A stretch of DNA of 64,000 nt, from the NCBI RefSeq assembly GCF_000737845.1, contig NZ_ATLK01000001.1, positions 434,001-498,000 on the forward strand, given 5' to 3'. Below the pieces are notes generated by a model. It ran no database searches. It was given only the letters and a program-made list of their open reading frames with translations, and had not been told where the DNA came from. The position numbers and the translations under genes were made by a program. Every line of letters begins with the position of its first letter. Positions within the stretch are counted from its first letter, which is position 1. Source of the stretch: Bifidobacterium bombi DSM 19703. GTDB lineage: Bacteria > Actinomycetota > Actinomycetes > Actinomycetales > Bifidobacteriaceae. Positions 1 to 64,000 of this stretch are shown here, in pieces.

Positions 1-521
1 TCAGGTGCCACAGTGGCCATGACCTCCATGTATCGTGACAAGAGCAGGTCACCGAGGTAAATCGCCGCCTTGTTGCCGTCAAGGGTTTGTACAGTAGGTT
101 TCCCACGGCGTACTGGTGCGTTGTCTATAACGTCATCATGCGCCAACGTCGCCAAGTGCAGCATTTCGATGGCGGTCGCACCAATCAGCGTCCGCGCGTG
201 CCTGCCGATTCGCTTGCCGGATTCGTCCTCCTCGACCGATGAGGCCATGCTCGGTAGGCTTTCCACACGTCCCTCTTCATCGGCGGTCATCTTGGTGTCT
301 TGTGATTCGTCGGGACGCCTAAAATCGTTTGAACCGTGTTCCTGAACTTCCGCGGCATAGGAGAAGATGAGCGTCAGCGTGGCACGTATCAGTTTGCCGT
401 GGTTGTCCAGAAGATTGGCGTAATCCTCACCGTAGGCAATTGAGCTGCTTCTTTCTTCATGGAGCAGGCGTACCACCTGAGCCAAATCTTTCTTCAGCTT
501 GTTCTCTTCTTGGTTCAGCAT
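1..521 (-). CDS. Polyprenyl diphosphate synthase, N-terminal part (runs off window)
   Basis: Partial gene of about 173 codons, its 3' end lying beyond base 1. It makes long-chain polyprenyl diphosphates from isopentenyl diphosphate for quinone or undecaprenyl carriers. Visible are the region that aligns to the chain-elongation core (IEMLHLATLAHDD) with the first aspartate-rich motif HDDVIDNAPVRRG, followed by NKAAIYLGDLLLSR. A long acidic insert (about residues 60-95) precedes the core. The start ATG is chosen because a good ribosome site (TAGGAG) sits about 11 bases upstream. The family is certain; chain length cannot be told from the part seen. Confidence 0.9.
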   Translation of the reverse strand, partial: MLNQEENKLKKDLAQVVRLLHEERSSSIAYGEDYANLLDNHGKLIRATLTLIFSYAAEVQEHGSNDFRRPDESQDTKMTADEEGRVESLPSMASSVEEDESGKRIGRHARTLIGATAIEMLHLATLAHDDVIDNAPVRRGKPTVQTLDGNKAAIYLGDLLLSRYMEVMATVAP

Positions 522-620
522 TATCGCCCAATCTCCTACGACCGTTAATGGTTCTTTGATGCTTCACAATATATCATGAAGAGGTACACAACATAGGTTG
601 AAACGTTTTATTAACCCTTG

Positions 621-1358
621 CTATTCGACATTATTGATACGCGTGGCCGAAAGCACACCTTCCAGATTGGTCAGATCTCGAATGAGAGTCGTCGGGTTCT
701 TGCCGCGAATCTCCAGGTCGGCCGTCACAATGCGCTCAGGGCCGTCATCACGTGCTTCATCATCTTCTTCTCCGTCTATAGGCACGTCGGCACCACTGTG
801 CTTGTGAGTGGAAAAACCTTCCACGGAAACACCGTGGACCGCGCAAAGCGCGAGGATCGAGCGTAGGGTGCCGTGGCCGTCCTTGTATCGCAGGCGCAGG
901 ATGTCGTTCGTGTCGAAACCGGGGAGAACGTTCCTGGTCAGGTATGGGATAAGCATCACCGTCAGGAAGTAGATCACGGTGCAGATGGCGGCGATGAGGA
1001 CCATGCCAGCCCCGCAAGCGGAACCGATCGCCGCGGTGAGCCAGATGGAGGCTGCAGTAGTCAGTCCTCGTACGTGCGACCGTTGGGTGAAGACTAGGCC
1101 TGCGCCAATGAAGCCTATGCCTGAGACTATTTGTGCTGCGATACGTGAGGGGTCGAGGCGTATGTTCGCACTGATGACGTCCATGAAACCATATTTGCTG
1201 ATGATGACGAATAGCGCCGAACCCACCCCGACAAGCGCGTGGGTTCTGATGCCTGCGTCCTTATGCCGTAGCTGTCTTTCGGTGCCGATGGCGGTCGATA
1301 GCACGAACGCCGCGAAGAGAAAGGCTGCCTGCCGTATCAACATCAGATCCAAGGTCAT
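621..1358 (-). CDS. MgtC/SapB family membrane protein
   Basis: About 245 residues. The N-terminal 140 residues hold four to five hydrophobic segments with the family hallmarks: RQLRHKDAGIRTHALVGVGSALF, then GIGFIGAGLVF and TTAASIWLTAAIGSACG. The C-terminal 100 residues form a soluble, ACT-like tail ending in a regulatory-looking alpha/beta fold. MgtC proteins are linked to magnesium limitation and to control of ATP synthase or membrane potential; the role here is not shown. ATG is preferred to the TTG two codons earlier because GGGGA lies seven bases before it. The gene starts directly after the stop of the upstream glycosyltransferase, so the two are likely cotranscribed. Confidence 0.88.
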   Translation of the reverse strand: MTLDLMLIRQAAFLFAAFVLSTAIGTERQLRHKDAGIRTHALVGVGSALFVIISKYGFMDVISANIRLDPSRIAAQIVSGIGFIGAGLVFTQRSHVRGLTTAASIWLTAAIGSACGAGMVLIAAICTVIYFLTVMLIPYLTRNVLPGFDTNDILRLRYKDGHGTLRSILALCAVHGVSVEGFSTHKHSGADVPIDGEEDDEARDDGPERIVTADLEIRGKNPTTLIRDLTNLEGVLSATRINNVE

Positions 1359-1360
1359 GG

Positions 1361-2251
1361 TCAATCCCCGCTTTTATCCGTGGGCGCCGCATGCTGGGCT
1401 ATCTCGATCTGCTCCTTGAGCCAGATGCGTTCGGCCGGATCGATGTCCATTTTGTCGAGGTATTTCTGGTAAACGGGGTAGAACAATCTCAGTGCCGGGT
1501 ACAGTGCGTATAGCGTTCGTTCGGTGTTGTGCTTTCTGGAATGTGAGGGATGGGCTTCGAACGTGTTGCGAAAGCGCCTCATGTAATTGCGGAACGATGA
1601 AAATGAAGTGTCCATGCGGCGTGCAGATACGCCTGTAATCATCCGGCTTGAATACACGGTTTTGAGGTGTTGGTCTATCAGATGCAGAGACAGGTCGATG
1701 TCTTCGTGCATGATATCCGCCTTGTCCCTGCAGACGAAGGGCTGTATCTTATCCCACGCGCTGTGCCGTATGGCCATGTTCGATCCGAAAAGCAGGACTT
1801 GGTTGTCATCCGCCCGGTACGTGTTTTCACGAACGACCTGATCGCCCTTGAGCCCCACGCGCTTCGCGGGCATATCGTAGTAGACGGCTGGTCCGGTGGC
1901 TCCCATGGCCTCGGGGTCGTCGGTGAAGATTTGCGTGACGATTTCGACCCAATCGGGTTTGATCATGCAGTCCGCATCGACCCTTCCCAGAATGTCGCCG
2001 CCCGCTTTGGAAAAGCCGTAGTTTCTCGTCGGAATGAGTCCCTGTTCCGTGTCCTGTTCCTCCAAACGCACGGGCAGTGTGGGGTGTTCGGCAATGAACG
2101 CCTTGACCAAATCGACAGTGGAATCGGTGGAAAGGTTATCGACAACGATCACCTCATAAGGCATCAGGCTTTGCCGTGTCGCATTGATCAAACAGTTGAC
2201 GATGTGCTCCTGTTCGTTGAATGCGGGAATGACGATCGAAACTTTCAGCAT
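1361..2251 (-). CDS. Family 2 glycosyltransferase
   Basis: 296 residues with a GT-A fold typical of GT2: N-terminal KVSIVIPAFNEQEHI, then EVIVVDNLSTDSTVDLV and the DXD-type metal motif in GRVDADCMI. It should transfer a sugar from a nucleotide donor to an envelope acceptor; there are no clear membrane segments, so it is probably cytoplasmic or peripheral. Acceptor and sugar are unknown. No ribosome site is visible before the ATG, but TATCCT ends eight bases upstream, so a leaderless transcript is possible. It forms a unit with the following MgtC-like gene and is divergent from the AI-2E-type permease. Confidence 0.88.
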   Translation of the reverse strand: MLKVSIVIPAFNEQEHIVNCLINATRQSLMPYEVIVVDNLSTDSTVDLVKAFIAEHPTLPVRLEEQDTEQGLIPTRNYGFSKAGGDILGRVDADCMIKPDWVEIVTQIFTDDPEAMGATGPAVYYDMPAKRVGLKGDQVVRENTYRADDNQVLLFGSNMAIRHSAWDKIQPFVCRDKADIMHEDIDLSLHLIDQHLKTVYSSRMITGVSARRMDTSFSSFRNYMRRFRNTFEAHPSHSRKHNTERTLYALYPALRLFYPVYQKYLDKMDIDPAERIWLKEQIEIAQHAAPTDKSGD

Positions 2252-2353
2252 GGTTCACTAGGATAGTGCAACAGCCATACACAGGGCGTTTTACGGACAA
2301 CGGCGCGGTTGCCCGTGTCATTGGTAGTATTGGAGTCATGACCGAAAAGGACG

Positions 2354-3826
2354 ATGGCAGATTTGATTTCGCCTCAGTGTTTCCCAGCAAAGGAGATTCA
2401 CGCCGCCCACCCGATTGGTGGGGGGCGTGCTCTGCTGTACGCCGTGATAGCGGTTTTCCTCGCGATATTCGTCTGGCAGTCCTGGGGCAAGATTTCGTAC
2501 ATCGTACTGGATCTCATCATCGCCATGTTCATCTCCTTGGCCCTGGAGCCTTTGGTCGTGCGTCTGGTGCGCCATGGATGGAAGCGGGCCTTGGCATCGG
2601 CACTGTGCCTTGTGGGACTCATTATCGTCGCGTTGGCTCTCCTGCTGATGTTCGGCAAATTGTTCGTCGATCAGGTCATCTCTATGATTGCCGGTGTCCC
2701 GGCCTTGTACGGTCAGCTGCGCTCGTTCGTATCGCAGTACACCGATTTCAAGTTGCCCGAGATGAACAGTCTCGGCAATGAGATGCTACGCAACCTGCAG
2801 ACCTCTTGGGTCACCAATTTCGCCGGTCAGGCATTGAACACGACAGTGGCTTTCTTCAGTGTGATTCTCAATCTATTCACTGTGCTCATGGTTTCCTACT
2901 ACATTTCGGCTTCCGGTCCAAAAATGCGCAGAAGCGTGTGCCAGTGGCTTGCCCCAAAGGTACAGCGTCGTTTTCTGCTCGTATGGACCGTGGTTCAGGA
3001 TCAGATTTCGGGATTCCTTTTCTCGCGTTCGATTCTCGCGTTGCTCAATGCGTTCTTCACCTCGATCTTCCTCATGGCCACAAAGGTGCCTTATTGGCTG
3101 CCTCTTGCCGTCTTCTGCGGGCTTGTCTCACAATTCGTACCGACTGTCGGAACATACATCGGAGGGGCTCTTCCGGTCGTCTTCGCCTGGAGTCTGCGTG
3201 GGTGGACTTGGGGCTTGGCGGTGGTCGCGTTCATCGTCGTGTACCAGCAGATCGAGAACCTTATCTTCTTGCCGAAGGTCTCCCAGCGAACCATGGATCT
3301 CAATCCGGCCATCGCATTCCTATGCGTTCTCATCATGGGTGCTCTCTTCGGGGCGTTGGGGGCCTTTCTGGCTCTTCCCGTCACCGCCAGCCTGCAGGCC
3401 CTGTTCAAGGTGTACACCAGGAAATACGAACTTGTGGGTTCACCGCTGATGGACGATCCGACGCCCGTTTCCAGGTCTAAGGTCGTCGAAGGCGCGGAGG
3501 CGTTCAACGAGCACGTCATTCGACCGGTTGCCGACCATATCCCTAGGGCAGCCAAGGGGAGCAGTGCCAGGGTTCCGGTGAACGACGAGATGCGCGCATT
3601 GCAGGAAGAGGTGTATCATCTTGCGCACGACGACTCGGTCGCGGCGCCGCATTCGTCGGATGACTCGTTGACGGTGGCTATCCCCAAGGGGATTCTGCAT
3701 GACGAGGATATGCGCAAGGGGGTCGATAAAGCATCGACGGACCTACGGGCACAACCTGCGGGGGAACGGAAAGAAGGCCGTGAACCGGCCGAGCACAATG
3801 ATAATCCGAGAGGCGGTTGGCGCTGA
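2354..3826 (+). CDS. AI-2E-type (YdiK/PerM family) membrane permease
   Basis: 490 residues with about eight membrane segments in the pattern of the AI-2E exporter family: an N-terminal pair (ALLYAVIAVFLAIFVW, YIVLDLIIAMFISLALEPLV), a long loop with QISGFL, and a C-terminal cluster with VPTVGTYIGGALP and LGAFLALPVTASLQALF. Residues 370-490 are hydrophilic and probably cytoplasmic. Family members export small molecules or sodium; the substrate here is not predictable. ATG at 2354 has AAAGGA four bases upstream. Its stop overlaps the start of the next glycosyltransferase (TGATG), suggesting coupled translation. Confidence 0.87.
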   Translation: MADLISPQCFPAKEIHAAHPIGGGRALLYAVIAVFLAIFVWQSWGKISYIVLDLIIAMFISLALEPLVVRLVRHGWKRALASALCLVGLIIVALALLLMFGKLFVDQVISMIAGVPALYGQLRSFVSQYTDFKLPEMNSLGNEMLRNLQTSWVTNFAGQALNTTVAFFSVILNLFTVLMVSYYISASGPKMRRSVCQWLAPKVQRRFLLVWTVVQDQISGFLFSRSILALLNAFFTSIFLMATKVPYWLPLAVFCGLVSQFVPTVGTYIGGALPVVFAWSLRGWTWGLAVVAFIVVYQQIENLIFLPKVSQRTMDLNPAIAFLCVLIMGALFGALGAFLALPVTASLQALFKVYTRKYELVGSPLMDDPTPVSRSKVVEGAEAFNEHVIRPVADHIPRAAKGSSARVPVNDEMRALQEEVYHLAHDDSVAAPHSSDDSLTVAIPKGILHDEDMRKGVDKASTDLRAQPAGERKEGREPAEHNDNPRGGWR

Positions 3827-5118
3827 TGGTCTTGCTTGCCATACTTGATGTTCTTATCTTCATTTTGGGAGTCGCCGGTGCCGCCTACCAGGGCGTGTAC
3901 ATCCTGGCTTCATTGTTCCACAAACGCATCGTCTTTCCCGACGCGCCCATGGACAAACGTTACGCCGTACTGATCTCCGCACGTAATGAGGAGAATGTCA
4001 TCGGAGGATTGATCTCCTCCATCCACGAACAGACGTATCCGTCATCTCTCGTAGACATTTGGGTGGTGGCCGACAACTGCACGGACGGCACTGCTGCGTT
4101 GGTCAAGTCTCTCGGTTGCGACGTGGTCGAGCGACGTGATCAGGAGCATATCGGCAAAGGGTACGCCCTGACCTACCTTCTGGACGAGATGATCGCCCAG
4201 GGCCGTGCCGGCGATTATGATGCTTTCTTTGTCTTCGACGCCGACAATCTTCTTGACAAGCATTACATCGAGGAAATGAACAAGGCATTCCAATCCGGTT
4301 TCCGCATTCTGACGAGCTATCGCAACTCGGTCAACCTGTCAAAGAACTGGGTCTCTTCTGGTTCCGCGTTGTGGTTCATCCGCGAATCACGGTTCGTCAA
4401 CAATTCGCGCATGCTTCTGGGTTCCAGCTGCCACGTGGGTGGGACCGGCTTCATGTTCTCTCAGGAAATCATGCGTCGCAACAACGGTTGGAAATTCCAT
4501 CTGCTGACGGAGGACCTCGAGTTCTCTATGGACTCTGTTCTTCACGGCGACCGCATCGGTTATTGCGGCACCGCCATCCTCTATGATGAACAGCCCGTGA
4601 CGTTCGAACAGAGTTGGCGTCAGCGCCTTCGTTGGAGCAAAGGCTTCCTGCAGGTGTTTCGCTATTATGGACCAAGGTTGATCGTGAGAGCCGTCAAGGA
4701 GCGTGACTTCTCCGCTTTCGACTTCACACTGCTACTCTGCCCGTTCACGGTGGTAACCGTGGTCAGGTATGTTCTTGGGGTGTTGTTCGCTGTGCTCGGG
4801 TTCATTTCCTGGTCCTCATTGTGGTTTTCGTTGGAAAGTCTGCTTGTCGGCGCGTTCCTGGGAATGATAGGGCTGATGGGGCTTGCAGCGCTCACTGTGT
4901 TTGCAGAGCGCGACCAGATTGGAGCCACGAACAAGGAGCTTTTCGCCTATGTCCTGAGCTTCCCGATTTACATGTTCAGTTATGTGCCCATATCGTTCCA
5001 GGCGATTTTCGCGCGTGCCAACTGGAAACCTATCGAACACCGCGGCGTGGTCGATGGCGGGAAGGTCGAAGAGGCCTTACCAGATACCGGCGAAGAACAG
5101 AACGATACGAAGCACTGA
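3826..5118 (+). CDS. Processive membrane family 2 glycosyltransferase
   Basis: 430 residues. One N-terminal membrane segment (VLLAILDVLIFILGVAGAAY), a cytosolic GT2 domain with ISARNEENVIGGL, FDADN (metal site), LTEDLEF (general base) and the QRLRW motif of processive enzymes, then three to four C-terminal membrane segments. This is the architecture of cellulose/hyaluronan/poly-GlcNAc synthases, so it likely polymerises or extends a surface glycan. ATG 3826 overlaps the stop of the permease and has GAGAGGCGG about nine bases ahead; an upstream in-frame TTG lies too close to that site. The product is unknown. Confidence 0.86.
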   Translation: MVLLAILDVLIFILGVAGAAYQGVYILASLFHKRIVFPDAPMDKRYAVLISARNEENVIGGLISSIHEQTYPSSLVDIWVVADNCTDGTAALVKSLGCDVVERRDQEHIGKGYALTYLLDEMIAQGRAGDYDAFFVFDADNLLDKHYIEEMNKAFQSGFRILTSYRNSVNLSKNWVSSGSALWFIRESRFVNNSRMLLGSSCHVGGTGFMFSQEIMRRNNGWKFHLLTEDLEFSMDSVLHGDRIGYCGTAILYDEQPVTFEQSWRQRLRWSKGFLQVFRYYGPRLIVRAVKERDFSAFDFTLLLCPFTVVTVVRYVLGVLFAVLGFISWSSLWFSLESLLVGAFLGMIGLMGLAALTVFAERDQIGATNKELFAYVLSFPIYMFSYVPISFQAIFARANWKPIEHRGVVDGGKVEEALPDTGEEQNDTKH

Positions 5119-5191
5119 AAGCCCGCAAAGGGCATGGGCTGGTCGTTGACGGATAGGACGACAAGGACCAGCGCGGGAAAGAAGCGGCCAT

Positions 5192-6283
5192 ATGGTTTAC
5201 TCCTCATCGCTGCGGCAGGCGGTCGGAGCCGTGAGATCCGGTCTTGGGTCAATTGGCCTTGGGTCACAAGATGCGCGGTTCGCGCTTCACGGCGAGCATG
5301 CGGCCAGTACCGACGCGCCATTGGTCTTGGTCGCATGCTCGGGTGGCAGGGATTCCATGGCGTTGGCGTTTGTGTCCCAGAAGGTGTGTGCAAGCCTTGG
5401 AGTGCGATGCGGCGCGATTATAATCGATCACCGTTTGCAGCTTGGATCTTCCGATGCGGCTCGAACTGCCGCGATGCAGTGCGGTCGTTTGGGGCTTTCT
5501 CCAGTCATCAGGGTTGAAGTCGATGTTGATGTTAGCCGTGCGGGCGAGGAGGCTGGCGCACGCGAGGCCCGGTACCAGGCTTTGAGTGATGTCGCGACTT
5601 GGTTTGGTGCCGCTGCGGTCTTGTTGGCGCATACGCTCGACGATCAGGCGGAAACGGTCTTGATTGACCTCATGCGGTCATCGGGAGTCTCCGCTTTGAC
5701 CGGCATGTCCGACGTCATTGACTGGAACGGTGTTACGTTTGCACGCCCTTTTTTGGGGCTCACACGTGAGCAGACGACCGCGGTGTGTCGCGATTGCAAG
5801 ATCGCATGGTGGGACGACCCGACCAACGGTGCCGGTATGAGCCCGGACGCACCGCTGCCTCAGGGGTACCCGCTTCGCTCCAGGGTTCGTCACACTGTCA
5901 TGCCTTTCCTTGAACGGTTCGCCGGTGGAGGAGTGGCGCGTCATCTGGCCTATGGTACGAAATCGGCCCGTCAGGACGAGGATTTCCTCAACGCATGCTG
6001 CGATGAGGCGTATTCGCACATCGTCCGGTGCGATGCCAAAGGTGGTTTGCTCATCGACGCTTCCGCCCTGCAGACAAGGCATGCCGCCATCCGTTCGCGT
6101 GTGGTCATGCATGCGCTCAACGAACTTGGAATCGCGTTCACATCGGCGCATGTGGATTCGATTGTGAATTTGGCGACTCACTGGCATGGGCAAGGCGAGG
6201 TCAGTCTTCCCAGCGGGTATTCAGCAAAACGGAAGAAACACGTCATTCGCGTGTGTAAAAATGGTACCCATGCGAATCGCTGA
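5192..6283 (+). CDS. tilS: tRNA(Ile)-lysidine synthase TilS
   Basis: 363 residues. TilS attaches lysine to C34 of the CAU tRNA so that it reads AUA as isoleucine. The ATP-pyrophosphatase P-loop SGGRDS is at residues 50-55, followed by IIDHRLQ and the AHTLDDQAETVL motif. The protein is shorter than E. coli TilS, as usual in actinobacteria. It overlaps the hpt coding region, and a tRNA with anticodon CAU sits 20 kb downstream at 26.6 kb, a possible substrate. Start ATG follows GGAAAGAAG. Confidence 0.95.
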   Translation: MVYSSSLRQAVGAVRSGLGSIGLGSQDARFALHGEHAASTDAPLVLVACSGGRDSMALAFVSQKVCASLGVRCGAIIIDHRLQLGSSDAARTAAMQCGRLGLSPVIRVEVDVDVSRAGEEAGAREARYQALSDVATWFGAAAVLLAHTLDDQAETVLIDLMRSSGVSALTGMSDVIDWNGVTFARPFLGLTREQTTAVCRDCKIAWWDDPTNGAGMSPDAPLPQGYPLRSRVRHTVMPFLERFAGGGVARHLAYGTKSARQDEDFLNACCDEAYSHIVRCDAKGGLLIDASALQTRHAAIRSRVVMHALNELGIAFTSAHVDSIVNLATHWHGQGEVSLPSGYSAKRKKHVIRVCKNGTHANR

Positions 6284-6833
6284 CATACAGGAAGAAATAG
6301 ACCACGAACTCATTCCCCATGAGCGGATTATGGGGCGCATACAGGAAGTCGCCGCGGAGGTGAGCAGAGATTACAAGGAACGTTACCCGTTGCTCGTAGG
6401 AGTGCTCAAAGGGGCCGTCAATGTCATGGTTGCCTTTTCGCAGGCTTTGAGCATTCCGGTTGAGATGGATTTCATGAGCCTTTCCAGCTATGGATCCGGT
6501 GTCAGAAGCCAGGGTGAGATCACTGTCAGGCAGGATCTATCTACGGATGTCGAAGGGCGTGACGTCCTTATCGTCGAAGACATCATCGATTCGGGACTGA
6601 CCTTGGACTGGTTGAAAAGGGAACTCCGGCGCCGTGGTGCGGCCTCGGTTGAGGTTTTTGCCCTTTTGGAGAAGCCTGAGCGCAGGGAAGTGGACGTGGA
6701 CGTGAAGTATAAAGGTTTCGAGGTTCCTGATGTATTCGTAGTTGGTTTCGGCCTTGATTATGCGGAAAGGTTCCGCAATCTAGATTCCATCGCCGTTTTG
6801 AAGGCATCGGTATACGAAGGAGAACACGCATGA
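6261..6833 (+). CDS. hpt: Hypoxanthine phosphoribosyltransferase
   Basis: About 190 residues. It salvages hypoxanthine and guanine with PRPP to IMP and GMP. The PRPP loop is [14 protein letters not shown]; the pyrophosphate loop is [11 protein letters not shown]-terminal [10 protein letters not shown] is the base-binding end. The family starts close to the sequence MRIADIQ, so either ATG 6261 or ATG 6270 is right; neither has a clear ribosome site and both lie inside the end of tilS, pointing to translational coupling. Its stop overlaps ftsH (ATGA). The order tilS-hpt-ftsH is a classical bacterial arrangement. Confidence 0.95.
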
Positions 6834-9193
6834 GCAACACTCAACCGCCGATGGGCTCACCCAACGGCAATCTAGGTCCCGGTAGGGATCCCCGTCAAGG
6901 CAATAACCCATTCGGTCGCAACAGTGTAGGCGGCGGACCGGGCAACCAGGGCAAGCGGTCTTGGTGGCAGTCGCCTTGGGTCTGGGTCTCGGCGCTCGTC
7001 GTGCTTGCGCTTATCGGCATGCAGATGTTCATGGGTTCCGGCTCGCAGAATATCGATACGCGTGACGGCATGAACTTGTTGTACGGAGCGGTGAAGACCG
7101 ACGGTTCGGTGAACGCGGACCGCGCGGACAAAAGCGTCTTGCCTTACCGTGGAGTGTTCATGAACCCTTCGGGTGGCAAGAACGACAGCAAATCGAAATC
7201 GGATGCGCAGGATTCCGGCAAAGGCAAATCCGACGATTCCGATAAGTCCGATAAGTCCGACGAACAGAACAAATCGGAGAAGTCGGATGCCACAGGAGCG
7301 CGTACCGGCGTGCAGGACGGAGAGGCATCCGGCCGTGCCACCAATGCCGCCCAGAAACTCGACATGAACGGATATGTTTCGGTCGAGCGTGCGACCGTCG
7401 TCGACAACGGGCAGCAGGTGAAGCTCAAGCTGAGCGATGATTTCATCAAGAAGGATCCGAAGACCGGTAAGCCCCACATATATGGGCGAGACGTGCAGTT
7501 CTACTACACTCAGGCTCAGGAGACGCAGGTCGTTGAGGCTGTACGTATGGCGCAGCCCAAAGACGGTTGGAACACCGAGATCGCTTCGGACAGCATCTGG
7601 ACCACCCTGCTCATCCAGTTTCTCCCGTTGGTGCTGTTTATTGCGCTGATGTACTGGATGTTCAGCAAGATGTCGAACACCGGAGCCGGCATGTTCGGCA
7701 TGGGCGGCAATAAGAACAACGGGAAGTTGCTGGAAGGGGAAACGCCTACCACCAAATTCTCCGATGTCGCCGGAGAGCAGTCAGCGGTCGAGGAGGTCGA
7801 GGAGATCAAGGACTTCCTCAAAGACCCATCGAAATACAATGCGTTGGGCGCCAGGATTCCACGGGGCGTGCTGCTCTACGGTCCTCCGGGAACCGGCAAG
7901 ACGTTGCTTGCACGCGCCATCGCGGGTGAGGCCGGTGTGCCGTTCTATGCCATGGCAGGTTCCGACTTCGTAGAGATGTTCGTAGGTCTGGGTGCTTCGC
8001 GTGTTCGTGACTTGTTCGAAGAGGCGAAGAAGAACGCCCCCGCCATCATCTTCATCGATGAGATCGACGCGGTGGGCCGTAAACGCGGCTCGGGCATGAA
8101 TGGCGGGCATGACGAGCGTGAGCAGACGCTTAACCAGCTTCTTGTTGAGATGGACGGCTTCGACAACAACACGAACCTCATCATCATCGCCGCGACAAAC
8201 CGTCCGGATGTGCTCGATTCGGCGTTGTTGCGCCCAGGCCGTTTCGACCGGCAGGTGGCGGTCGAGGCGCCTGATCTTGAGGGACGTGAGGCGATTCTTA
8301 AGGTACATGCGAAAGGTAAGCCGTTCGTGCCCGATGTGGATCTGCATACCGTCGCCGTACGCACCCCGGGATTCACGGGGGCTGACCTTGCCAACGTGCT
8401 CAACGAGGCTGCCTTACTCTGCGCAAGGGCGGGCGCTCAGCTCATTGACAACCGTGCGATTGATGAGGCCATCGACCGAGTCCAGGCCGGACCGCGGCGC
8501 CAATCACGTGGTATGGCGCTTGAGGAGATGCGCAACACTGCGTATCACGAAGGCGGTCACGCCATGGTTGCAGCAGCGTTGCACTACACCGACCCGGTTA
8601 CTAAGGTGACGATTCTGCCGCGTGGACAGGCATTGGGTTATACGGCTGTTCTGCCAACTTCTGACCGATATTCGCAGTCGCGTTTCCAGCTGCTTGACCA
8701 GATGGCCTATGCCATGGGTGGGCGCACCGCGGAGGAGGTTGTCTTCCATGACCCCACCACCGGCGCATCGAACGACATCGAAAAGGCGACGAAAATTGCG
8801 CGTACGATGGTCATGGAATACGGACTCTCCTCGACGCTCGGGGCGGTCAAATGGGGTGCGGCCGAGCCTGATGGCGAATCGGTGGATGCATTCTCGCACA
8901 AGTATTCGGAGAAGACCGGAGAGATCATTGATGAGGAAGTGCGCAGCCTCGTTGAAACCGCTCATACGGAAGCGTGGAGAATCATCAGTGACAATAGGGA
9001 TATCCTTGATGAGCTTGTCCGTCAGCTCCTTGTAAAAGAGACCTTAAACGAGAAGGAACTTGCAGAAATATTCAAGGATCTGCGTAAAGCTCCTGAACGT
9101 GACCTTTGGCTTTCTGACCCGAAGCGTTTTGACTCAGATGTGCCGCCGGTCGAAATTCCTGAGTCACTGAAGAAGTCCATGGAAGAGAAGTAG
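6830..9193 (+). CDS. ftsH: ATP-dependent zinc metalloprotease FtsH
   Basis: 787 residues, membrane-anchored AAA protease for quality control of membrane and short-lived proteins. A Gly/Asn-rich cytosolic N-terminus precedes the first membrane segment (about residues 45-68); an extracytoplasmic region carries a Ser/Asp/Lys-rich low-complexity insert (about residues 115-155); the second membrane segment is near residues 260-282. Walker A GPPGTGKT is at 351-358, Walker [10 protein letters not shown] follows, and the zinc motif HEGGH is at 573-577. The protein is longer than the about 650 residues of E. coli FtsH because of the N-terminal region and insert. Translationally coupled to hpt. Confidence 0.97.
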
Positions 9194-9197
9194 AGAT

Positions 9198-9857
9198 ATG
9201 GCTGTTGAGCGTGGCGTAAGACTTGAGCTGGACTCGAGTTTTGGTGCGGTTGAAGGTGTTCATGCCGATGTGAGATTGCGATTTGACGACGATCGGTTGG
9301 ACGTTACGCTCTGTGATATCCCTGTTTCCCGTGTTGCTTCTGACGATGGGTATGAGGAATACAGCGCAGTCGTTTCCATGCAGGCTGTCGTGCCGGATGC
9401 CCAGCAGCGGTTCAAGAGCATTCTGGCTTCACTGGATTCCTTGACGGGAAATCAGGTGGAAGGCGTCTCTGCGCTTTATCATGTAATGAACGTGGACAAA
9501 CCTGACGGACTCAGCGCTGTGGCTATCGTCTCAACGCGCCTTGATATGCAGGGTTTTAGGACATATCTCAGAGCGTTGAGCGATAGTCAGGAAGGGGCGG
9601 TCGATTTGCGGTTGGTCGATATGCATGATCCTGAAGGCCACAGCATTGCGTATGGGCATGGCAATGAAAGCGATGGCAGCGATCGAGTGAACGATGAAGA
9701 TGTTCAGCACGATGCTGCAGTGTTGATTCCTTGGCTGGATATGGACACGCAAGCTCGGCTGGGCAATGATCCCGTTTCCTACCTCCTTGCATTTGCACCG
9801 AATTCAGCTCAAGTGGGTATGCTTTCGGAGGAATGGATATTGGGGGACACCCTATGA
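9198..9857 (+). CDS. Degenerate FolK (HPPK)-like protein
   Basis: 219 residues without catalytic family motifs. From residue about 55 the order of segments follows 6-hydroxymethyl-7,8-dihydropterin pyrophosphokinase: a DAQQRFKSILASLDSL helix, EGVSALYHV, GLSAVAIVSTRLD, VDLRLVDMH where FolK has RTLDLDL, and VLIPWLDMDTQARL near the C-terminus, a close match to the end of actinobacterial FolK. The glycine-rich N-terminal GSN loop and the two arginines are missing. The first 50 residues are unlike anything I recognise. It sits between ftsH and a DUF3180 gene, exactly where many actinobacteria carry folE-folP-folB-folK. Four bases after the ftsH stop and overlapping the next gene. Best read as a relic or repurposed FolK. 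Confidence 0.55.
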   Translation: MAVERGVRLELDSSFGAVEGVHADVRLRFDDDRLDVTLCDIPVSRVASDDGYEEYSAVVSMQAVVPDAQQRFKSILASLDSLTGNQVEGVSALYHVMNVDKPDGLSAVAIVSTRLDMQGFRTYLRALSDSQEGAVDLRLVDMHDPEGHSIAYGHGNESDGSDRVNDEDVQHDAAVLIPWLDMDTQARLGNDPVSYLLAFAPNSAQVGMLSEEWILGDTL

Positions 9858-10390
9858 GAGTGCAACGCACCCCATGGTGGTACTTTCCAATAGCCATCAT
9901 TATAGGTTGGTTCTTTGGCACTGTTGCCGTCAAGACAGCCGAGAAAAGTGGTGTTTCACTCATTGGTGCGCCTTGGACCATACCGATAGCTTTGGTGATT
10001 GTCGGTTTGGTGACGTTCTACCTTGCTTGGCAGGTGCACCAATATGTGACTGCTAATAATGATAAGCGTAAAAGTTGGTTCGATCCCAAGCGTGCTGTAT
10101 TCGCATTGGTTCAATCAAAGGCTCTTGGTATTGCAGCCGCCCTTCTTGCCGGTTGGTATCTTGGTCAGTTCGTGCTGCTCATAGCGCATGTTGAAGCGCC
10201 GTATTACCGAACTATCGTCATCCAATGCGGCGTGACCGGACTGGTGTGTCTGGCGGATATGGTCGTAGGTATCGTTGGCGAGTGGATGTGCCAGCTGCCA
10301 CCTATCGACGGGCCAGAGAACCCCAGTGCGAAGCGGAAGTGCAAAAAAGGGAACGGGCTGTTTCAGCCGGCCACTAAGGAACGGTACTGA
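9854..10390 (+). CDS. DUF3180 family membrane protein
   Basis: 178 residues with four membrane segments (WWYFPIAIIIGWFFG; TIPIALVIVGLVTFYLAW; ALGIAAALLAGWYLGQFV; TIVIQCGVTGLVCLADMVVG) and a basic C-terminal tail. This matches the DUF3180 family found next to folK in actinobacteria; function unknown. ATG 9854 overlaps the stop of the FolK-like gene (ATGA), so the unit tilS-hpt-ftsH-FolK-like-DUF3180 looks like one operon. An upstream in-frame start seven codons earlier is less likely. Confidence 0.8.
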   Translation: MRVQRTPWWYFPIAIIIGWFFGTVAVKTAEKSGVSLIGAPWTIPIALVIVGLVTFYLAWQVHQYVTANNDKRKSWFDPKRAVFALVQSKALGIAAALLAGWYLGQFVLLIAHVEAPYYRTIVIQCGVTGLVCLADMVVGIVGEWMCQLPPIDGPENPSAKRKCKKGNGLFQPATKERY

Positions 10391-10578
10391 GAATTAGTCG
10401 GTTGTCCCTTGCTTTGGTGTAGAACGTCGAGTGTTGTATGAGCATTACGTTGGAACTTGTCTTGTGCCGTCATTTTCCCAGACCACAACATTCATACGGG
10501 CATGATGTTGGTCCGCTATGTGTGGTCATGCAGGCGACGCAGAATCGAAATCATCGTGTAACCATTCTCAGTATTTTG

Positions 10579-10596
10579 ATACACTGTTCTGTGTAT
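10579..10596. repeat. Inverted repeat upstream of the DUF2087 gene
   Basis: ATACAC and GTGTAT separated by six bases, 30 bases before the DUF2087 start. The spacing suits a dimeric regulator operator. No protein can be assigned; it may simply be chance in an AT-rich promoter region. Confidence 0.35.
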
Positions 10597-10626
10597 TGAC
10601 ACAAGCGAAACAGGGGAGCAAGGGCT

Positions 10627-11157
10627 ATGGCATTCGATGACGATCTGCAGTCCACTCTGGCTGAATACCGTATTTTGCTCATTGTACTGCGCACTGCGAA
10701 GTTTCGTACGCAGCTGGGAAGATTACTCACCGGCGAGGACGTGAGAAACACGGTGGAAGGCCCACTTGGTCAGCTCGATTGGCTTGGTCGCCAAGGCGAC
10801 GATAATTGCGGCAATGAAAATGCTGACGAATCTGACAAGAGGGTTGTGAATGCCGATGTGCTGGCTTCACGTTTGGAGAGTCTTGCAACGTTGATGGGCG
10901 AGACAGCGATACTCCATTGCGGCAGGATAGCCCAGCTGCCGACCTCACCAGAGGGCAAGCACCGTGTGGTGAAGGCGGTGATAGATCGAGTCTTCGAAGC
11001 TGGAACTGGCCCACGTGGATGGCTCACTGAGCCGCAGGTGAACGACCGACTTTCGATGGTGGTGGAAGACGTGTCCGCAGTGCGCCGTCTCGCCGTCGAC
11101 TTCGGCATTCTGAACCGTGCCGATGATGGCAGCCGCTATTGGTTGGCCGCATCGTAG
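10627..11157 (+). CDS. DUF2087 domain protein
   Basis: 176 residues. The C-terminal 70 residues (KHRVVKAVIDRVFEAG, then LTEPQVNDRLSMVVEDVSAVRRLAVDFGILNR and GSRYWLA) match the winged-helix-like DUF2087 module: a helix-turn-helix style unit often found alone or fused to transcription regulators. The N-terminal 100 residues are helical and unrecognised. ATG has AAGGGC and GGGGAG upstream. It stands alone between the ftsH operon and the convergent tesB. A regulatory role is inferred only from the fold. Confidence 0.65.
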   Translation: MAFDDDLQSTLAEYRILLIVLRTAKFRTQLGRLLTGEDVRNTVEGPLGQLDWLGRQGDDNCGNENADESDKRVVNADVLASRLESLATLMGETAILHCGRIAQLPTSPEGKHRVVKAVIDRVFEAGTGPRGWLTEPQVNDRLSMVVEDVSAVRRLAVDFGILNRADDGSRYWLAAS

Positions 11158-11234
11158 TGCCTGCACCGTGGTTGTGTCGCTGAGGTCGCTGCAAATTTGG
11201 CTCGCTCGAAGGAACTGATTTGGGGTCTTGCTGC

Positions 11235-12143
11235 CTATTTGGCTTCGGGGACGCGCATCATGGCGTCCTGGGTCATGGCGGCCACCAACTCGCCGCTCTT
11301 GGTGTAGACCTTCGCGGTGCCGAGGGCACGTCCGTGGCCTGCAACCGGTGCATCCTGAACGAAGAGATGCCACTCGTTCATGTCAATGTCGCCGTACCAC
11401 CACATGGCGTGGTCGATGGACGCATAGAAGATGCCAGGTGTGGCGGTGGAGTAGCCGGCGCGGCGTAGGTCGGGTTCCATCATGAGCTGGTCGCATTCGA
11501 AGGCCAGCAGCGCGCGGTGCATCGTCTGCGAAACGTCAACGGGGTGCAGTAATCGTGCCCACACCATCTGCTTGCCTGAGTCGGCTTTATGGCTGGCCTC
11601 GTCGGGCGTGAGCATGACGGTGGAGCCGATGTGGCGCAGGTCAAAGGGCGACTGTTCGGCATAATATTTAGCGAACGCCGCTTTCGCGGCGTACGGGCTC
11701 ATCAGTTGCTGTGCGCTTGTCAGGCTTTCCGGATCCGGGAGGTCCTGCATCATGTGGTCATGGAATTCCACACCGGTCTGACCCTGCTTCTGGAAGCTAG
11801 CCAGAGCGGTGAAAAGCGTGGATTCGGACTGTGTTGCGGTGATCTGACGCGTGGAGAAGGATCGTCCGTCGCGCAGCGTCTTCACGTCATACAGCGTGGT
11901 TTCATCTAGCTTGCCGACGGTAAGGAAACATTCATGTATGGAATCCGGTACTTTGTCGTCAGTTATGGTCGCCGCCGCCGCCATGACCGCCTGAGCGGAG
12001 AGCTGACCGCCGTATATGCGTTCGGTGGGGTAGTAGAGGTTCGGTCCGGTGACGTAGGCATGGTCGCGGTCGACGCGAGGCTCGCCAAGCGTGAGTGTAT
12101 CCACCAGTTCCTCTACCGCGACAACCTCTTTATGATTCTCCAT
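11235..12143 (-). CDS. tesB: Acyl-CoA thioesterase II
   Basis: 302 residues with the double hot-dog fold of TesB: N-terminal RIYGGQLSAQAVMAA, first-domain RDGRSFSTRQITATQ, and C-terminal AMWWYGDIDMNEWHLF followed by GRALGTAKVYTKSGELVA with the catalytic Asp/Thr/Gln region. It hydrolyses acyl-CoA to free acid and CoA. Length is near the family norm (about 290). Transcribed alone on the minus strand; about 670 bases upstream contain no gene. Confidence 0.93.
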   Translation of the reverse strand: MENHKEVVAVEELVDTLTLGEPRVDRDHAYVTGPNLYYPTERIYGGQLSAQAVMAAAATITDDKVPDSIHECFLTVGKLDETTLYDVKTLRDGRSFSTRQITATQSESTLFTALASFQKQGQTGVEFHDHMMQDLPDPESLTSAQQLMSPYAAKAAFAKYYAEQSPFDLRHIGSTVMLTPDEASHKADSGKQMVWARLLHPVDVSQTMHRALLAFECDQLMMEPDLRRAGYSTATPGIFYASIDHAMWWYGDIDMNEWHLFVQDAPVAGHGRALGTAKVYTKSGELVAAMTQDAMMRVPEAK

Positions 12144-12754
12144 ACCGGTACCTCGATTTATCTTTTACGCGCGCATTATTGACTTAAGTGATTCTAACAG
12201 CATAGCGTCACCATACATGATTCTCTTCTTTCTTGGCATATCCCTGTGGCGATCGGTCTATCACGTTTTGTGGTCCTGCCTGAAAGGGTCGTATGCTTTA
12301 TTGAAGTGCGACTTTTTAGGCATATTATAAAAATCATAGGAAGTGTCGGAAGACACCTGCATGCTGAATCGTTTCGAGGGCTTGTATATCGACTTATTCA
12401 ACGAAGGTTACTGGTTTCGAATGCAGATGCAACATTTTCATATGGTGGGTGGTCTTGATTGATGCCTATATGAATATGCATATATGCATGTGTGTTATTG
12501 CGACGGTGTTTTGTCGGTGACGAAAACACGAAAACGCAGGAGATGAACCTCGCCGTTGTCTTGTTGCTTTGTGTCTTTCGTTTGTGGCTACTGGACATAC
12601 AGGTCATTTCTGGGCGGCTTACTGCGATGCGCTGTGCGGGACAATGAGGACTTCACGATTCTCTCCCTCGCCAGACTCTTGACTAGTTGAGACAATAGGT
12701 TGTATTTGACTGGTTGAAGCAGAAGAAAACGAAATAAGGCGAGCAATAAGGGGA
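12144..12754. other. Gene-free stretch with palindromes between tesB and ettA
   Basis: No convincing open frame on either strand. The DNA is AT-rich relative to the neighbours and contains a 14-base perfect palindrome at 12476-12489 and a hairpin near 12508-12531 (GTGTTTT with AAAACAC). It should hold the tesB promoter (reading left). No tRNA or known RNA was recognised. Confidence 0.5.
12476..12489. repeat. Perfect 14-bp palindrome
   Basis: ATGCATATATGCAT is its own reverse complement and lies in the middle of the tesB-ettA gap. Could be a protein-binding site; no partner can be named. Confidence 0.4.
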
Positions 12755-12788
12755 GAATGACTGGCATTGGTTTTCATGCCAGTCATTC
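12755..12788 (-). terminator. Hairpin downstream of ettA
   Basis: Perfect 13-base inverted repeat (GAATGACTGGCAT with its complement, loop of eight) placed 25 bases after the ettA stop on the minus strand. It lacks a strong T tract, so termination efficiency is uncertain. Confidence 0.6.
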
Positions 12789-12813
12789 GTTCTTGTGGGC
12801 ATCTGCCGAGAGG

Positions 12814-14490
<1,677 letters not shown>

Positions 14491-14762
14491 CTATGTTTTC
14501 CTTCATACTTGTGTTTTCGTGCCACTTTGGGCATACCTCTTATTCTCACATGTCAATGCGACACTCGGTGCTTGAGGCGAACATGGACATCGCGCCCGTG
14601 ACAGCTAGCAAACGGGGTTCGAATCATCATTTTTTGTGATACTATGTGGCATTTGTTCAGTCGGGAATATAGACCTAGAATGCTGTGTTGTCTGTGGGGT
14701 ACGTGTTCTTCGGCAGGACATGGGAAGGCTGACCATGTCGCAAGCGTGGAAGGAAGAGGTCT

Positions 14763-15599
14763 ATGGTGCAGGATTATGGCAGGCCGTCAGAGGCGTTGAC
14801 AATAGAGAATCCGCTGAGCTCTGGAATGGCAAGGGTTCCTTCGGGAATCGAGCGTTCCAGCGGTGTTGTCCTTCAAGGACGCCGTTTGCGTTCCTTCGCG
14901 TACAGCACCGATGTTGCCGTAATCAGAAACACCAATGCGGATGCCATCCTCGCCGTATATCCATTTACCGGACAACCGGTCATCACCCAGGCGTTGATCA
15001 CCGTGGCCCAGGCTCCTGTGTTCGTTGGTGTAGGAGGTGGAACAACGACCGGTGCACGAGTTATAGAACTGGCTGTGTTCGCGGAGATGCAGGGAGTCTC
15101 AGGTGTGGTGCTCAACGCTCCCGCACCGCCGCAGACCGTACAGGAGGTCGCGATGTCGGTCAATATTCCGGTCATGGCCACAGTGATTGATTTCAATGAT
15201 GACGTGAAGCGCAAAATCGAGGCAGGGGCCCGCATCATCAATGTGGCTGCGGGCAAACGCACCGCCGAAGTCGTGTATGAGATCAAGCAGCGTTATCCCG
15301 AGATTCCTCTGGTAGCCAGTTCAGGTGGATCCGAGACTTCGATCAGGCAGACCATCGAAGCCGGAGCGAACGCGCTCTCTTGGACGCCGCCCAGCGCGCA
15401 GGACCTGCAGAAGTCGATGATGGCGAGCTACCGGGCCGGCCAAGGTCCACATGGGGCCGAGGCGTCACCGGCGGATCCGATTTCGACCGAGACCGCGGCG
15501 AACTTCGAACAGCCGCAGGACACCCCGTCAGGCACGCATCATCCGCGTCACAAAAAGGAATCCTCCCTCATCGTGCCCGAAGAGAGGCGGGAGGTCTGA
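14763..15599 (+). CDS. TIM-barrel-like protein of unknown function
   Basis: 278 residues. Residues 60-230 show alternating strands and helices of a beta/alpha barrel: ADAILAVYP, APVFVGVGGGTTTG, VSGVVLNAP, IPVMATVIDF, ARIINVAAGKRTAEVV, IPLVASSGGSETSIRQTIEAGANALSW. This resembles phosphate-binding TIM barrels of the ThiG/HisA kind, with a Gly-rich loop near the end, but no specific enzyme. The C-terminal 50 residues are disordered. In databases such proteins are often labelled hydrolase without proof. ATG has GGAAGAGG directly ahead. Single gene, divergent from ettA. Confidence 0.65.
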   Translation: MVQDYGRPSEALTIENPLSSGMARVPSGIERSSGVVLQGRRLRSFAYSTDVAVIRNTNADAILAVYPFTGQPVITQALITVAQAPVFVGVGGGTTTGARVIELAVFAEMQGVSGVVLNAPAPPQTVQEVAMSVNIPVMATVIDFNDDVKRKIEAGARIINVAAGKRTAEVVYEIKQRYPEIPLVASSGGSETSIRQTIEAGANALSWTPPSAQDLQKSMMASYRAGQGPHGAEASPADPISTETAANFEQPQDTPSGTHHPRHKKESSLIVPEERREV

Positions 15600-15744
15600 A
15601 ACCGGATCGAAACCATAGGACCTTGCTATACCCCTTGGAACTCGCATAACCAACCAAGATGTGTGGCCTTGTTGCTATAATGAGATGTCCATTGTGAAGC
15701 CGTGATATTTCAGCATTCGAGGCTTCGTTTTTTGAAAGGCTATC

Positions 15745-17655
15745 GTGCCGAATTTTCATTCGCAAAGGCAGAGCGCTGCCGTTTATTCTGGTAAGAACAC
15801 GCAACAACATAACAACATGTCCGAGGACGCGGCTGTATATGCTGCTTCTGGGGACGGCCCCGAGCGCAGCTTCAGCGAGTTGGGCGTACCCGGTCCACTT
15901 GTCTCCGTCCTTGCGTCGGACGGAAAGGCCACGGCGTTTCCGATTCAAGCCGACACCCTTCCGGATTCCCTTGTAGGACGGGATATCTTAGGCAGAGGCG
16001 AAACCGGTTCAGGCAAGACCTTGGCGTTTGCCATCCCATTGGTCGCGCGTCTTTCCGGAGAGTCGGACGCGCTTCAAGAATCCTCCCATGAAGGCCCGGC
16101 CTATGTTCAGAAAGATGCGGTGAGGACGTCGCGCTTCACTCCCGCGCCCAGGGGTATGGTGCTTGCTCCCACCCGTGAGCTTGTCAATCAGATCGATGAG
16201 GTGATTGCACCGTTGGCGGCGGCTTATGGCATGACCACTTGCACGATCTATGGCGGGGTCAAGTACAGTAGGCAGATACGTCAGTTACGTGCCGGTGCGG
16301 AAATCATCGTGGCTTGTCCAGGACGTTTGGAAGACCTGTTGAACCAAGGTGAGTTGACCTTGGGCGATGTCGAGGTGTCCGTGCTTGATGAAGCCGACGA
16401 GATGGCCGATATGGGCTTTCTGCCGTCGGTGACGCGGCTGCTTGAGCAGGTGCGCCCGGAAGGTCAGAGGATGCTGTTCTCTGCGACGCTTGACCATGGT
16501 GTTGACAAGGTCGTCAAGCGCTTCCTGCATGACGCGAAAGTGCATGAGATCGCTCCGGCGAACGCTCAGGTCGATACCATGACCCACTATATCTTCGAAG
16601 TATCCCAGGGCAATAAATACGAAGTGATTCGTGAACTGGCATCGGGACTCGGCAAGCGCATACTCTTCACCAGAACCAAATACCAGGCCAAGAAGATGGC
16701 CGACAAACTCGTCAAGGCCGGTATTCCCGCGGTCGATCTGCAGGGCAATCTCTCACAGAACCAGCGTGACAGTCATTTGGCAGCCTTCAGCGAAGGGCAG
16801 GTGCGGGTGATGGTCGCCACGGATGTGGCCGCACGCGGGATCGATGTCTCCGATGTGGCGCTGGTAGTGCAGACCGAACCGCCGGAGGATCCCAAATCCT
16901 TCCTGCACCGTTCGGGAAGGACCGCTCGGGCAGGTGAATCCGGCGACGTGGTCACCTTGGTTCTGCCAAATCAGCGCCGCGGGGCCAGACAGATGCTGCA
17001 GCGTGCCGGCATCAAGGTGAAAAGTCAGCAAATCGTGCCTGGATCGAAGGAGCTCGATGATCTCGTCGGTGAGCATGCTCCTTTGGTCAAGGACTGGACT
17101 CTTACAGTACCCGTTGTCAATCGCAAGGCAGGTCGTTCCGGTCGCTCGGGCGCTGGCTCGGGCCGTGGCCCGAGACGGCGGACGGCTCAAGGGGAGCGCG
17201 GCCACGGCGCAGAACGCGAAAACGTAGGTCGTAAGGATCGCCGTCGCGATCGGGACCGGGGTGAATATCGTTCGGCTCGTTTCGATGGGTCGGACCGCGA
17301 AGCCGGCGCTCGTTCGAATCGTCGTGCCCCCCGTTCTCAGGGTGGATCGGACAAAGGGATCCGCAGATATGTGAGCGGTGAGGACCGTCCGTTCGAAGGC
17401 CGCACTGACCGACGCCGTGGCGGAGACGCTCGACGTGACGGTTTCGACGGCATTCGTGACGGCAATCCGCGCTATGCTGAAAGTGAAGGGCGCCGCAACG
17501 CAAACGGTGTACGCCGTTCCTCGAAATCAGTGAAAGCGGGCCGGGGCGTGCAACGTTCGTATGATCAAAGCAAAAGTGGTCGGGCTGCAGGCGGCTTCAA
17601 CCACGGCAAGAACAAGAAGCGCAATGCGGTTCCTTTCCGTCGCAACGGCAAATGA
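15745..17655 (+). CDS. DEAD-box RNA helicase with Arg/Gly-rich tail
   Basis: 636 residues. All helicase motifs are present: FPIQADTLP (Q motif), GETGSGKT, APTRELVNQID, GGVKYSRQIRQL, CPGRLEDLL, VLDEADEMADMGF, LFSATLD, and in domain 2 LFTRTKYQAKK, VATDVAARGID, HRSGRTARAG. Residues 460-636 are Arg/Gly/Asp-rich and basic, an RNA-binding tail like that of CsdA- or RhlE-type proteins. It should unwind RNA in ribosome assembly or mRNA decay. The start is GTG with GAAAGG five bases ahead; a later ATG (15817) is less likely. A strong hairpin follows the gene. Confidence 0.93.
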   Translation: MPNFHSQRQSAAVYSGKNTQQHNNMSEDAAVYAASGDGPERSFSELGVPGPLVSVLASDGKATAFPIQADTLPDSLVGRDILGRGETGSGKTLAFAIPLVARLSGESDALQESSHEGPAYVQKDAVRTSRFTPAPRGMVLAPTRELVNQIDEVIAPLAAAYGMTTCTIYGGVKYSRQIRQLRAGAEIIVACPGRLEDLLNQGELTLGDVEVSVLDEADEMADMGFLPSVTRLLEQVRPEGQRMLFSATLDHGVDKVVKRFLHDAKVHEIAPANAQVDTMTHYIFEVSQGNKYEVIRELASGLGKRILFTRTKYQAKKMADKLVKAGIPAVDLQGNLSQNQRDSHLAAFSEGQVRVMVATDVAARGIDVSDVALVVQTEPPEDPKSFLHRSGRTARAGESGDVVTLVLPNQRRGARQMLQRAGIKVKSQQIVPGSKELDDLVGEHAPLVKDWTLTVPVVNRKAGRSGRSGAGSGRGPRRRTAQGERGHGAERENVGRKDRRRDRDRGEYRSARFDGSDREAGARSNRRAPRSQGGSDKGIRRYVSGEDRPFEGRTDRRRGGDARRDGFDGIRDGNPRYAESEGRRNANGVRRSSKSVKAGRGVQRSYDQSKSGRAAGGFNHGKNKKRNAVPFRRNGK

Positions 17656-17688
17656 CGCGCTTTTGCCAGTAAACGGGGCATGATATTT

Positions 17689-17738
17689 CGTCAGACCAAC
17701 GCCACCGGGCTGTCTTCTTCGGCGGCGTTAGTCTGACG
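17689..17738 (+). terminator. Hairpin after the DEAD-box helicase gene
   Basis: CGTCAGACCAACGCC pairs with GGCGTTAGTCTGACG (15 bases, one mismatch), loop of 20. It begins 33 bases after the helicase stop and 48 bases before the likely start of the UvrA-like gene. No T tract, so it could be a terminator or an operator. Confidence 0.55.
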
Positions 17739-17785
17739 TGGGTGATGGACCAAACGCGGTGCCGTCCACGCAATATGATGTAACC

Positions 17786-20527
17786 ATGACACAACAAGCT
17801 GACTGCCGACCGCAGTGCATCAAGATCCGTGGTGCGCGCGTGCATAACCTTCGTGACGTCGATATCGATGTGCCTCTGAATCGGCTTGTGGGGATTGCCG
17901 GTGTTTCTGGGTCAGGAAAGTCGAGCCTGGCATTGGGCGTGCTCTATGCCGAGGGCTCGCGCCGATACCTGGACGCGCTTTCCACATACACACGTCGGCG
18001 GATGACCGAGGCGGAGAAGCCGCAGGTGGACTCCGTGCGTTTCGTCCCTCCAGCACTGGCGTTGCGTCAGCGCCCCGGCGTAGGAGGGATGCGCTCGACG
18101 TTCGGCACGTCTACAGAGACGCTCAACGTACTGCGCCTGATGTTCTCTCGCCTGGCATCTCATCGTTGTCCGAACGGGCACTACCAGCAGCCGACCATCA
18201 AGGTCGCTGCGGGGGTACCGATCATCTGTCCTGAATGCGGTGAGCGTGTCATCGCACCAAGTGCCGAGGAGATGTCGTTCAATTCGACTGGCGCGTGTCC
18301 TCGCTGCCAAGGAACCGGTGTGGTGCGCGAGGTCAATGACGCTGCGTTGGTTCCTGACGAGAGCCTCACGATCGATCAGGGTGCGGTGGTGCCTTGGCGC
18401 ACTTTCGGTTTCAATGTGCAGCCGGATATCGTACGCGAATTCGGCGTGCGTACGGATGTTCCATTCAGGGAGTTGACCGCCGCCGAGAGGGACATCGTGT
18501 TCAATGGACCCGAGGAAAAGAAGCACATTACCATAACATCCATCAAGGGCGTGCATCATCTCGATTTCACCTTCCGCAACGCACGCCTGACCGTCACCAA
18601 GGAACTTGACAGAGCGAACGATGAAAAGCGCCTGAACAAAGTCTCGAAATTCCTGGTGGAGCGCACCTGTCCGGATTGTGAGGGTTCACGACTCAATCCT
18701 GCAGCCCTGGCACCGCGCATCGGACAATGGAATCTGGCCGACGTCACCGCGTGGTCGCTGCGGGACGTGTTGTCTTGGTCGCACCGGGTGCCCGCGGACC
18801 TGCCTGAAAACATGCGTTCTATGGCCGAAAGCCTTGTTGCCGCCCTGCAGGGCATGGGCAGACGGCTGTTGCAGTTGGGGTTGGGGTATCTGTCGCTTGA
18901 CCGATCGACTGCTTCGCTTTCCACTGGTGAGCGGCAGCGTGCTCAACTATCCAGAGCCGTTCGCAATGAGACCACAGGGGTGCTTTATGTTCTTGACGAG
19001 CCATCCACCGGTCTGCATCCGGTCAACATAGATGGCCTTATTGGCGTCATGCGCGATCTGCTGGCCTCAGGTAATTCAGTGGTGTTCGTCGACCATGATG
19101 TCCGTGTTTTGGATGCAGCCGACCATTTCATTGAAATGGGACCTGGGGCTGGTGCGCGGGGCGGTCGGGTCATCGCGGAAGGAAGCCCCGAGGACATTCG
19201 ACGTTCGCCGCAATCGCGAATTGCGGGATTTTTGGAAGACAAGGAACAAGTAGTGGTGCGCGAGCGCCTGGCGTTGCCGGATCCACCTTCGGCCGAAGGG
19301 AAAGGCAACGGTATGGCGACGTTGCATCCTAGGAATTCCGCACGGCCTGAACATGCTCCTGACCGCAACGGTGTGGCGGTGGTGCAAGACGCCTTAGGTG
19401 GTTCGCAAGAGGGGCATGAATCCAAATCGGAGTGGGTGACGATGACGACGTCGCGTATCCATACCGTACACCCGTTGAGCGTCGCGATCCCTCGTGGCCG
19501 CATGACGGCCGTGACAGGTGTGTCGGGGTCAGGAAAGACGACTATGGTACTTGAATCGCTCATACCTGCGCTTCATGCGGTCATTGACTCCCAGCCGCTG
19601 CCGGACCACGTCGCATCCATCGATTCGGCGGGTATACAACGTGTCCAACTCGTCGACTCCACGCCGATAGGCATCAACGTACGTTCCACCGTGGCAACGT
19701 ACAGCGGCGTGATGGATTTGCTCCGCCGTGCCTTCGCGGCGACACGGTCCGCCCATTCGCGCGGACTGAAAATGGCCGATTTTTCGTACAACACGGGATC
19801 TCTACGTTGTTCGCAATGCGATGGAACAGGGCAGATAAGCCTTGACATCCAGTTCCTCCCTGATGTCACCATCATATGCCCGGCATGCCGAGGTGGACGC
19901 TACCGGAGGGAAGCCGATGACGTGAGGCTGTGTACGCTGGCAAAACCCGAGGGGTTGGCTTTGCCGCAAATTCTCGATCTTGATGTGGCCGGCGCCCTCG
20001 GCGTGTTTGCGTTTCCATCGCGGAGAGATGAAGGCGAACAGTTCGAGGCGGCGACAGTCAAGGGAGCTCGTGGCGGTGAGGCATGTGACGATATGCTCGC
20101 GCCTGCATTATGCAAACGCATCTACGCCACGCTGAAAACGCTTGATGACCTCGGACTGGGTTACCTCACGCTGGGGGAGGATACACCGGCGCTTTCAGGG
20201 GGAGAGGCCCAACGACTCAAGCTTTCCAATGAACTGGGCAGGCGCCAGGACGCCACACTTTTTGTGCTTGATGAACCGACCACCGGCCTGCATCCGCTTG
20301 ACGTCAGGACCTTGATCGGTGTTTTGCAGCGGCTCGTCTGCAACGGTGCCACCGTCGTGTTCATCGAACATGACCTCGACATGATCGCCAACGCGGATTA
20401 CGTCATTGACATGGGTCCCGGCGGCGGAGAAGAAGGCGGCCGCATTGTGGCCACTGGAACCCCCGATGCCATTGCATCAGACGAGCACAGCGTCACCGGG
20501 AAATACCTTTCGAAGCATCTTGACTGA
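17786..20527 (+). CDS. UvrA-like ABC ATPase lacking the UvrB-binding region (UvrA2 type)
   Basis: About 913 residues from ATG 17786. Two cassettes with GVSGSGKSSLAL and GVSGSGKTTMVL, signatures LSTGERQRAQL and LSGGEAQRLKL, and D-loops DEPSTGLHP and DEPTTGLHP. Zinc-type Cys pairs occur at CPNGH/CPECGE, CPRCQGTG, CPDCEGS and CSQCDGTG/CPACRGG. Between CPNGH and CPRCQGTG only about 40 residues remain, where canonical UvrA has about 150 that bind UvrB; so it probably does not load UvrB. Residues near 500-560 form a low-complexity linker between cassettes. UvrA2 proteins are tied to damage tolerance or drug resistance; that role is inferred. An upstream GTG at 17738 overlaps the hairpin and is rejected. 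Confidence 0.85.
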   Translation: MTQQADCRPQCIKIRGARVHNLRDVDIDVPLNRLVGIAGVSGSGKSSLALGVLYAEGSRRYLDALSTYTRRRMTEAEKPQVDSVRFVPPALALRQRPGVGGMRSTFGTSTETLNVLRLMFSRLASHRCPNGHYQQPTIKVAAGVPIICPECGERVIAPSAEEMSFNSTGACPRCQGTGVVREVNDAALVPDESLTIDQGAVVPWRTFGFNVQPDIVREFGVRTDVPFRELTAAERDIVFNGPEEKKHITITSIKGVHHLDFTFRNARLTVTKELDRANDEKRLNKVSKFLVERTCPDCEGSRLNPAALAPRIGQWNLADVTAWSLRDVLSWSHRVPADLPENMRSMAESLVAALQGMGRRLLQLGLGYLSLDRSTASLSTGERQRAQLSRAVRNETTGVLYVLDEPSTGLHPVNIDGLIGVMRDLLASGNSVVFVDHDVRVLDAADHFIEMGPGAGARGGRVIAEGSPEDIRRSPQSRIAGFLEDKEQVVVRERLALPDPPSAEGKGNGMATLHPRNSARPEHAPDRNGVAVVQDALGGSQEGHESKSEWVTMTTSRIHTVHPLSVAIPRGRMTAVTGVSGSGKTTMVLESLIPALHAVIDSQPLPDHVASIDSAGIQRVQLVDSTPIGINVRSTVATYSGVMDLLRRAFAATRSAHSRGLKMADFSYNTGSLRCSQCDGTGQISLDIQFLPDVTIICPACRGGRYRREADDVRLCTLAKPEGLALPQILDLDVAGALGVFAFPSRRDEGEQFEAATVKGARGGEACDDMLAPALCKRIYATLKTLDDLGLGYLTLGEDTPALSGGEAQRLKLSNELGRRQDATLFVLDEPTTGLHPLDVRTLIGVLQRLVCNGATVVFIEHDLDMIANADYVIDMGPGGGEEGGRIVATGTPDAIASDEHSVTGKYLSKHLD

Positions 20528-20655
20528 GGACTTTCGATCCGCCGCGCGTGATTCCCGTGCGGCTTATGCCTGTTGTTCCGACGCGAACGACCATGTTGAG
20601 TCCTGAGGTAGACTAGAAGTTTGCAATAGGGAACGTGGAATCAAGGAGTGTGGTC

Positions 20656-23600
20656 TTGTCGGATTGGCATGCGTCTGTATATGGTTCCAGGACGGGCGGT
20701 TCTGGTGGGTTTGGCATCAATCCCCGCGATTACAACGAGTCTTGGACTTATGACGACGATTTCGGTGATGACGGTGGAGTGACGTTCGGGGCCAACCAGG
20801 ACTTTTCACCCCGTAAACGCCGACAACGTCATGTTGTGCCCGAACGTGTCCTACAACAGAGTGCGGCGGGCGGCTATTTCCGTGCACGTGAGGTGATTTC
20901 CAGCGGTCGCATGGGTGATATGCAGGTGGCTTCCACGCCCGATGGGAACACCAGGCTTGAATGCAGGGTGCGCGGGGCGTCGTACGATATGGAGGACTAC
21001 GATGTCGAGGCGACGATCGATGAGGCCAAGGGCTCCATCGTATCCTCCGGATGCAACTGTCCCGCTTACGGACGCTACAACCACATCTGCAAACATGTGG
21101 TGGCCCTGATCACCGTCTATGACGAGAACCCTGAGTTGTTCAAACCGACTGACGCGTTCGTGCGCAGCCCTAAAAGAAGACGCAGATATACCTCCAAAAA
21201 CCTGCGCAAGCTGATGAGCCTACAGACGGCAAGGTTGCAGGACCAGGCCAAGTCTCGTCAGCTCAATCTACTCAAGGAGGTCAACAGCAGATCGGCTGGA
21301 AACAAGACTCCGGCGGGCAAGCAGGAGCTTCTTCTGCCTGCCGGAAGCGTCGGTATCCGCCCACAGCTGGAGAGGGATGAGGGCGGCAACTGGCTGTTCA
21401 GAGCGCACATAACCGTCACCGAACGGCACGTCTCCTATGTGGTGAAGAACCTCCGTGCTCTTTGTGAAGCTGTGGAGACTCAGGATTTTGCGTCATATGG
21501 GCAAAAACTCGCTTTTATCCATACCCCTGAGACGTTCGACGAACGTTCGCGGCAACTCATTAGCATCATCGCGCGAGCCGTGCGAATCCGAGACAGTGTT
21601 TCGGGGGGATATATGCCAATGCGTCAGGCCAGGTCGGAAAGCGGCGAAATGCGGCTATCAGAGGATGAGGTGGCCGACATCCTCGATTTATACGTTCAGG
21701 CGGACGCCACATTCGATTACGTGCCTCAAGGCATGTCCTTCGTCTCTTCGATTCCGTTGTCCGTATACGATGGCGATCCGGATCTTCGTCTGAGCATCCA
21801 GTCGGCTGACGAGGCCAAACAAGACGATCTTGCTCCAGGCTTCGCGGGGGGTGCCGTTCCGCATGGACCCACGTCCGAAGATGCATCTCGCGACGGCTAC
21901 GTCATCAAACACGACATTACCGTGGACTATTTCGTCGTGGGCCGCACCTCGTCCTTCGTGTTCGTGCACGAAAAGGGCGGCACCGAACCGGTTCGCCAAT
22001 ACCCGCAGGCTGGTTCCAAGATTCTCGTATACCGCTGCTCTTCGTCGCTCAGCGAGCGCAAGGACCTGCTTTCCGTGTTGTGCGGTCCGGATGAAGGTGA
22101 GGGGTTGTACCTGGAGTCGGACGATGTATCGGAGTTCTGCGAAACCGTCCTGCCGGTGTTGCAGGTCGATGATCCACAGGAAAGCGATGGATCGGGTTCG
22201 CCGGTCGGGTCGTCTCACGATGACTCCCTCCAGGTTTCAGGTGTTGCGGATGGATCTCGGCATGGTCTTTCAGTGAGGATGCCCGTGGAATTACTCAAGA
22301 TGCGCCGCGTACCGTGCCAGATCGAGACGTTCCTCGACAGAGATGACGGAGGTATCACCTGCGACATCCAGGCGAAGTATGGTGAGACCAGATTCCATGT
22401 TTTCCTAGGTATCGGTCCTAATGAGCCTCTGCGCCGCGACAAGGATGCGGAGAGACTCGCCGTGGAGGCGGCTCGGCATTATTTTCCGGCACCCGATGGT
22501 ATCTTCGCGCGTATCCCAGAAAGCGACGATGATGCAATCTACAGGCTCCTTAAGGAGGGGCTGCCCGTGCTGCGAAGCATCGGTTCGGTTTATTGCACGC
22601 CTTCTTTCGACGGGTTGACGCTTACGAAACGACCGGTGCTACGCGTCGGTCTCAACGTCAAATCCGATTTGATAACCATCTCTCCCATAGCCGATGAGAT
22701 CGACCCGTCCGAAGTCCCTGCACTGCTCAGAAGCTACCATAAACGTCGGCGCTTCCACCGGCTTTCCGACGGCACGTTCGTGGACATCTCGCAAGTAGAC
22801 GTCAGCAAACTCGACGAGATAGGCGCCGATCTCGGCGTGAAGCCGGAAGATCTTGCGGGTGGCGAGGTGTCGGTACCCGCATACGCGGCATACTATTTGG
22901 ACAGCCAGGCTGATGAGGCTGATGAATCGGATGAATTCAAAAGCTATCTCGCAGGTATGAAGGAGGTCGATCCACATGCATATGAAGTGCCTGCATCACT
23001 GAGTTCGACGCTCAGAGCGTATCAGGAAGAAGGTTTCCGATGGTTGAACGCGGCTTGTGACAAGGGCTTCGGCGGAATCTTGGCTGATGAAATGGGCTTG
23101 GGCAAGACGATTCAGATGCTCGCGTTCCTGCTTTCACGCAAGGATGAGGCAAGGATGTGCGGGCCTAGCCTGATAGTCTGCCCCGCATCACTGGTGTACA
23201 ACTGGGAGGCGGAATGCGCCAAATTCGCGCCCGAACTTAGCGTGGCCGTAATGGCTGGACCGAAGGACGAACGTCGACGGGTCCTGCGTTCTGTGGCCGA
23301 GACGGAAGGCAACTGCGACGGCGATGCCGCGTTGGATGGCGGCAAAGGGGTCCGGGCCGCCGACTGCGATCGGAAGACTTCCGCTTTGTCGCACGCTCAA
23401 GCGCCCGACCTGCTCATCACCTCCTACGATCTGTTGCGCCGGGACCTGGCGGATTATAGGAAATGCCGCTTTTACTGCGAGGTCCTCGACGAGGCGCAAT
23501 ACATCAAGAACCACGCCACCAAGTCGGCTCAAGCTGTCAGAGCGGTGGACTCCGCGCATCGGTTCGCGCTTACCGGAACACCCATAGAAAACAGGCTTTC

Positions 23601-24645
23601 GGAACTGTGGAGCATCTTCGACTTCCTCATGCCAGGGATGCTTGGTTCGTATAAACGCTTCCGTGAGCGTTTCGAGATGCCGATACTCAGCGGTGACGAT
23701 CTGGTTCGCCGTAAATTGCAGGTGTTCGTGGGGCCGTTCATACTGCGTCGTCTCAAATCCCAGGTCCTCAAGGATCTTCCGGACAAGATAGACAACGCCA
23801 TCACCGTGCGGCTTGAGGGCGAGCAGCGCAAGCTCTACGCGGCGCTTGAGCAGCAGCTCCGTTCCGCTGTCAACAGACAGGATGACGTTGAGTTCAATAC
23901 CGGCAAGATACTTATTCTCGCCCAGATTACCCGGCTTCGACAGGCGTGCTGCGATCCCAGGCTGTTGTTCGATAATGTCGGAAGCAATGTAGTAGACAAA
24001 CAGGTACGTGCATGGGGTGCGCCGGCCCGTACCGTGGACGATGCGGCTGGCGAGGCGCTTGAAGCCGAGAAGCGTTCCGACGCCTCGATTTCAGAGGCCT
24101 TGAGTCATCCTCGCACGGTTTCATCGGCCAAACTCGATGCCATCGAAGAGCTCGTCTCCAATTGCCAGGATGCCGGCAAGAAAATGCTGATCTTCTCGCA
24201 GTTTACAAGTTTTCTCGATCTGATAGCCGAGCGGCTTCGTAAGAATGCCGTCGCCTATTACACCATCACCGGTGCCACGGCGAAAAAACGACGGATCGAA
24301 CTCGTAGACAAATTCAATGGGGATGAAACCCCGGTGTTCCTCATCTCGCTGAAAGCCGGCAACACCGGTCTGAATCTTACAGGTGCTTCGGTGGTGGTGC
24401 ACGCCGACCCTTGGTGGAACGCCGCCGCGCAGAACCAAGCCACGGACAGGGCTCATCGCATCGGTCAGACTAAGAACGTCAATGTGTACCAGATTGTGGC
24501 CAAAGACACCATAGAGGAACGAATCCTCAACCTTCAGAACGCGAAGTCCGATCTGGCGCGCATGTTCGTGGACTCGGCGGGCACACAGAGCAGCTCTGGC
24601 ATGGCCGGCCTGAGCAAAGACGACCTGCTCGCTTTGCTGGGTTGA
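20656..24645 (+). CDS. SWIM zinc finger-SNF2 family helicase
   Basis: About 1329 residues. N-terminal SWIM zinc finger (CNCPAYGRYNHICKHVV; CxC...CxH), a long middle region of mixed folds, then a SWI2/SNF2 ATPase core: LADEMGLGKTIQ, LIVCPASLVYNWEAE, VLDEAQYIKN, LTGTPIENRLSELWSIF, and the second RecA domain with IFSQFTSFLDLI, LISLKAGNTGLNLT and DRAHRIGQ. These proteins translocate on double-stranded DNA; bacterial ones such as RapA/HepA act on RNA polymerase recycling or repair. TTG 20656 is the likely start because AAGGAG lies seven bases ahead; an upstream GTG (20635) has no such site. Convergent with the next gene, 15 bases apart. Confidence 0.9.
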   Translation: MSDWHASVYGSRTGGSGGFGINPRDYNESWTYDDDFGDDGGVTFGANQDFSPRKRRQRHVVPERVLQQSAAGGYFRAREVISSGRMGDMQVASTPDGNTRLECRVRGASYDMEDYDVEATIDEAKGSIVSSGCNCPAYGRYNHICKHVVALITVYDENPELFKPTDAFVRSPKRRRRYTSKNLRKLMSLQTARLQDQAKSRQLNLLKEVNSRSAGNKTPAGKQELLLPAGSVGIRPQLERDEGGNWLFRAHITVTERHVSYVVKNLRALCEAVETQDFASYGQKLAFIHTPETFDERSRQLISIIARAVRIRDSVSGGYMPMRQARSESGEMRLSEDEVADILDLYVQADATFDYVPQGMSFVSSIPLSVYDGDPDLRLSIQSADEAKQDDLAPGFAGGAVPHGPTSEDASRDGYVIKHDITVDYFVVGRTSSFVFVHEKGGTEPVRQYPQAGSKILVYRCSSSLSERKDLLSVLCGPDEGEGLYLESDDVSEFCETVLPVLQVDDPQESDGSGSPVGSSHDDSLQVSGVADGSRHGLSVRMPVELLKMRRVPCQIETFLDRDDGGITCDIQAKYGETRFHVFLGIGPNEPLRRDKDAERLAVEAARHYFPAPDGIFARIPESDDDAIYRLLKEGLPVLRSIGSVYCTPSFDGLTLTKRPVLRVGLNVKSDLITISPIADEIDPSEVPALLRSYHKRRRFHRLSDGTFVDISQVDVSKLDEIGADLGVKPEDLAGGEVSVPAYAAYYLDSQADEADESDEFKSYLAGMKEVDPHAYEVPASLSSTLRAYQEEGFRWLNAACDKGFGGILADEMGLGKTIQMLAFLLSRKDEARMCGPSLIVCPASLVYNWEAECAKFAPELSVAVMAGPKDERRRVLRSVAETEGNCDGDAALDGGKGVRAADCDRKTSALSHAQAPDLLITSYDLLRRDLADYRKCRFYCEVLDEAQYIKNHATKSAQAVRAVDSAHRFALTGTPIENRLSELWSIFDFLMPGMLGSYKRFRERFEMPILSGDDLVRRKLQVFVGPFILRRLKSQVLKDLPDKIDNAITVRLEGEQRKLYAALEQQLRSAVNRQDDVEFNTGKILILAQITRLRQACCDPRLLFDNVGSNVVDKQVRAWGAPARTVDDAAGEALEAEKRSDASISEALSHPRTVSSAKLDAIEELVSNCQDAGKKMLIFSQFTSFLDLIAERLRKNAVAYYTITGATAKKRRIELVDKFNGDETPVFLISLKAGNTGLNLTGASVVVHADPWWNAAAQNQATDRAHRIGQTKNVNVYQIVAKDTIEERILNLQNAKSDLARMFVDSAGTQSSSGMAGLSKDDLLALLG

Positions 24646-24660
24646 AAGCTCCCGTGATGC

Positions 24661-25683
24661 TCAGTACGAGAGGTATCGTCTGCTGTAGGACTCCTGCATC
24701 CAAGGGTCGGGGCGGAAGATGCCTGCGGATCGGCTTTTGCGATGTTCGTAAGTCTCTGCCGCTTCGCTTGTAAGGCGTCTTTTCATCGGTGCGTCGCCGG
24801 CATTGATTCTGCAGTCGCCGATGGCGTTCAAGAATGCGGTGGCGCCGGATTGCAGCCGTTGCTCCTTCGGCATTCCGGCGGACACGTATTCGAACGGGTA
24901 CGGTGCTGTGCACCAGACCGGGTCGATTTCGAGGACGACCGGTGCGCAGCCCTCATCCTCGGTGTACGCGAGTATGAGCGTGGCGTCGACGATCCTGGCG
25001 GCATCGGCGGTATGCTGGGCCGTTTTGAGGACCGCACCGCGATGGGAGGCATCGAACGTCGCCGCGTCGAAGACCGTCGCTATGGTGTGCGTGTCCTCAT
25101 GCTCTGTACTGTTGCTCGCCTGTCGGGCGGTACTAAGGTGTCTGCAATATCCGCTGATGGCGGCTGTCTTGCCGCCATGGATCAGTACACACCATTCCTC
25201 GCTGATGTCTGGTATGTGTGCGCTCAGGTCGATGAGCGAGGTGCGCGGGGCGCAGGCCAGACTGTCGTGAATCTGTGCAAGAGTGCGACGTGCAGCGCGG
25301 AATCCCGCGATTCTTCCGCCGTGCAGCTGTGACCACGGTCGCGGCCCCAGCTGCTCGGGGTAGTACTGCCATGCGAGCACCTGCTGTACGGTGGCCGTCA
25401 AACAGGTGCGTCCAACAAGGACCGAGGGTAGGGTTTCGAGTTTCGCTGCGGCCGGATCCTCTAAGGCCAGAGCAGGCTTCCCCTGTCGTTCAAGCCATGA
25501 GTTGAGGGCCACCAGAAGCTCGGGTGCTATCCAGAGCGCGTCATGCTCGTCGATGTCCCAGATCGGTTCGAATCCTTGGTGCACCACACATGAGTAAGGG
25601 CTTGCAGGCGCTTCGCAGATGAAGGTAAACGCCTCGCAGACCCAAGCCAAGGGGCTGATGATATGGATTCTCGATTTTCCCAT
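24661..25683 (-). CDS. Putative ATP-grasp-like protein (R2K-type), unknown function
   Basis: About 340 residues. The central part reads EEWCVLIHGGKTAAISGYCRH (strand-turn-strand like the nucleotide-binding beta sheet of R2K ATP-grasp proteins) and, later, CAPVVLEIDPVWCTAPYPFEY, which resembles the metal-binding ExDP/ExN strand followed by an aromatic turn. N-terminal residues 1-100 are unrecognised. If the fold is right it would ligate a carboxylate to an amine using ATP; substrate unknown. ATG 25683 is preferred over an in-frame ATG 17 codons upstream because AAAGGAGG lies between them, 12 bases ahead. Its start region is divergent from the FMN reductase. Confidence 0.45.
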   Translation of the reverse strand: MGKSRIHIISPLAWVCEAFTFICEAPASPYSCVVHQGFEPIWDIDEHDALWIAPELLVALNSWLERQGKPALALEDPAAAKLETLPSVLVGRTCLTATVQQVLAWQYYPEQLGPRPWSQLHGGRIAGFRAARRTLAQIHDSLACAPRTSLIDLSAHIPDISEEWCVLIHGGKTAAISGYCRHLSTARQASNSTEHEDTHTIATVFDAATFDASHRGAVLKTAQHTADAARIVDATLILAYTEDEGCAPVVLEIDPVWCTAPYPFEYVSAGMPKEQRLQSGATAFLNAIGDCRINAGDAPMKRRLTSEAAETYEHRKSRSAGIFRPDPWMQESYSRRYLSY

Positions 25684-25912
25684 GGTGCTGGCATGCCTCC
25701 TTTCTGGCGCCGATGACGCTGGCTGCGGCTCCATGCTACCGCCGACACTCGGCAGTGAAGGTACCGCTGCGGGACGATTCCGCTACTGAGTTGGTCATGC
25801 CGAAGGCTGAATTGCGATTAAGAGCTAACATTATGTTACCAACTGCTTTCGGTTCGTGACCCGATACGGGCTGCCCGAGCTCGGAGGCACAGCTATAACA
25901 AGAGGAGCAACA

Positions 25913-26449
25913 ATGACAAAAATCGCCGTTTTCGTGGGATCTCTGCGTAAGGAATCGTTCAACAGATCGCTCGCCGAAGGCATCGAGGGGCTTATGCCGC
26001 AGGGTGTTGAGTTCGAGTATGTCGACATGGGTCTGCCGCTGTATAACCAGGACCTTGACGGCGACCTGCCCGCAAAGGTCGTCGAACTCAAAAAGACGGT
26101 GGAGGATGCCGATGGTGTGCTTTTCGTGACTCCCGAATACAATCGCAGCTTCTCCGGCGTGATCAAGAACGCCATAGACTGGGGTTCGCGCCCATGGGGC
26201 AAGAACTCGTTCGCCGGCAAGAGCGTCGCCATTGTAGGCGCGTCGTCCGGTACGCTGGGAACGTCGCAGGCGCAGTCCCACCTGCGCAATGTAGCGCTTT
26301 TCCTTGATATGAAGGTCATGGGTCAGCCCGAACTCTACTTCAACGCAGCCACCGGACTCAACGCGGATGGCGGTATCGCGGAGGGCTCCGAGGATTTCCT
26401 GCGAGGTTTCGCGAAAAAGTTCGCTGACTTCGTGGAATCCAACAAATAG
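25913..26449 (+). CDS. NAD(P)H-dependent FMN reductase
   Basis: 178 residues, flavodoxin-like fold. Phosphate loop GSLRKESFNRSLAEG binds FMN; TPEYNRSFSGVIKNAIDWGSRP is the family signature for flavin reductases (ChrR/YieF/azoreductase group); VGASSGTLGTSQAQSHLR completes the site. It likely reduces quinones, azo compounds or metals and helps against oxidative stress. ATG 25913 has AGAGGAG seven bases ahead; the longer reading from 25856 is not supported. Single gene followed by a strong hairpin. Confidence 0.92.
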   Translation: MTKIAVFVGSLRKESFNRSLAEGIEGLMPQGVEFEYVDMGLPLYNQDLDGDLPAKVVELKKTVEDADGVLFVTPEYNRSFSGVIKNAIDWGSRPWGKNSFAGKSVAIVGASSGTLGTSQAQSHLRNVALFLDMKVMGQPELYFNAATGLNADGGIAEGSEDFLRGFAKKFADFVESNK

Positions 26450-26514
26450 CCCGAAGGACGAATGAAGTCTTCGAAATCTGAAGTCGAGAGGTTTCAAGAC
26501 TCATGCGATACGAT

Positions 26515-26563
26515 GAATGCCCTGTTGCGGGACGTATCGAAAACGTCAAGCAACAGGGCATTC
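26515..26563. terminator. Bidirectional hairpin between FMN reductase and tRNA gene
   Basis: Perfect 14-base stem (GAATGCCCTGTTGC and its complement) with an inner GACGT/ACGTC pairing in the loop. It lies between two convergent genes, so it can end both transcripts. Confidence 0.65.
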
Positions 26564-26578
26564 GCATCCTGACGGAAG

Positions 26579-26655
26579 TGGTGGGGCCTCAGGGGCTTGA
26601 ACCCTGGACCGACGGATTATGAGTCCGCTGCTCTAACCGACTGAGCTAAAGCCCC
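26579..26655 (-). tRNA. tRNA with anticodon CAU (Met elongator or Ile2), CCA encoded
   Basis: Read on the minus strand: acceptor GGGGCTT pairs with AGGCCCC (one G-T wobble), D arm TAGCTCAGTCGGTTAGAGCA, anticodon loop CTCATAA on a GGAC stem, T arm CAGGGTTCAAGCCCCTG. CCA is encoded at 26579-26581. Elongator Met and Ile2 tRNAs share this loop; the lack of the C4-G69 pair does not settle it. TilS encoded at 5.2 kb would modify it if it is Ile2. Confidence 0.92.
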
Positions 26656-26790
26656 ACGTTGGCAAAGCCAACTGGACTATTCTAGCAAAAGCCACGACCG
26701 GCGCAGCACGTTGTGTCGTGGCTCGGTGCGAAGGGATTCGGTGGAGTGCGAAACGTGCGAAGAAGCCCGGAAAACGATGGGTCGTATGCG

Positions 26791-27426
26791 TCATGCCTCG
26801 CCTCGTCTCTCACGTCCTGATGCAAAGCGGTCGAGAGCCCCTGTTTTGGCGAGCGCCGTGTACAGGTACCAGCTCATGATCCCCGCTATGCAGATACCTG
26901 AGATGATCTCGCATATCATGTGGATGATTCCGCGGGGGCTCAACAGCGCGACGCCCTGGAATTGGAAGAACAAGGCGTACAGTCCGTATTCCAATGCCGT
27001 CAATCCTCCCGATGTGACGCACAGGAACAGGTTGAACCGTCGATAGCGTGAGAGCAGGAAGGGAAGCTCGCTGAACAGAGCCTGGATGAGGGCGGAGGCG
27101 AAGACGAACCCGAATGAGTAGTTGTTGCCGAACAGCATCTCCGTGCAGCTGCCGACAAGGTTCACATAGAGCGCGGCTCCAGGCTTGCGGATGATGATCA
27201 GTGCGAGCGGGCCTGAAAAATACCAGAAGCCATGCAGCAGGCTCGCGATGCCGGGAAGTATGGCACGAAGCAGTGGGGAAAGCGCGGCATACGCGAAGTT
27301 GAAGCCCCAGAAGAACACGCCGCAGGTCACGCCGAGCGCGGCCCCCAAGGCGATGTCCACGGGCCTCCAGCGTAGGCGGCCGTAGTGGGTTGGATAAGAC
27401 GGTTGCTTTTCATCGATTGTGCCCAA
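26791..27426 (-). CDS. ykoE: YkoE family ECF transporter S component
   Basis: 211 residues with five to six membrane segments. The pattern matches YkoE, the substrate-binding subunit of the thiamine/hydroxymethylpyrimidine ECF importer: RWRPVDIALGAALGVTCGVFFW, HGFWYFSGPLALIIIRKPGAALYVNLVGS, GNNYSFGFVFASALIQALFSELPF and CVTSGGLTALEYGLY. It needs an ATPase pair (YkoD) and a T subunit (YkoC); neither is found near it, so it may use a shared module elsewhere. Start is TTG 27426 with GAGGAC upstream; a hairpin (27443-27489) precedes it. No TPP riboswitch motif was seen. Confidence 0.85.
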   Translation of the reverse strand: MGTIDEKQPSYPTHYGRLRWRPVDIALGAALGVTCGVFFWGFNFAYAALSPLLRAILPGIASLLHGFWYFSGPLALIIIRKPGAALYVNLVGSCTEMLFGNNYSFGFVFASALIQALFSELPFLLSRYRRFNLFLCVTSGGLTALEYGLYALFFQFQGVALLSPRGIIHMICEIISGICIAGIMSWYLYTALAKTGALDRFASGRERRGEA

Positions 27427-27442
27427 GGGGTCCTCGTTTTCA

Positions 27443-27489
27443 GCTGCGCACGGTCTGTGTCCGAATGATGCCCCCTTGACCTGCGCAGC
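27443..27489 (-). repeat. Hairpin in the ykoE 5' region
   Basis: GCTGCGCA and TGCGCAGC, eight bases each, loop of about 31, ending 17 bases before the TTG start and just ahead of its ribosome site. It could fold in the leader mRNA and modulate ykoE. It lacks the sequence marks of a TPP riboswitch. Confidence 0.4.
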
Positions 27490-28038
27490 CCGGGCGGAGG
27501 CATCGTTGCCACTGTAGCAGATGCGGATTCAATGTGCCTTGTTTCTTCACAGGATGGTAATCGAACCATGACGAATCGGGCCTCGAGCCCGGAGGAAATC
27601 TGGTTTCCTTGTGCGAAACAGGGAAAACCGGCATCACCATTCACCATTGTGATAGTTCAGCCGTCATCAGGATTCGAACAAATGTTCGATTCGTTGTTTT
27701 AAGTTCCGTCTGGTTGGTTCCGTCTCTATCGCCGCATTGCCACGGTCCCGTCCCTATTCGGGACCTGCGACTCTGGAGGTTTCCCCGGTGGTGTCTTGCG
27801 GTGACATCTGGGGGTGCGGGACCGACATGCACCCTGAAAAGCCCTGAGGACGAAAAGACTTTCGGCACATGTCGGGTCAATTTCGCTGATGCCATAATGG
27901 CACTATCAGGACGCTGAGACAGAGGCGAGTGTTGGATCCGTATGGTGACGGCCATGGTGTGGCTTTGATTCGACGCACCCATGAGCCAAGCCGTGGTTCC
28001 AGGCAAGGTTCGGCCTTGTCGCAGGTCAGGGATGCAGG
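27490..28038. other. Gene-free stretch, possible eroded coding DNA
   Basis: No frame looks like a real gene. A run of 38 codons ending at a TGA (28039-28041), from about 27929, precedes the ABC ATPase stub by 13 bases and could be the tail of a lost gene; the translation (beginning VLDPYGDGHGVALIRR) matches nothing I recognise. A short hairpin CGGGC/GCCCG is near 27577-27591. Confidence 0.4.
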
Positions 28039-28054
28039 ATGAACAGGAGATGCG

Positions 28055-28165
28055 ATGAAAGAACCGCCATTGGTGCTCGATGATGTCTCGTACCGGTATA
28101 ACGCCACTGATACCGGCGGAATCACTGGCGTGAACTTACGCTGCGAAGTCACAGGATCCTCCTAA
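28055..28165 (+). pseudogene. Truncated ABC transporter ATPase, N-terminal stub
   Basis: 36 codons with an AGGAGA ribosome site. The translation KEPPLVLDDVSYRYNATD followed by GITGVNLRCEVTG is the beginning of an ABC ATPase (first strand and the strand before Walker A), then TAA. Walker A and everything after it are missing. A few bases on, a different frame continues as the interior of an FtsX-like permease, so a deletion has probably joined the two genes. Confidence 0.6.
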
Positions 28166-28169
28166 ACGT

Positions 28170-29072
28170 GTGCGCCCGCTCAGGGTGGCCATGGGCGTGG
28201 TGTTGCTTGCAGGGGCGCTGTGCATGCTCGTCATTCCTGCATTGGCCACGGGAAAGCTGAACCCCGGTGATTTCGTGTCGCATGGCAACAGGGAAAGCCC
28301 GCTGGAAAGCAAGGTCACCGGCTTCATCGGATTTTCGGTAGGGGGCATGTTTCTCATGGTCTTCGCATTGGCTGTCCTCGCGCCATATGTCACGCATTGG
28401 TTCACCAAGGGATGGACTCACGTGCTCGCCGTGCCCTCCACAGCGTGGAGGCTCGCCAGGCAACAGTCCGTGGGAAGGATACAGCGGCAGAACGCAACGA
28501 TCATCCCCATGACCGCTGGACTGTGCCTGCTGATGACGTTCTCCGGTGTGCTGCATACTCTGGCTGACAGTCTGAAAGGATTCGCCGGTCGCGGCGGCAT
28601 GAACGTGAACCCGCACATGCTGACCAATCTGATGGCCATGCTCGGACCCGCCATCGTCATTGCATTGGTCGGGGCGATAAGCGGTCTGCTGATCACGTCG
28701 CGGGCACGAAGCCTAGATTTGGCTCTGACATATGTGTCAGGAGCCGAGGTTGGCCAGTTGCGACTGCTGGGAGCCCTTGACGGTGTCATCACCATGGTCA
28801 CGTCCGTGTTGCTTGCGTTCGTCATCACGCTGTTGAGCACCGCAGGAACGGCCCTGATGTTGAAACGATACCTAGGCAGTGCAAAACTTAGCGTCCAGTG
28901 GGGCTATTGGGCAATCATCATCGTCCTTGCCGTGGCTGCGGGTACCGTCGCCACGGGTGTGCAGGCGTTGTCCACGCGATTCGACGATTCCTTGATAATC
29001 ATTTCGCATGCGATCGGGGGAGTAAGACCCCCGGAAGGATTGAACGAATCACTGGGTGCTCCACGGCTTTGA
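28170..29072 (+). pseudogene. FtsX-like ABC permease, C-terminal part
   Basis: 300 codons from a GTG without a ribosome site. About six membrane segments (VAMGVVLLAGALCMLVIP; GFIGFSVGGMFLMVFALAV; NATIIPMTAGLCLLMTFSG; LGPAIVIALVGAISGLL; VITMVTSVLLAFVITLL; WAIIIVLAVAAGTVAT) with the FtsX-type stretch SRARSLDLALTYVSGAEVGQLRLLGALDG. That looks like the second half of an 800-residue MacB-type permease; the N-terminal half with its large outer domain is gone. The frame runs open a dozen codons upstream of the GTG, into the deletion junction. It may be non-functional. The ABC ATPase 170 bases downstream could be its former partner. Confidence 0.6.
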
Positions 29073-29240
29073 GGAATAGACCATTGCATTGTTCGATGTA
29101 GCTGCTTAGTTCCCTATATTTGGGAGGCTGCGTCACATGGTTGCGGCTAACGCCGAGGATGATGTGAATGAGGTTTGCGGGATATCGAACACAGGTTCAG
29201 AATAATCGTATGAATATCGTATAGATACAAGGAGTAAACA

Positions 29241-30029
29241 ATGAAAACAAGACAAACGACGTTGGATAGCGGCGACGTGCTCCGAGCTCAGGGAGTGGTC
29301 CGTAGCAAAGGCCGCTTCACGCTCGGCCCGGTGAATCTGACTTTGCACGAGGGGGAGATAATGGCCGTGGTCGGAGCGTCCGGCTGTGGCAAGTCCTCGT
29401 TGCTCAGGGCCATGGCCGGCATGGTGAAGCTGGATCGTGGATCCGTCGTTTTCGAAGACAGGCGTCTGGACAAGCTTGGCGAGGCCGCGCTCGCCTCATT
29501 GCGTAGCTCGCAATTCGCGTTCATCTTCCAGGACTACATGCTGCTTGAAAACCTGAGCATCGCCGAAAACGTGGCATTGCCGGCGGCCGTGAGGGGAGAA
29601 AGGATGGAGATGGATCGCATACGACGCTCTGTTGCGTGTGTCGGTTTGCAGGAGAAGGCTCTGGACACTCCGGTCACGAACCTGTCCGGAGGCCAGCAGC
29701 AGCGCGTGGCCATCGCCCGTGCGCTCGCCATAGGCGCGCAGGTGCTTTTCGCGGACGAGCCCACGGGCAACCTTGACCCCAAGTCACGCGACGATGTCGT
29801 ATCGACGATTCGTACGTCCATGAACGCCGGTCTTCGTTCGGTTCTGATTGTGGCGCACGATCCGGTGGTGGCCGCCGCGGCCGATCGCATCGTGTTCATG
29901 CAGGACGGTCGCATCGTGCGCGAGTTTCCCCAAGGGTTGCAGACACGACAAGTCGAGGAGCTTCTGCTGGGCCGAGCTCCCGCACGGCCGCAGACGTTCG
30001 GCGGAGCAAGGCCGGTGATGTCAAGATGA
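29241..30029 (+). CDS. ABC transporter ATP-binding protein, MacB/LolD type
   Basis: 262 residues with a complete cassette: Walker A GASGCGKSSLL, Q-loop FIFQDYMLLENL, signature [15 protein letters not shown], Walker B VLFADEPTGNLD and H-loop LIVAHDPV. Family members power FtsX-like permeases that export lipoproteins or antimicrobial peptides. AAGGAG lies seven bases before the ATG; the 170 bases upstream contain an AT-rich segment that could hold its own promoter. The only permease nearby (28170-29072) looks truncated, so its partner may be broken or elsewhere. Confidence 0.9.
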   Translation: MKTRQTTLDSGDVLRAQGVVRSKGRFTLGPVNLTLHEGEIMAVVGASGCGKSSLLRAMAGMVKLDRGSVVFEDRRLDKLGEAALASLRSSQFAFIFQDYMLLENLSIAENVALPAAVRGERMEMDRIRRSVACVGLQEKALDTPVTNLSGGQQQRVAIARALAIGAQVLFADEPTGNLDPKSRDDVVSTIRTSMNAGLRSVLIVAHDPVVAAAADRIVFMQDGRIVREFPQGLQTRQVEELLLGRAPARPQTFGGARPVMSR

Positions 30030-30111
30030 CGGAAGACAGGAATCTTCATCGTTCGACGGACAAAGTGAGCCCATCCCCGAGTTCTGGCGTATCGCAATCT
30101 CCGGTACCGAC

Positions 30112-31092
30112 CTATGTGAGAACGGAGAAGTTGAGGATGAGCGGCTTCCAGGTAGTTTCGGCTCTGTGGCGCGGGAGCAGAGGATTGCAGGTGCTGGGTG
30201 GGGCCGCCATGCGTTCGATGGTCGTCCGGTCAAGACGCTGGCCGAATGCCGTGGGGCTTAACGCACGTGCCATCTGCCTTACTTCAGTGAGCGATTCCCT
30301 GGTGATGTCGTCCGCACGGGCAATGGAACTCCTGATGGCATCAAAGTCGGGATTCGACCTGTCAGCGCAGGTCTCTCCATGCGCCTTTCCGTGCGCTGCT
30401 GCCACGCCGCCGGCCTCGGCGTTTTTCGACTCTTCCACGTGATTGAGCATCCTCAGCGCCGACTCGTGTGCATAATGGACGGCGGAAAGCTGCTGTCCGA
30501 GCGAATCGTGCATCTCCGAAGCCATGCGTGCCCGTTCGCGCGACAGCGTCAGGGATTCGATGGTATGCATGTCGTCTTCGAGTTTTTCGTTGGCTTGCTG
30601 CAGTTTCGTGTTCTGTGAAGTGAACACCATGAATACGATTCCTGCAAACAGCACGTACAATGAGGCGATTTTGAACTCGCCGGAACGATATGAGGAAAGC
30701 ATATTCAGTATTGGGGAGATCGTCCAGATCACGCAGGCCGAGATGAGGATGGTCACATAGCCGAATACCTCGTTGAACAGCAAGGATGCCTCTGCTATCA
30801 CGATGTACGTCAGCAGATGCCCACCGTGGCGAAGATACGGCGCGGCCCATATGCATGTCGCAATGAGCAGCAGTGCCGCAGCCCTCTGCGAGAGCAGGTT
30901 CGGAAGTTTGCGCATGGCTATATACAGTCCGATTATGAGCGCCGGTTGCAAGAGGAGCAAGGCGAAATTGCCCACATACGCCGAATCCGGAATGATGAAG
31001 ACGAAGCCCAGTATGAACATCATGCTGGCGTAGTTCGGGAACCTTCGCGCCGGCGTATCCCAGTCCGTCCTTGCCTGTGTCCTGATGCTCAT
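30112..31092 (-). pseudogene. Truncated sensor histidine kinase without ATPase domain
   Basis: 326 codons from ATG 31092. Five to six membrane segments (residues about 18-175), a short coiled coil, then a HisKA_3 dimerisation helix with the phospho-accepting His (ERARMASEMHDSLGQQLSA) and a second helix ESLTEVRQMARALSP. It then ends after about 40 unrelated residues, with no N box or G box, and no response regulator follows. Only 82 bases separate its stop from the convergent ABC ATPase, so the kinase domain was probably deleted. It may be dead or a decoy. Longer starts up to 31251 overlap the divergent gene. Confidence 0.65.
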
Positions 31093-31099
31093 ATATAGA

Positions 31100-31105
31100 A
31101 CTATA
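31100..31105 (-). promoter_or_regulatory. -10 element (TATAGT), likely leaderless start of the kinase gene
   Basis: On the minus strand TATAGT ends eight bases before ATG 31092, and there is no ribosome site. That geometry fits a transcript starting at the ATG. No good -35 is seen. Confidence 0.4.
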
Positions 31106-31145
31106 CCGTTTGCCGAGAGAGACCATACCGCATGGGATGGATTCG

Positions 31146-31151
31146 TATAGT
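31146..31151 (+). promoter_or_regulatory. -10 element (TATAGT), likely leaderless start of the Tag-Nudix gene
   Basis: TATAGT ends nine bases before ATG 31160, again with no convincing ribosome site, mirroring the divergent gene. Confidence 0.4.
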
Positions 31152-31159
31152 ATGGAGAC

Positions 31160-32236
31160 ATGATCGAGCCGAATCCACAATCCGCAGAACCGTCGGTAGT
31201 GCACTGCGAGGAAGGCGATGTCGAGGCAGTGCCTGGACAACGCAGTATCATCGTCGGTGCGGACGGCGTGGCGCGTTGCTGGTGGGCGTATACAAGCCCG
31301 CTGCAACGGCGTGACCATGACGAGGTATGGGGAGCGCCTTGTTATGACGGTGATGAACTGTTTGCCAGGCTTTGCCTTGAGTGCTTGCAGGCGGGGCTCT
31401 CATGGAGCTCGATCCTGAGGAAGCAACGTCGCCTGCGCGAGGTGTTCCATTACTTCAGGCCCTACGCCGTGGCTCGGATGGAGCCCGAGATTCTCTCCCT
31501 GCTTCAGGATGCGGGCATCATACGCAACAGGCGCAAGATCGAGGCGATCGTCGCAAATGCGCAGCTTGTCGTGGACCTGCAGGAAGCCGGCGTTCCATTC
31601 GCCGATTACCTCTGGCAGATGGTAGGCGGCAAGCCGCTGCTGCGCCGCCCCGCCTCATCGAAGGACGTGCCCGACACCGATTTGACGGCAACTCTTATGA
31701 GCACAAGGCTGCGCAAGGACGGCTTCAGATTCGTCGGGCCGACCGTCGCATACGCGTTCATGCAGGCCTCGGGCATGGTGAACGACCATCTTGCCGGATG
31801 CTTCAGGGCTGTGCGGAATCCGGAGAAATGCGAGCACTGCGCCGGAGGAATGGTCTTCGACGAGTTCGGCCGAGTGGCGCTTATCGGCCGTGAGCTTCCC
31901 GAAGGCGGTTATGAATGGTGCCTGCCGAAGGGGCATATGGAGAACGATGAAACACCTCAGGACACTGCCGTTCGTGAGGTGTACGAGGAAACGGGCATAC
32001 TCGGAGAAGTGACCCGTGAAGTCGCTGTGGTCGACCACCGGTTCGAATGGGAGGGACACATCGTCCATAAGTTCATCACGCATTTCGCTCTGCGTCGAAT
32101 CAGCGGAGAACTCAACGCCTCAAACGATCCAGACCATGAGGCGCAGCTTGTGCGATGGGTTCCGTTGCGCGATCTGGAGGCGACGCTCACGCATCGCACG
32201 GACCAGGAGGTCATTCGACGCTATATGACAGGCTGA
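31160..32236 (+). CDS. Fusion of 3-methyladenine DNA glycosylase I (Tag) and Nudix hydrolase
   Basis: 358 residues. Residues 36-216 are a complete Tag: RCWWAY with C40, H53 in DHDEVWG, catalytic Glu in CLECLQAGLSW (E74), DAGIIRNRRKIEAI, RKDGFRFVGPT, and MVNDHLAGC with H210 and C214, i.e. all four zinc ligands known from E. coli Tag. Residues 225-358 are a Nudix domain like the actinobacterial MutT4 group, with a perfect Nudix box G258...E264...REVYEETGI (272-280). A CEHC pair bridges the two. It may remove N3-methyladenine and clean or hydrolyse a nucleotide. The stop overlaps the convergent PHP gene by 16 bases. Confidence 0.9.
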   Translation: MIEPNPQSAEPSVVHCEEGDVEAVPGQRSIIVGADGVARCWWAYTSPLQRRDHDEVWGAPCYDGDELFARLCLECLQAGLSWSSILRKQRRLREVFHYFRPYAVARMEPEILSLLQDAGIIRNRRKIEAIVANAQLVVDLQEAGVPFADYLWQMVGGKPLLRRPASSKDVPDTDLTATLMSTRLRKDGFRFVGPTVAYAFMQASGMVNDHLAGCFRAVRNPEKCEHCAGGMVFDEFGRVALIGRELPEGGYEWCLPKGHMENDETPQDTAVREVYEETGILGEVTREVAVVDHRFEWEGHIVHKFITHFALRRISGELNASNDPDHEAQLVRWVPLRDLEATLTHRTDQEVIRRYMTG

Positions 32237-33012
32237 AGCTGAGACGATCCGTCGCAGTGGAAACGAACGTACTTGGTTTTGCCGTGCGTTGCGCACAGGG
32301 CACTGGCTTCGGGCCAGTGGGAATGCCAGTCCTTGGCATAATGGCAGTCCGATCCCAATGTGATGGGCAGTGCGTGGTGTTCCTCCAAAGCCTCAAGCAG
32401 GAGTTCGTAGAAGTCGAGGTTGTGGTATTTGAACATGCTTTTGGTGTTGATCTCCACAGCCAGTCCGAGAGCCTGGCATGAGTCGAGGATCGCATGGATC
32501 TCTTCCGAAAACTCGTCGAAGACGTAGGCGGCGTCGATATGTCGATATCTGAAAGGGTAGTCCAGGTGGGACAGTATCCGGCAATGCCGTCCCAGAGCGC
32601 CGATCGCCTCCTGGACCCGTGAGAAGTAGCGTGCGCAGAAGTCATGTCGGTCGTACCTGCTCGTGCTGTTCCCGAGGAGCGCGAAATCCGTGCCCTCGTC
32701 CTGATGGATGCTCAGCAGGGCCACGGCGTTCGGGAACTCATCCAACAGGGGAAGGAACCGGCTGAGGCAGTCTGGCGCGTAGCCCAGCTCCATTCCCATG
32801 ACGAATTCGATTCCAAGCTCCTCTGCCAGCTCCTGGCCTTGGCTATGCAGCGCTGCGAAATCAGGTATGTCATCGCGACCTTCATGTGCCGAATTGCATA
32901 ATTCCACATGCTCGCTCGTCATCAGCACTCGGTTGTCGAAGTCCGCATACGATTTCAAATCTGCCTGCGAGTCGAACGAATACAGGCTGTGCACATGCTG
33001 GTCGACGATCAT
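32221..33012 (-). CDS. PHP-domain phosphoesterase, histidinol-phosphatase type
   Basis: 263 residues. The PHP metal motifs are present: DQHVHSLYSFDS (HxH), SEHVEL, GMELGY, LSIHQDEG, LSHLDYPFRY, and GSDCHYAKD. Members of this branch hydrolyse L-histidinol phosphate, but the family is broad, and no other his gene is nearby, so the substrate is uncertain. ATG 33012 has AAAGGAG six bases ahead; the 13-codon longer reading lacks one. Its 3' end overlaps the Tag-Nudix gene. Confidence 0.85.
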   Translation of the reverse strand: MIVDQHVHSLYSFDSQADLKSYADFDNRVLMTSEHVELCNSAHEGRDDIPDFAALHSQGQELAEELGIEFVMGMELGYAPDCLSRFLPLLDEFPNAVALLSIHQDEGTDFALLGNSTSRYDRHDFCARYFSRVQEAIGALGRHCRILSHLDYPFRYRHIDAAYVFDEFSEEIHAILDSCQALGLAVEINTKSMFKYHNLDFYELLLEALEEHHALPITLGSDCHYAKDWHSHWPEASALCATHGKTKYVRFHCDGSSQLQPVI

Positions 33013-33117
33013 GATGGCTCCTTTGCTGGGTGTGCGATGCGACGAAATCATAGCACCAGGGCAAGTGCGTATGCATGGTACGGGGTTTCACCGTCAGGTC
33101 AATCGACATGGCCGTGC

Positions 33118-33145
33118 TTGACACGTCAGCGCACAGGGATATACT
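33118..33145 (+). promoter_or_regulatory. Sigma-70-like promoter of rpmE
   Basis: TTGACA (33118-33123) and TATACT (33140-33145) with a 16-base spacer, 82 bases before rpmE. This is the best promoter match in the window and suits a highly expressed ribosomal protein gene. Confidence 0.75.
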
Positions 33146-33226
33146 GGCACACTGTAAGTTCCGGTTCACGTCCGGCCATTTGTCTGGTCAGGCGACCCGG
33201 GTCACCTGAATTCCTTAGGAGACATC

Positions 33227-33439
33227 ATGAAGCAGGGTATCCATCCCGATTATCATACCGTACAGGTCACGTGCTCGTGCGGCAACACCTTCGTCACTCG
33301 TTCCACGGCCCCGGGCGACCACATGACGGTCGACGTCTGCTCGAACTGCCACCCCTTCTATACCGGCAAGCAGAAGATTCTCGACACCGGTGGCCGCGTT
33401 GCGCGCTTCGAGCGTCGCTATGGCAAGAAGACCAAGTAG
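33227..33439 (+). CDS. rpmE: 50S ribosomal protein L31 (zinc-binding form)
   Basis: 70 residues. Cys16 and Cys18 (CSC) and Cys37/Cys40 (CSNC) form the zinc site of the C+ type L31, the form used when zinc is plentiful. [21 protein letters not shown] is the family core. The ribosome site TAGGAG lies seven bases ahead of the ATG. A rho-independent terminator follows 10 bases after the stop, so it is transcribed alone. Confidence 0.97.
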
Positions 33440-33449
33440 CTACTTTTTG

Positions 33450-33500
33450 CGCCAGCACAGCATCCCCTCGATTCAGGGTACATTGCGTGCTGGCGTTTTT
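33450..33500 (+). terminator. Rho-independent terminator of rpmE
   Basis: CGCCAGCAC (33450-33458) pairs with GTGCTGGCG (33487-33495) and is followed by TTTTT. Confidence 0.88.
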
Positions 33501-33643
33501 GTATGTGATCGCAAATCATTCACATGAGGGTTTCGGTTTACCCGAAGCCCTGTGAAGAGCGGGTACCGGCCTGGGTGGTTGGAACCGACGGTTCAATGTA
33601 TATCGTGCGCGTACGGCGCGGAAATTGAAGAACAGGCAGGGTG

Positions 33644-34735
33644 ATGGCAGAAGAACAGTTCGCGGCCGCGAAAAAGGCAGAAGAGGAATACAACGACATC
33701 GAGAGGCGGATGAGTCGTCCCGAAGTCGCCTCCGACCCGAAGGCGATCCGCAGGCTCGGCCGGCGTCGTGGCGAACTCGTTCCTATCGTCGATGCATATC
33801 ATGCCTATGTCGGCGCCTGCGACGACCTCGCCGCCGCTAAGGAAATGGCCGCCGAGGACCCCGATTTCGCCGCAGAGGCCAGCGAGCTGGAATCCAGACT
33901 TCCATCCATAGAGGACAGGCTTCGTACGGCCCTCATCCCACGGGACCCCGATGACGCCAGGGATACCATCATGGAGATTAAGGCGGGCACGGGCGGCGAA
34001 GAGGCGGCTTTGTTCGCGGGGGACCTGCTGCGTATGTACATGCGCTACGCTGAGAAGCGAGGGTGGTCCACCACGATCCAAAGCCAGAACGGCACGGAGC
34101 TTGGCGGCATCAAGGACGTTCAGGTGGCCATCCGTGCCAAGGGCAATCCGGCTCCGGAAGACGGTGTGTGGGCCAGTCTCAAATACGAGGGTGGTGTGCA
34201 TAGGGTGCAGCGCATTCCGGTCACCGAGTCGCAGGGGCGCATACAGACCTCAGCCGCGGGCGTCATCGTGTTCCCGGAGGCCGACGAGGACGATGACGAG
34301 ATCGAGATAGATCCCAAAGATCTGAAGATCGACATCTTCATGAGCTCCGGCCCTGGTGGACAGTCGGTGAACACCACCTATTCCGCGGTGCGTATGACGC
34401 ATATACCCACCGGCGTCGTGGTGAGCATGCAGGATGAGAAGTCACAGATCCAGAACCGTGCCGCGGCTTTGCGGGTGCTCAAGTCCCGTCTGCTTGCCAT
34501 GAAGCATGAGAAGGAAGCTGAAGAGGCCGCGGACATGCGACATTCACAGGTTCGTTCTCTGGACCGTTCGGAGCGCATCCGTACCTATAACTTCCCTGAG
34601 AACCGCATCGTGGACCATCGTACGAACTACAAGGCATACAACCTCGATCAGGTTCTTGACGGGGACCTGCAGGCCGTCATCGACAGCGACATCCAGGCTG
34701 ATGAGGCGGAGCGACTTGGGGCTGGTAGGAACTGA
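33644..34735 (+). CDS. prfA: Peptide chain release factor 1
   Basis: 363 residues. It reads UAA and UAG and hydrolyses peptidyl-tRNA. GGQ is at residues 238-240 in [17 protein letters not shown], the site methylated by PrmC, whose gene follows. [20 protein letters not shown] carries the codon-recognition region with the RF1-type anticodon loop. The start is ATG 33644 or the adjoining GTG 33641; AGGCAGG precedes both. Confidence 0.96.
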
Positions 34736-34952
34736 CGAACGTTGAACCCGTAGCGTCTTTTCGGCTCATCAGAGCCAAGAGATGTTATCGTCCTGTGTGC
34801 GGACGTCGTCATTCAGGCGTCGTGACATGCGTGGATTGCGGTGGATACGATCTTTCGCGAAAGGCTAGCAACTCGGTTTCATGCCGGTGGCGAGAGCCAT
34901 GTACCGAGTGGAATCGACTTCGGAACCTTGATTGTTTCGAATGGGGGTGGCG

Positions 34953-36041
34953 ATGGTAAGTACGGCAACATTGGTGGGGAGCGCTGCTGTTCTGCTTCGG
35001 AACGCGGGAATCGATACACCAAGGAACGACGCCAAGCTGCTTTTGGCGGAGGCGTTTGAGATCGCTCCGGGAGATGTAGAGAAGTCGGTTCTTCTAGGCG
35101 AGAATGCCGATGAGCTCATGCAGGGCAGCAAGGCGCGTTCGGACAGGGATGACGGGCGTGCAGGTGAGGGGTGTCTCGATGGTAGGCGACGCTTGGATCG
35201 ATTCCGCCACATGGTCGCACTTCGCCAGATGCGCGAACCGTTGCAATACATCGTGGGTCACGCACCGTTTCGCTACCTCGACCTGCGAGTCGGCCCCGGA
35301 GTTTTCATTCCGCGTCCCGAGACGGAAGAGGTGGTTCAGGCGGCCATTGATTGGATTAGATTGTGGCACCTAGACCATCCGAGGATCGTGGACCTGTGCG
35401 CCGGTTCGGGTGCGGTTGGTCTCTCCATGTTCACCGAAATCCCGAACGCCGAGGTATGGGCGGTCGAGATTTCCGAGGAGGCGCTGAAATGGGCACGTTG
35501 CAATCGGGATCTTGTCCTTTCGAAAAAAGGGAACTTCCTGTCGTGTGAACGTCTGCGCACGGAAACCGGCGACCCGCTGGCATCAGAGAGTGCTAGTGTT
35601 TCCCTGAGCCAGCCCGGGAATGAGAATCGGCGACAGCGACCGTTACCTCATGTCCACAGATATCATCTCGTCCAAGGTGATGCCGTTGATGATGCGGTGC
35701 TCGGAGAATTGAACGGAACAATCGATGCGGTGGTGACCAACCCTCCCTATGTGCCACTGTCTCATATCCCTTCGCAGCCTGAGGTTCGCAACCACGACCC
35801 TGACTTGGCGTTGTATGGGGGTTCGTCGGACGGGCTGCACGTGCCGCGGCAGGTCGTCACACGCAGCCGTGCCTTGTTGAGGCCGGGCGGGCTGCTTGTC
35901 ATGGAACATGACATTTCGCAGGCGCAGGCACTTCGTTCCTTTGCGATAGCTGAAGGATTCACGGATGTAAGGACAGGTGAGGACCTTAATGGACGCCCCA
36001 GATACCTGAGTGCCTTGAAGGGAATTGAATTTCCCTCATAA
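34953..36041 (+). CDS. prmC: Release factor glutamine N5-methyltransferase
   Basis: 362 residues against about 280 for E. coli PrmC. It methylates the GGQ glutamine of RF1 and RF2, both encoded in this window. SAM-binding VDLCAGSGAVGLSM and the catalytic NPPYVPLSHIP are intact, as are GPGVFIPRPETEEVV. Extra length comes from two inserts: about residues 47-75 (Arg/Asp/Gly-rich, between the N-terminal helices) and about residues 205-235 just before the NPPY half. The start ATG 34953 follows GGGGGTGG; earlier TTG/ATG codons are possible. Confidence 0.93.
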   Translation: MVSTATLVGSAAVLLRNAGIDTPRNDAKLLLAEAFEIAPGDVEKSVLLGENADELMQGSKARSDRDDGRAGEGCLDGRRRLDRFRHMVALRQMREPLQYIVGHAPFRYLDLRVGPGVFIPRPETEEVVQAAIDWIRLWHLDHPRIVDLCAGSGAVGLSMFTEIPNAEVWAVEISEEALKWARCNRDLVLSKKGNFLSCERLRTETGDPLASESASVSLSQPGNENRRQRPLPHVHRYHLVQGDAVDDAVLGELNGTIDAVVTNPPYVPLSHIPSQPEVRNHDPDLALYGGSSDGLHVPRQVVTRSRALLRPGGLLVMEHDISQAQALRSFAIAEGFTDVRTGEDLNGRPRYLSALKGIEFPS

Positions 36042-36145
36042 GGGAACATTCAGGATTTACGACTATTCGTGCGCGGTGTACGATTGTAAGTAATATACCA
36101 GTTTGATGCGGGTCGGTCGCATCTCGACAATGTGGAGGCCAAGTC

Positions 36146-37000
36146 ATGGCTGAAGAGAAGACTCCGGAGATAGTGAACATGGAACGGGCGCAAAAGGCTT
36201 ATAAGCAGGCCCGATCGGCATACAAAAGCGACAGGTCCGATGCGAAATCCACTCTGAAAAAAGCCCAACGTTCGCATGACAAGGATGTCAAGTCCGCCGA
36301 GAAGGCGCTGGAAGAGGAACGTGAGCGCTTGACCAGGCCTCTGGCTTCATTCGCCGGCGCGAAGCTCTATTGGGATCATATCGAACATAAGAAGTCATCA
36401 CTCGCGTTGGAAGAGGGCATGGTGGTAGAGGTCAACTCTTCAGGAAACACCTATACCACGGTCGCGAACACGGGAACCATAGAGACCAGTTCCAGCAGCC
36501 CCGTTGCGTCGGCGTCCTCTTCGGCATTTTCCGAAAACTCCTCGATTGACGAAGGTGGTGTCAGCACGGCAAGCAGGGACACCAGAAACCTTTTCATCAC
36601 GCTGAAGACTTCCAACAACTCCATGACCATTCAATGTGACCCGGATAAGGAGAAAGGTGCGAGGGACTTCGCGGACGACATCGCTGCCGCTGCGTCGAAG
36701 GTAACCGCACAGGCTGAGGTCAATCGCTCCCGTATCAACGAGGCACACAGTGAGATAGCGAAGAGCCGCGGTGATGTCGATGGCGTGAACCTGGCCAAGG
36801 ACTCCTTCACCACAGTCGAAAGCGACACCACGCAACTCGATGAGGCTAAATTACGTCTGGACCAGGCCGTTTCAGCGGTTCCGCCGGAGGAGTTGAACGA
36901 ATACCGTTCCGTGCATCGGCGCAGGAAGGCCGTCGCCATACTGGTATGTGTGATTCTGGTGATCATCGTTTTGGTCGCTGTCTACGTTCTGCTGCGTTGA
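36146..37000 (+). CDS. Unknown coiled-coil protein with C-terminal membrane anchor
   Basis: 284 residues, not recognised as a known family. Residues 10-65 are a highly charged helix (Lys/Arg/Glu/Asp-rich, likely coiled coil). Residues 80-185 read as a small beta-rich module interrupted by a Ser-rich loop (LALEEGMVVEVNSSG, then LFITLKTSNNSMTIQC and GARDFADDIAAAASKV), which looks like a bacterial PH-like fold. Residues 190-260 are helical again. The last 22 residues are hydrophobic (AVAILVCVILVIIVLVAVYVLL), so it is tail-anchored with the bulk in the cytosol. GGAGG precedes the ATG by seven bases. It separates prmC from tsaC, which are usually adjacent. Confidence 0.7.
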   Translation: MAEEKTPEIVNMERAQKAYKQARSAYKSDRSDAKSTLKKAQRSHDKDVKSAEKALEEERERLTRPLASFAGAKLYWDHIEHKKSSLALEEGMVVEVNSSGNTYTTVANTGTIETSSSSPVASASSSAFSENSSIDEGGVSTASRDTRNLFITLKTSNNSMTIQCDPDKEKGARDFADDIAAAASKVTAQAEVNRSRINEAHSEIAKSRGDVDGVNLAKDSFTTVESDTTQLDEAKLRLDQAVSAVPPEELNEYRSVHRRRKAVAILVCVILVIIVLVAVYVLLR

Positions 37001-37119
37001 TGGTTTCGGTTCCATTCCCGACCACTGGAGCCTGTCCGTCCTGGGCAAGTCGAGGTGCGATGATGCAATAGGCATAACGATTCTGAAACTAGAGATACGG
37101 AAGATAGGGTTCAATTCAG

Positions 37120-37782
37120 ATGTACGATGTCTGTGAAGTAAGTGATTCCGCGGTTGCGAGGGCTGCACAAATCGTCCGTCGCGGCGGACTTGTCGTTCTC
37201 CCTACAGACACGGTGTATGGCATAGCCTGTAGCCCTTATAACCGGGCGGCAATGGAGCTTGTATACCAAGTGAAACATCGCAGGCTCGACAAACCGTTGC
37301 AGGTACTGGTCTCGTCTGTCGATGATCTGGATGACTTGGGTTTGTATCTTCCTGCGCCTCTGGACAAGTTGGCCGTCCGTTTTCTTCCGGGGCCTTTCTC
37401 TCCGATAGCACAGGCGCAGGATGATTGCCGTCTGGCGACACTATGCCAGGATGGTCAGTCGGCTCTCCTGACCCAGGGCGTGCGCATACCGGATTCATCG
37501 TTGTCTTTGAGGATTCTTCGGGAAACCGGGCCTCTGGCCTGTTCCAGTGCCAATCGTTCGGGTCGGCAGAGTGCCCAAACGGTTCAGGAAGCCATTGATG
37601 CGTTCGGTGACGACGTGGAGCTCTATTTGGATGGTGGGCCTACGCAAGGACACGTCGCAAGCACCGTGGTCAAAGCCGATTCCAGTCGAGTCGACGGCAT
37701 CGAAATCGTGCGGGAAGGCGTCATCGACGAAGCCACGGTCAGGGCGGCCCTGAACGGCAACGGCGGAGGGCTTTCCCGGTGA
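37120..37782 (+). CDS. tsaC: Threonylcarbamoyl-AMP synthase
   Basis: 220 residues. It makes threonylcarbamoyl-AMP from threonine, bicarbonate and ATP for t6A37 of ANN-reading tRNAs, including the CAU tRNA of this window. The Sua5/YciO/YrdC core is clear: VVLPTDTVYGIACSP, KHRRLDKPLQVLV, VRIPDSS and ACSSANRSGR. Length is that of TsaC rather than the longer Sua5. The stop overlaps the GTG of the next gene, so both are cotranscribed. Confidence 0.94.
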   Translation: MYDVCEVSDSAVARAAQIVRRGGLVVLPTDTVYGIACSPYNRAAMELVYQVKHRRLDKPLQVLVSSVDDLDDLGLYLPAPLDKLAVRFLPGPFSPIAQAQDDCRLATLCQDGQSALLTQGVRIPDSSLSLRILRETGPLACSSANRSGRQSAQTVQEAIDAFGDDVELYLDGGPTQGHVASTVVKADSSRVDGIEIVREGVIDEATVRAALNGNGGGLSR

Positions 37783-38930
37783 GAATATATCTGTTCATTG
37801 CGGCAATCGCCGGAGGTGTGACTTGGCTTGTGACGCCTTTAGTCCGTCACCTTGCCATTGAGATCGGAGCGGTGGGGGAGGTCCGCAAACGCGATGTGCA
37901 TACCGTGCCGACGCCACGGATGGGCGGTGTCGCCATGCTCATAGGTTTCGCCGTTGCGATCATGTTTGCTGACAGGATGCCCTTCATCTCAGGACTGTTC
38001 CAGAATTCAAAGCAGGCTTGGGTCGTGCTGTTCGGGGCCGTGCTGATCTGCCTGCTGGGAATGGCCGATGATCTATGGGACTTGGATTGGATGCTGAAGC
38101 TTGCCGGACAACTGCTGATTTCGGTCTTCGTCGCATGGGGCGGCGTGCAGATCATCTTTCTCCCGTTCGGTTCGCTTGTTACGGCGTCACCGAGCATCTC
38201 CATGGCCATAACCGCCTTTCTTATCGTTGTTTCCATCAACGCGGTCAATTTCGTCGACGGGCTGGACGGGTTGGCTGCGGGGATCGTGTCGATCGGAGGG
38301 ATAGCCTTCGGCGTCTATTCGTACATCCTCGCCCGCTCGTCTCCGAGTTATGCATCGATGTCCACGCTGATCGACGTGGCACTGGTAGGCGTGTGCGTTG
38401 GATTCCTGCTGCATAACTGGCATCCCGCAAAACTGTTCATGGGAGATTCCGGGTCGATGCTGCTGGGCTACCTCATTACCTGCGCCTCGATTATCATGAC
38501 GGGTCACTTGGATCCGGCCTCTGTGCACACCAGCGTTTATGTTCCCGTGTTCATGCCCATCCTGTTGCCCGTCCTGGTCCTGTTCCTCCCCGTTCTGGAC
38601 ATGGTTCTTGCGGTTGTGAGACGCTTGAGCAAAGGACAATCCCCAACGCATCCGGACCGCATGCACCTACATCATCGCATGCTCAACATAGGCCATAGCG
38701 TACGCGGAGCGGTGATAATCCTTTGGGGTTGGGCGGCGCTGTTCGCTGTCGGTTCGTTGACTACGCTTTTCTTCCAGCTTAAGCATGTCATCGCGGGCAT
38801 GTGCGTTTCGGCCATCGTTCTTACCATATTGACGATGATGCCTTACATGCGTAAGCGGATACCTGAAATCAGAAGGGAGAATTCCGAAGCACGGGACGTG
38901 CATACCGTTCCGAAGCACAAGGCGGAGTAG
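37779..38930 (+). CDS. WecA/MraY-type sugar-1-phosphate transferase (GT4)
   Basis: 383 residues, about ten to eleven membrane segments. Motifs of polyprenyl-phosphate sugar-1-phosphate transferases: VRKRDVHTVPTPRMGG, the cytosolic aspartates in GMADDLWDLDW, INAVNFVDGLDGLAAG, FLLHNWHPAKLFMGDSGSMLLGY and the HIHH-like MHLHHRML. In actinobacteria this position holds Rfe/WecA (decaprenyl-phosphate N-acetylglucosaminyl-phosphate transferase), the first step of arabinogalactan- or teichoic-type polymer synthesis. The exact sugar is unknown. GTG start overlaps tsaC (GTGA). Confidence 0.9.
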   Translation: MRIYLFIAAIAGGVTWLVTPLVRHLAIEIGAVGEVRKRDVHTVPTPRMGGVAMLIGFAVAIMFADRMPFISGLFQNSKQAWVVLFGAVLICLLGMADDLWDLDWMLKLAGQLLISVFVAWGGVQIIFLPFGSLVTASPSISMAITAFLIVVSINAVNFVDGLDGLAAGIVSIGGIAFGVYSYILARSSPSYASMSTLIDVALVGVCVGFLLHNWHPAKLFMGDSGSMLLGYLITCASIIMTGHLDPASVHTSVYVPVFMPILLPVLVLFLPVLDMVLAVVRRLSKGQSPTHPDRMHLHHRMLNIGHSVRGAVIILWGWAALFAVGSLTTLFFQLKHVIAGMCVSAIVLTILTMMPYMRKRIPEIRRENSEARDVHTVPKHKAE

Positions 38931-40604
<1,674 letters not shown>

Positions 40605-40636
40605 TTGGTTAATGGCTTGTAGATATCGCAGTCATG

Positions 40637-40682
40637 TACCGCCGTATCGGCACTTGCATATCCATGTACCCGTACGGCGGTA
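40637..40682 (+). terminator. Hairpin after guaB
   Basis: TACCGCCGTA (40637-40646) pairs with TACGGCGGTA (40673-40682). The stem is stable but no T tract follows at once. Confidence 0.5.
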
Positions 40683-40887
40683 GCACGTTTCAGAGTTTCA
40701 GCTATGCTGGGTGATGCATGGCCTTCTTGTTGATAGACCTGTCATGCAGGGAACTCGTTTGGCTCAATTGTCTCGTTTGCTGTTTCGTTCGGGATTCGCC
40801 TTGGTGCACGAACACATTGGGGATTCGCGAAAACCGACAAGAGTAGGTCAGCAGAAAGCTGTTTCTAAAAGAGTCCTGTGCTGCGTT

Positions 40888-41676
40888 TCATTCCGGATTG
40901 CCTTCGGCTTCCCTGATGAACACCCATCGGTACTCGTCTGAACGACGCACATCATAGCGATAACCAGCCCAGTCGAATCTCCGTAGATTAGTCTCATCCT
41001 CAAGTCGGTTCCTGATGATGTATCTGGACATGAGTCCTCGGGCTTGCTTTGCACGAAAGCTCACGATTCTGTATTCATCGCGAACGCGATCCATGAAAAT
41101 CGGTTGGATGATTCGTGCGTTGACCGCTTCCGCCCGTAACGCGCTGAAATACTCCCTCGATGCTAGATCAATCAATGTGCCGTAATGATGCGAAGCCAGC
41201 TCGGTGTTGAGATGTTCAGTCAGGGCTCGTTTCCAAAACCCGCATGGTCCGGTCTTGCCTCCGAGAGGAATCCTCGATCCCATATCCAAACGATACGGCT
41301 CGATGATGTCCAAAGGACGAAGAGCTCCGTACAGTCCCGACAGTATCCGCAGATGGTCCTGTGCATAGACAAGGTCTTCCTCACTGAAATCCCGCGCATG
41401 AAGGCTTTCGTAGGCCTTACCGCTAAAGGCGAACAACGCTTGGCGCGCATTTACCCCTGGCTCGCAGGCCTTGCTCCAATCCTGGAATCGTCGGTATGTC
41501 AGGTTGGCTAATTTCGCGCTGACCCCCATGAACTCTTGAATATCGGCGCATGAGAGCTTGCGGCAGGATTCAATCAGTTCCTCTGCCTCATTCTGGAGCG
41601 CGGGGACGGTATAGGTCTCAATGCTCAGCGGGGTAAGGAAGTCCAGCGTTTTGGATGGCGATACAATCACAAGCAT
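40888..41676 (-). CDS. yaaA: Peroxide stress protein YaaA (DUF328)
   Basis: 262 residues from ATG 41676 (MLVIVSPSKTLDF). The YaaA hallmarks are clear: IVSPSKTLDF, LANLTYRRFQDW, AFSGKAYESL, HLRILSGLYGALRPLD, PYRLDMG and VSFRAKQARGLMSRYII. YaaA limits free iron under peroxide stress in E. coli. A longer reading from 41697 adds seven codons. Single gene on the minus strand, divergent from orn. Confidence 0.93.
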   Translation of the reverse strand: MLVIVSPSKTLDFLTPLSIETYTVPALQNEAEELIESCRKLSCADIQEFMGVSAKLANLTYRRFQDWSKACEPGVNARQALFAFSGKAYESLHARDFSEEDLVYAQDHLRILSGLYGALRPLDIIEPYRLDMGSRIPLGGKTGPCGFWKRALTEHLNTELASHHYGTLIDLASREYFSALRAEAVNARIIQPIFMDRVRDEYRIVSFRAKQARGLMSRYIIRNRLEDETNLRRFDWAGYRYDVRRSDEYRWVFIREAEGNPE

Positions 41677-41955
41677 ACGAGATATAACGCCTTTCATCTG
41701 TCATTGTGTAGATTGGGGGCCGCCATTCACGAGCGCGATATGGGAAGGCCAACCATCAGCTTCGACTTTACCAGCGGCTTCGGGGTGGCTTGCCGATGAA
41801 CGGAAGCGCCACACATGTAGAGAAAAGATGGTAGCCACGGGCATCGTCCGTGTATCGATTCTCTAACTCGTGAAATTCGTAAGACTGCGCCATGTCGGTC
41901 CTCTGTGCACGATAGACTTGCATGTTCGGTGGAATCAAGTGGAAAGGCGATGGCT

Positions 41956-42663
41956 ATGGCCGATCATAATGAAGATCTTACGTTCACTCCGGAGGAGTCT
42001 CGGCTTATCTGGATCGATTGTGAGATGACGGGGCTAGACATCTTCAATGACGAATTGTGCGAGGTTTCCGTGGTACCCACGGATTTCAATATGAAGGTGC
42101 TGGATGAAGGCATCGATGTGGTGATCAGGCCTTCCGACGCTGCAGCGGCTCATATGAACGATTTCGTGCGGCATATGCACACCTCATCAGGTCTGGTAGA
42201 TGAATGGAACAAGGCAGGTCTCGGACTGGGGGAGGCCGAACGCCAGGTCGTCGATTACGTGAAGCGTTTCCTTCCCGTTCAAGGCAAAGCTCATTTGGCA
42301 GGCAATTCCGTCGGTTCCGATAAGAAATTCCTCGACAAATACATGCCAGACCTCATGTCGCTGTTGCATTATCGCGTCATCGACGTGAGCACGCTGAAAG
42401 AACTGTCACGCCGCTGGTATCCCGACGTGTACCGCAACAAACCCGCCAAGCATGGTGGGCATCGTGCCCTAGCCGACATCATCGAATCCATCGACGAACT
42501 TCGCTATTATCGGGACATGTTCTTCGTGCCTGCACCGGGGCCCAATGAAGCCGCGTCGATTGTCGGTGCGAAGCGCATCGAAGATACGAGTCTTCTTCGT
42601 GATTACGAAGCCAAAGGGGCTCCGGTGGAGGATCCGCAGCATCCTCAGAAGGCGGATTACTGA
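41956..42663 (+). CDS. orn: Oligoribonuclease
   Basis: 235 residues. DEDDh 3'-5' exonuclease that degrades 2-5-nt RNAs and pGpG. The acid/His set is visible: DCEMTGLD (ExoI), [33 protein letters not shown] (ExoII) and [22 protein letters not shown] (ExoIII). The C-terminus is about 45 residues longer than that of E. coli Orn and looks unstructured. ATG 41956 is eight bases after GGAAAGG; an ATG six bases earlier is too close to that site. Confidence 0.95.
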
Positions 42664-42731
42664 TACACTGACAGGTTGGTCGAACCTCGGCTGAGGTCGC
42701 CGAAAAACGGAAGAACTGAGGAAGGCGCGGC

Positions 42732-44144
42732 ATGCGGCAATCGGAAGCTTTGACCATACTTGACGCCGGAGCCAGCGTCTTTCTCACCGGTGCGCCTGGG
42801 GCTGGTAAGACCTACGTTCTCAACAAGTTCATCGACAAAGCGAGGTCGTCGGGAGCCCATGTAGCCGTCACTGCATCCACCGGCATCGCCGCCACCCATA
42901 TCGATGGTATGACCATACATTCGTGGAGCGGCATAGGTATATCGCAGTTTTTGACCCCTGAGCTGCTCAAACGCATACGGTCACGCAGGTCGCGTAAGAT
43001 TCAGGCGGCAGACGTGCTGGTCATCGACGAGGTTTCGATGATGCACGCCTGGTTGTTCGATATGGTCGATCAGGTATGCAAGGCTGTGCGCCACGACCCC
43101 AATCCGTTCGGTGGGTTGCAGGTGGTGCTTTCCGGTGATTTTTTCCAGCTCCCACCAGTACGCCGCTCCAATCGGTTCGAAGGGTTCGCCGCCGATCCGC
43201 TGCTTCAGGAGTCACGTGAGCGTTATGTCCATGAGGGCAAAGATCCCGAAGGTTTCATCACCGAGTCGTTGATTTGGGATGAGCTCAAACCATTGGTCTG
43301 CTACATCACCGAGCAACATCGTCAGGACGATGGACAGTTGCTTGATGTACTGACCAACATCCGTGACGGTGATGTGAATGATGACGACCGCATGGTCCTT
43401 GCTTCAAGGCAGCACGTCCAACCTGCTCCGGACCAGGTCGCGGTGCATCTTTTCCCAGTCAACAAACAGGCGGATGCGCTTAATGATCTGCGTTTGGCGA
43501 GGATTCGAGATGAGGCGCATACCTACGATGCTCAATCCACGGGTTCCGCCGAGCTGGTGTCACGCCTGAAAAAGAACATGTTGGCGCCGGAACGCCTGAC
43601 ATTGAAGACGGGTGCCGCTGTCATGGCACTGCGCAACGACATGGACCATCAGTTCGTCAATGGTTCGGTCGGTACCGTCATCGGTTTTTCCGACGCGCGC
43701 CATGGCGGATTGCCCATTGTGAAATTCGAGAACGGCAACACCGTCGTCATGAAGCAGGCTTCTTGGGACATGATGGATGGCGATACGCCATTGGCCACGG
43801 TAAAGCAGGTGCCGCTTCGCTGCGCTTGGGCCATAACCATCCATAAATCACAGGGGATGACTTTGGACAGGGCGGTGATGGACCTTGGACGTACATTCAC
43901 ACCTGGCATGGGTTATGTGGCGCTTTCACGGGTTGAACAATTGGACGGTATCTATCTGGAGGGAATCAACGATATGGTTTTTGCGGTTTCCCGGGATGCC
44001 GTGGAGCTGGATGGCGATCTGCGCGCACTTTCACAGAATGCCGTGACCGTTTTACATGAGAATGGACCATCGGCCTTCACTCGCCAGGTAAGCGGACAAA
44101 GCGTCGGCGAAGAGGATGAATTCGGTCAGGACGAGTTGTTCTGA
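42732..44144 (+). CDS. Pif1/RecD-like DNA helicase (SF1B)
   Basis: 470 residues. Walker A GAPGAGKTYVLN near residue 20, TASTGIAATHI, VLVIDEVSMMHAWLFDMVD (Walker B), LSGDFFQLPPV (motif III), YITEQHRQ (motif IV), GAAVMALRND and the C-terminal TIHKSQGMTLDRAVMDLG/GMGYVALSR of the Pif1/RecD2 SH3-split domain. It moves 5' to 3' on single-stranded DNA, as in replication-fork or G-quadruplex work. GGAAGG precedes the ATG. Only 68 bases separate it from orn. Confidence 0.88.
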   Translation: MRQSEALTILDAGASVFLTGAPGAGKTYVLNKFIDKARSSGAHVAVTASTGIAATHIDGMTIHSWSGIGISQFLTPELLKRIRSRRSRKIQAADVLVIDEVSMMHAWLFDMVDQVCKAVRHDPNPFGGLQVVLSGDFFQLPPVRRSNRFEGFAADPLLQESRERYVHEGKDPEGFITESLIWDELKPLVCYITEQHRQDDGQLLDVLTNIRDGDVNDDDRMVLASRQHVQPAPDQVAVHLFPVNKQADALNDLRLARIRDEAHTYDAQSTGSAELVSRLKKNMLAPERLTLKTGAAVMALRNDMDHQFVNGSVGTVIGFSDARHGGLPIVKFENGNTVVMKQASWDMMDGDTPLATVKQVPLRCAWAITIHKSQGMTLDRAVMDLGRTFTPGMGYVALSRVEQLDGIYLEGINDMVFAVSRDAVELDGDLRALSQNAVTVLHENGPSAFTRQVSGQSVGEEDEFGQDELF

Positions 44145-44451
44145 ACCGGGACGAGCCAGCGATTCATTAAGTTAATGCAGGCACTGATTTCGGTGCTCTT
44201 TCGGTAATTCGGTGGCTCCCAGCGACGTTCATGTCGTCATTTTGTTTCCTCCATTGCCGCTTATTCCGTGAGCAAGCTCGTGTGCGGTTTCGGATGAGGC
44301 CGCAGGACGAGGCTTGGATCGCGACTTATTTCAGGTCTTGCGTGATGCCCTTTCTCCCGAGCAGCGTCTTCAGCTGCGATACACGCGACGGATCGATCAC
44401 ATTTCTCGTGAGCGATGGCGTGTTGTCGGCTCGAACGCATATTTTAAAGGT

Positions 44452-46272
44452 ATGACTAAAGCACTTCGTATGTCTCGACTCTTCCTCAGAACGCTTCGTG
44501 AGGATCCCGCCGACGCCGATGTCGATTCGGCCCGTCTGCTTCAGCGTGCAGGCTATATCCGCAAATCCGCTCCCGGCATATGGACTTGGTTGCCGTTGGG
44601 ATTGAGAGTGCTCAATAAGATCGAGGCAGTCATTCGCGAGGAGATGGAGTCCATAGGCGCCCAGGAAGTTCATTTCCCCGCGTTGTTGCCGAAAGATCCC
44701 TATGAGGCGACGCATCGCTGGGAGGAGTATGGTGAGAACATATTCAGGCTGAAGGATCGGCACAAGGCCGATTACCTTCTTGCACCGACGCATGAGGAGA
44801 TGTTCACGCTCCTGGTCAAGGACATGTATTCTTCATACAAGGATCTGCCGCTTACGTTGTATCAGATCCAGACCAAATACCGGGATGAGTTTCGTCCCCG
44901 TGCAGGTCTTGTCAGAGGACGTGAGTTCATCATGGAGGATGGTTATTCATTCACCATTGACGAAAAGGGTCTTAAGCAGGCCTATATCGATGAGCGTGAT
45001 GCCTACGAGCGCATCTTCAAGCGTCTCGATCTGGATTATGTGATGGTGCATGCGGTTTCGGGACCTATGGGTGGTTTCGAATCCCAGGAGTTCCTTTCCC
45101 CCCTGGCCATAGGCGAGGATACCTTTGCCTTGGCGGGTAGTGGGAAGGCCTGGAACGTAGAGGCATTGAAGACGCCGAAACCGGCCCGGATCGATTGCTC
45201 GGAGACACCGGCGATGGCGTTGAAGCCCCTTCCTGAAGCGCACTCAATTGATGATATGGTTGAGCAATGTGACAGACTGTATCCGCGTGATGATGGCCGA
45301 GGATGGAAGCAGTCGGACATGCTTAAAAACGTGGTCCTTGCCGTAAAGCATCCTGCCGATGACGAACACGACGGCAAACCGTGGCGAGAAGTCGTGGTCG
45401 TAGGTTTGCCGGGCGATCGTCAGGTGGACATGAAACGACTCGAAGCACAGTTCGCTCCTGCAGAGCTTGAAGAGGCCGGTGACGGTGACCTCAAGACTCG
45501 CCCCGAGCTCATCAAAGGCTATATCGGACCTATGGTGTTAGGTCCGCAGGCTCGACGCAGAGATGGTAAGCATGACGTCGTTCGCTATTTTGTAGATGCC
45601 CATGTAGCCGAAGGCTCGGTGTGGGTGACCGGGGGAGATGAGGATGGCGTCGATGCTTTCAACATCGTGTACGGCCGTGATTTTGAAGCGGACGATGTCG
45701 TTGAGGCGACCGAAGTGCGTGAAGGTGATATGAGTCCTGATGGCTCCGGTCCGTTGAGCTTCCAACGAGGCGTGGAGATTGGCCAGGTGTTCCAACTGGG
45801 GCTGAAATACTCTGATGCGTTGGGTCTCAAGGTGCTTGACCAAAACGGTAAGGCCGTGCCTGTCTGGATGGGTTCCTACGGCATTGGGGTCTCTCGTGTG
45901 ATGGCGTGCATAGCCGAGGCACATCATGATGACAAGGGTCTGGCCTGGCCGATACAGGTAGCACCTGCGCAGGTTCATGTGCTCGCCACAGGAAAGAAAG
46001 AGGAAGCCTTCGACATCGCGGAAAAGCTCGTTTGCGACCTTGAGGCCCGGGGTGTCGAAGCGATATACGATGACAGGCCCAAGGTGTCACCCGGCGTGAA
46101 GTTCAAGGATTCTGAGCTCATTGGTGTGCCGTTGGTAGTGGTGGTCGGCCGCGATACTTTGGAAAACGGCACTGTCGAGTTGCGTGACAGGACCGGGGAC
46201 AACGCAATGGTCATACCTGTCGGGCAGGCTGCAACTTTGATTTCGGATAGGGTGCATTCCTTACAAGTCTGA
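44452..46272 (+). CDS. proS: Prolyl-tRNA synthetase (bacterial type)
   Basis: 606 residues. Class II motifs are complete: motif 2 TKYRDEFRPRAGLVRGREFIMEDGYSF and motif 3 IGVSRVMACIAEAHHDDKGLAWP, plus the proline pocket GIWTWLPLGLRVLNKIE. The insert typical of the bacterial type lies at about residues 250-420, though it has diverged. ATG 44452 starts MTKALRMSRLF, the form conserved in bifidobacterial ProS; AAAGG stands just ahead. The longer reading from 44314 has no support. No T-box was found in the 300 bases upstream. Confidence 0.96.
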   Translation: MTKALRMSRLFLRTLREDPADADVDSARLLQRAGYIRKSAPGIWTWLPLGLRVLNKIEAVIREEMESIGAQEVHFPALLPKDPYEATHRWEEYGENIFRLKDRHKADYLLAPTHEEMFTLLVKDMYSSYKDLPLTLYQIQTKYRDEFRPRAGLVRGREFIMEDGYSFTIDEKGLKQAYIDERDAYERIFKRLDLDYVMVHAVSGPMGGFESQEFLSPLAIGEDTFALAGSGKAWNVEALKTPKPARIDCSETPAMALKPLPEAHSIDDMVEQCDRLYPRDDGRGWKQSDMLKNVVLAVKHPADDEHDGKPWREVVVVGLPGDRQVDMKRLEAQFAPAELEEAGDGDLKTRPELIKGYIGPMVLGPQARRRDGKHDVVRYFVDAHVAEGSVWVTGGDEDGVDAFNIVYGRDFEADDVVEATEVREGDMSPDGSGPLSFQRGVEIGQVFQLGLKYSDALGLKVLDQNGKAVPVWMGSYGIGVSRVMACIAEAHHDDKGLAWPIQVAPAQVHVLATGKKEEAFDIAEKLVCDLEARGVEAIYDDRPKVSPGVKFKDSELIGVPLVVVVGRDTLENGTVELRDRTGDNAMVIPVGQAATLISDRVHSLQV

Positions 46273-46295
46273 GTCGCTGGTCTTTTATTCGTATC

Positions 46296-46344
46296 GGAAC
46301 CACTGCCGGGCCAAACCATGAGGTCTAAGTCCAGCAGTGGTTCC
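46296..46344 (+). terminator. Hairpin after proS
   Basis: GGAACCACTGC (46296-46306) pairs with GCAGTGGTTCC (46334-46344), then TTTGG. Begins 23 bases after the stop. Confidence 0.6.
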
Positions 46345-46823
46345 TTTGGCATCAATGTCAGAGGATTCATCGTTGTTCTTGCTTGATGAGATGTCGTTGT
46401 GCCGTTTTGATGTTTTGATTGTCGTCATTGTTATGGCGTGTTCGTGGCGGAGTAGTCGGTGGCTGTGCACGTTCGATAAATAGTTGTGTGAGTGGTATGC
46501 CACACGCCAGCCATCGTTCGCTTTAGGTGCTAAAGCGCAGGAATCGGTTTTTGATTCGCGTCGTACTTCCGCTGTGAAGATCGGTTTGTTTAGTTGCGAC
46601 ACGCCAATGGGCCATGTCATCATACATTCGTCCACAAATGCGGGCGACGGTGCTTTCGCTATGCGTTCGCGGGCATACTGGTAATCACCACGGGGACGAA
46701 GCGGAGGCGGTCCTCACATCGTTTTCACCGTCGCCATCTATCCTTCTTCTTTGGGCGGTTCCGATGACGCTTCGTCCTCAGTGGTCCAACGTAAGCCCAA
46801 GGTTTCAGGGAAAGGGAGACGAG
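46345..46823. other. Gene-free stretch upstream of the SSB gene
   Basis: Apart from the terminator of proS, no convincing gene. Short frames on both strands have no ribosome site and no family resemblance. The SSB promoter should be in the last 150 bases; no strong consensus was seen. Confidence 0.5.
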
Positions 46824-47393
46824 ATGCAGCATGCAATGACTACGATAAGTGGCTATGTGGGGACCGAACCGGTCGTCTTTGGGAAACAGGGTGGTACCCC
46901 TGCGGTTTCCTTTAGATTGGCCTATACCCCGAAATTCTTTCAATCGTCAACAGGTCAATGGCAGCAACGTGCCACGGTTTGGATGACAGTGAAGGCTTTC
47001 CGGTCCTTGGCTCTCAACGTTCGCCAGAGCGTTCATAAAGGTGACGCGGTAATTGTCACCGGAGCACTGGGAGCCGAAGAATGGACCAAAGACGGGCAAA
47101 ACCATAGCAGAACAGTGTTACAGGCGACAGGCATAGGCCATGACCTTTCCTTGGGTACATCGGTGTTCACCAAAAGGGCATCGGCTCATGATCCGCATGG
47201 AAGCGAAGGTGTTGGTTCTGATGAGGGGCGACTCGATGGTCGTGAAGAGCTCGATTCCGGGCAGATCGGATTAATGAATGAGAATACCGCCGGATTATCG
47301 GTCACCAAGGACATCGATTGGGATACCCAGGAAGGACGAAGGAGAGACGTCGAGGGGCAGCCCGATGAATTCTGCCATGATGAAGGCATGTAA
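46824..47393 (+). CDS. ssb: Single-stranded DNA-binding protein paralogue
   Basis: 189 residues. The OB fold (about residues 5-112) is clear: TTISGYVGTEPVV, TPAVSFRLAYTPKFF, TVWMTVKAFRSLALNVRQSVHKGDAVIVTGALGAEEW and a following QATGIGHDLSLG. The tail is acidic but ends DEFCHDEGM instead of the DDxIPF tip that recruits partner proteins, so it may be an accessory (SsbB-like) form. ATG 46824 has GGGAGACGAG just ahead; a reading 70 codons longer is not supported. Confidence 0.88.
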   Translation: MQHAMTTISGYVGTEPVVFGKQGGTPAVSFRLAYTPKFFQSSTGQWQQRATVWMTVKAFRSLALNVRQSVHKGDAVIVTGALGAEEWTKDGQNHSRTVLQATGIGHDLSLGTSVFTKRASAHDPHGSEGVGSDEGRLDGREELDSGQIGLMNENTAGLSVTKDIDWDTQEGRRRDVEGQPDEFCHDEGM

Positions 47394-47488
47394 AGCCGTT
47401 CATCATGGCAGAATACGACGTATTGCAGGGTTTCGGTTTTTCTCCGTCGGGCACAGCCGGGAATTAGCCGAAGCTATAGAGATTATGC

Positions 47489-47526
47489 AAAGACGTAGCA
47501 CGATCAATTGATCGTGCTACGTCTTT
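47489..47526. repeat. 38-bp perfect palindrome between SSB and M13 peptidase genes
   Basis: The two 19-base arms are exact complements around a central AATT. It lies between convergent genes (SSB ends 47393, peptidase ends 47670) and may be a bidirectional terminator; it ends in TTT on one strand and starts AAA. Confidence 0.6.
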
Positions 47527-47625
47527 ACCAGAGGTAAGAATTCCTGCTCTGGACTTGGTATCAGATACCTTTCCTAATGCGAAAAACGCGGGAAACGTAG
47601 CGGAAGTTCTGAGTCCGTCGCCGTA

Positions 47626-47662
47626 CCGGCGATTGTGGAATGTCATGAAACACAATCGCCGG
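47626..47662 (-). terminator. Hairpin after the M13 peptidase gene
   Basis: CCGGCGATTGTG (47626-47637) pairs with CACAATCGCCGG (47651-47662), a 12-base perfect stem eight bases beyond the peptidase stop. Confidence 0.6.
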
Positions 47663-47669
47663 CAGAGCA

Positions 47670-49748
47670 TTACCAGATATTGACGCGCTGATCAGGATTC
47701 ATCCACATCGGACTCTCTGGAGTGACATCAAACGCTTTATAGAACAGATCGACATTACTCACGATGCCATTTGTTCGGAATTCCGCAGGGGAGTGCGGGT
47801 CGATTTGTAAAAACTGCTCCGCGAGTTCGGGTCTTGTCACTTCCCGCCAGATGGAGGCATAGCTCAGGAAGAAGCGTTGAAGGCCGGTGTATCCATCAAT
47901 TATCGGTGCAGTGGACAATGAGGCTTCAACCGCTTCTGGCGATCCGTCAATAGGCTTTCCGGCAGACCTATCCAGTGCGAACGCATAGGCTTTTAAGGCG
48001 ATATTAACCCCGGATAGATCTCCTATGTTTTCACCGATGGTCAGTGCACCGTTGACATGAGGTGCCTTGTTCGGTTCGTCTGCATACCTGTCCTGCAAGT
48101 CTTTGGGTACGTAGTGGTTGTACTGTTCAATAAGCTTGTCGGTGAGCATCTTGAAGTTCGCCCGGTCATCGTCGGTCCACCAGTTGGTCAGTTTGCCGTC
48201 ACCGTCATAATTGCTGCCTTGGTCGTCGAATCCATGGCCAATCTCATGACCGATGACGGATCCTATCGCTCCATAATTGGTGGCATCATCGGCGTCTGGC
48301 TGGAAGAAAGGCGGCTGCAGTATTGCAGCAGGGAATACGATGACGTTAAGTGATGATTCGTAATAGGCGTTGACGGTCTGCGGGTTCATCTCCCATTCGA
48401 ACCTGTCAACGACTTTGCCGACTTTGCTCATCATATAGCCGCAGAGATAGGTCGATGCCGCGTGCATATTCTCCACTAAGCTGTTGTCTTCACGTATGTC
48501 GAGTGGGCTGTAATCTCTCCAGTGTTCCGGGTAGCCGATCATCGGTGTGAATTTGGAGAGCTTGTCCAGAGCTTTTCTCTTGGTTTCCTCGCCCAGCCAG
48601 GAACTGTTCTTAATGGATACGTGGTAGGCCTCGATGAGATTGCCAACCAGCCTTTCCATCCGCTTCTTGGAATTCTCCGGGAAGTGGCGCTTGACATACT
48701 CCCGTCCCACCTCTTCCCCGCATACGCCGTCAACCAGAGACACTCCACGCTTCCAACGCTCCACTTGCACCTTGGAACCGGAAAGGACCTTTCCGTAGAA
48801 ATCGAATCGCGCATCTTCGAAATCCTTGTTCAACGACGCTGACCAACCTCGCAGATAGGACACCCTCATCCATAGACGAAGATCGTCAATGTCGCTTTCC
48901 TTCCATAATGCATCGACACCTTTCAGGAAGCTTGGCTCGTGTACATTGACGTGATTGAACACTGACCTGAAATCAAGTGGCCACGTCTTCGATGTGTCCG
49001 TAGCGTCGTACGTGGCTTGGCAGGAATCGAGCCATACGGGAAAATCGAAGTTCGGCAGCATGGCGGAAAGCTTCGCGTAATCGAATGGATTGTTGGTTTT
49101 CTGCGTATCACGCGTGGAGACATTGTCCCAATGATAGCTCGCGATTCTGCTTTCCAAATCGACGAAGCGTCGGGCTTGGTCCTCGGCTTCACCTGCATCG
49201 GCATAGCCTGCCAGCCGCAGTAGCCTGGCGGTGAAAGCTGTGTAAGCCTTCCGGGTGTCTTCGTAACGATCTTCACGGTAATAGGCTTCGTCAGGCAAGC
49301 CGATGCCCGATTGCTCCACATGCAACGCATAATGCTCGGGATCCGACGGCTCCCCATAGACCTCGAACTCGAACATGTCACAACCACCGGTGATGCTGAA
49401 TGTACCAAGTGCCCGCGTAAGATCCGTCTTGCTCTGTGCACCGTCGATCAGGTCAAGTCCGTCCCTGATTGCGGAAAGTCCGGCCTTTTCTATGGACTCA
49501 GTATCCAGATATGACGAATACAGCCATTGGGATTTCTTAGCCGGGCTGTTTGGCTCATCAAGGATCTCTTTGATGTGTTGCTGCGACTGTTCATGCAGTT
49601 TCATGAACGAACCGTATCGAGACTTGTCATCGGGCATCTGGAAAGTATCGATCCATGGGCCGTTCACGGAGCGGAACAGATCTGTGGAAGGCTTGATGAC
49701 TGAAGAGAAAGAGCTTGTTTCCAGCCCCGATTTCATTGGATTATCCAT
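47670..49748 (-). CDS. pepO: M13 family metallopeptidase (PepO/neprilysin type)
   Basis: 692 residues. Zinc site HEIGH at residues 501-505 in GSVIGHEIGHGFDDQGSNYDG, third ligand in GENIGDLSG, and the family strand VNAYYESSLNVIVFPAAILQPPFF. No signal peptide or membrane anchor, so it is a cytosolic endo-oligopeptidase like PepO of lactic acid bacteria. ATG 49748 (MDNPMKSG) is chosen because the residues after it fit the family N-terminus (STDLFRSVNGPWI); its ribosome site is poor. Confidence 0.93.
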   Translation of the reverse strand: MDNPMKSGLETSSFSSVIKPSTDLFRSVNGPWIDTFQMPDDKSRYGSFMKLHEQSQQHIKEILDEPNSPAKKSQWLYSSYLDTESIEKAGLSAIRDGLDLIDGAQSKTDLTRALGTFSITGGCDMFEFEVYGEPSDPEHYALHVEQSGIGLPDEAYYREDRYEDTRKAYTAFTARLLRLAGYADAGEAEDQARRFVDLESRIASYHWDNVSTRDTQKTNNPFDYAKLSAMLPNFDFPVWLDSCQATYDATDTSKTWPLDFRSVFNHVNVHEPSFLKGVDALWKESDIDDLRLWMRVSYLRGWSASLNKDFEDARFDFYGKVLSGSKVQVERWKRGVSLVDGVCGEEVGREYVKRHFPENSKKRMERLVGNLIEAYHVSIKNSSWLGEETKRKALDKLSKFTPMIGYPEHWRDYSPLDIREDNSLVENMHAASTYLCGYMMSKVGKVVDRFEWEMNPQTVNAYYESSLNVIVFPAAILQPPFFQPDADDATNYGAIGSVIGHEIGHGFDDQGSNYDGDGKLTNWWTDDDRANFKMLTDKLIEQYNHYVPKDLQDRYADEPNKAPHVNGALTIGENIGDLSGVNIALKAYAFALDRSAGKPIDGSPEAVEASLSTAPIIDGYTGLQRFFLSYASIWREVTRPELAEQFLQIDPHSPAEFRTNGIVSNVDLFYKAFDVTPESPMWMNPDQRVNIW

Positions 49749-50063
49749 AACTGCATTGTAACAAGTTAGACGACAATATACGTTTCTAAATCCATCCGCT
49801 CCAGGACGTGACGGTGTGCAGACATGTCGAAGGCCTGAGTTTTCTTTGATGGCTTCAAAACTGCATGATTCCATTGATATCGGTGCAAGTGAATGCCCGA
49901 TCGCCTTGCCTGTGTTGTGTAGTGGATTCCATTCCAGATAGGTGAACATGCCATAAGCGAAACTTTGGTCGCCGCTTTCACGGTTTGATCGAGGCCTTAT
50001 AATTAATAGCGTTATATCGATGGTCTATTTTTCGGTTTGGAAGCGAATAAAGTCAGGTGAATC
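49749..50063. other. Intergenic stretch between the divergent M13 peptidase and HdeD-like genes
   Basis: About 315 bases without a gene. The last 80 bases are AT-rich and should hold the promoter of the HdeD-like gene; the peptidase promoter reads the other way. No hairpin or RNA motif was recognised. Confidence 0.5.
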
Positions 50064-50711
50064 ATGAGTTATGAAACGAACAATTACGTCAATGGTGGTG
50101 ATGCTGGGCAACCCGGTTACGATCCGGAGAAGAACGAATGGTTCAGGCTCAATCCTTTCAAGTTGGCGGAACAATGGCTGCCTAAGCAGGCCAAGCGCAC
50201 CATCAGGATGGTTTATGCGATCGTCGGACTGGCGGCTTCGTTGTTCGGAATTGCACTGCTGTTCTGGCCGGGGAAAACGTTGAAGCTTCTCGTATTGGCT
50301 ATGGGTATCTATTTCATCATCTCAGGTCTTGTGCGCATGGTCGGTGCCATTGTCGAGACAGGTCTTCCGGGAGGCTGGCGCGTACTGGATATCCTGGTCG
50401 GACTGGTACTTGCAATAGGTGGCATTGTCATGGTCAAATACAATGGTCTGGCCAGCGCGGCGCTGTTACTCGTGGCCAGCATGGCCATCGGCATCGGGTG
50501 GCTTATGGAAGGTATCATGGCACTTGTAGAAACCTGGAGGTTGCCAAGTTCCGGATGGGCGGTGTTCTATGGCATCGTCTCCATTATCGCAGGCCTTGTC
50601 ATGCTCTGTGCTCCTATCGGTTCGGCGGTATGGCTTGTCATTTTCGCCGGTGTCGTCATGCTTGTCGTGGGAATATCGGCAATCATCCGGGCATTGCGTT
50701 TCGGCAAATGA
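50064..50711 (+). CDS. HdeD/DUF308 family membrane protein
   Basis: 215 residues. Six hydrophobic segments of the HdeD type, in pairs: VYAIVGLAASLFGIALLFWPG, LVLAMGIYFIISGLVRMVGAI, LDILVGLVLAIGGIVMVKYNG, ALLLVASMAIGIGWLMEGIMAL, AVFYGIVSIIAGLVMLCAPI and WLVIFAGVVMLVVGISAIIRAL. About 45 hydrophilic N-terminal residues precede them. HdeD is an acid-resistance membrane protein in E. coli; here the role is unknown. AGGTG precedes the ATG. Confidence 0.85.
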   Translation: MSYETNNYVNGGDAGQPGYDPEKNEWFRLNPFKLAEQWLPKQAKRTIRMVYAIVGLAASLFGIALLFWPGKTLKLLVLAMGIYFIISGLVRMVGAIVETGLPGGWRVLDILVGLVLAIGGIVMVKYNGLASAALLLVASMAIGIGWLMEGIMALVETWRLPSSGWAVFYGIVSIIAGLVMLCAPIGSAVWLVIFAGVVMLVVGISAIIRALRFGK

Positions 50712-50853
50712 TGGATGGCGGTCCGTTGACCGCCGTTGACTTCTTTCCGGAATGCTGCCGAAGCCGGGACTTCGATAGTGAGCGAGTAACAATGTTTCAA
50801 TGCCACGATTCATCTGCTACGCCTTGTTGGGTATGGCGGCTAGTCTTGATGCC

Positions 50854-51630
50854 ATGATCGAACTGAAAACACCCGCCGAAATCGAGGCGATGAAACCAGC
50901 TGGCCGCTTTGTCGGAAGCATTCTCAAGGAACTCAAGGAAGTCACGAAAGTCGGCACCAACCTACTTGAAATTGACGATATCGTACGTCGACGCATCGAA
51001 AGCCGAAAGGGGGCCGAGTCCTGCTATGTGGATTATGCTCCTGATTTCGGTACCGGTCCGTTCAGACACTACATCTGCACTTCGGTGAACGATGCCGTGT
51101 TACATGGTGTTCCCTATGATTACGACCTAATGGATGGGGACCTGGTCAGTCTCGATCTCGCGGTGAGTGTGGACGGATGGTGCGGTGATTCGGCCATCAG
51201 CTTCGTTGTGGGTAACGATCCGGACCCTGATGACCTCAGATTGATCCAGTGTACCGAAGATGCGCTGAAGGCGGGGATAGCAGCAGCCCTACCGGGAAAC
51301 CGGCTGGGCGATATCTCGGCTGCCATCGGTGAGGTTGCCCACGAACAAGGTTATTCGGTAAATCTCGAATTCGGAGGTCATGGCATAGGCCGTGTCATGC
51401 ATGCCGATCCCCATGTCGCCAATGATGGGCGAGCCCATCATGGTTATAGGCTTCGTCCGGGTCTGACCATCGCCATCGAGCCGTGGTTCATGAAGACCAC
51501 CGATGAGATATACCAGGACCAGAAGGACGGCTGGACCTTACGCAGCGCCGACGGATCACGTGGCGCTCATAGCGAGCATACCATCGCGATAACCGAAGAC
51601 GGGCCGCAGATTCTGACGGTGCGCGAATAG
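50854..51630 (+). CDS. map: Methionine aminopeptidase type I
   Basis: 258 residues. It removes the initiator Met. The five metal ligands are present: SLDLAV (D), CGDSA (D), FGGHGIGRVMH (H), TIAIEPW (E) and HSEHTIAIT (E). The N-terminal SH3-binding extension of some actinobacterial forms is absent; it begins MIELKTPAEIEAMK. Upstream in-frame starts from 50800 have no ribosome site, but neither does ATG 50854. Confidence 0.95.
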   Translation: MIELKTPAEIEAMKPAGRFVGSILKELKEVTKVGTNLLEIDDIVRRRIESRKGAESCYVDYAPDFGTGPFRHYICTSVNDAVLHGVPYDYDLMDGDLVSLDLAVSVDGWCGDSAISFVVGNDPDPDDLRLIQCTEDALKAGIAAALPGNRLGDISAAIGEVAHEQGYSVNLEFGGHGIGRVMHADPHVANDGRAHHGYRLRPGLTIAIEPWFMKTTDEIYQDQKDGWTLRSADGSRGAHSEHTIAITEDGPQILTVRE

Positions 51631-51665
51631 AGATGGACGTCGCTGCGGATACGGCGATTCGGTAG

Positions 51666-51719
51666 CGTTCGGCGGCTTTTCGAATCCATTATCATCGATG
51701 GATTCGAAAGCGCCGAACG
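51666..51719. terminator. Bidirectional hairpin between map and dapD
   Basis: About 22 bases per arm (CGTTCGGCG and TCGAATCCAT against their complements) with two small bulges, loop of eight. It lies between convergent genes. Confidence 0.7.
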
Positions 51720-51764
51720 TATCTGGTGAAGCCGTTGCAAAATTCAGTCTTTGTTCAGTATGTC

Positions 51765-52775
51765 CTAGTTCTTGTGCAGCTTTTCATTCAATGTGACGCC
51801 TACTTTTCTGTGACGAGCCTCGATTGCGCCTGAAACGGAGTTCCTGATGAAAAGCAGGTTGTCCTTTCCGGACAAATCAGCTCCTTTGACGACATCCAGA
51901 GGTTGACCCGCGTCGATTTTTTCCCTGTCATGAATGGTGACTTTCGTTCCTGCCGTTACATACAGTCCGGCTTCCACGACGCAGTTGTCACCTAAAGAGA
52001 TGCCGATGCCGGCATTGGCACCGAGCAGGCTGTGTTCTCCGATTGAGTTCCGGAGTTTGCCGCCTCCCGATAACGTCCCCATGATTGAAGCCCCACCTCC
52101 TACGTCGGATCCGTCACCTACCGTGACGCCTTGCGACACCCGGCCCTCGATCATGCAGCTGCCGAGGGTACCTGCGTTGAAGTTCACGAAACCGGCATGC
52201 ATGACGGTCGTTCCGGAAGCGAGGTACGCTCCCAGACGGACGCGGTCCGAATCGGCGACGCGAACGCCGGTCGGAACCACGTAATCCAACATTCTTGGGA
52301 ATTTATCAAGGGCGAGTACGTTGACCTCTCCCTGCGGAGTGCTGGGAGAGTTGGTTGATGGGGCGTTTTCATTCAGCGAGGACATGACCTGGAGTCTGCG
52401 TAGGGCGAAGTTCTCAACCGCGAAGGGGCCGAGATTTGTCCATACTACATTGGTCATTGCTTCGAAAATGCCTTCGAGATTGAGCGTGTTGGGTCGCGCC
52501 ATCCTCATGCTCATCAGATGCAGCCTTAGGTAAGCGTCCGCCGTATCGGTAATTGGCTGGTCCAGTATGGAGACGGTAAATACAGCCTTTCGCCTGACGC
52601 CGCGCATGTCCGGTTCATCATGTTCCAACGGGCCGAAGTCATGGTTCGGGCGTTCGTTCCGGCTTGGTGGTTCGCCCAGTTCAAGATCGGGATACCATAC
52701 GTCAAGCGTTTTCCCCGCCTCGTCGATGGAAGCTAAGCCCCATCCCCATGCCGTATTCGTCATCTCTGCCGTCAT
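51765..52775 (-). CDS. dapD: 2,3,4,5-tetrahydropyridine-2,6-dicarboxylate N-succinyltransferase
   Basis: 336 residues, the long actinobacterial type of DapD. It succinylates tetrahydrodipicolinate in lysine and meso-diaminopimelate synthesis; the organism therefore uses the succinylase route. The C-terminal left-handed beta helix is seen in RVRLGAYLASGTTVMHAGFVNFNAGT, ASIMGTLSGGG and LLGANAGIGISLGDNCVVEAGLYV. AGGAGAGG precedes the ATG. Lysine pathway partners are not in the window. Confidence 0.94.
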   Translation of the reverse strand: MTAEMTNTAWGWGLASIDEAGKTLDVWYPDLELGEPPSRNERPNHDFGPLEHDEPDMRGVRRKAVFTVSILDQPITDTADAYLRLHLMSMRMARPNTLNLEGIFEAMTNVVWTNLGPFAVENFALRRLQVMSSLNENAPSTNSPSTPQGEVNVLALDKFPRMLDYVVPTGVRVADSDRVRLGAYLASGTTVMHAGFVNFNAGTLGSCMIEGRVSQGVTVGDGSDVGGGASIMGTLSGGGKLRNSIGEHSLLGANAGIGISLGDNCVVEAGLYVTAGTKVTIHDREKIDAGQPLDVVKGADLSGKDNLLFIRNSVSGAIEARHRKVGVTLNEKLHKN

Positions 52776-53181
52776 GGCCTCTCCTTCGTGTTGCCCTTAT
52801 GGGCATACTCCTAAGTGATTGTGTTGACAAGTCTACTCCAGAAGTCGCTCTCGCGAGAAGGAAATGCGGTTTTCGAGCGAACCTGCTGAAATCGTACGTT
52901 CTGGCTATCATGGACACATGGGCATAGGCAGGATAGGAGCAGAGGACGGGCGTGAAAAAGCCGTCTTTTTGCGGGCCGGTCATGGAACGCCATTCAAGGT
53001 CTGCGTGCTTCTTAGGCTGATATTCCCGATGCTTGTTGCGGGCCGTTGACTCTCGGTTCCGGTTCGGGCTGTTTCTTCAAGTCTCAGCCGAATATGCAAC
53101 GTTAAGGAACTTGGTGTCAAGCATGGCATCCGGTGCTGTGCGGATCACGGATCAGCATAGCGGAATACATGGTGAAGGATT
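52776..53181. other. Intergenic stretch between dapD and prfB
   Basis: No gene; a TTGACA at 52823-52828 has no matching -10. The promoters of dapD (left) and of the prfB operon (right) should lie here. A 16-base hairpin-like CGTGAAAAAGCCG/CGTCTTTTTGCGGG partial pairing near 52950 is weak. Confidence 0.4.
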
Positions 53182-54309
53182 ATGGCAGAATTCGATTTTT
53201 TGCAGGCACTGGAAGCGGCACGTGCCAAGTACGATTCAATCGTCAAGGCTTTGGATGTCGAACGTCTCTCATCGGAGATCGCGGAGCTCCAGGAGGAGGC
53301 GACGCGCCCGGATTTGTGGAATGATACCGAGCACGCCCAGAAAGTGACCAGCGCACTCTCGAACAAGCAGTCGTTGGTCAAGAAGCTTGATGTCATAAAC
53401 AGCAGGCTTGATGATGCACAGACCCTGTTCGAACTAGGCCAAGAGGAAGACGATAAAGGTTCCATGGACGAGGCGGAGCATGTGGTCGACTCGCTGAAAA
53501 ATGACCTGGACGAGCTGGAAATAGAGACCCTGCTCGACGGCGAATACGATGAAAGAAGTGCCGTCGTCACTATTCGCAGCGGCGCCGGCGGTGTCGATGC
53601 CGCGGATTTCGCTCAGATGCTGATGCGTATGTATCTTCGTTGGTCCGAGCGTCACGGTTACAAAGTGAAGGTCATGGACACATCGTATGCAGAGGAGGCT
53701 GGAATCAAATCCGCGACCTTCCAAGTGGACGCACCCTATGCCTATGGAAGGCTTTCGGTCGAGGGAGGGACTCATCGCTTGGTGCGCATCTCACCTTTCG
53801 ACAACCAGGGAAGGCGCCAGACCAGCTTCGCGGCTGTAGAGGTCGTACCTTTGGTCGAAGCTACGGACCATATCGACATCCCTGATTCCGATATTCGCGT
53901 GGATACCTATTGCTCGTCAGGACCAGGAGGGCAGGGTGTCAACACCACGTATTCGGCTGTGCGCATCACCCACTTGCCCACCAACATCGTGGTTACCATG
54001 CAGGACGAGCGTAGCCAGATCCAGAACCGCGCCGCGGCCATGGCGGTGCTGCAGTCGCGTTTGTTGGTGCTTCGTCATGAAGAGGAAGCCAGGAAGAAGA
54101 AGGAGCTGGCCGGAGACATCAAGGCGAGCTGGGGGGATCAGATGCGTTCGTATGTCCTGCATCCCTACCAGATGGTCAAGGATCTGCGGACAGGATACGA
54201 GACCAGCCAGACCCAGGCCGTGTTCGATGGTGACATCGACGGGTTCATCGATGCAGGCATACGTTGGCGCCATGAACAGCGGCGTATCGAAGAGCAGGAG
54301 GAAGGTTGA
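53182..54309 (+). CDS. prfB: Peptide chain release factor 2
   Basis: 375 residues. It reads UAA and UGA. GGQ is at residues 249-251 ([17 protein letters not shown]). The gene is one uninterrupted frame from ATG (MAEFDFLQ), so there is no programmed +1 frameshift, as is usual in actinobacteria. The SPF tripeptide for UGA recognition is visible in [15 protein letters not shown]. It leads the ftsE-ftsX operon, whose start codon overlaps its stop. Confidence 0.96.
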
Positions 54310-55484
54310 TGGCACTGATAACGCTGGACCATGTTTCCAAGATGTACCCCAAGGGGGCCAAACCGGCGCTCGATGACGTCACGCTGCATGTCAACCGCGG
54401 TGACTTCGTCTTTCTCGTCGGTGCCTCCGGTTCCGGGAAAACGACTTTGCTGAGTCTGCTGCTGCACGAAGAGGAGGCTACTGACGGCGAGATTCGCGTC
54501 TCCGGCAACGACCTGCGCCGTATGAGCCCCAGCCAGGTGCCTCAGTACCGGCGCAACATCGGTTTCATATTCCAGGACTTCAAGTTGCTCAACAACAAGA
54601 CGGTCTGGCAGAATGTGGCTTTTGCCCTTGAGGTGATCGGCACTAGCAGGTCCACCATCAGGTCCTTGGTCCCAAAGGTCCTTAAGACCGTGGGTCTTTC
54701 GGGCAAGGAGAAGAACTATCCTCACGAACTCTCCGGCGGCGAGGCCCAGCGTGTCGCGATAGCAAGGGCGTATGTCAATCATCCGCAGATACTGCTCGCC
54801 GACGAACCGACAGGGAATCTTGACCCTACGACTTCATTGGGCATCATGGAAGTGCTTGACGCCATCAACAGGACCGGAACGACCATCGTGATGGCTACTC
54901 ATAACGAGGAGATCGTCAATTCAATGCGCAAACGGGTCGTGGAGCTTCACGCCGGGAAGATCGTTCGAGATCAGGCGCATGGTTCTTATGATTCGGCCTT
55001 GTTCTTCCCGGACGCCGATGTGGAGTCCCAGGCGCAGCAGGTGCTCAGTCCCGTGCGCCAAGCCAACGTAACCGGCGATGTCGCCGCCGCTACAGAATCC
55101 TTACGGTCGATACGGTCCAACGGCGTATCAAGTGCCATCGATGACAGCTCGGTGGCGACCCGTCAGGCGATGGATGCCGTATTGGATGCGGTGAATTCAC
55201 AGGATGGAGAAAACCTCGGAATAGCCCGGCTTGCGAGCTCGGTTCACTCCGGACGAAAAGGGCGTTATGGAGAGGCCTTCCAAGAGGCCGAAACGACGAT
55301 GACTTGGGGGAAGGGGCTTTCTGAGATCACGACCAAGGATGCCAAGGGCACGGCGGTGCCTGATGGGTCGAAAACCCATGCGGACAAGCCTCCGCTGCCT
55401 CCTGCACCACCCTCCGCGAAGCCCAGTGGCCATGGAAGTCGTCAACGGAATGATGACACGATCCAGAAAGGTGTTCGACAATGA
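54309..55484 (+). CDS. ftsE: Cell division ATP-binding protein FtsE with long C-terminal tail
   Basis: 391 residues; typical FtsE is about 230. The first 225 are a full cassette: Walker A GASGSGKTTLL, Q-loop FIFQDFKLLNNKTVW, signature [14 protein letters not shown], Walker B ILLADEPTGNLD. With FtsX it activates peptidoglycan hydrolysis at the septum. Residues 226-391 are low-complexity, Ser/Ala/Pro-rich and without a fold I recognise; bifidobacterial FtsE proteins share such tails. The ATG overlaps the prfB stop (TGATG). Confidence 0.95.
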   Translation: MALITLDHVSKMYPKGAKPALDDVTLHVNRGDFVFLVGASGSGKTTLLSLLLHEEEATDGEIRVSGNDLRRMSPSQVPQYRRNIGFIFQDFKLLNNKTVWQNVAFALEVIGTSRSTIRSLVPKVLKTVGLSGKEKNYPHELSGGEAQRVAIARAYVNHPQILLADEPTGNLDPTTSLGIMEVLDAINRTGTTIVMATHNEEIVNSMRKRVVELHAGKIVRDQAHGSYDSALFFPDADVESQAQQVLSPVRQANVTGDVAAATESLRSIRSNGVSSAIDDSSVATRQAMDAVLDAVNSQDGENLGIARLASSVHSGRKGRYGEAFQEAETTMTWGKGLSEITTKDAKGTAVPDGSKTHADKPPLPPAPPSAKPSGHGSRQRNDDTIQKGVRQ

Positions 55485-56404
55485 GATTCCGTTTCATTCT
55501 TTCTGAAACCTGGACTAGTTTGCGCCAAAACGTCTCCATGATCCTCTCGGTTTTGCTGGTGACGTTCATCTCCTTCATCTTCATCGGTGCATCCGTGCTG
55601 ATGCAGGCGCAGGTAAGCAAGGCCAAGGGCGACTGGTATAAGGAAGTGGAAGTAGTAGTATGGCTATGTCCTGATGGAACCAGTCAGGTAGCCAACTGTT
55701 CGTCCGGCAAAGCACCGACGCAGGCTGAAATCGTTCAGCTCGAACAGAACATACATAACGATCTGAGCGATGTGGTTGCGAAGATTACCTACACAAGTCG
55801 TGAGGACTTCTATAAGAATACCTTCCTCAAGCAGTATCCTGGTGGGGTTTACCAAGGGAGGACTCTGACCGCAGCGGACATGCAGGACTCATTGCGTCTC
55901 AAACTCAAGGACCCGACCAAATACCAACAGGTCAGCGAGACGCTGACGAATAAGCAGGGTGTTGAGGAGGTCCAGGATCAGCGTCAGATTTTCGATCCCG
56001 TATTCAATGTGCTGAACAAGGCCACAATCGTAACCGTGGTGCTGGCGGCGGTGATGATCGTCGTGGCGGTTCTGCTCACCGGCACCACAATCAGGATGAG
56101 CGCAGCCAGCAGAAAGAACGAAACGGAGATTATGCGCTTGGTGGGTGCTTCCAATTGGACCATACGTCTGCCGTTCATACTCGAAGGCGTGATCGCCTCG
56201 TTCCTGGGTTCGTTGCTGGCCTGTGGCGCATTGAGTCTCATCGTCAAAGTGTTCATCACCGATGGTCTTTCCAATAGCGTTCGTTGGATGCCTTACATCG
56301 ATCAACGCTCAGTATGGTTGACTGCTCCGGCACTCATACTTGGGGCGATGTTGCTGTCCGCTATATCTTCAGCCGTCGCGTTGAGACGATATCTCAAGGC
56401 CTGA
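55481..56404 (+). CDS. ftsX: Cell division permease FtsX
   Basis: 307 residues, four membrane segments. The first (SMILSVLLVTFISFIFIGASVL) precedes a large extracytoplasmic domain (about residues 45-180), and three follow, with SRKNETEIMRLVGASNWTIRLPFILEG the coupling helix for FtsE. It transmits ATP hydrolysis by FtsE to an outside hydrolase. The start ATG overlaps the ftsE stop (ATGA). Confidence 0.95.
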   Translation: MRFRFILSETWTSLRQNVSMILSVLLVTFISFIFIGASVLMQAQVSKAKGDWYKEVEVVVWLCPDGTSQVANCSSGKAPTQAEIVQLEQNIHNDLSDVVAKITYTSREDFYKNTFLKQYPGGVYQGRTLTAADMQDSLRLKLKDPTKYQQVSETLTNKQGVEEVQDQRQIFDPVFNVLNKATIVTVVLAAVMIVVAVLLTGTTIRMSAASRKNETEIMRLVGASNWTIRLPFILEGVIASFLGSLLACGALSLIVKVFITDGLSNSVRWMPYIDQRSVWLTAPALILGAMLLSAISSAVALRRYLKA

Positions 56405-56485
56405 TTTTACGCCAATTGTCGGCTTCTCTTGTGGAGTTCATGAGCGTCTGTATAATGGGTTCTAGTCTCAAGGAAAGGAAAGAAC

Positions 56486-57802
56486 ATGACGAACGCAGGT
56501 CGTCTAGGGAGAAGCGTTGCGTTGCTGCTTGCCGCTGCCACGGTTTCGGGTACGGGGCTGTTGATGGTCGCACCGCAAACGCATCCCGCCTATGCAGATG
56601 TCTATAGCGACTACAATCGGAGTGTCGCCAACCGTGATGCATTGAAACGTCAGCTTTCCGGAGTAGACAGCGATTTGGCGAACCAGATTCTGCAGCTTGA
56701 TGATTTGAATTCGAACAAGATTCCGGCGGCGCAGCAGGCGGCTGATTCCGCACGTCAGTCAGCGGATCAAGCGAAAAGCTTGGCCCAGGCCACTGCCGAC
56801 AGGCTTCAGGCGGCACAGCAGGATAAGCAGAATCTTGAGACTCAGATAAAGCAAACCGGTGCCGATTATGATGATGCCAAGGCCGGTGTGGCTCAACAGG
56901 CCAGGGATGGTTTCCACGGTTCCGATGCGTCTCAGGTGATGGATGTAGTCACGAAGTCGAGTACGACACGTGATTTCGTCGACAAGATGCAGTCTTCCGC
57001 CGCTGTAGCAAGAAGCGAGTCCAATGCGGCATCGGCCGATGCCGCCTGGCTTGGAAGGTCCTCGAACCGCAAAGACCGTTTGGCGGCGATTGAGACGCAG
57101 ATAGGCAAGTTGAAGGAAGAAGCGGACAGTCAAGCGGCCTCCGCCCAGAAAGCTTCCGATGATGCGCAAGCGCAGCAGGCGAATCTGCAGGCTCTGCGAG
57201 ATCAGGGGGCACAGGCGCGTCAGAGCCTCGAAGCCAAGAAAGGCGAACTGACCTCCGCTTCAGCGCGCGAAGCAGCCCAAGTCGCTCTGCTGAGCTCGAA
57301 AATCGATGCCTTGAATCAATCCTCCGCGGTCGTCAACGCCCATCCGAACGCAAGCTCCGGTGGGCAGCAAGGAGCGTATCGTCCGCCGAGCGCCAACAAC
57401 GGAGGCGGTGCGCCGGCCGCTCCAAGCAGTCCCGGATACAATGGACACCCGACAGGCGATGCTGGGTATAACGGTTACCCCTCCGGACAATGCACATGGT
57501 GGGCCTACGAACGCCGCCATCAACTCGGTCTGCCCGTCGGATCGTTCTTTGGCAATGGCGCGCAATGGGCAGGCGCTGCCAGAGCGTTCGGCTATAGTGT
57601 GGACAATACCCCGAGGTCGGTAGGTGACATCGTCGTCTTCCAACCCGGTCAGGCCGGGGCGGATCGCACCTATGGGCATGTCGCTATTGTCGAAGGCATT
57701 TTTGGCAACAGCATCATGGTGTCCGAATGCAATTACGGTTCCGTGTACGTCACGCGGAGGATGGTCGGGAACGCTGGCGCGTACCAGTACATACACAGCT
57801 GA
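56486..57802 (+). CDS. Secreted coiled-coil CHAP-domain peptidoglycan hydrolase
   Basis: 438 residues. Signal peptide (GRLGRSVALLLAAATVSGTGLLM, cleavage near AYA-D), a long Gln/Ala-rich coiled coil (about residues 40-275) like PcsB and RipC, a Pro/Gly/Asn linker, and a C-terminal CHAP domain with catalytic Cys in GQCTWWAYERR and His in YGHVAIVEG. FtsEX-regulated hydrolases have this build, so it is the probable FtsEX partner. It cuts cell-wall peptides at division. Start ATG has AAGGAAAG ahead. Confidence 0.9.
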   Translation: MTNAGRLGRSVALLLAAATVSGTGLLMVAPQTHPAYADVYSDYNRSVANRDALKRQLSGVDSDLANQILQLDDLNSNKIPAAQQAADSARQSADQAKSLAQATADRLQAAQQDKQNLETQIKQTGADYDDAKAGVAQQARDGFHGSDASQVMDVVTKSSTTRDFVDKMQSSAAVARSESNAASADAAWLGRSSNRKDRLAAIETQIGKLKEEADSQAASAQKASDDAQAQQANLQALRDQGAQARQSLEAKKGELTSASAREAAQVALLSSKIDALNQSSAVVNAHPNASSGGQQGAYRPPSANNGGGAPAAPSSPGYNGHPTGDAGYNGYPSGQCTWWAYERRHQLGLPVGSFFGNGAQWAGAARAFGYSVDNTPRSVGDIVVFQPGQAGADRTYGHVAIVEGIFGNSIMVSECNYGSVYVTRRMVGNAGAYQYIHS

Positions 57803-57817
57803 TTCATGCTTGGACGT

Positions 57818-57861
57818 GTTCTGGCCTTCATGCGTTGCCTCCAACGTATGAAGGCCAGAAC
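57818..57861 (+). terminator. Hairpin between the CHAP gene and smpB
   Basis: 20-base stem with one mismatch (57818-57837 against 57842-57861), loop CCTC. It ends 24 bases before the smpB start, so it may be a terminator or a control hairpin in the smpB leader. Confidence 0.65.
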
Positions 57862-57884
57862 GTTGTTCAAGAATAGGAGGATTC

Positions 57885-58364
57885 GTGGCTAAAGAGCGTG
57901 GAACCAAACTTATTGCCCAGAACCGCAAGGCAAGACATGACTACACCATTTCAGATCGCTATGAGGCCGGATTGGCTCTTACAGGTACGGAGGTCAAGTC
58001 GTTGCGCGAAGGACGGGCTTCGCTTGCCGAGTCTTTTGTGTCAATAGACAGACGTGGTGAGATTTGGTTGGAAAACGCCAATATTCCTGAGTACCTCAAC
58101 GGGACCTGGACCAATCATGCTCCGAAACGCAAACGCAAGCTGCTGTTGCACGCGGCGCAGATTGCCAAGCTCAGTAGGCAAACAGAGGCCAAAGGTTATA
58201 CTGTGGTGCCTTTGAGTCTTTATTTTAAAGATGGTCTGGTGAAAGTGGAGATTGCCTTGGCCAAGGGGAAGAAAGAATATGACAAGCGGCAGGCGTTGCG
58301 TGAGGAACAGGATAAGCGTGATGCATTGCGCATCATGCGTTATAAGAACAGGCAAGTGATATAG
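57885..58364 (+). CDS. smpB: tmRNA-binding protein SmpB
   Basis: 159 residues. It brings tmRNA to stalled ribosomes. [40 protein letters not shown] is the core; [30 protein letters not shown] is the basic tail that enters the mRNA channel. GTG start with AGGAGG six bases ahead. The ssrA gene was not found in the window. Confidence 0.96.
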
Positions 58365-58391
58365 TCCCTCCCTTCCCGTCCCATTCATGAT

Positions 58392-58428
58392 CGCCATGCG
58401 GTTTCATAGAACCGCATGGCGTTTTTTT
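58392..58428 (+). terminator. Rho-independent terminator of smpB
   Basis: Perfect 12-base stem (CGCCATGCGGTT and its complement) with loop of six, followed by seven T. Confidence 0.93.
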
Positions 58429-58528
58429 ATAACGGAAACACCTTTCGACACGCCGGTGTATAAATATACAGCATATCTTATATTATGTAGAACAAGTAAT
58501 TCATAAAACATGAGGAAGGGGGAACTCC

Positions 58529-59446
58529 ATGACATTCAAACATATGAGACGTGCATGTGCTTTGGTAAGTGCCTTAGTATTGAGCGCCTCACTTGGCGCT
58601 TGCGGGACGTCCGATATGACGGCGGACACGAAGATTCCTGGATATGACGTCAGCTATGTCCATAAGGATGATGCGATCGCAGCGATGGTTCCCAAGGACA
58701 TCTCGGAAGATGGTGTGCTGACGATCGGCAGTGAGACGACGTATGCGCCGGTCGAATTTGTGGCGCAGGATGGCAAGACCGCCGTGGGATTTGAGATTGA
58801 TTTGGGCAAGGCAATTGCCGCTCTCATGGGCCTTAAACCGAAGATTGTATACACGCCCTTCGATACCGCCATCCCAAGCACAGGGTATCGGTATGACATC
58901 AGCATTTCCGGTTTCACTCCGGAGGAAGACCGCAAGACCGTGGCGGAATGGGTCTATGACTATTCAAGCGGTCTGCAGTTCGTCGTCCGGCATGGCAATC
59001 CCAAAAATGTCGACACCAAGAATCTTTGCGGACATTCTGTGTCGGTACAGACAGGCACCTTGCAGGAATCGGATCTTCAGAACATGAGCAAGCAGTGCAA
59101 AACCAAAGGCAATCCGGGAATCATGGTTCAGTCAATGAGCCTTCAAACCGATGCCACCACGGCCGTCATCACCGGAAAATCCGACGCTTTTTTCGCTGAT
59201 GCCACGGTAGCCAACTATGCAGTCAAACAGACCGAAGGCAAGCTGGACGCGCTGGGTGAACCTATGGACCGAATGCCTCAGGCGATCGCCATCAGAAAAG
59301 GCGACATGCAAACGGCCAAAGCAGTGCAAGCCGCGATTAACAAGCTCATTGATGACGGCACCTATATGAAGATATTGAAATATTGGGGAGTCGAATCAGG
59401 GGCGATCAAGAAATCAATAGTCAATCCAAAGCTCACGCAGCGCTGA
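58529..59446 (+). CDS. Amino-acid ABC transporter substrate-binding lipoprotein
   Basis: 305 residues. Lipoprotein signal with lipobox LGAC (Cys27 or so). The family 3 solute-binding core: LTIGSETTYAPVEFVAQDGKTAVGFEIDLGKAIAALMGLKPKIV, ISISGFTPEEDRKTVAEWVYDY, VSVQTGTLQESDL and ATVANYAV. The ligand is probably a polar amino acid (Gln, Cys, His type). GGAAGGGGG lies just ahead of the ATG. It leads an operon with permease and ATPase. The region upstream is AT-rich (58440-58515) and carries the promoter. Confidence 0.93.
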   Translation: MTFKHMRRACALVSALVLSASLGACGTSDMTADTKIPGYDVSYVHKDDAIAAMVPKDISEDGVLTIGSETTYAPVEFVAQDGKTAVGFEIDLGKAIAALMGLKPKIVYTPFDTAIPSTGYRYDISISGFTPEEDRKTVAEWVYDYSSGLQFVVRHGNPKNVDTKNLCGHSVSVQTGTLQESDLQNMSKQCKTKGNPGIMVQSMSLQTDATTAVITGKSDAFFADATVANYAVKQTEGKLDALGEPMDRMPQAIAIRKGDMQTAKAVQAAINKLIDDGTYMKILKYWGVESGAIKKSIVNPKLTQR

Positions 59447-59498
59447 CTGCGCCAATCCAATGACTGAGAAACACTGAAAAACGATGAAGGGAACGAAA

Positions 59499-60482
59499 AT
59501 GGAAGGCAAACATACTACAACCGAAATTCCTGGCAAAATCAAGGCGTTACCGGTAAAACGGCCTGGTTCGCTCATAGCTGGTATTGTGGTGGCGCTGCTT
59601 GCGGTCTGGATAGCCCGTGGTCTCATAGGCAATGATAAATTGGATTGGCCGACGGTATGGCATTATCTGTTCAACGAGAATGTTCTTGATGGTATTTTCT
59701 GGACTCTGATTCTTACGGTCGGCTCAATGGTCATAGCCGTCATTCTTTCCGTGATTCTCGCAATCATGAGGAAATCAGTGAATCCTGTACTGCGGGGAGT
59801 AAGCTGGTTTTACATTTGGTTCTTCCGTGGCACACCGGTGTATACGCAGTTGATTTTCTGGGGATTGTTTGTAGTCTTGGTGCCTAAGCTTTCGCTTGGC
59901 ATACCTTTTACCTCACTGACGTTTTGGTCGATCAATACGCAGGACATATACAATTTCGTAGAATCGGGCTTCATGGCGGCATTGCTGGGATTGGCGCTTA
60001 ATGAAGCCGCCTATCTTGCCGAAATCGTGAGGACTGGTTTGGATGCCGTTGATTCAGGTCAGATAGAAGCGGCTCAGGCTCTCGGTATGAGCCGTGGGCA
60101 GATCATGCGTCGCATTATCCTTCCGCAAGCCATGAGGATCATTATCCCCCCCACCGGCAATGAGACAATAGGCATGCTGAAAACCACCTCGTTGGTCATG
60201 GCTGTTCCGTTCACCTTTGAACTGCAATGGGCCACGACTACCATCGCCAACCGTATCTATAAGCCGATTCCGTTGTTGTTGGTGGCGGGCATCTGGTACT
60301 TGGTCATCACCTCCTTCCTCATGGTGATCCAAGCTCAGCTGGAGAAGCATTTCGGTAAAGGCTTTACCAAGGAGGCGGCGAAGCAGAACGGTTCCGACGT
60401 CACTATGACAGACGCGAAGCCCAACGGAGCTTCGTCCGGAAACGACGAAACCGATTTGAAATTCATGGGCCTCAACGCCTGA
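59499..60482 (+). CDS. Amino-acid ABC transporter permease
   Basis: 327 residues. Six membrane segments with the polar amino-acid permease (HisM/GlnP) signature [15 protein letters not shown] and the EAA loop [45 protein letters not shown]. One permease forms a homodimer. About 45 residues at the C-terminus are hydrophilic. ATG 59499 has AAGGGAA six bases ahead; an ATG five codons earlier is less likely. Followed at once by the ATPase. Confidence 0.94.
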
Positions 60483-60526
60483 TGCCAAACGATTCGAGGA
60501 ACAATTCAGACATGGAAGGAAAAACG

Positions 60527-61333
60527 ATGACTACAACGGAGAATTTCAACGCTGATCATGCGTCAGTACCCACGGTCAAGGCAACCAACGTGCACAAGAT
60601 GTTCGGCGATCTGCATGTACTTAAAGGCGTGGATCTGATTGTCGAACCAGGAACGGTGAACGTCATACTCGGCCCATCTGGTTCAGGCAAATCTACCTTG
60701 TTGCGGCTCATCAACCAGCTTGAAACGCTCACAGCAGGGAGTATCGAGGTCAATGGTGAACTGATGGGGTACAAACACGTCAAGCACAATGGTGAAGACA
60801 TGCTCCAAACGCTTAACGAAAAGGAGGTTGCCAAGCAGCGTGAGCACATCGGCATGGTCTTCCAACGCTTCAACTTGTTTCCCCACAAAACCGCCATCGA
60901 AAACGTGATGGAAGCTCCGGTCCATGTTGCGAAAGTCCCCAAGAGCGTGGCCAAGGAACAAGCCATGGCACAGTTACAGCGTGTGGGGTTGGCGGATAGG
61001 GCGGACTATTACCCCATGCAGCTTTCGGGTGGTCAGCAGCAGCGCGTCGCAATCGCACGGGCACTTGCCATGAATCCTGAACTCATGCTGTTCGATGAAC
61101 CCACCAGTGCCCTCGATCCGGAACTCGTAGGTGAAGTGCTCAAGGTGATGCGCCAGCTTGCCGATGACGGCATGACCATGATTGTGGTGACGCACGAGAT
61201 TGGTTTTGCCAAAGAGGTAGCGGATCAGGTGGTGTTTATGGATGGAGGAGTCGTAGTCGAACAAGGCGGCCCTGAAATCATTGACAATCCGACAAGTCCG
61301 CGTTTCTCCGAGTTCCTCAGCCATGTGCTGTAG
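60527..61333 (+). CDS. Amino-acid ABC transporter ATP-binding protein
   Basis: 268 residues. GlnQ/HisP type: Walker [13 protein letters not shown]-loop [18 protein letters not shown], signature [19 protein letters not shown], Walker [16 protein letters not shown]-loop [17 protein letters not shown] 60527 is preceded by GGAAGGA; an upstream ATG (60482) overlaps the permease stop and is the alternative. Together with the two preceding genes it forms a complete importer. Confidence 0.95.
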
Positions 61334-61739
61334 AGTTACGCTTGCTTTCATAACCAGGATGACATGAGTGCAGGCGGAGCTTTCGCCTTCCAGCCGAGTC
61401 TGATTGTCGTGATGCGGTGTTTTTACGATGATCGGACGCGGCTCTTTTGGCATGTATCTTGTAAAAACATGGCGACTTTCCGGCGGTTTCAAACCTATGA
61501 GCGCTCACAACGAATTTGACTTAGAACCAGAAGAAGAGTACAGAGCTTCCTGCGTATGTTTTTCGGCCGCCATGTCTTTCTAGAAGTTTGTCAGGTCGGT
61601 ATCGCCTCCCTATCGGTTGGGTTTGAACCTGTCAAAGTGCCCTGTAACCTTGTCTCGCGGTTAGTTCTTCGATCCAGACAGAGAATGCGCATTCGGCTGA
61701 AGGCATGTTCCGTCATGAGATCGTTTACACTGGATGTTC
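61334..61739. other. Intergenic stretch upstream of glmS
   Basis: About 400 bases without a recognisable gene or RNA. A short hairpin (GGCGGAGC...GCCTTCC, near 61375-61392) may end the importer operon. The glmS -10 lies at its end. I saw no glmS ribozyme pattern. Confidence 0.45.
61726..61731 (+). promoter_or_regulatory. -10 element (TACACT) at the glmS start
   Basis: TACACT ends nine bases before ATG 61740, with no ribosome site. The transcript may start at the ATG. Confidence 0.4.
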
Positions 61740-63629
61740 ATGTGTGGAATCGTAGGATACGTAGGAAACGGCACGGCATGCGGTAAACCGCTGGAAGTGT
61801 GCATGGAAGGTCTGAAACGTCTCGAATACCGCGGGTATGATTCCGCTGGAGTTGCGGTGGTGGCTCCAGGACTCGGATCTGCACTCGTGCGCAAGAAGTC
61901 AGGAAGGCTGGCGAATCTGTCCGCCGAACTTGAGCGAGACCCATTGCCGGAGGCGACAGCTGCCATAGGCCATACCCGCTGGGCCACCAACGGAGAGCCG
62001 AGTGATGTGAACGCCCACCCTCATACCAGTGCCGACGGGCATATCGCCATCATCCACAACGGCATCATCGAAAACGCAGGCGTATTACGCGAGCAGCTCA
62101 AAGAAGAAGGCTATAGCTTTGACTCGGCTACCGACACGGAAGTGGCGGCCAAACTTCTGGGTAGGAACGCTGACGAGATCATCGCGGAAAACGGTGAGAC
62201 CGATCTGTTCGAGGCACTGCGTCGAACGGCACGAATGCTGACAGGAGCCTTCACGATCCTGGCAGTGGACTGCAGACAACCCGACATCGTCGTGGGTGTG
62301 CGACATGATTCGCCACTGGTCGTAGGCCTTGGAGTAGAGGAGAACTTCCTTGGCTCGGATGTCGCGGCTTTTGTAGCGTACACCAAGGAGGCCATGGAAT
62401 TAGGACAGGATGAAGCCGTGTGCATCAGCTCTCACGAGGTCATCGTCACCGATTTCGATGGCACACCAATCACCGACTCGCGACGCTTCAGCGTCGATTG
62501 GGATGCGGGCGCCGCTGAGAAAGGTGGCTGGGACTCCTTCATGGACAAGGAAATCCACGAAGACCCCGCAGCTGTGCGCAATACATTGCTTGGCCGTTTC
62601 AGCGCGCAAGGGGACATCGTTCTGGACGAAGTCCGCATTGAGCCGGAGGTGTTCCGTGCCGTGGACAAGATTATCGTTGTAGCTTGCGGGACAGCCAGCT
62701 ATGCGGGGATGGTTGCGAAATACGCCATCGAACATTGGGTGCGCATACCGGTCGAGGTGGAGCTCGCCCACGAGTTCCGCTATCGTGACCCGATTCTCAC
62801 GCCCCGTACCTTGGTAGTGGCCATTTCCCAGTCCGGAGAGACCATGGATACGCTTATGGCATTGCGCCATGCACGTGAGCAAGGTTCTCATGTACTGGCA
62901 ATCTGCAACACTCAGGGTTCGAGCATTCCAAGGGAGTCGGATGCCGTGCTCTATACTCATGCAGGTCCCGAAGTGGCTGTCGCCTCCACGAAGGCCTTCG
63001 TCTCCCAAATCGTCGCCGCTTATCTGCTTGGTCTGTATCTGGCGCAGGTCAAGTCCACCTTGTATGCCGATGAGATACACGAGGTGGTCGAGCAGCTTAA
63101 GGCCATGCCGGACAAGATCCAGTGGGTCCTTGACAATGTGTCCAGTACTGTAGAGGCCGCTGCGAAAAGGTTGGTGAACTCACGTTCGTTCCTCTTCCTG
63201 GGCAGACATGTCGGTTACCCGGTGGCGATGGAGGGCGCCTTGAAGCTCAAGGAGGTGGCTTATACATTTACCGAAGGCTTCGCCGCAGGTGAACTCAAGC
63301 ATGGTCCCATCGCCTTGGTCGAGGAGGGCGAGCCGGTCGTCGTCATCGTCCCTTCGGCGCGTGGACGTGACGTGCTTCATAACAAGGTCGTTTCCGGTAT
63401 CGAAGAAGTGAAGGCCAGAGGCGCCTTTACAGTCGCAGTGGCCGAGGAAGGCGATCCAGATGCCGAGCGGTATGCGGATGTCGTGTTCTGGCGTCCTCAG
63501 TGCCCGACGTTGCTCAGCCCTTTGGTGGATGTGGTCTCGTTGCAGCTACTTGCGCTCGATATGGCCAGACTTAAAGGGTACGACGTGGACAAGCCCCGCA
63601 ACCTGGCCAAGTCGGTCACGGTGGAGTGA
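61740..63629 (+). CDS. glmS: Glutamine-fructose-6-phosphate aminotransferase
   Basis: 629 residues. It makes glucosamine-6-phosphate from fructose-6-phosphate and glutamine for cell-wall sugars. The glutaminase domain starts MCGIVGYVG; Cys must follow the initiator Met, so ATG 61740 and not the ATG six bases earlier is the start. HTRWATNGEPSDVNAHPH is the glutamine site. Two SIS domains follow (GTASYAGMVAKY; SQSGETMDTLMALR; GRHVGYPVAMEGALKLKE; ELKHGPIALVEEG) and the tail DKPRNLAKSVTVE is the conserved end. The RluA-type gene begins five bases after. Confidence 0.97.
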   Translation: MCGIVGYVGNGTACGKPLEVCMEGLKRLEYRGYDSAGVAVVAPGLGSALVRKKSGRLANLSAELERDPLPEATAAIGHTRWATNGEPSDVNAHPHTSADGHIAIIHNGIIENAGVLREQLKEEGYSFDSATDTEVAAKLLGRNADEIIAENGETDLFEALRRTARMLTGAFTILAVDCRQPDIVVGVRHDSPLVVGLGVEENFLGSDVAAFVAYTKEAMELGQDEAVCISSHEVIVTDFDGTPITDSRRFSVDWDAGAAEKGGWDSFMDKEIHEDPAAVRNTLLGRFSAQGDIVLDEVRIEPEVFRAVDKIIVVACGTASYAGMVAKYAIEHWVRIPVEVELAHEFRYRDPILTPRTLVVAISQSGETMDTLMALRHAREQGSHVLAICNTQGSSIPRESDAVLYTHAGPEVAVASTKAFVSQIVAAYLLGLYLAQVKSTLYADEIHEVVEQLKAMPDKIQWVLDNVSSTVEAAAKRLVNSRSFLFLGRHVGYPVAMEGALKLKEVAYTFTEGFAAGELKHGPIALVEEGEPVVVIVPSARGRDVLHNKVVSGIEEVKARGAFTVAVAEEGDPDAERYADVVFWRPQCPTLLSPLVDVVSLQLLALDMARLKGYDVDKPRNLAKSVTVE

Positions 63630-63633
63630 TTCG

Positions 63634-64000
63634 GTGGCGTCGGTCAGGCACCGTTGGGTGACGGATGAGCCGAGGATTCCCTTCAATCTTGAAGTCCTAT
63701 ACGACGATGCATCAATCATCGTCGTAGACAAACCCCACTTTCTGGCGACCATGCCGCGCGGAATGTGGTATCGGCAGACGGCGCTCATGCGACTGCGCGC
63801 GATGTATGACGATGATTCCATCGTACCTGCCCACCGTCTGGACCGGATGACTGCGGGAGTTGTGCTGTTTGTCCGCGACCCCGCGTTGCGCGGGGCCTAT
63901 CAGACGATGTTTCAGGAGCACAAGGTGGAGAAGATCTATGAATGCCTTGCGCCCGCTAAACCGATCGCTCGACCGTGGAATGGTACGGTGGAGTTCATTG
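63634..64000 (+). CDS. RluA-type pseudouridine synthase, N-terminal part (runs off window)
   Basis: 122 codons seen. The catalytic motif AHRLDRMTAGV (Asp70) and the preceding VLYDDASIIVVDKPHFLATMPRG are the RluA-family core that converts uridine to pseudouridine in rRNA or tRNA. The target site cannot be told. GTG 63634 lies five bases after the glmS stop with no clear ribosome site, so translation may be coupled. Confidence 0.88.
   Translation, partial: MASVRHRWVTDEPRIPFNLEVLYDDASIIVVDKPHFLATMPRGMWYRQTALMRLRAMYDDDSIVPAHRLDRMTAGVVLFVRDPALRGAYQTMFQEHKVEKIYECLAPAKPIARPWNGTVEFI

Follow-up and report, generated by a model that had tools for sequence, protein, structure and literature searches.

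Whether one gene of Bifidobacterium bombi DSM 19703, a strain described as coming from the bumblebee digestive tract (PMC5540593), joins a Tag 3-methyladenine glycosylase to a Nudix hydrolase, and what such a protein would do, is the question raised by this locus. The window analysed is a 64,000-nucleotide stretch (contig NZ_ATLK01000001.1, positions 434,001 to 498,000), to which all coordinates refer. The domain fusion is real: a single stop-free frame runs from ATG 31160 to the stop at 32236, and, as the original prediction had it, both domains lie in this frame, each above its Pfam cut-off. The short linker with a CEHC pair, also predicted, measures about 11 residues, and CEHC occupies a place where bifidobacterial MutT4 proteins mostly have REYS in the alignment; in the AlphaFold2 model pLDDT is below 50 across residues 216-262, CEHC included. 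The gene may truly start at GTG 31229 (codon 24), which pairs better with the Shine-Dalgarno-binding tail of 16S rRNA than ATG 31160 does (-6.0 versus -2.4 kcal/mol; rpmE and the ABC ATPase gene reach -7.3 and -7.8), although the test is weak because the two candidate starts of prfA themselves score merely -3.4 and -5.9. A separate Nudix product from an internal start was judged unlikely, since the best of the in-frame starts examined near the junction (31760-31874) reaches just -3.8 kcal/mol. GC content by codon position is coding-like in both halves (0.65/0.46/0.73 in Tag and 0.70/0.40/0.65 in Nudix).

Features of the fusion gene and its convergent neighbour (window coordinates; E. coli Tag numbering for replaced residues)
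Feature	Position	Strand	Evidence or remark
Tag-Nudix fusion gene	31160..32236	+	358 codons; possible alternative start GTG 31229
Cys40, zinc-snap ligand (E. coli C4)	31277..31279	+	Tag alignment
Tag / Adenine_glyco domain (PF03352), residues 42-216	31283..31807	+	205.2 bits, AlphaFold2, VIA-align
Asp52 replacing Tyr16 (Y in 61/61 other Tags), then zinc ligand His53	31313..31318	+	alignment
Val56 replacing Glu20 (E in 61/61 other Tags)	31325..31327	+	alignment
Ala69 replacing Glu33 (E in 61/61 other Tags)	31364..31366	+	alignment
Glu74, Glu38 equivalent (E in 60/61 other Tags)	31379..31381	+	alignment
Gln89 replacing Arg53 (R in 61/61 other Tags)	31424..31426	+	alignment
Zinc ligands His210 (first codon; E. 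coli H175) and Cys214 (last codon; C179)	31787..31801	+	alignment
Linker, residues 217-227, ending in CEHC (224-227)	31808..31840	+	Pfam borders, MutT4 alignment
MutT4-type Nudix domain (PF00293), residues 228-354	31841..32221	+	72 bits; bifidobacterial MutT4 alignment
Nudix box, residues 258-280	31931..31999	+	every canonical position present
PHP-domain protein, convergent neighbour	32221..33051	-	3' ends overlap by 16 bases

The first half of the protein has the Tag fold. Its PF03352 match covers profile positions 1-176 of 177 far above the cut-off (205.2 versus 25 bits, E 9.1e-61), seven Tag chains make up its sequence matches in the PDB, and it is 43% identical to E. coli Tag. The AlphaFold2 model has block means of mostly 85-98 pLDDT over residues 61-200, with 64 at residues 161-170, and superposes on TAG 2ofk with a VIA-align Z of 25.0 and an rmsd of 1.6 over 181 residues. 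The TIGR00624 score of 191.1 bits lies under the cut-off of 232.5, but this cut-off does not discriminate here because three of the four standalone control Tags fall below it as well (220.3, 206.4 and 168.2, with L032 above at 256.9), and the low score was dropped as a sign of divergence. Residues Cys40, His53, His210 and Cys214 align with Cys4, His17, His175 and Cys179 of E. coli Tag, the zinc ligands; the equivalents of Glu38, the catalytic residue, and of Trp6, Trp21, Gln41 and Trp46 are retained too. The zinc snap of Tag is described in a review of extra glycosylase domains (PMC9266487). It is not universal, because the standalone Tags L042-L045 of one family (genomes G381, G227, G281 and G370) miss three ligands, having Thr or Ser, Tyr and Ser in place of Cys4, His17 and Cys179.

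The Tag half had been predicted to be complete, with all four zinc ligands and the catalytic Glu; the ligands and the Glu38 equivalent are present, but completeness does not hold. Sixteen columns are invariant when the E. coli enzyme and 60 further distinct Tags are aligned, and four of these are changed in the fusion. A leave-one-out count over the 61 other Tags gave no loss in 58, one loss in one and two losses in two. A looser count, over columns at least 90% conserved in 33 Tags, fails to single out the fusion, since it departs at 7 of 51 columns and L053 at 8 of 52. One of the four changes touches Tyr16, which forms the base-recognition pair of Tag together with Glu38 and which has been proposed to help discriminate 3-methyladenine from adenine; with Glu38 kept and Tyr16 replaced by Asp52, the pair is not intact. 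In the Tag tree (34 rows) the fusion has the longest end branch, 0.99, and clusters with those of the Bifidobacterium genomes G102 and G079 (support 87/71). The Tag half appears altered or diverged, and its role may have changed, because four family-conserved residues are gone.

The second half was predicted to carry a complete Nudix box and to be MutT4-like, and the alignments agree on both points. PF00293 matches residues 228-354 above its cut-off (E 5.6e-20), and the box reads G258-x5-E264-x7-R272-E273-V274-x-E276-E277-x-G279-I280, following the published pattern GX5EX7REUXEEXGU (PMC11784022). The best PDB sequence match is 3i7u, named AP4A hydrolase. AlphaFold2 confidence is low throughout this half, with block means of 29-57 that rise to 67-70 in the last 18 residues alone. 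The alignment with MutT4 proteins starts at the AGG strand and spans the whole Nudix domain; identity is 47.3-54.3% to 31 Bifidobacteriaceae MutT4s over near-full matches, 60.6 and 61.5% to two further ones over 109 residues, and 42.3-47.2% to eight copies of other families. Among the 84 columns invariant in the 33 Bifidobacteriaceae MutT4s, 33 are changed in the fusion, and the changes are unevenly placed: two of 25 columns in core residues 252-282, limits that were picked after the alignment was seen, versus 31 of 59 elsewhere (Fisher p = 8.3e-5). None of the eight canonical box positions invariant in MutT4s is changed (hypergeometric p 0.015). The catalytic core has therefore been held while the remainder changed.

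The Nudix half more likely stems from a bifidobacterial MutT4-type gene than from one of another family. In the Nudix tree (42 rows) the fused domain sits on the longest end branch, with 7.06 changes per column, and the AU test rejects neither descent from the mutT4 gene of the same genome (p 0.51) nor placement outside the Bifidobacteriaceae copies (p 0.46). Recent duplication of the resident mutT4 is consequently neither backed nor rejected by the tree; among the 33, the resident copy has the lowest identity, 47.3%, beside 47.2% for the nearest copy of another family. That standalone gene is flanked by pcnA-like (poly(A) polymerase), DUF6049 and murJ genes, an order that matches Rv3907c-Rv3910, Rv3908 being the actinobacterial MutT4 type. 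The fusion is not at this locus and lies upstream of rpmE-prfA. Mycobacterial MutT4 reportedly hydrolyses dATP better (PMC11784022); with 33 columns changed, the substrate of the fused domain is likely to differ. A PADLOC search for a defence role gave one match, PDC-S07, in the Nudix half (32.6 bits, E 1.2e-8) and none for the PHP neighbour; it was taken as generic Nudix similarity and the defence reading was set aside.

We propose, and give it an even chance, that tag and a diverged MutT4-type Nudix domain were fused specifically in this lineage and that the hydrolase half is live and the glycosylase half altered. In the B. bombi lineage a tag gene would have acquired the Nudix domain from a MutT4-type gene, and the product would be a single two-domain protein. 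The Nudix half would work as a metal-dependent pyrophosphohydrolase that acts on a nucleotide or a similar compound. The Tag half would keep the DNA-binding HhH-type glycosylase fold; DNA binding is probably retained, and the bases that it excises may be different or fewer, or else it would chiefly be the partner that binds DNA. One protein of MutY-like layout would then clear damaged bases out of DNA and damaged nucleotides out of the pool, although any coupling of excision with hydrolysis is our inference. The intact joined frame, the preserved Nudix core, the kept zinc ligands and the Tag fold speak for this proposal; against it, the carrier is one genome only among those searched, the long branches of both halves would also suit relaxed constraint, genes close by may be decaying, the Nudix half is modelled with low confidence, and its tree allows more than one parent.

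The intact Nudix box and, in Tag, the kept Glu38 and zinc ligands would also suit a protein whose halves both keep their ancestral activities, 3-methyladenine excision and MutT4-type hydrolysis, the fusion merely co-expressing two housekeeping enzymes. Such an arrangement is also consistent with PDB entry 4ai5, whose title names a TAG with the Y16F mutation complexed with 3-methyladenine, so that loss of the Tyr16 hydroxyl need not block base binding; the title of 4ai4 names an E38Q mutant TAG of S. aureus. Yet changes at four of the 16 invariant Tag columns exceed those of any of the 61 other Tags, and a fused Nudix domain doing the work of MutT4 is less likely because the standalone MutT4 persists while the fused copy is changed at 33 of 84 invariant columns. 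We regard retained ancestral activities as a minor possibility, the foremost among the alternatives.

The fusion had been noted as one of which no characterised example was known, and the titles and abstract openings of the papers listed from an open-access library yielded no description of a Tag-Nudix fusion; the word methyladenine is absent from the main text of a review of the Nudix clan (PMC5389931). Whole-protein searches were run against overlapping genome sets, with E cut-offs of 1e-3 for the genus, 1e-20 for the family, 1e-45 for the order, 1e-50 for the class and 1e-40 for the phylum. Among the matches listed, a stop-free match over both domains was found in the source genome only for the 112 genus genomes (weakest match 1.5e-7), and likewise a both-domain match in one of 189 family genomes (weakest 1e-39); the source genome was again the only one among 396 order, 394 class and 396 phylum genomes, 99 of the last having any match. 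In the listed matches, Tag is matched below 1e-45 in 17 further genus genomes, always ending at or before query residue 226, and nearly all carry the Nudix relative as a gene of its own. The fusion is apparently undescribed and, in the genomes sampled, apparently specific to one species. A scan of a collection of genome contigs with short peptide patterns, which detect close relatives alone, found two Nudix genes. In the listed family matches, genome G126 has two Tag matches of identical score 23 kb apart (C1:844400 and C1:867800).

Several candidate carriers were examined and rejected. In six order-level genomes (G381, G227, G281, G370, G291 and G367) Tag matches ran through stops to query residues 236-346; a tblastn search of these loci (L042-L047) with the Nudix half, made for Tag-Nudix neighbours, gave no match at E 1e-3, so the rows are run-ons. 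Three genus genomes with early-starting Nudix matches, G045 (query 159), G068 (187) and G072 (204), do not hold partial fusions either: the Tag half had no match in G045 and G068 and a chance-level match on the other strand in G072 (E 0.075). A mobile origin was rejected, as among the plasmid and phage records that gave a match (126 and 17) none covers 80% of the fusion protein at one place; a scan of viral contigs found nine Tag loci, and the Nudix scan none.

The fusion gene lies between a histidine-kinase-like frame and the convergent PHP gene, upstream of rpmE and two genes that we take to be prfA and prmC. The kinase frame (30112-31251, minus strand) looks truncated, having HisKA_3 but no HATPase domain, and is separated by about 80 bases from the end of a convergent ABC ATPase gene; the latter is preceded by a membrane-protein-like frame (28170-29072, plus strand) that has no Pfam match at E 0.001 and is possibly a permease fragment. 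With a kinase that misses its ATPase domain and a permease frame that matches no Pfam family, the region may harbour decaying genes. About 10-11 kb around prfA were compared in seven relatives (G012, G024, G083, G087, G001, G079 and G049). The fusion, kinase and PHP frames have no match there at E 1e-12, and the ABC ATPase frame has matches in G024 only, about 8 kb off at 33% identity (E 1e-12). In three of the seven (G024, G083 and G049) a cobalt-permease-like gene is found on the strand of prfA, at most about 0.8 kb from the rpmE region; it is farther off in G087 and G079 and was not seen in that interval in G012 and G001. In the window, 5.8 kb separate it from rpmE, and it is on the opposite strand. 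The segment from this gene to rpmE (26791-33226) is rearranged relative to these relatives, and, because the neighbouring frames are unmatched and the permease gene displaced, the fusion is placed in a rearranged segment absent from all seven. The GC content around it is ordinary (0.56-0.61), and a search without a positive control gave no match to the PHP gene in 12 relatives.

Such surroundings raise the alternative that the gene is itself decaying, a chance fusion under weak selection whose frame is still open. The truncated kinase frame adjoins it, it occurs in a single species in the listed genus and family matches, and its halves have the longest branches of the Tag and Nudix trees, which may also fit relaxed constraint. 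The 358 stop-free codons and the coding-like codon-position GC of both halves are at odds with decay, as is the way in which the changes avoid the Nudix catalytic core, and we consider it unlikely.

Returning to the fusion with a live hydrolase and an altered glycosylase, its setting among the repair genes of the genome (1,895,239 bases in 4 contigs) is as follows. The only Tag match is the fusion itself, and the AlkD family has no match. Two HhH-GPD proteins are present, one above the Nth cut-off and the other, a MutY-type gene at L138 separate from the fusion, nearest MutY yet below its cut-off; six Nudix matches were found, the fusion included. With the HhH-GPD proteins being Nth and MutY only and no AlkD-family match, the fusion is the sole alkyl-base glycosylase found in the genome among the Tag, HhH-GPD and AlkD families.

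Compared with known Tags (PF03352, TIGR00624; 2ofk, 2ofi, 1lmz, 4ai4 and 4ai5), the fusion shares the fold, the zinc-snap ligands, Glu38 and Trp46, and differs in the changed Tyr16, Glu20, Glu33 and Arg53 and in the added C-terminal Nudix domain; it is a natural Tag variant at Tyr16. With actinobacterial MutT4 it shares the Nudix box and a whole-domain alignment at 47-54% identity, whereas the changed invariant columns, the replacement of the MutT4 N-terminal region by Tag and the different locus set it apart. In Ada-AlkA, too, an alkyl-base glycosylase is fused to another alkylation-repair domain (PMC1839093), but there the partner is a regulatory domain and here a Nudix hydrolase. In layout the fusion resembles MutY/MUTYH, where an HhH-superfamily glycosylase precedes a MutT-related Nudix domain, which the review of extra glycosylase domains names on both (PMC9266487). 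Unlike MutY, the fusion has a Tag glycosylase in place of an HhH-GPD Fe-S one (no HhH-GPD match within the protein at E 0.001 in Pfam) and an intact Nudix box, and since the partners differ it would have arisen independently of MutY. That the Nudix domain might be a mere recognition module for Tag, hydrolysis having been lost, is improbable, for although the domain order is that of MutY, whose MutT-derived C-terminal domain reads 8-oxoguanine non-catalytically, and the Cys pair in the linker resembles the zinc linchpin formed by Cys residues in the MUTYH linker (PMC9266487), the canonical Nudix box is complete and the core is the best-kept part of the domain, in contrast to the Nudix-like domain of MutY, which that review calls non-catalytic.

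What lends the proposed glycosylase-hydrolase fusion its wider interest is that MutY is the standard case of a glycosylase with a grafted MutT-type domain, non-catalytic there (PMC9266487), and a one-species graft with an intact hydrolase core offers a chance to test whether such proteins originate as two enzymes or with a recognition module. A bolder version, which we advance only tentatively and think rather doubtful, is that the fusion is an early second, independent invention of the MutY layout, its Tag pocket re-tuned by the Tyr16 to Asp replacement and the three other invariant changes to a lesion whose nucleotide feeds the live MutT4 domain; if so, one protein would clear the same damage from the nucleotide pool and from DNA.

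Apart from the fusion, one phage record, MT836608.1 (Bacteriophage sp.), has a MutT4-like Nudix stretch at 6429-6842 that shares 43.5% identity with the fused domain; the record may be a bacterial contig.
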